Of a DNA stretch of 16,771 nt, positions 1 to 16,771 are shown one piece after another. The DNA is from an uncultured Bacilli bacterium (lineage in GTDB: Bacteria > Bacillota_I > Bacilli_A > RF39 > UBA660), in contig CANQYA010000006.1 of assembly GCA_947627965.1 (NCBI GenBank), positions 1 to 16,771 of the forward strand, written 5' to 3'. The notes under the pieces were generated by a model. The model was not told the DNA's origin. It did no database searches and saw nothing but the letters and a program-made list of their open reading frames with translations. Made by a program: the position numbers and the translations under genes. How positions within the stretch are numbered: the stretch's first letter is position 1; every line of letters begins with the position of its first letter.

Positions 1-194
1 GCCCCTTCTACTTCTACTCTGCCCATTCCCGCGTGTACGATTGGTACGTCAACTCGACTGGGCTCTTGTACAATACGGTCGTCTGGAGTGCTCTCGGTGT
101 GAGACCTGTCATAAATTTATCTTCTAATATTGGTATAACTAATGCTACTCAAACTGGTACTATAGACAACCCTTACATCATTAAAACCAACTAA
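1..194 (+). CDS. C-terminal end of a surface/C-type-lectin-like protein (partial, possible DGR target)
   Basis: The 5' end lies outside the window. The reading frame starts at base 3 and ends at TAA 192-194, giving 63 residues. The tail carries W-S-A-L-GVRPVINL followed by a short linker and NPYII, the ending I associate with DUF6273 and formylglycine-enzyme/C-type-lectin-like domains of Firmicute surface proteins. Bases 1-110 are 55% GC (61/110) with only 16 A. Bases 111-194 return to 40% A (34/84), like the rest of the window. Half of the 36 codons in 3-110 end in C (TTC, TAC, GTC, CTC, TCC, CGC), which is foreign to this genome. This adenine-poor, NNC-rich pattern stopping just before a conserved tail is what a diversity-generating retroelement variable region looks like. 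No reverse transcriptase or template repeat is present in the window. The stop overlaps the end of the convergent regulator gene by three bases. The domain call is moderately sure; the DGR role is inference. Confidence 0.6.
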   Translation, partial: PFYFYSAHSRVYDWYVNSTGLLYNTVVWSALGVRPVINLSSNIGITNATQTGTIDNPYIIKTN

Positions 195-613
195 TTATTT
201 TTAATATTATTATTGAATTTCTTTATATTATTAATAGTTACTTTATCAATAAAATGTTCTATTTTCTCAACTTGTTCTAATTTAAAATATTCTTTATTTA
301 AGTATTTAAAAAAATACATTAAAGTATTATGTCTCTCTAAATAGAATTTACCTAATCTTTTTCCTTTATTAGTAAGAGAAACATGACCATATTTTTTAAA
401 ATTAACAATACTTAATTTATTTAATTTATTAATCATTTTTGATACAGAAGATGGTTTTACATTAAGAAAAAGAGATAAATCTTTAATAGTTATTTCTTTT
501 TCTTTTTTAGTATTCCTATAAATCATCTCAATATAATCTTCCATTGTCTCTGTAATTATTTCTTTATTTTTTCTTTTATAACCAGTTAAAGTATAGTATT
601 TTTCATCAAACAT
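191..613 (-). CDS. DtxR/MntR-family metal-dependent transcriptional repressor
   Basis: A 140-residue cytoplasmic regulator expected to bind Fe(II) or Mn(II) and repress metal uptake genes. The N-terminal winged helix covers roughly residues 24-90 (TMEDYIEMIY, then a recognition helix with PSSVSKMINKL). The dimerisation and metal-binding helices follow. The residues matching the MntR metal ligands can all be placed: D26, E29, H95, E116, E119 and H120. There is no C-terminal SH3-like domain, so it has MntR rather than full DtxR architecture, with about 20 extra residues at the N-terminus. The start is supported by AAGGAG (minus strand, 623-628) nine bases upstream. It is divergent from feoA-feoB, and an 18-bp operator-like palindrome lies between them, so it most likely controls feoAB and perhaps itself. 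Whether the effector is iron or manganese cannot be read from the sequence; the neighbours favour iron. Confidence 0.88.
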   Translation of the reverse strand: MFDEKYYTLTGYKRKNKEIITETMEDYIEMIYRNTKKEKEITIKDLSLFLNVKPSSVSKMINKLNKLSIVNFKKYGHVSLTNKGKRLGKFYLERHNTLMYFFKYLNKEYFKLEQVEKIEHFIDKVTINNIKKFNNNIKNN

Positions 614-654
614 AAGCCCATTCTCCTTATAGGTTTATACATATAGTATATTAG

Positions 655-672
655 AGTTAGATTAAGGAAACT
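655..672. promoter_or_regulatory. Operator-like palindrome for the DtxR/MntR regulator
   Basis: AGTTAGATTAAGGAAACT is an interrupted palindrome (AGTT-nnn-TTAA-nnn-AACT). Its right half, TTAAGGAAACT, matches the half-site I recall for MntR/DtxR-type operators in Bacilli. It sits between the divergent regulator and feoA genes, just downstream of a possible plus-strand -10 (TATATT, 647-652). Binding there would block transcription of feoAB. The palindrome is seen directly; the assignment to this regulator is inference. Confidence 0.55.
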
Positions 673-707
673 TCTTTCCATAAATATATGAGGAGGATTA
701 AAGAATT

Positions 708-947
708 ATGAAAGAAGAAAGATTATGTGATATTCCTCTTGGTAAAAAAGTTATTGTTGAAAAGATTTTATCAGAGGGAAGTATCAGAAGAAGATTATTA
801 GATATTGGTTTATCTAAAGGAACTATGGTTTATTCTACTTTAAAAAATCCTGGTGGTAATTTAGTCGCATATATGATAAGAGGAGCTTTAATAGCTATTC
901 GTAATGACGATACAAAAAATATATTAGTAAGGGGTTATAGTGAGTGA
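708..947 (+). CDS. feoA: FeoA, ferrous iron transport accessory protein
   Basis: A 79-residue protein of the usual FeoA size. It forms a small SH3-like beta-barrel that works with the FeoB GTPase at the inner face of the membrane. Family features are the early L-x-D-I-P-x-G segment, the R-R-x-L-L-D-I-G-L-x-x-G-T core at about residues 27-39, and the final IAIRNDD-type strand. AGGAGG at 691-696 lies 11 bases before the ATG. The stop TGA (945-947) overlaps the GTG start of feoB, so the pair is translationally coupled. Probably repressed when metal is plentiful by the divergent DtxR/MntR protein. Confidence 0.92.
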   Translation: MKEERLCDIPLGKKVIVEKILSEGSIRRRLLDIGLSKGTMVYSTLKNPGGNLVAYMIRGALIAIRNDDTKNILVRGYSE

Positions 948-3028
948 AAAAGATAAAAGAAGGAAAAGTTAAGATTGATAAAGTTATTGCTTTAGCAGGT
1001 AATCCTAATGTTGGAAAAAGTACAGTTTTTAATGCTTTTACTGGTTTAAATCAACATACAGGTAACTGGCCAGGTAAAACAGTTAGTAATGCTAGTGGGG
1101 TTATGAAGTATAAAGATAATTATTTTAAAATATATGATTTACCTGGTATATATTCCATATTAGCTCATTCAGAAGAAGAATTAGTTGCAAGAGATTTTAT
1201 TTGTTTTGGCGATGCTGATTTAACTGTTGTAGTATGTGATGCTTGTACTTTAATGCGTAATTTAAATTTAGTTTTACAAATAACCGAAATAACACCTAAT
1301 GTTATCGTTTGTCTTAATTTAATCGATGAAGCTAAGAAGAAAGGTATTAATATTGATATAGATTATTTAAGTAATTTATTAGGGCTAAAAGTTATACCTA
1401 CTACAGCAAGAAGTGGTAAAGGTTTAGACGAATTAGCTAGTTGTATTGAAAAATACAGTTATTATCAAAATAAAAAAACTATTAAAATAAAATATGATAA
1501 TAGAATAGAAACAGCCATCAAGATAGTTACTAAAGAATTAAATAAAAAAATAAATAACAAATTAAATACAAGATGGACAGCTATTAATTTAATGAAAAAT
1601 GATACCCAATTAATAGAAAGTATTAATAATTATTTAGGATATAATCTTATCGATAAAGAAATAGAGAAAGCTATTAATACTAGTAGAGAATATTTAATAA
1701 ATAATGGTATTAAAATAGAAGAATTAGAAGATTATATTGTTGAAGCTATAAATAAAGAAGCCGAAGTAATAAGTAATTTAGTAACTAGTTATGGTAAAAT
1801 AGATTACACTAAAAAAGATAGATGTATAGATAAAGTACTAACTAATAAATTTACTGGTATTCCTATAATGTTACTTTTATTAGCTTTTATTTTTTGGTTA
1901 ACAATTAAGGGTGCGAATTATCCATCAGAAATACTTAATAAACTACTATTTAGCATAGAAGATAATTTATTTGTCTTTTGTAAAAGTTTTTTACCCACTT
2001 TTTTAAGTGATTTATTAATACATGGTGTCTATCGTACTTTAGCTTGGGTTGTATCAGTAATGTTACCACCAATGATGATTTTTTTTCCACTTTTTACTTT
2101 GTTAGAAGACTTAGGTTATTTACCACGAATTGCTTTTAATGTGGATAAAATATTTAAAAAATGTTCTTCTTGTGGTAAACAGGCTTTAACTATGGCTATG
2201 GGTTTTGGTTGTAATGCTGTAGGAGTAAGCGGTACACGTATAATTGATTCGAAAAGGGAAAGATTAATTGCTATAATTACTAATAGTTTTGTTCCCTGTA
2301 ATGGTCGTTTTCCTACTTTAATAGCTATTATTACTATGTTTATAGTAGGAGTAGGGGTTAATAATTCTTTATTAAGTGTTTCTATTTTAATGATAGTAAT
2401 ATTATTAGGTATTTTTATGACTTTTTTAGTATCACATTTATTATCTAAAACAATTCTAAAAGGAATACCATCGTCATTTACTTTAGAATTACCACCATAT
2501 CGTAGACCTCAAGTAGGAAAAGTAATTGTCAGATCTCTTCTAGATAGAACAATCTTTGTCTTAGGTAGAGCTGTTAGTATTGCTATTCCTGCAGGAGTTA
2601 TTATTTGGGTAATGGCTAATTTAAAAATAGGGGATCTTTCAATCTTAAATCATACTGCTAACTTTTTAGATCCAGTAGCTAATTTACTTGGTATGGATGG
2701 TGTTATTCTTCTTGCATTTATTTTAGGATTTCCTGCTAATGAAATAGTAATACCTATTATTCTTATGAGTTATATGGCAACAGGTAATTTAACTGATTTT
2801 AGTAATTTATACGAATTAAAAAATATTTTAGTTGCCAATGGTTGGACAATATATAGAGCTATTTCTGTAATGTTATTTTGCTTATTCCATTTCCCTTGTT
2901 CTACTACTTGTCTTACTATTAGAAAAGAAACTAAATCAAATAAATGGACATTAATATCGATGTTAATACCAACTCTTTGTGGTATATTAATCTGTTTTAT
3001 TTTCAATTTAATAGTTAGATTAATATAA
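944..3028 (+). CDS. feoB: FeoB, ferrous iron transporter with N-terminal GTPase
   Basis: A 694-residue Fe(II) uptake permease in the cytoplasmic membrane. The GTPase domain shows G1 GNPNVGKS (19-26), T-G-N-W-P-G-K-T in switch I, G3 DLPG (65-68), G4 NLID (125-128) and a later A-R-S-G-K-G-L-D-E-L segment near G5. A charged helical linker follows to about residue 300, then a polytopic membrane part with the FeoB hallmarks GFGCNAVGV and SFVPCNGRFP and a late H-F-P-C-S-T-T-C segment. Length is normal for the family. The start is GTG at 944, overlapping the feoA stop, with AAGGGG (929-934) as ribosome site. No feoC follows; the operon ends at a symmetrical terminator directly after the TAA. Confidence 0.95.
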   Translation: MKKIKEGKVKIDKVIALAGNPNVGKSTVFNAFTGLNQHTGNWPGKTVSNASGVMKYKDNYFKIYDLPGIYSILAHSEEELVARDFICFGDADLTVVVCDACTLMRNLNLVLQITEITPNVIVCLNLIDEAKKKGINIDIDYLSNLLGLKVIPTTARSGKGLDELASCIEKYSYYQNKKTIKIKYDNRIETAIKIVTKELNKKINNKLNTRWTAINLMKNDTQLIESINNYLGYNLIDKEIEKAINTSREYLINNGIKIEELEDYIVEAINKEAEVISNLVTSYGKIDYTKKDRCIDKVLTNKFTGIPIMLLLLAFIFWLTIKGANYPSEILNKLLFSIEDNLFVFCKSFLPTFLSDLLIHGVYRTLAWVVSVMLPPMMIFFPLFTLLEDLGYLPRIAFNVDKIFKKCSSCGKQALTMAMGFGCNAVGVSGTRIIDSKRERLIAIITNSFVPCNGRFPTLIAIITMFIVGVGVNNSLLSVSILMIVILLGIFMTFLVSHLLSKTILKGIPSSFTLELPPYRRPQVGKVIVRSLLDRTIFVLGRAVSIAIPAGVIIWVMANLKIGDLSILNHTANFLDPVANLLGMDGVILLAFILGFPANEIVIPIILMSYMATGNLTDFSNLYELKNILVANGWTIYRAISVMLFCLFHFPCSTTCLTIRKETKSNKWTLISMLIPTLCGILICFIFNLIVRLI

Positions 3029-3054
3029 AAAAACTGAAAATTTTCAGTTTTTTT
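3028..3054. terminator. Bidirectional intrinsic terminator between feoB and the rhodanese gene
   Basis: A perfect palindrome centred on 3040/3041: an A-run, ACTGAAAA, TTTTCAGT, and a T-run. It gives a stem with a U-tract in either direction. It begins at the feoB stop and reaches the stop of the convergent rhodanese gene (3053-3055), so one element serves both genes. Confidence 0.85.
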
Positions 3055-3340
3055 ATGTCAATTTATATTCACTATAACCACCTAATATATTTATTACATT
3101 ATATCCTTGTTTAGTTAAATTATTACAGGTAGCTTTACTTCTTGAACCATGTTCACAATATATATAATAGGTATCATTTTTATTAAGATAAATGCTAGGA
3201 TTAGTTAATAAAAAATTCATTGGAATATTAATCGAAGTAGGAATACTACCTAAATTAAATTGGTAATTATCTCTAATATCGATAATTTTGGCTTTAGGAA
3301 TTAATACTTTTAGTTCTGTTATTGTAATGTCCTTAGACAT
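3053..3340 (-). CDS. Single-domain rhodanese-like protein
   Basis: A 95-residue cytoplasmic protein of the PspE/GlpE-like single-domain rhodanese type, expected to handle sulfane sulfur through a persulfide on its active cysteine. The entry segment IIDIRDNYQFNLGSIPTSINIP (about residues 19-40) gives the typical D-x-R and G-x-I-P-x-x-x-N-I-P features. The active loop is CEHGSRS starting at C62, and GYNVINILGGY closes the fold. GGAGGG (minus strand, 3348-3353) precedes the ATG, and a TATAAT (minus strand, 3359-3364) lies just upstream. It is separated from the upstream ABC-F gene by a terminator, so it is probably a single-gene transcript. The physiological sulfur acceptor is unknown. Confidence 0.85.
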   Translation of the reverse strand: MSKDITITELKVLIPKAKIIDIRDNYQFNLGSIPTSINIPMNFLLTNPSIYLNKNDTYYIYCEHGSRSKATCNNLTKQGYNVINILGGYSEYKLT

Positions 3341-3375
3341 CTATTATCCCTCCATAGTATTATATGCTAGAAAAG

Positions 3376-3409
3376 AAAAAAAATTGCTTATTTATTAGCA
3401 ACTTTTTTT
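3376..3409 (-). terminator. Intrinsic terminator of the ABC-F gene
   Basis: On the minus strand an A-run and GTTGC pair with GCAA and a run of eight T, with a TAATAAATAA loop. The left arm lies inside the last codons of the ABC-F gene and the stop codon is in the loop. It separates the gene from the rhodanese downstream. Confidence 0.75.
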
Positions 3410-4982
3410 TCTTCTAAATAATCGTCATAAGTTGTTTTACGGTCAATAAAGCCATCACTAGTTAATTCGATTATTCTATTAGCAATAGTTTGGGTAAATT
3501 GATGGTCATGGGAAGCAAATAAGAGTTCTCCTTCATATTTAATTAGACCATTATTTAAAGAGGTAATGCATTCCAAATCTAAATGGTTAGTTGGTTCGTC
3601 AAGAATTAAGAAGTTGCCGTTTTCTAACATACATTTAGCAAACATACATCTTGCTTTTTCCCCACCTGATAAGACAGTAACATTTTTAAAAACTTCGTCA
3701 CCTGAAAATAACATTCTTCCTAAAAAACCACGTAAAGCAGTCTCGTCATCTATTTTATAAAAGTGACTAATCCATTCTATAATTGTTTCATCATTTTTAA
3801 AATAATTAGAATTATCGACTGGGTAATAAGTAGGAATAACTGTTTTACCCCAAGTAACATGACCACTATCAGGTTCTAATTCACCCATTAATATTTTAAA
3901 TAAAGTCGTTTTAGCTAAATCATTATCCCCAATAAAAGCTATTTTATCATTCTTTTGAACAGTAAAACTAACATTATTTAATACTTTTTTTCCATCTATT
4001 GTTTTATTTAATTTAGTAACCATCAATATTTCTTTACCAGTTTTATTTTCAATTTTAAAATCAATAAAAGGATATTTTCTCGAAGAAGGAACAATTTCTT
4101 CTAATTTAATATTTTCTAATATTTTTTTTCTTGATGTTGCCTGTCTTGACTTAGAAGCATTAGCTGAGAAACGAGCGATAAATGATTGTAATTCTTTTAT
4201 TTTTTCTTCTTTCTTTTTATTGGATTCTTTCATTTGTTTTAATAATAATTGACTAGATTCATACCAAAAGTCATAGTTACCAGCATATATTTTAATTTTA
4301 CCATAATCAATATCGACAATATGTGAACATACTTTGTTTAAAAAGTGACGATCGTGAGATATAACAATTACTGTATTATTAAAATCGATTAAAAATTCTT
4401 CTAACCAATTAATGGCTTCAATATCTAGTCGTTAGTAGGTTCATCTAAAAGTAAGATATCAGGGTTACCAAACAAAGCTTGAGCTAGTAATACTTTAACT
4501 TTTAACTTATTAGGAATATCTTTCATTAAAGAATAGTGAAAAGTAGTATCTATTCCTAAATTATTTAATAAGTTTCCAGCTTCACTTTCAGCCTCCCACC
4601 CATTAAGTTCACTAAACATAGCTTCTAAATTTCCTAATCTTATCCCATCTTCGTCAGTAAACTCAGTATGGGAATAAAGTTCTTCTTTTTCTTTCATTAT
4701 TTGATAAAGTTTAGTATTTCCCATAATGACTGTATCAATAACTTTTTCATTATCATACTCGTAGTGATTTTGCTTTAACATAGCAATTCTTTCACCTTTA
4801 GTAATAATTATTTCACCATGAGTTGTTTCTATCTCTCCTGATAATAATTTTAAAAAAGTACTTTTACCCGCACCATTCGCCCCTATAAGACCATAACAAT
4901 TACCAGGAGTAAACTTTAAATTAACATTTTCAAATAAAGTCCTTTTACCAAAAGAAAGACTTACATTATTAACTTGTATCAT
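3388..4982 (-). pseudogene. ABC-F family ATPase (YkpA/YbiT type), broken by a one-base deletion
   Basis: The full span would encode about 531 residues, the usual size for this ribosome-associated ABC-F group. Residues 1-185 (from ATG 4982, GAGGTG site at 4988-4993) carry ABC1 with Walker A GANGAGKST (34-42) and end at LLLDEPTND, followed by TAG (4425-4427). Adding one base between 4427 and 4428 continues the protein as L-D-I-E-A-I-N-W-L-E-E-F-L..., then ISHDRHF and the N-Y-D-F-W-Y-E-S linker, which joins without further error to the second half (free-standing reading frame 3388-4233). ABC2 has the odd P-loop GDNDLAKTT, which I recall as normal for this subfamily, then VLSGGEKARC and LDEPTNHLDL. 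ABC1 lacks a clear LSGGQ: IPNKL stands at about 156-160. A possible promoter on the minus strand is TTGCTT (5028-5033), 17 bases, TAAAAT (5005-5010). The break may be a true pseudogenisation or an assembly error. Confidence 0.85.
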
Positions 4983-5057
4983 ATTTTCACCTCAAGTAGT
5001 TATAATTTTACTATAAAGGGATAAAATAAGCAATTAATAATTGTAAGTTATTATCCA

Positions 5058-5573
5058 TTATAAGTTATTGAAATACCCATTTTGGACAAATTTAGTTTCT
5101 GTTACAATGACAAAAGCTTGTTTATCTATTTTTTTAACCATATTTTTTAACAAGTTTAACGAATTATTATTGATTTCTAACAATAACATATATTTATCAT
5201 TATTATCATCTTTTCCTTTTACATTAAACACTGTAACAGCATATCCTTTTTCTCTTAAGATATTTACTAATTCATAATTAGAAGTAATAATTTCGTATGA
5301 AAAATTAGATTTAATAAATTTATTAGATATAAAACTACCAATATAAGTTCCGGTTGCAAAACCTAAGGAATAAGATATTGCTATCCAAATACTATCGATA
5401 TCAGTATTTAAAGCTTCTCTTACAATAATAAACCAAACAAATACTTCGACAAAACCAATTAAACTAGCATATAAAGATTTACCTTTAACGGTAATAACTG
5501 TTCTAAAAGTACCTAAAGATACATCGAGAATACGTACACAAAAAATTTTGATACATAAAAATAATAATTCCAT
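5058..5573 (-). CDS. UPF0316 membrane protein with DUF2179 domain (YebE-like)
   Basis: A 171-residue protein. The N-terminal part has about three membrane helices (roughly residues 3-22, 35-53 and 62-84) with the family features I-x-D-V-S-L-G-T-F-R-T and the G-F-A-T-G-T-Y-I-G-S turn. A soluble DUF2179-type domain follows, with a strand-rich E-K-G-Y-A-V-T-V-F-N core and a terminal F-V-I-V-T-E segment. Its function is not established; DUF2179 domains are often thought to sense small ligands. The start ATG has GGTGATGAT immediately before it. No terminator is visible before the ABC-F gene 75 bases downstream, so read-through is possible. It is divergent from the DUF6056-type gene. Confidence 0.85.
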   Translation of the reverse strand: MELLFLCIKIFCVRILDVSLGTFRTVITVKGKSLYASLIGFVEVFVWFIIVREALNTDIDSIWIAISYSLGFATGTYIGSFISNKFIKSNFSYEIITSNYELVNILREKGYAVTVFNVKGKDDNNDKYMLLLEINNNSLNLLKNMVKKIDKQAFVIVTETKFVQNGYFNNL

Positions 5574-5626
5574 ATCATCACCATTTATATTATGGACATA
5601 AATTAATTTCTTATAAGTTTATAAAC

Positions 5627-5655
5627 TATACAAATGAAGACAACTTTGTTATAAT
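5627..5655 (+). promoter_or_regulatory. Sigma-A-type promoter of the DUF6056-like gene
   Basis: TATACA (5627-5632), a 17-base spacer, then TATAAT (5650-5655) preceded by TGT, an extended -10. The 12-bp perfect palindrome AGTTTATAAACT (5616-5627) abuts the -35 and may be an operator. Confidence 0.6.
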
Positions 5656-5700
5656 GAATTTAGAAATAGAAAATAAATTTGAGAAAGGTTTGCTGTTATA

Positions 5701-7029
5701 ATGAAAAAGTTTTTAAACAAAAAAACAATTCCCTTTATATTGTTATTTTTTATAATTTTATATTTTCATTTATTTTTTACTACGGGTTTAAAAGACGATA
5801 TCTTATATGCTAATTTTTTAAAAAAATATACTTATTTTGGATTTTTATCGTATCATTATAGACTTTGGTCGAGTAGGTTAATTATTGAGTCAGTTCTTAT
5901 TGTTATTACCAACTTAAATGAAGTTATATGGAAAATTTTAGATAGTTTTTTATTTACTATAACTGCTTATATTATTCTTCTTTTAGTAAATAAAAAGCAA
6001 GATACATTGACAAATTATATAGGATGTTTTTTACTTTTACAATATCCTCTTGTCGACTTGAGTAGTGCAGGGTGGATAGCTACTACTACAAATTATGTAT
6101 GGACTTTTAGTTTAGGACTACTATCTTTTTATCCTTTAATTCAAAGGGAAAGAGGCGTAAAAGTTCATTGGTTAATATATGTTTTTGCGGTTATCGGTCT
6201 TTTATATTCTGCTAATTTGGAACAAATGTGTATGGTTTTATTTGTATTTAATCTTTTGTACCTTGTTTATAACTGCTTTATCAAAAAAGAGAAACTTAGT
6301 AAATATAATATTCTATGTCTATTAATTACCTTTTTAATGTTAATATTTATATTTACATGTCCAGGTAATTGGAATCGTTATGCGGTAGAAACGGCAGTAC
6401 GTATACCATATTATAGTGATTATGGTATTTTGGATAAAGCTTATTTGGGGATAGTTCCAACTTTTAATATATTGATAGCTAATAAAATATATTTAATATT
6501 ATTTATTACTTTTCTTGCTATGGGAGCTTATATATATTCTAAATATAGTATAACTAAAGTTATTGCCATTAGTAGTGCGATACTTGTTTATATGCTTACT
6601 ATATTTAAACAGTATTTATGCTTATTATTTCCTAATTTTGAACAGATTTATGGAGCATTTAATAGTAATATTGTTCCTCCTTTTTCTGAATCTTATAACG
6701 TTATACCAATAGTTTTATCCATATTATTAATATGTAGTATTATTTACATGATAGTAGTAATATTCAAAAAAAGTAATGCTTTTCCTTTCTTTATCTTTAT
6801 ATTAGGATTTGCTACTAGATTTATAATGGGATTTTCGCCAACTATATTTGCATCTTCTTCAAGAACTTGTTATTTCTTATATATGGCAATGATTATTATT
6901 ATTCTTTATATCTTTGTAAAGTTAAATAACGATAAGAAAATAAGTCCTAAGTGGAATTCTATTTTAACTAGTGTTTTGTTTATGTTAGCTATGTTTAACA
7001 GTATTAATGTATTGTTATCAGCATTATAA
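5701..7029 (+). CDS. Polytopic membrane protein, DUF6056-like (possible GT-C-type glycosyltransferase)
   Basis: A 442-residue protein with a short basic N-terminus and about ten or more membrane segments. Features I associate with DUF6056 and related GT-C-fold enzymes can be seen: an acidic D-D pair just after the first helix (LKDDIL, about residue 31), the aromatic N-Y-V-W-T-F segment after an external W, an A-N-L-E-Q motif in a later helix, and C-P-G-N-W-N-R-Y at the start of a large loop. GT-C enzymes use a lipid-linked sugar donor at the outer membrane face; that activity here is inference from architecture only. AAAGG lies 12 bases before the ATG. It has its own promoter, and no glycan cluster is nearby. 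Probably an envelope or surface-glycan modification function. Confidence 0.6.
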   Translation: MKKFLNKKTIPFILLFFIILYFHLFFTTGLKDDILYANFLKKYTYFGFLSYHYRLWSSRLIIESVLIVITNLNEVIWKILDSFLFTITAYIILLLVNKKQDTLTNYIGCFLLLQYPLVDLSSAGWIATTTNYVWTFSLGLLSFYPLIQRERGVKVHWLIYVFAVIGLLYSANLEQMCMVLFVFNLLYLVYNCFIKKEKLSKYNILCLLITFLMLIFIFTCPGNWNRYAVETAVRIPYYSDYGILDKAYLGIVPTFNILIANKIYLILFITFLAMGAYIYSKYSITKVIAISSAILVYMLTIFKQYLCLLFPNFEQIYGAFNSNIVPPFSESYNVIPIVLSILLICSIIYMIVVIFKKSNAFPFFIFILGFATRFIMGFSPTIFASSSRTCYFLYMAMIIIILYIFVKLNNDKKISPKWNSILTSVLFMLAMFNSINVLLSAL

Positions 7030-7093
7030 ATTAAGTAGTAGTTGTACTTTTAAAATGATTAAAACTGTAATATAATAATAAAAGGTGACGAAG

Positions 7094-7669
7094 ATGACAG
7101 AAATGATTGATTCATTAGTACAAGTAATTACTTCTTATTTACAACAGTTTGGTGTACCTTTTGGTATATTATTAATATTATTAGAATCGATTATACCTAT
7201 TTTACCATTAGGTGTATTTATCGCTTTTAATATGATAGCTTTTGGTAATTTTATAGGTTTTATCATATCTTGGTTAGCAACTTGTACAGGTTGTCTTTTG
7301 TCTTATTTTTTCTTTTCTAAATTATTCAGCAATATATTAATGCGTAAAGCTAGTAATAAAGAGAAATTAAAAAGAATTATGGATAAGGTAAGAAATATAA
7401 AATTTAGTAATTTAGTTCTTATTATTGCTTTACCTTTTACTCCAGCTTTTTTAATCAATATAGCCTGTGGTTTAGTTAATGTTGATTATAGAAAATTTTT
7501 ATTTAGTGTTTTAATAGGTAAACTTTCTATTGTTTATTTTTGGGGATTTATAGGTAAAAGTCTTTTAGAAAGTATAACGGATATTAAAACAATGATAATG
7601 TTATTAATTTTATTGCTTTTTACTTATATATTATCAAAGATAATCAATAAAAAATTAGGAATAGATTAG
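7094..7669 (+). CDS. TVP38/TMEM64 (VTT/DedA-superfamily) membrane protein
   Basis: About 191 residues with four or five membrane segments. The VTT-type features are E-S-I-I-P-I-L-P-L-G near residue 30, a G-x-x-x-S-Y-F-F-F helix, and the L-P-F-T-P-A-F-L-I-N-I-A-C-G-L re-entrant segment about 115 residues in, followed by F-L-F-S-V-L-I-G-K. Members of this superfamily are linked to lipid scrambling or flipping and envelope homeostasis; the substrate is unknown here. I chose ATG 7094 over the in-frame GTG at 7085 because AAAGGTGA (7081-7088) is a good ribosome site for 7094 and contains the GTG. A TATAAT at 7071-7076 may be the -10. rmuC follows after 10 bases, its ribosome site overlapping this stop codon, so the two form an operon. 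Confidence 0.8.
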   Translation: MTEMIDSLVQVITSYLQQFGVPFGILLILLESIIPILPLGVFIAFNMIAFGNFIGFIISWLATCTGCLLSYFFFSKLFSNILMRKASNKEKLKRIMDKVRNIKFSNLVLIIALPFTPAFLINIACGLVNVDYRKFLFSVLIGKLSIVYFWGFIGKSLLESITDIKTMIMLLILLLFTYILSKIINKKLGID

Positions 7670-7679
7670 GAGTATAGTT

Positions 7680-8753
7680 ATGGAGTTAGCAATTATTATT
7701 TTATTAGTTATTTTAATTATATTAATACTTATTTTACTTTTAAAAAAAGGTATAAATGAAGGTAATGTAGTTGAAAGATTAGGAAGATTTGAAGTAAATA
7801 TTAATAATGAAATAAATGAGTTTAAAGATAATTTAACTAAAGGGTTAAACGATGATTTTGACAAATTAAATGTAAAATTAGAAGAAAGATTAAATCGTAT
7901 AAATGATAAAGTAAATGAAAGACTTGATCAAAATTTTGAGAAAACGAATAAAACCTTTACTAATGTTTTAGAAAGATTAAGTAAAATTGATGAAGCTCAA
8001 AGAAAGATTGAGAGCTTATCTAATGATATAGTATCGTTGCAAAGTATATTAACTGATAAGAAAAGTCGTGGTATATTTGGCGAGGTTAATTTAAAACATA
8101 TTTTAACTAGTGTATTCGGTGAAAAAAATGATAAAATTTTTGCTTTGCAGTATACTTTTCCTAACGGTAATATAGCTGATTCTGTGCTTTTCGCACCACA
8201 ACCTTTAGGTGTTATTGCTATTGATTCTAAATTTCCGCTAGAAAATTATCGTATGATGGTCGATAAGAATGTTCCTCAAGAAATAAGAAATAATTATGAA
8301 AAACAATTTAAAATAGATGTTAGAAAACATATTGACGATATAAGTAATAAATATATTATTCCTGATGTTACTAGCAATCAAGCTATTATGTTTTTACCAG
8401 CTGAAGCTATTTTTGCAGAAATTAATGCCTATCACCCTGATTTAATCGATTATGCTTATAAAAAAAGAGTATGGATAACATCACCGACAACGTTAATATC
8501 AACTTTAACAGTTATTCAAATGATTATGAAAAATATAGAAAGAGATAAGTATACATCTATTATTCATGAAGAATTAAATAAATTAGGAGTAGAGTTTTCA
8601 AGATATAAAGAACGTTGGGATAAGTTAGCTAAGAGTATTCAAATTGTTAATAAAGATGTGGAAAATGTATATATTACAACGGAAAAAATAAGTAAAAAAT
8701 TTGATGTAATAAGCGGTGTCGAAGTTGATAAATTAGATATTAATGATGAATAA
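7680..8753 (+). CDS. rmuC: RmuC-family protein (predicted DNA recombination nuclease)
   Basis: 357 residues, as in the smaller Firmicute RmuC proteins. A single N-terminal membrane helix (about residues 3-21) is followed by a long charged coiled coil (about 28-120) and the conserved RmuC nuclease-like domain: the S-R-G-I-F-G-E-V-N-L-K-H-I-L entry, then L-G-V-I-A-I-D-S-K-F-P-L-E-N-Y-R, whose D-S-K is the PD-(D/E)XK-like core, and an F-L-P-A-E-A-I-F-A-E segment. In E. coli rmuC limits recombination at inverted repeats; the biochemical activity is poorly defined. TAGGAG (7667-7672), overlapping the stop of the upstream gene, is the ribosome site. The transcript ends at a hairpin that starts inside the last codons. 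Confidence 0.9.
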   Translation: MELAIIILLVILIILILILLLKKGINEGNVVERLGRFEVNINNEINEFKDNLTKGLNDDFDKLNVKLEERLNRINDKVNERLDQNFEKTNKTFTNVLERLSKIDEAQRKIESLSNDIVSLQSILTDKKSRGIFGEVNLKHILTSVFGEKNDKIFALQYTFPNGNIADSVLFAPQPLGVIAIDSKFPLENYRMMVDKNVPQEIRNNYEKQFKIDVRKHIDDISNKYIIPDVTSNQAIMFLPAEAIFAEINAYHPDLIDYAYKKRVWITSPTTLISTLTVIQMIMKNIERDKYTSIIHEELNKLGVEFSRYKERWDKLAKSIQIVNKDVENVYITTEKISKKFDVISGVEVDKLDINDE

Positions 8754-8774
8754 GTTTTATTCGTCATTTTTTTT
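8742..8774 (+). terminator. Intrinsic terminator of the TVP38-rmuC operon
   Basis: TGATGAATAA (8744-8753) pairs with TTATTCGTCA (8757-8766) with one G-U and a GTT loop, and eight T follow. The left arm includes the final rmuC codons and its TAA. Confidence 0.88.
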
Positions 8775-8837
8775 GATAGATATTTTAGTAAAGATATAAG
8801 AAAGAGGAATATTTTTTCTCAAAATGTAAAATGAAAT

Positions 8838-8866
8838 TTGCTTTTTTTGTAAAATAATGGTATATT
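8838..8866 (+). promoter_or_regulatory. Probable promoter of the DUF4143 ATPase gene
   Basis: TTGCTT (8838-8843), a 17-base spacer, and TATATT (8861-8866) preceded by TGG, an extended -10. The start of transcription would fall near 8873, which makes an ATG at 8873 an unlikely start codon. Confidence 0.5.
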
Positions 8867-8890
8867 TATTTTATGAAAAGGAGGGGTAAT

Positions 8891-10150
8891 ATGAGTTATT
8901 TACCAAGGATTGTTGATAAAGAAATAGATGACCTTATGGAAATAATGGGGGCAGTGCTTATCGAAGGTTGCAAATGGTGTGGAAAATCTACTACTGGTTT
9001 TCATCATGCCAAAAGTATAATTGAATTTCAAAATCCAGATAGGAAACAAGAATATGAGGAAATAAAAAATACTAAGCCGTCACTATTTTTAAGTGGTGAA
9101 AAGCCAAGAATGTTTGATGAATGGCAAATGTATCCTGTTGTATGGGATTCAATTAGAACGGACGTTGACCATACAGGACAAAAAGGACAATATATTCTTA
9201 CTGGTTCTGCTAAACCTAGTGAAGGTGAAACAATGCATACAGGAACAGGTAGAATTTCGCGAGTATTAATGCGTCCAATGAGTTTATTTGAGTCAGGTGA
9301 ATCCACTGGTGAAGTATCTTTTTCCGATATTATCGAAGGAAAAGATGTCTCAGGGGTCTCTAAATTATCGTTAGAAGATTTAGCAAGTGTTATTGTAAGA
9401 GGTGGTTGGCCAGCTTCCATTGAGGTTAAAAGCGATGCTAAATATAGGTTTGCTAAAGAGTATGTTAAATCGTTAGTGCATGAAGAAGTAAGAACAGTAG
9501 ATGGGGTAGAAAGAAATCCAATTAAAATGTTAAATGTTTTAAGGAGCCTGGCAAGAAATGTTTCAACTCAAGTTGCTAATTCAACTATAGAAGGTGATAT
9601 TAAAAATAATTTTGATGACGACATTTCGCGACCAACTTTAATAGATTATTTGAATACTTTGGAAAAATTATTTGTAATAGAAGATGTTAACGCTACCAAC
9701 TTGAATTTTAGAAGTAAATATGCCCTTCGTACTAAACCAAAAAAATATTTTGTTGATCCATCGATTGCTACTGCCATACTTGATATGAAACCTAATGATT
9801 TACTTCAAGATCTAAATATTTTTGGCTTTTTGTTTGAAGCACTATGTATGCGAGATTTAAAAATTTATACTCAATTTTATGGTGGAGATATAACTTTTTA
9901 TCGTGATGAAAAAGATTTTGAAATTGATGCCATACTTAGAATGAGTAGTGGAAAATGGGGAGCAATAGAAATAAAACTTGGTGCCGGTTACATTGACGAA
10001 GCTGTAAATAATCTTTTAAAATTCAAGGATCGTGTCGATACCCAAAAATGTGGTGAACCAGCTTTTTTAGTAGTATTAACAGGGGCAAATTATTCCTATA
10101 AAAGAGAAGACGGCGTTTATGTTGTATCTATTGGGACATTAAAAAATTAA
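8891..10150 (+). CDS. AAA-type ATPase with C-terminal DUF4143 domain
   Basis: A 419-residue predicted ATP-binding protein. An N-terminal AAA-like P-loop domain has Walker A GCKWCGKS (26-33, of the G-x4-G-K-S kind), the typical M-F-D-E-W-Q Walker B segment (D76, E77) and I-L-T-G-S (102-106). The C-terminal DUF4143 half has F-L-F-E-A-L and, near residues 350-375, F-E-I-D-A-I-L...A-I-E-I-K-L-G, which resembles a PD-(D/E)XK nuclease core. The cellular role of this large family is not settled. The start at 8891 is chosen because AAAGGAGGGG (8877-8886) fits it; an in-frame ATG at 8873 lies before that site. Sampled lines of this gene are 35-42% GC against about 17% in nearby rmuC lines, which suggests acquisition. 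It stands alone and converges on the VanY gene with only 15 bases between. Confidence 0.88.
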   Translation: MSYLPRIVDKEIDDLMEIMGAVLIEGCKWCGKSTTGFHHAKSIIEFQNPDRKQEYEEIKNTKPSLFLSGEKPRMFDEWQMYPVVWDSIRTDVDHTGQKGQYILTGSAKPSEGETMHTGTGRISRVLMRPMSLFESGESTGEVSFSDIIEGKDVSGVSKLSLEDLASVIVRGGWPASIEVKSDAKYRFAKEYVKSLVHEEVRTVDGVERNPIKMLNVLRSLARNVSTQVANSTIEGDIKNNFDDDISRPTLIDYLNTLEKLFVIEDVNATNLNFRSKYALRTKPKKYFVDPSIATAILDMKPNDLLQDLNIFGFLFEALCMRDLKIYTQFYGGDITFYRDEKDFEIDAILRMSSGKWGAIEIKLGAGYIDEAVNNLLKFKDRVDTQKCGEPAFLVVLTGANYSYKREDGVYVVSIGTLKN

Positions 10151-10165
10151 TTATTTATCAAAAAT

Positions 10166-11026
10166 CTATTTATTTATATATTTAACATAATATTCTTCAT
10201 AAGTAATATTTTCTTTATGAATAAGGCTTGCTATTTGGACACCAACATAACGATAATGCCATGGTTCATATGTATAACCAGTAATATATTCTTTATCTTT
10301 AGGATACCTTAAAATAAAACCGTATTTATAGCTATTATCCTGCATCCACTTAAATTCTTCCGTACTTTCAAAATTATTAAAATCTTTACTAATATTATCG
10401 ACATCGACAGCTAAACCTGTTTGATGCTCAGAAAATCCTGGTCTGGCAGAGTATTGGTCAGCTAGGCTAACCCCGTCCTTATCTACATAATTATTATAAA
10501 GATTAGTTTGATAACTGTAACTACGATAAGTAGATACGGCTCTGATATTATAACCTTCTTCTTTAGCTCTCTTAGCTAAAAATTCAAATGATATTCGAGC
10601 TAAATTAACTAATTTTTTTTCTCCTAAAGAATATTTACTATCAATTGTTTCTAAATTTGATGGGACATAGTCTTCTTCTAAGTAATTATATTTATTTACT
10701 AGTATATAAGTAGTATCTAAATTATTACTTTTTTTAATATTAGTATAAAATTCTTGATCGAGACCAATATTTACTTCTAAAACAATAAGTTGATTATTTT
10801 TATCTTGATGTTTATTTTTATAACTAATGTACCTATCTATATAATTATTGTTAAAATAATTAATCTTTTCATTAATATTGCCAAGGAGAGCTAACTTTTC
10901 CTTAAAAGTTAATTCATTATCATTTTTAGAAACATCTTTACTTATTGAAGAAACTTTATTAGTTGCCATGATTACTACAAAACTTAAAACTACAACTACT
11001 ACTGCAATTGTAACTTTTCTTTTCAT
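10166..11026 (-). CDS. VanY-family D-alanyl-D-alanine carboxypeptidase (peptidase M15B)
   Basis: 286 residues, with an N-terminal membrane anchor or uncleaved signal (about residues 5-21) and an extracellular zinc peptidase domain that would trim the terminal D-Ala of peptidoglycan stem peptides. The M15 signature S-E-H-Q-T-G-L-A-V-D gives ligands H201 and D208. E-P-W-H supplies the catalytic E254 and the third ligand H257. The W-M-Q-D-N-S-Y-K-Y-G-F-I-L-R-Y-P segment is also typical. The preceding stretch (about 40-130) is low-complexity, Asn/Lys/Tyr-rich and may be a stalk. GGAGGA (minus strand, 11031-11036) fits the ATG. A strong sigma-A promoter lies upstream. Divergent from dacF, so two different types of carboxypeptidase share one intergenic region. 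No van resistance genes accompany it, so a housekeeping wall role is more likely. Confidence 0.9.
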   Translation of the reverse strand: MKRKVTIAVVVVVLSFVVIMATNKVSSISKDVSKNDNELTFKEKLALLGNINEKINYFNNNYIDRYISYKNKHQDKNNQLIVLEVNIGLDQEFYTNIKKSNNLDTTYILVNKYNYLEEDYVPSNLETIDSKYSLGEKKLVNLARISFEFLAKRAKEEGYNIRAVSTYRSYSYQTNLYNNYVDKDGVSLADQYSARPGFSEHQTGLAVDVDNISKDFNNFESTEEFKWMQDNSYKYGFILRYPKDKEYITGYTYEPWHYRYVGVQIASLIHKENITYEEYYVKYINK

Positions 11027-11046
11027 ATAATCCTCCGTTATTTTTT

Positions 11047-11074
11047 ATTATATTGCTAAGAAATTATATGTCAA
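11047..11074 (-). promoter_or_regulatory. Consensus sigma-A promoter of the VanY-type gene
   Basis: On the minus strand, TTGACA (11069-11074), a 16-base spacer, then TATAAT (11047-11052). Both hexamers are perfect matches, with a short leader to the ribosome site at 11031-11036. This points to constitutive vegetative expression. Confidence 0.75.
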
Positions 11075-11177
11075 TAAATCTCTATTTATATTACAAAAGA
11101 TGACAAATAAACAAAAAAATTGATATTTATAAATATAAATTTAATTTAAGTCATAATTATTAATTAGAGGTGAAATA

Positions 11178-12326
11178 ATGAAAAAAATTATAATTATATT
11201 ATTGATTGGTATTCTTCTTTTTCCAATTTATGTAAATGCTGATGAAGATTTATTAACGAATGCTAGAAGTGGCGTTTTAATGGAAGCATCGACAGGGGAA
11301 ATATTATATGAAAAAAATAAAAATGATAAAGTAGCAGTAGCATCTATGACGAAAATGGTTGCCCAAATAATCATTTTGGAAAATATAGAGAATGGTAACT
11401 TATCTTGGGATGAAAAAATAAAAGTTAGTAGTAATGCATCAGGAATGGGTGGTTCACAAATTTGGTTACAGACTGGTGAAGAAATGAGTGTAAGAGATTT
11501 AATGAAAGGAATTACTATGGCAAGTGCGAATGATGCCACCGTAGCCTTAGCTGAACGCATTGCTGGAACCGAAACAGCTTTTGTTAAGCAAATGAACGAT
11601 AAAGTAAAAGAATTAGGTTTAAAGAACACTAATTTTGTTAATTCAACTGGTTTAGATGAAGACAATCATTATTCTTCGGCATATGATATGGCTATTATTG
11701 CTAAAGAATTATTGAAACATGACGAAATTTTAGAAATATCTGGTGTCTACGAAGATTATATTCGCCAAGATACACCTAATAAATATTGGTTAGTTAATAC
11801 TAATAAACTAGTGCGTTTTTACGAAGGAGCAGATGGTTTAAAAACTGGTTTTACTGATAATGCTGGTTACTGCATGGCTGTTACTGCTAAAAGAGATGGT
11901 ATGCGTCTAATTGCTATCGTCTTAGGAGAAGCTAAAGGTTCAGTAAGAAACGAAGAAACACAACAATTACTTGACTATGGCTTTAATATTTATAAAGTAG
12001 ATTTAGTAAAAGAAAAAGGCGATATAATTACAACTATCGATATTGATAAAGGAACCAAAGACCAAGTAAACACTACTATTAATGAGGATATAAGTGTTTT
12101 AAAAAAGAAAAGTGAAATAAGTAAAACCTATGATATAGAAACTGAAATTAATGATATTAAACTTCCTTTAAAAAAAGGTGACATAATAGGTAAAGTATTA
12201 GTTAAAGATAATGGTAAAATGATTAAAGAAGTAGATTTAATAGTAGATGAAGACGTTTTTAAACTAGGATATTTTAAAACTTTATTAAATACTTTAAGAA
12301 ATATTTTAACAGGAGATATTATTTAA
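11178..12326 (+). CDS. dacF: D-alanyl-D-alanine carboxypeptidase, DacF type (peptidase S11)
   Basis: A 382-residue secreted penicillin-binding protein. Signal peptide residues 1-21 end in V-N-A before D-E. The three serine-transferase motifs are in order: S56-M-T-K59, S116-A-N118 and K222-T-G224. A beta-rich C-terminal domain (PBP5_C type) occupies about 270-365, and the final amphipathic stretch with L-G-Y-F-K-T-L-L-N-T-L could anchor it to the membrane. It removes terminal D-Ala from pentapeptides. In B. subtilis dacF lies directly before spoIIA and acts in cortex modification; the same position here supports the name. AGAGGTGA just upstream is the ribosome site. Unlike a read-through arrangement, a terminator closes it before the next gene. 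Confidence 0.9.
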   Translation: MKKIIIILLIGILLFPIYVNADEDLLTNARSGVLMEASTGEILYEKNKNDKVAVASMTKMVAQIIILENIENGNLSWDEKIKVSSNASGMGGSQIWLQTGEEMSVRDLMKGITMASANDATVALAERIAGTETAFVKQMNDKVKELGLKNTNFVNSTGLDEDNHYSSAYDMAIIAKELLKHDEILEISGVYEDYIRQDTPNKYWLVNTNKLVRFYEGADGLKTGFTDNAGYCMAVTAKRDGMRLIAIVLGEAKGSVRNEETQQLLDYGFNIYKVDLVKEKGDIITTIDIDKGTKDQVNTTINEDISVLKKKSEISKTYDIETEINDIKLPLKKGDIIGKVLVKDNGKMIKEVDLIVDEDVFKLGYFKTLLNTLRNILTGDII

Positions 12327-12345
12327 AAATATTATCTCTTTTTTT
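12313..12345 (+). terminator. Intrinsic terminator of dacF
   Basis: GAGATATTATT (12313-12323) pairs with AATATTATCTC (12328-12338) with one mismatch, and a run of seven T follows. The left arm is inside the last dacF codons and TAA is in the loop. It isolates dacF from the sporulation sigma operon. Confidence 0.82.
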
Positions 12346-12393
12346 AGGAAAAAATATAATTATGTCATATATATAATTAGAACCATTAATAAA

Positions 12394-12446
12394 TGTCGAA
12401 AATAGTCATATGAAAAAATTGACTTCTTTTGTCGAATAAGTATAAA
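12394..12446 (+). promoter_or_regulatory. Control region of the spoIIA-like operon: two Spo0A-box-like sites and a sigma-A-like promoter
   Basis: TGTCGAA occurs at 12394-12400 and again at 12430-12436, the second as TTTTGTCGAATAA, matching the Spo0A box core (TGNCGAA). TTGACT (12419-12424), 16 bases, TATAAA (12441-12446) is a good sigma-A promoter with the second box in its spacer. A further possible -10, TATTAT (12464-12469), would put that box near -43, an activating position. G-T-C-GAAT at 12431-12437 also resembles a sigma-H -10, but no sigma-H -35 was found. The boxes are seen directly; the regulation is inference. Confidence 0.55.
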
Positions 12447-12492
12447 TTTCAAATAATTTGTTCTATTATTTAATAAGTGAGGAGAGTAGAAT

Positions 12493-12831
12493 ATGCTACA
12501 TATTGAAATTGAATATAAAAGGGGAATTCTCTTTGCAAGATTAATAGGAGATATTAATAACAATACAATTAATAATTTAGAAGTTATTGATAATATGATT
12601 ACTAAAGCAGGTATTAAGTATCTACTTCTTAATTTTGAAAAAGTAAGTATTATTTCTAATAATCAAATAGAATTTATTATTGATAAATATAAAAAGTTAA
12701 TTGGTCAAGATGGAAAGTTATTGATATGTGGATATTATAACAATGCTAAATTAAAAATAAATATCATCGACAACGATAAAATATATTTATCTACTAACGA
12801 ACTAAATGCATTTAATATAATTAATATTTAA
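12493..12831 (+). CDS. spoIIAA: SpoIIAA-like STAS-domain protein lacking the phosphorylation serine
   Basis: A 112-residue single STAS domain in the position of spoIIAA, before sigF. The segment L-L-L-N-F-E-K-V-S-I-I-S-N-N-Q-I-E-F-I-I aligns with the SpoIIAA strand and helix that carry D57-S58-S59-G60. Here these are S55, N56, N57 and Q58, so the serine phosphorylated by SpoIIAB is replaced by Asn and the DSSG turn is lost. The G-K-L-L-I-C-G strand that follows is typical. The known role of SpoIIAA is to release sigma-F from SpoIIAB. With no spoIIAB alongside, this copy cannot run the classical phosphorylation cycle; it might bind a partner constitutively or be a remnant. GGAG (12481-12484) fits the ATG; sigF follows after 11 bases. 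The STAS call is firm; orthology rests mainly on position. Confidence 0.68.
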   Translation: MLHIEIEYKRGILFARLIGDINNNTINNLEVIDNMITKAGIKYLLLNFEKVSIISNNQIEFIIDKYKKLIGQDGKLLICGYYNNAKLKINIIDNDKIYLSTNELNAFNIINI

Positions 12832-12842
12832 GGAGAAAGAAA

Positions 12843-13490
12843 ATGAAGAATGATTATAGTAATATGATTTATAAAATTGCCCATAAGTATAGTTTTGGAA
12901 ATGATTTTGAAGATTTATGTCAAGTAGGACAGATAGGATTAATGAAAGCACTAGAAAATTACAATAAAGATTTAGGTAGTGATTTTGCATCATATGCCTA
13001 TATATATATTAAAGGGGAAATATTAAAATATATAAAAGAAAATAGAGTTGTAAAAATAAGTAACGAATTATTTACTTTAAATAAAGCAATTAATCATGCT
13101 AAAGAAGTATTAACTCAAAAATATATGAAAGTACCAACTAATAGTGAATTATCTCTTTTCTTAGAAATACCTATAGAAAAAATAAATGAAGCAGTAATGG
13201 CTAGTGAATACGTTAAAAGTCTAGATTACGTTTTAAATGAAGATGACGAAAAAGAATTAACTTTATATGATTCAATAAAATACGAAGAAAAAGGATACGA
13301 TGAGAGAATCCTCGATTTAAAAGAAGAAATTAATACTTTAGATGATAATGAGAAAAAACTTATTTATGCTAGGTACTACGAAGATAAAAGTCAACAAGAA
13401 ACATCAGAATTACTAGGTATTAGTCAAGTACAAGTATCCCGTAATGAAGCTAAAATATTAACTAAACTAAGAAACAAATTAGTTAGTTAG
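12843..13490 (+). CDS. sigF: Sporulation sigma factor of the SigF/SigG group
   Basis: A 215-residue group-3 sigma-70 factor, expected to direct forespore transcription. Region 2.2 is DLCQVGQIGL (24-33), followed by an F-A-S-Y-A-Y-I-Y-I-K-G-E-I-L-K-Y-I core region. Region 3 covers about 71-125 (VKISNEL...P-T-N-S-E-L). Region 4.2 ends with LLGISQVQVSRNEAKIL (190-206), which closely follows the SigF recognition helix. It is about 40 residues shorter than B. subtilis SigF (about 255), nearly all at the N-terminus ahead of region 2.2. AAGGAG just before the ATG and the tight junction with the STAS gene argue against an earlier start. The order dacF - STAS - sigma - spoVA supports SigF over SigG. 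The anti-sigma gene spoIIAB, normally between the STAS gene and sigF, is absent. Confidence 0.85.
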   Translation: MKNDYSNMIYKIAHKYSFGNDFEDLCQVGQIGLMKALENYNKDLGSDFASYAYIYIKGEILKYIKENRVVKISNELFTLNKAINHAKEVLTQKYMKVPTNSELSLFLEIPIEKINEAVMASEYVKSLDYVLNEDDEKELTLYDSIKYEEKGYDERILDLKEEINTLDDNEKKLIYARYYEDKSQQETSELLGISQVQVSRNEAKILTKLRNKLVS

Positions 13491-13499
13491 TATTTTTTT

Positions 13500-13529
13500 G
13501 TATAAAAACGATAAAACTAGGAAAAATAT
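13500..13529 (+). promoter_or_regulatory. Possible sigma-F promoter for spoVACDE
   Basis: GTATA (13500-13504), a 15-base spacer, then GGAAAAATAT (13520-13529) in the gap between sigF and spoVAC. This fits the sigma-F form GYWTA-N15-GGNNANAHTR apart from the last two positions. The match is short in AT-rich DNA, but spacing and place are right for forespore expression. Confidence 0.4.
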
Positions 13530-13544
13530 TGATAGGTGATATAA

Positions 13545-13988
13545 ATGGAAAAAAAAGAATATAAGAAAATAGTCGATCGTCATAAACCGACTGAAAAAAG
13601 AGTTCAAAATGCCATCATTAGCTTTTTAATAGGGGGAATAATAGGTGCTCTAGGACAAGGATTAATCGATTTATATTCTAATCTTTTAGATATTTCAAGT
13701 AAAGATGCATCAACTTTTATGATTGTTACTTTAGTCTTTATCGCATCACTATTTACAGCTTTAGGCTTCTTTGACAAATGGGTTACTTTTGCTAAATGTG
13801 GACTAATTATTCCCATAACTGGTTTTGCTCATTCGATGACTAGTGCAGGAATTGAATACCGTAAGGAAGGACCTATCTATGGATTAGGAATGAATATTTT
13901 TAAATTAGCTGGTTCAGTTATCTTATATGGAATAGTTGCTGCTTGGTTATTTGGAACCATTAGGTACTTGTTGATGGGAGGAATATAA
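13545..13988 (+). CDS. spoVAC: SpoVAC, spore dipicolinate channel membrane protein
   Basis: 147 residues. A basic N-terminus with Y-K-K-I-V-D-R-H-K-P is followed by about four membrane helices. Family features include I-G-G-I-I-G-A-L-G-Q-G, A-L-G-F-F-D-K-W and I-P-I-T-G-F-A-H-S-M, the last echoed in SpoVAE. SpoVAC is a membrane component of the SpoVA channel that moves calcium-dipicolinate into the developing spore and out on germination. AGGTGAT lies just before the ATG. It is 54 bases after sigF, in a gap holding a sigma-F-like promoter, and the GGGAGG ribosome site of spoVAD lies inside its 3' end. spoVAA and spoVAB, which precede it in B. subtilis, are not here, as in the clostridial C-D-E arrangement. 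Confidence 0.93.
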   Translation: MEKKEYKKIVDRHKPTEKRVQNAIISFLIGGIIGALGQGLIDLYSNLLDISSKDASTFMIVTLVFIASLFTALGFFDKWVTFAKCGLIIPITGFAHSMTSAGIEYRKEGPIYGLGMNIFKLAGSVILYGIVAAWLFGTIRYLLMGGI

Positions 13989-13989
13989 T

Positions 13990-14985
13990 ATGACTTATAA
14001 ATATGATAATGTCTATATAGGAGGTTATTCAACCGTAGTAGGACCATATGAAAAAGATGGACCATTAACAAGAGGTTTTGATAAATGTTATGACAATTTA
14101 TATAATGGTGAGAAAACTTGGGAACAAGCTGAGGTAAGACTTCTAACTGATAGTATTGATATTTTATTAAAGAAAGTTCAAAAAGATAAAAAAAATATTG
14201 ATTTATTAATATCAGGAGACCTATTAAATCAAGTAACTTCATCTAGTTATGCAGCTTTAAAATTTGATATTCCTTTCTTTGGTATTTATAGTGCTTGTGC
14301 TTCAAGTGCGGAAGGAATTATTTTAGGAGCAAGCTTAATCGATGGGGGAAAAATAAAAAATTGTATTTCGGCTACTTCTTCTCATAATATGTCTAGTGAA
14401 AAACAATTTAGAAATCCTGTTGAATATGGAGCTCCTAAACCTAAAACAGCAACTTTTACCTCGACAGGAGGAGCTAGTATTTATTTAACTAAAGATAAAA
14501 CTAATATAAGAGTTGAATCTTCTACTATCGGTAAAGTAGTTGATATGGGACAAAATGATCCTTTTAATATGGGAGCAGTAATGGCTTGTGCTGCGGGCGA
14601 TACTATTTATGAACATTTAAAAGCTTTAAAAAGAGAACCAGATTATTATGATTTAATATTAACAGGAGATTTAGGAGTATATGGTAAAGAAATATTAATA
14701 GACTATATGCATACTGAATATGGTATTGATATTAGTGATAATTACGATGATGCAGGTACAATGTTATATGATTTATCTAGACAAGAAGAAGTTATGGCAG
14801 GAGGATCGGGTCCTGTATGTAGTGCTTTAGTTAATTATGCTAAAATATTACCTAAAATGGAACGTGGAGAATTAGAACGAGTTTTATTTGTACCAACAGG
14901 AGCTTTATTTTCACCAACTTTCGTTTATCAACACGAAAATATTAATTCTATTGCTCATGCGATTAGTTTGGAGGCGGTAAAATGA
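13990..14985 (+). CDS. spoVAD: SpoVAD, dipicolinate-binding thiolase-fold protein
   Basis: 331 residues, the usual length. SpoVAD has a thiolase/ketoacyl-synthase-like fold and binds dipicolinic acid for uptake through the SpoVA channel at the inner spore membrane. Visible features are G-G-Y-S-T-V-V-G-P-Y-E-K-D-G-P-L at the N-terminus, W-E-Q-A-E, the G-I-Y-S-A-C-A-S-S-A-E-G nucleophile-elbow segment with C103, T-A-T-F-T-S-T-G-G-A, and A-G-G-S-G-P-V-C-S near residue 275. GGGAGG (13976-13981) within spoVAC fits the ATG one base after the spoVAC stop. Its end overlaps spoVAE by four bases (ATGA), so all three genes are co-translated. Confidence 0.95.
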   Translation: MTYKYDNVYIGGYSTVVGPYEKDGPLTRGFDKCYDNLYNGEKTWEQAEVRLLTDSIDILLKKVQKDKKNIDLLISGDLLNQVTSSSYAALKFDIPFFGIYSACASSAEGIILGASLIDGGKIKNCISATSSHNMSSEKQFRNPVEYGAPKPKTATFTSTGGASIYLTKDKTNIRVESSTIGKVVDMGQNDPFNMGAVMACAAGDTIYEHLKALKREPDYYDLILTGDLGVYGKEILIDYMHTEYGIDISDNYDDAGTMLYDLSRQEEVMAGGSGPVCSALVNYAKILPKMERGELERVLFVPTGALFSPTFVYQHENINSIAHAISLEAVK

Positions 14986-15332
14986 TATATTTATATTCCT
15001 TCCTTTTTGCAGGATTTATATCGATGTTAGGACAATTAATATTAGATAATACTAAATTATCAGCAGGACATATTACTAGTTTATTTGTAATAATAGGAGC
15101 CGGTTTAGATACTTTCAGTATTTATGACAAAATAATAGCGTATGTCGGAGGAGGAGCTTTAGTACCTATTACTAGTTTTGGACATTCTCTTATCCATGGG
15201 GCTCTTGCTAAAGCCCAAGAATATGGCTTAATTGGTATTTTAACAGGTATGTTTGATTTAACCGCATCAGGTATTACATCAGCAATTATATTTACCTTTA
15301 TCTTTAGTTTATTTTGTAAACCAAAGAACTAA
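14982..15332 (+). CDS. spoVAE: SpoVAE (SpoVAEB type), spore channel membrane protein
   Basis: 116 residues with about four hydrophobic segments, forming part of the SpoVA dipicolinate channel with SpoVAC. The family features G-Q-L-I-L-D-N-T-K-L-S-A-G-H, D-T-F-S-I-Y-D-K and P-I-T-S-F-G-H-S-L-I-H-G are all present, followed by a final helix. GGAGG in the last spoVAD codons fits the ATG, and the gene overlaps spoVAD by ATGA. It is the last gene of the sporulation operon. A terminator follows after three bases. spoVAF and related later genes are absent. Confidence 0.92.
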   Translation: MIYLYSFLFAGFISMLGQLILDNTKLSAGHITSLFVIIGAGLDTFSIYDKIIAYVGGGALVPITSFGHSLIHGALAKAQEYGLIGILTGMFDLTASGITSAIIFTFIFSLFCKPKN

Positions 15333-15335
15333 CCT

Positions 15336-15358
15336 AAAGTTTCATGCGAAACTTTTTT
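15336..15358 (+). terminator. Intrinsic terminator of the sporulation operon
   Basis: AAAGTTTC (15336-15343) pairs perfectly with GAAACTTT (15348-15355) around an ATGC loop, and the T-run reaches 15358. It closes the spoVACDE transcript before scpA. Confidence 0.9.
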
Positions 15359-15361
15359 CTT

Positions 15362-15390
15362 TTGCAATAAAATAACATTACTGATATAAT
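15362..15390 (+). promoter_or_regulatory. Sigma-A promoter of scpAB
   Basis: TTGCAA (15362-15367), a 17-base spacer, and TATAAT (15385-15390) preceded by TGA, an extended -10. Transcription would begin near 15397, downstream of the in-frame TTG at 15395, which supports ATG 15416 as the scpA start. Confidence 0.65.
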
Positions 15391-15415
15391 TAATTTGACA
15401 ATTGGACGTGATATA

Positions 15416-16135
15416 ATGAATATAGAAATTAAAATAAATGAATTTGAAGGACCACTTGATCTTTTATTACACCTAATAAAAGAAGCAAAAATGGATATAT
15501 TAGATTTAAAAATAGAATTAATTACTGATCAATATTTAGATTATATAAATAAAATGGAAAAAATGAATTTAGATATAGCTAGTAGTTATTTAGTTATGGC
15601 AGCAGAATTAATCGAAATGAAGTCTAAATTATTACTTCCTAAACAAGAAAACGAAGAAATAGAAGAACCTGATCCTAAAGAAGAATTAGTAAATCGTTTA
15701 ATAGAATATCAAAAATATAAAGATTTAACTAATGAATTTAAAGAATTAGAAGAAGAAAGGCAAAAAATATACACTAAATTACCTGAAAATATAAATAATT
15801 ATTTAGACGAAGCAACAGTAATTAATAATAGCAATGTAACTTTAGATGACTTAATAGATGCTTTTAAGAAATTTTTAGAACGTCAAAAAGATAGTGAACC
15901 TTTACCTACTAAAGTAACACAAAAAGAAATGTCGATTGAAGATAGACGAGTATCAATTAGGAATATATTAAAAGAAAAGAAGAAAGTTAACTTTTTAGAA
16001 TTATTTGATGTATTTAGTAAAGAGTATATCGTTATAACGTTTTTAGCTATATTAGAAATGGCTAAAGTTAATGAGTTATTGATTACTCAAGAAAAAAATT
16101 TTGGAACGATAATGTGCGAGGTGGCTAATGAATAA
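15416..16135 (+). CDS. scpA: ScpA, segregation and condensation protein A (kleisin)
   Basis: 239 residues. ScpA bridges the SMC dimer and binds ScpB in the bacterial condensin that compacts and separates chromosomes. The kleisin N-terminus is clear: F-E-G-P-L-D-L-L-L-H-L-I, then Y-L-V-M-A-A-E-L-I-E-M-K-S-K-L-L-L-P (about 59-76). An acidic linker (E-E-I-E-E-P-D-P-K-E-E) and a C-terminal winged helix follow (V-N-F-L-E-L-F, V-I-T-F-L-A-I-L-E-M). I chose ATG 15416, with GGACGTGAT (15404-15412, one base off the ideal) before it, over the TTG at 15395, which would lie upstream of the likely transcript start. Its end overlaps scpB by eight bases. Confidence 0.93.
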   Translation: MNIEIKINEFEGPLDLLLHLIKEAKMDILDLKIELITDQYLDYINKMEKMNLDIASSYLVMAAELIEMKSKLLLPKQENEEIEEPDPKEELVNRLIEYQKYKDLTNEFKELEEERQKIYTKLPENINNYLDEATVINNSNVTLDDLIDAFKKFLERQKDSEPLPTKVTQKEMSIEDRRVSIRNILKEKKKVNFLELFDVFSKEYIVITFLAILEMAKVNELLITQEKNFGTIMCEVANE

Positions 16136-16688
16136 AGAAGCAGTTTTGGAAGGATTATTATTTGTTGTCGGTGATGATGGATTAACGATAAATCAAATTA
16201 AAGATATATTGGAATTAAATGACGAGGAAGCTAAAGAATTAGTAATTTCCTTAAAAAATAAATATGAACAATCTGATCGTGGAATAAGAATTAATTTCTT
16301 AGGTAATACTTTTAAACTTACCACTAAAAAAGAACATCGAGAATATTATCAAAAATTGCTTACTAATGAAGAAAATAATAATTTATCACAATCAGCACTT
16401 GAAACTTTAGCAATAATTGCGTATAATGAACCTATAACACGTTTAATGGTTGACGAAATTAGAGGTGTAAGTAGTAGAGAAATGATAAAGAAATTAGTTG
16501 CTAAAGGATTAGTAAAAGAATCTGGTCGTAGTGAATTACCAGGTAGACCTATACTTTATCAAACTACTAGTGAATTTTTAGATTATTTTGGACTTTCTTC
16601 AAAAGAAGATTTACCTAAATTTGATATGGTGGTTAATGAGGAAAGTGATCCAGTTGATTTATATGATTCAAAATATATAGAAAATTAA
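16128..16688 (+). CDS. scpB: ScpB, segregation and condensation protein B
   Basis: 186 residues, the usual size. ScpB is the paired winged-helix partner of ScpA in the SMC complex. The first winged helix starts at A-V-L-E-G-L-L-F-V-V-G-D-D-G. The family core S-A-L-E-T-L-A-I-I-A-Y-N-E-P-I-T-R follows at about residues 89-105, then I-R-G-V-S-S, and L-P-G-R-P-I-L-Y-Q-T-T-x-E-F-L-D-Y-F-G-L near the end. GAGGTG in the tail of scpA precedes the ATG, and the two genes are translationally coupled. No terminator is seen in the eight bases before the tRNA gene. Confidence 0.95.
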   Translation: MNKEAVLEGLLFVVGDDGLTINQIKDILELNDEEAKELVISLKNKYEQSDRGIRINFLGNTFKLTTKKEHREYYQKLLTNEENNNLSQSALETLAIIAYNEPITRLMVDEIRGVSSREMIKKLVAKGLVKESGRSELPGRPILYQTTSEFLDYFGLSSKEDLPKFDMVVNEESDPVDLYDSKYIEN

Positions 16689-16696
16689 TTCTATAT

Positions 16697-16771
16697 GCCT
16701 GAGTGGCGGAATGGTAGACGCGCTGGACTCAAAATCCAGTGGTAGCAATATCGTGTGGGTTCAAGTCCCAC
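16697..16771 (+). tRNA. tRNA-Leu (CAA), 3' end cut by the window
   Basis: The acceptor strand GCCTGAG starts at 16697, then TG and the Leu-type D-arm with GGTAGACGC. The anticodon stem CTGGA/TCCAG encloses the loop CTCAAAA, giving anticodon CAA (reads UUG). A long class II variable arm follows, then the T-arm GTGGG-TTCAAGT-CCCAC, ending exactly at the window edge. Only the 3' acceptor strand, discriminator base and any CCA are missing. It lies eight bases after scpB, so it is probably transcribed through scpB. Confidence 0.95.

Follow-up and report, generated by a model that had tools for sequence, protein, structure and literature searches.

sigF without SpoIIAB in the sampled order RF39: an operon with a SpoIIAA-derived STAS gene that has mostly lost its phosphoserine

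The window, that is, the whole stretch of 16,771 nucleotides that was analysed, comes from a genome of the order RF39 (family UBA660), a group of uncultured bacteria of the gut. It carries a gene for a STAS protein of 112 amino acids (12493..12831, plus strand), followed on the same strand by sigF, which encodes an RNA polymerase sporulation sigma factor of 215 amino acids (12843..13490). The list of open reading frames and a reading of the sequence confirmed what the initial annotation had described, namely that the two genes are 11 bases apart (12832..12842) at the place where spoIIAB is expected, and the reading frames leave no room for that gene. A ribosome-binding-like AAGGAG stands ahead of the sigF ATG. 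Upstream of the STAS gene, a gene for a D-Ala-D-Ala carboxypeptidase (11178..12326, plus strand; carboxypeptidase family matches, all below cut-off) occupies the dacF position; we take it to be dacF, and the arrangement to be the dacF-spoIIA-spoVA synteny. Downstream, again on the plus strand, lie spoVAC (13545..13988; TIGR02838, 154.6 bits for a cut-off of 164), spoVAD (13990..14985; NF006160, above cut-off) and spoVAE (14982..15332; TIGR02839, 125.2 bits for a cut-off of 131.1). Given the carboxypeptidase on one side and the three spoVA genes on the other, the locus can be read as the ancestral spoIIA-spoVA locus minus spoIIAB. The sigF product matched TIGR02980 (E = 1.3e-51) and TIGR02885 (E = 5e-45), both below cut-off (154.1 bits against a curated 321.45 for TIGR02885); its assignment is based on synteny, between the spoIIA and spoVA genes, and on the order-wide family.

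Elsewhere in the window, an ABC-F-like ATPase (family assigned by eye) appears interrupted, being split into two consecutive frames on the minus strand (3388-4233 and 4425-4982), and at 191-3028 an MntR-like regulator (profile match) and a FeoA/FeoB-like pair for iron transport (recognised by eye) are divergently oriented. Two species of the genus carry tandem genes for large sigma-70-family proteins, with a long amino-terminal stretch before an RpoD-like core: the pair of the window genome (L276, G000:C8:3500-8500; 443-1933 and 1936-3387, minus strand) encodes 496 and 483 amino acids, and the other (L277, G004:C33; 1128-2618 and 2629-4980, minus strand) 496 and 783 amino acids.

The STAS protein of the window derives from SpoIIAA. 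It matched the SpoIIAA profile TIGR02886 with E = 7e-10 (38.8 bits, short of the curated cut-off of 114.75), and the best five of its six PDB sequence matches were SpoIIAA chains. An AlphaFold model (pLDDT 86.5, pTM 0.83, 91 sequences) had SpoIIAA 1th8_B as its best PDB fold match in Foldseek, where RsbV and RsbS chains were also matched. In the alignment, S55-N56-N57-Q58 (12655..12666, plus strand) replaces D57-S58-S59-G60 of SpoIIAA, so that Asn56 stands at the position of the phosphoserine. The initial annotation was thus right about asparagine in the window, but S-N-N-Q is not a general motif, as it was found in two of 71 aligned STAS rows, the window and one congener. What is shared across the order is the loss of Ser58 itself, with D57 kept in 62 and G60 in 59 of the 71 rows. 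Nor is the asparagine fixed across relatives, as an alignment had been proposed to reveal: position 58 is serine in all 44 proteins encoded with SpoIIAB in the operon and in 9 of 91 encoded without it (96 rows minus five from loci with duplicate-identical sigma-F), and N, E, I, L and M are also common among the latter. The nine serines are near the level left by drift, and may be in use there. One SpoIIAB-less STAS protein, that of locus L119, retains D-S-S-G and has asparagine at its Glu21 position.

The switch formed by SpoIIAA, SpoIIAB and SpoIIE exchanges partners so as to hold sigma-F silent until asymmetric division, and it is to SpoIIAB and SpoIIE that textbooks ascribe the confinement of sigma-F to the forespore. 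The window genome is 67.65% complete in 124 contigs, and its silence on SpoIIAB therefore means little by itself. A profile search (E <= 1e-15; positive on the B. subtilis control) was carried out on an even sample of 288 genomes from the order (102 genera), and SpoIIAB was found in none of them, which rules out an assembly artefact or a loss in a single genome. Among 38 genomes searched against the curated cut-off, none of the 23 of the family, window genome included, had a SpoIIAB above it, and none of the 23 matched the SpoIIE-family phosphatase profile (PF07228, E <= 0.01), while five class-level outgroups (G024, G026, G029, G032 and G036) each had both a SpoIIAB above cut-off and a PF07228 match. 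In the order, PF07228 was matched in seven of the 288 genomes, strongly in four. A search for spoIIAB and spoIIE had been called for at the outset; neither turned up in the window genome or its family, and neither did the combination of a spoIIAB elsewhere with a second, serine-bearing SpoIIAA, the window genome having a single STAS match at its 67.65% completeness. Kinase and target residue have gone together, as had been proposed (no SpoIIAB in 288 genomes, Ser58 in 9 of 91 proteins without it). The broader suggestion of a rewired control of sigma-F was likewise supported, and 281 of the 288 genomes had no SpoIIE-family phosphatase match.

Could an unrecognised kinase and phosphatase encoded elsewhere still run partner switching? 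GHKL ATPases are present in most genomes, strong PP2C matches occur in four of 288, and nine STAS proteins keep the serine. Within the family, however, matches to the SpoIIAB and HATPase_c_2 profiles are weak, and most of those to SpoIIAB lie in frames longer than 300 residues. Four listed matches in short frames (153-217 residues) were considered as hidden SpoIIAB candidates; by eye they look like pieces of histidine kinases, and their scores of 24-33 bits fall short of the cut-off of 135. The target serine is gone in 82 of 91 STAS proteins and the Glu21 position is relaxed. Of the seven PP2C loci (L096-L102), two of the four strong ones, L096 and L099, were read, and both are RsbU/RsbW-like PP2C-HATPase cassettes with no sigF beside them; they form a distinct system, resembling a partner switch, that a few members of the order possess. 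The explanation by a hidden kinase and phosphatase is very improbable, and it is nearly certain that the sampled order has lost partner switching by phosphorylation. As to their surroundings, the L096 cassette is adjoined by its own serine-bearing STAS gene and that of L099 lies beside an AMP-ligase-like gene.

Since kinase and phosphatase have been lost, the sigma-F switch must be controlled in another way. A rival reading is that the order no longer sporulates and has redeployed sigma-F for another programme, so that the safety switch became unnecessary. SpoMAG assigns 0% spore-formers to RF39 metagenome-assembled genomes, in the part of that report available to us (PMC12536801), and the genomes are small. 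One family genome (G009) has no sigF-like match (its best is a sigA-sized frame of 362 residues), no SpoIIR and a Spo0A below cut-off. Against this stand spoVAC, spoVAD and spoVAE in the window and, in the family, Spo0A (above cut-off in 21 of 23 genomes, and in 22 of 23 at E <= 1e-30), SpoIIR matches in 22 of 23 (above the curated cut-off only in G019) and additional sigma factors of the sporulation type. Across the order, the sigma-F profile (E <= 1e-35) was matched in 271 of 288 genomes, some of which have as their only hit one of about 1e-50 that may be sigG. Field et al. 2024 predict that RF39 forms spores (PMC10868615). In another study, in which microbiota described in the title as spore-forming were applied topically to eggs, the successfully transplanted taxa included RF39 sequence variants (PMC7028958). 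We therefore regard a loss of sporulation as unlikely.

The residues that served SpoIIAB have drifted. Glu21 of SpoIIAA is described as the residue that would clash with Asp148 of sigma-F on SpoIIAB (PMC7340262, citing Masuda 2004). The corresponding position is acidic (E or D) in all 44 proteins with SpoIIAB, compared to 23 of 91 without; the window has Asp20. In sigma-F (B. tequilensis numbering), E149 is E in 42 of 44 proteins with SpoIIAB and in 29 of 113 without, while D150 is D or E in 43 of 44 with SpoIIAB, and 67 of the 113 proteins without it carry K, L or I there; the correspondence of E149/D150 to Asp148 of the solved complex is approximate, the chain index being offset by -4. Because many sigma-F columns are relaxed, this second drift is only supportive and not specific. 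A short sigma-F amino terminus was also considered as a consequence of SpoIIAB loss and rejected, since four of five SpoIIAB-bearing outgroups are short too (181, 184, 197 and 223 amino acids; the fifth has 241).

Other STAS columns became newly constrained (G11 in 87, R16 in 85, F14 in 84 and E7 in 80 of 91 sequences) or more constrained (K or R at position 10 in 81 of 91, G41 in 64 of 91). The model has strands at residues 2-9 and 12-20, which would probably bring E7, F14 and R16 onto the same face of the first beta hairpin, in a patch situated away from Ser58. The STAS gene might nevertheless be a relic, kept since it is short and sits between the promoter and sigF, and the drift of Ser58 and of the SpoIIAB-facing Glu21, together with at least ten changes of STAS state (see below), would agree with this. 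However, nine columns are at least 90% conserved over the 91 sequences, the gene is present in 225 of 288 small genomes, and dN/dS lies well below 1 (NG86, ten within-genus pairs: 0.07-0.28 for STAS and 0.04-0.27 for sigF, compared to the lower 0.04-0.06 for spoVAC and 0.02-0.10 for spoVAD), these values being rough because dS is near saturation. The STAS protein is under purifying selection, and we judge it quite improbable that its gene is a relic.

We then turn to the promoter. Two Spo0A boxes precede the operon of the window on the plus strand: a distal TGTCGAA (12394..12400), which matches the 0A-box core as given in PMC3485338 (partial text), and a proximal TTGTCGAA (12429..12436) at a conserved position. 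A -10-like TATTAT (12464..12469, plus strand; promoter class predicted) begins 34 bases past the start of the proximal TGTCGA core. Within 300 bases upstream of the operon, TTGTCGAA was present at 89 of 111 SpoIIAB-less loci, compared with a mean of 0.9 and at most 4 loci over 40 shuffles. The TGTCGA core was present at 104 of the 111, the other seven being without it (40 shuffles: mean 3.4, maximum 8), and in 101 of the 104 it lay 53-93 bases ahead of the start. A second box was found 26 bases further upstream at 27 loci, and 36 bases further at four, including the window. Over the 104 loci, a T-A-T/A-A-T-T element is conserved 34 bases downstream of the box (its first position is T in 92%, its second A in 91% and its final one T in 92%). 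Genome-wide, TTGTCGAA is enriched slightly at most (63 occurrences against 51 of the reversed pattern). At the sequence level these loci show what a Spo0A-activated promoter would present, a TGTCGAA core at constant spacing from a -10 element, and the synthesis of sigma-F very likely depends on Spo0A.

It had also been suggested that sigma-F came under transcriptional control in place of the lost switch. The promoter that would provide such control is not a new replacement: of the five class-level SpoIIAB-bearing outgroups, three (L031, L033 and L035) have TGTCGA at 61-71 bases (L032 and L034 have no site), and these three, as well as the SpoIIAB-bearing Erysipelotrichaceae record L209, have a -10-like element at +34 by eye. 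A compensating innovation was accordingly rejected, and since SpoIIAB-bearing outgroups have it, the Spo0A-type promoter is older than the loss of spoIIAB. Among the 44 SpoIIAB-bearing named loci, a 0A-like site was found in 31 and a strict sigma-H-like promoter in 11; the nearest 0A-like site lay 97-137 bases from the start in 24 of the 31, and at 53-93 bases only in L209. For B. subtilis, the available text of PMC3485338 reports no perfect 0A box at spoIIAA and spoIIE.

STAS and sigF keep a constant order. The STAS profile was matched in 225 of the 288 genomes, which represent 85 of the 102 genera, and the gene lies directly upstream of sigF in all 71 STAS-bearing loci examined, where the sigma-F profile match begins at -10 to +72 bases relative to the STAS stop. 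The 71 comprise 18 of the 22 family sigF loci (L001-L022) and 53 of 60 further loci, of which 52 were chosen for a STAS match (one per genus, among the matches listed; of the weaker matches, L160 was inspected) and eight because none was listed. Of 80 named loci from a genome collection, 44 were in the order STAS-SpoIIAB-sigF and 36 lacked SpoIIAB (25 with STAS, 11 without). The 36 are records of metagenome-assembled genomes or uncultured bacteria, Candidatus Onthousia faecigallinarum among them, loosely labelled as uncultured Bacilli, Tenericutes or Mollicutes and, in a few cases, as Erysipelotrichaceae, Clostridiales, Lactobacillales or Mycoplasma.

In a sigma-F tree built from 119 rows (91 with STAS, 22 without, six outgroups), the STAS state changes 12 times within the SpoIIAB-less group, and at least ten changes are forced by well-supported branches, sigF being kept. 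The tree is a quick one without bootstraps and counts changes, not their direction; because the outgroups have SpoIIAA, we take the changes to be losses. Eleven STAS-less loci were read upstream (L007, L008, L010, L013, L158, L159 and L161-L165); in these no STAS frame remains and a box-bearing promoter precedes sigF. The other named STAS-less loci were scored by profile only, and L167 was counted as STAS-less though near a contig edge. Three genera (g9, g40 and g67) contain both STAS-bearing and STAS-less species, which form natural pairs.

These data bear on the possibility that the STAS protein regulates sigma-F directly, binding it either to restrain it weakly, as an anti-sigma factor, or to stabilise it, and replacing SpoIIAB without phosphorylation. 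The constant order of near-overlapping genes, the purifying selection, the new hairpin patch away from Ser58 and the loss of SpoIIAB, the only known partner of the STAS protein, argue for it, but gene order may be mere inheritance, and at least ten changes of STAS state, read as losses, came without loss of sigF. No sigma-F column convincingly separated STAS-bearing from STAS-less genomes (among about 215 tests, the smallest P was about 0.001), the newly conserved sigma-F sites being equally conserved in STAS-less genomes, and no STAS-sigF fusion was seen among the best 120 of 7995 homologues (lengths 207-231). The loss pattern, the sigma-F columns and the lack of a fusion argue mildly against direct STAS-sigma pairing being essential. 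Direct regulation is possible, though doubtful. Its more specific form, in which the STAS protein would bind sigma-F through the hairpin patch and, together with transcription driven by Spo0A, make up a forespore switch free of kinase and phosphatase, is a tentative proposal that we hold to be rather unlikely.

The explanation we favour, with somewhat more confidence than doubt, combines a dismantled partner switch, sigma-F production driven by Spo0A and a STAS protein acting as an accessory independent of phosphorylation. The SpoIIAA-SpoIIAB-SpoIIE switch has been dismantled across the order, most simply in its ancestor, and the SpoIIAB-serving residues of SpoIIAA and, less specifically, those of sigma-F have drifted. 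sigF stays in its operon, ahead of which a consensus Spo0A box and a -10-like element stand at constant spacing; there Spo0A~P may activate a sigma-A-type promoter and so set the timing of sigma-F, which would be either active once made or restrained by another factor. The STAS protein is probably dispensable without being a relic, which fits a co-expressed accessory that adjusts sigma-F output without phosphorylation. It would bind its partner through the first hairpin, on which most of the new conserved residues are predicted to lie (E7, K/R10, G11, F14 and R16). The first candidate for this partner, itself a doubtful one, is sigma-F, and a division or RNA polymerase protein is the alternative. 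Because at least ten state changes, read as losses, left sigF in place, the STAS protein appears helpful rather than essential. This explanation leaves the forespore specificity of sigma-F unaccounted for, and the analysis turned up no partner for the STAS protein.

Most genomes of the order keep sigF and none with SpoIIAB was found, which shows that compartment-specific activation of sigma-F can be dropped or achieved otherwise. Sister genomes with and without STAS are natural variants for testing sigma-F control. spoIIAB is unsafe as a marker of sporulation in metagenomes; in the available part of the SpoMAG report (PMC12536801), it is among nine genes present in all 63 metagenome-assembled genomes called spore-formers, and RF39 has 0% spore-formers. 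The gene profile found here is that given for RF39 by Field et al. 2024 (PMC10868615, main text), in which spoIIAB and spoIIE are reduced or absent and the group is predicted to be spore-forming. That main text has no occurrence of spoIIAA or sigF, and it does not describe the retained serine-less STAS gene, the promoter or the place of this gene beside sigF. No earlier description of SpoIIAA without SpoIIAB was found in the literature searched, which covered few subscription journals.

Compared with the spoIIA switch of Bacillus and Clostridium, the RF39 operon has in common the synteny with a dacF-like gene and spoVA, the STAS fold, sigma-F, SpoIIR, Spo0A and the Spo0A boxes; it differs in that SpoIIAB, the phosphoserine and, in the family, SpoIIE are missing and the SpoIIAB-facing positions are relaxed. 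The single-domain STAS antagonists RsbV and RsbS act with the kinases RsbW or RsbT. The RF39 protein shares their fold, as the Foldseek matches indicate, whereas the window locus has no gene for either kinase; RsbW is also described in PMC7340262. SypA of Vibrio fischeri, as described in the sources available to us, is likewise a single-domain STAS protein whose mechanism is as yet undefined, but it is regulated by the serine kinase SypE and controls biofilm formation.
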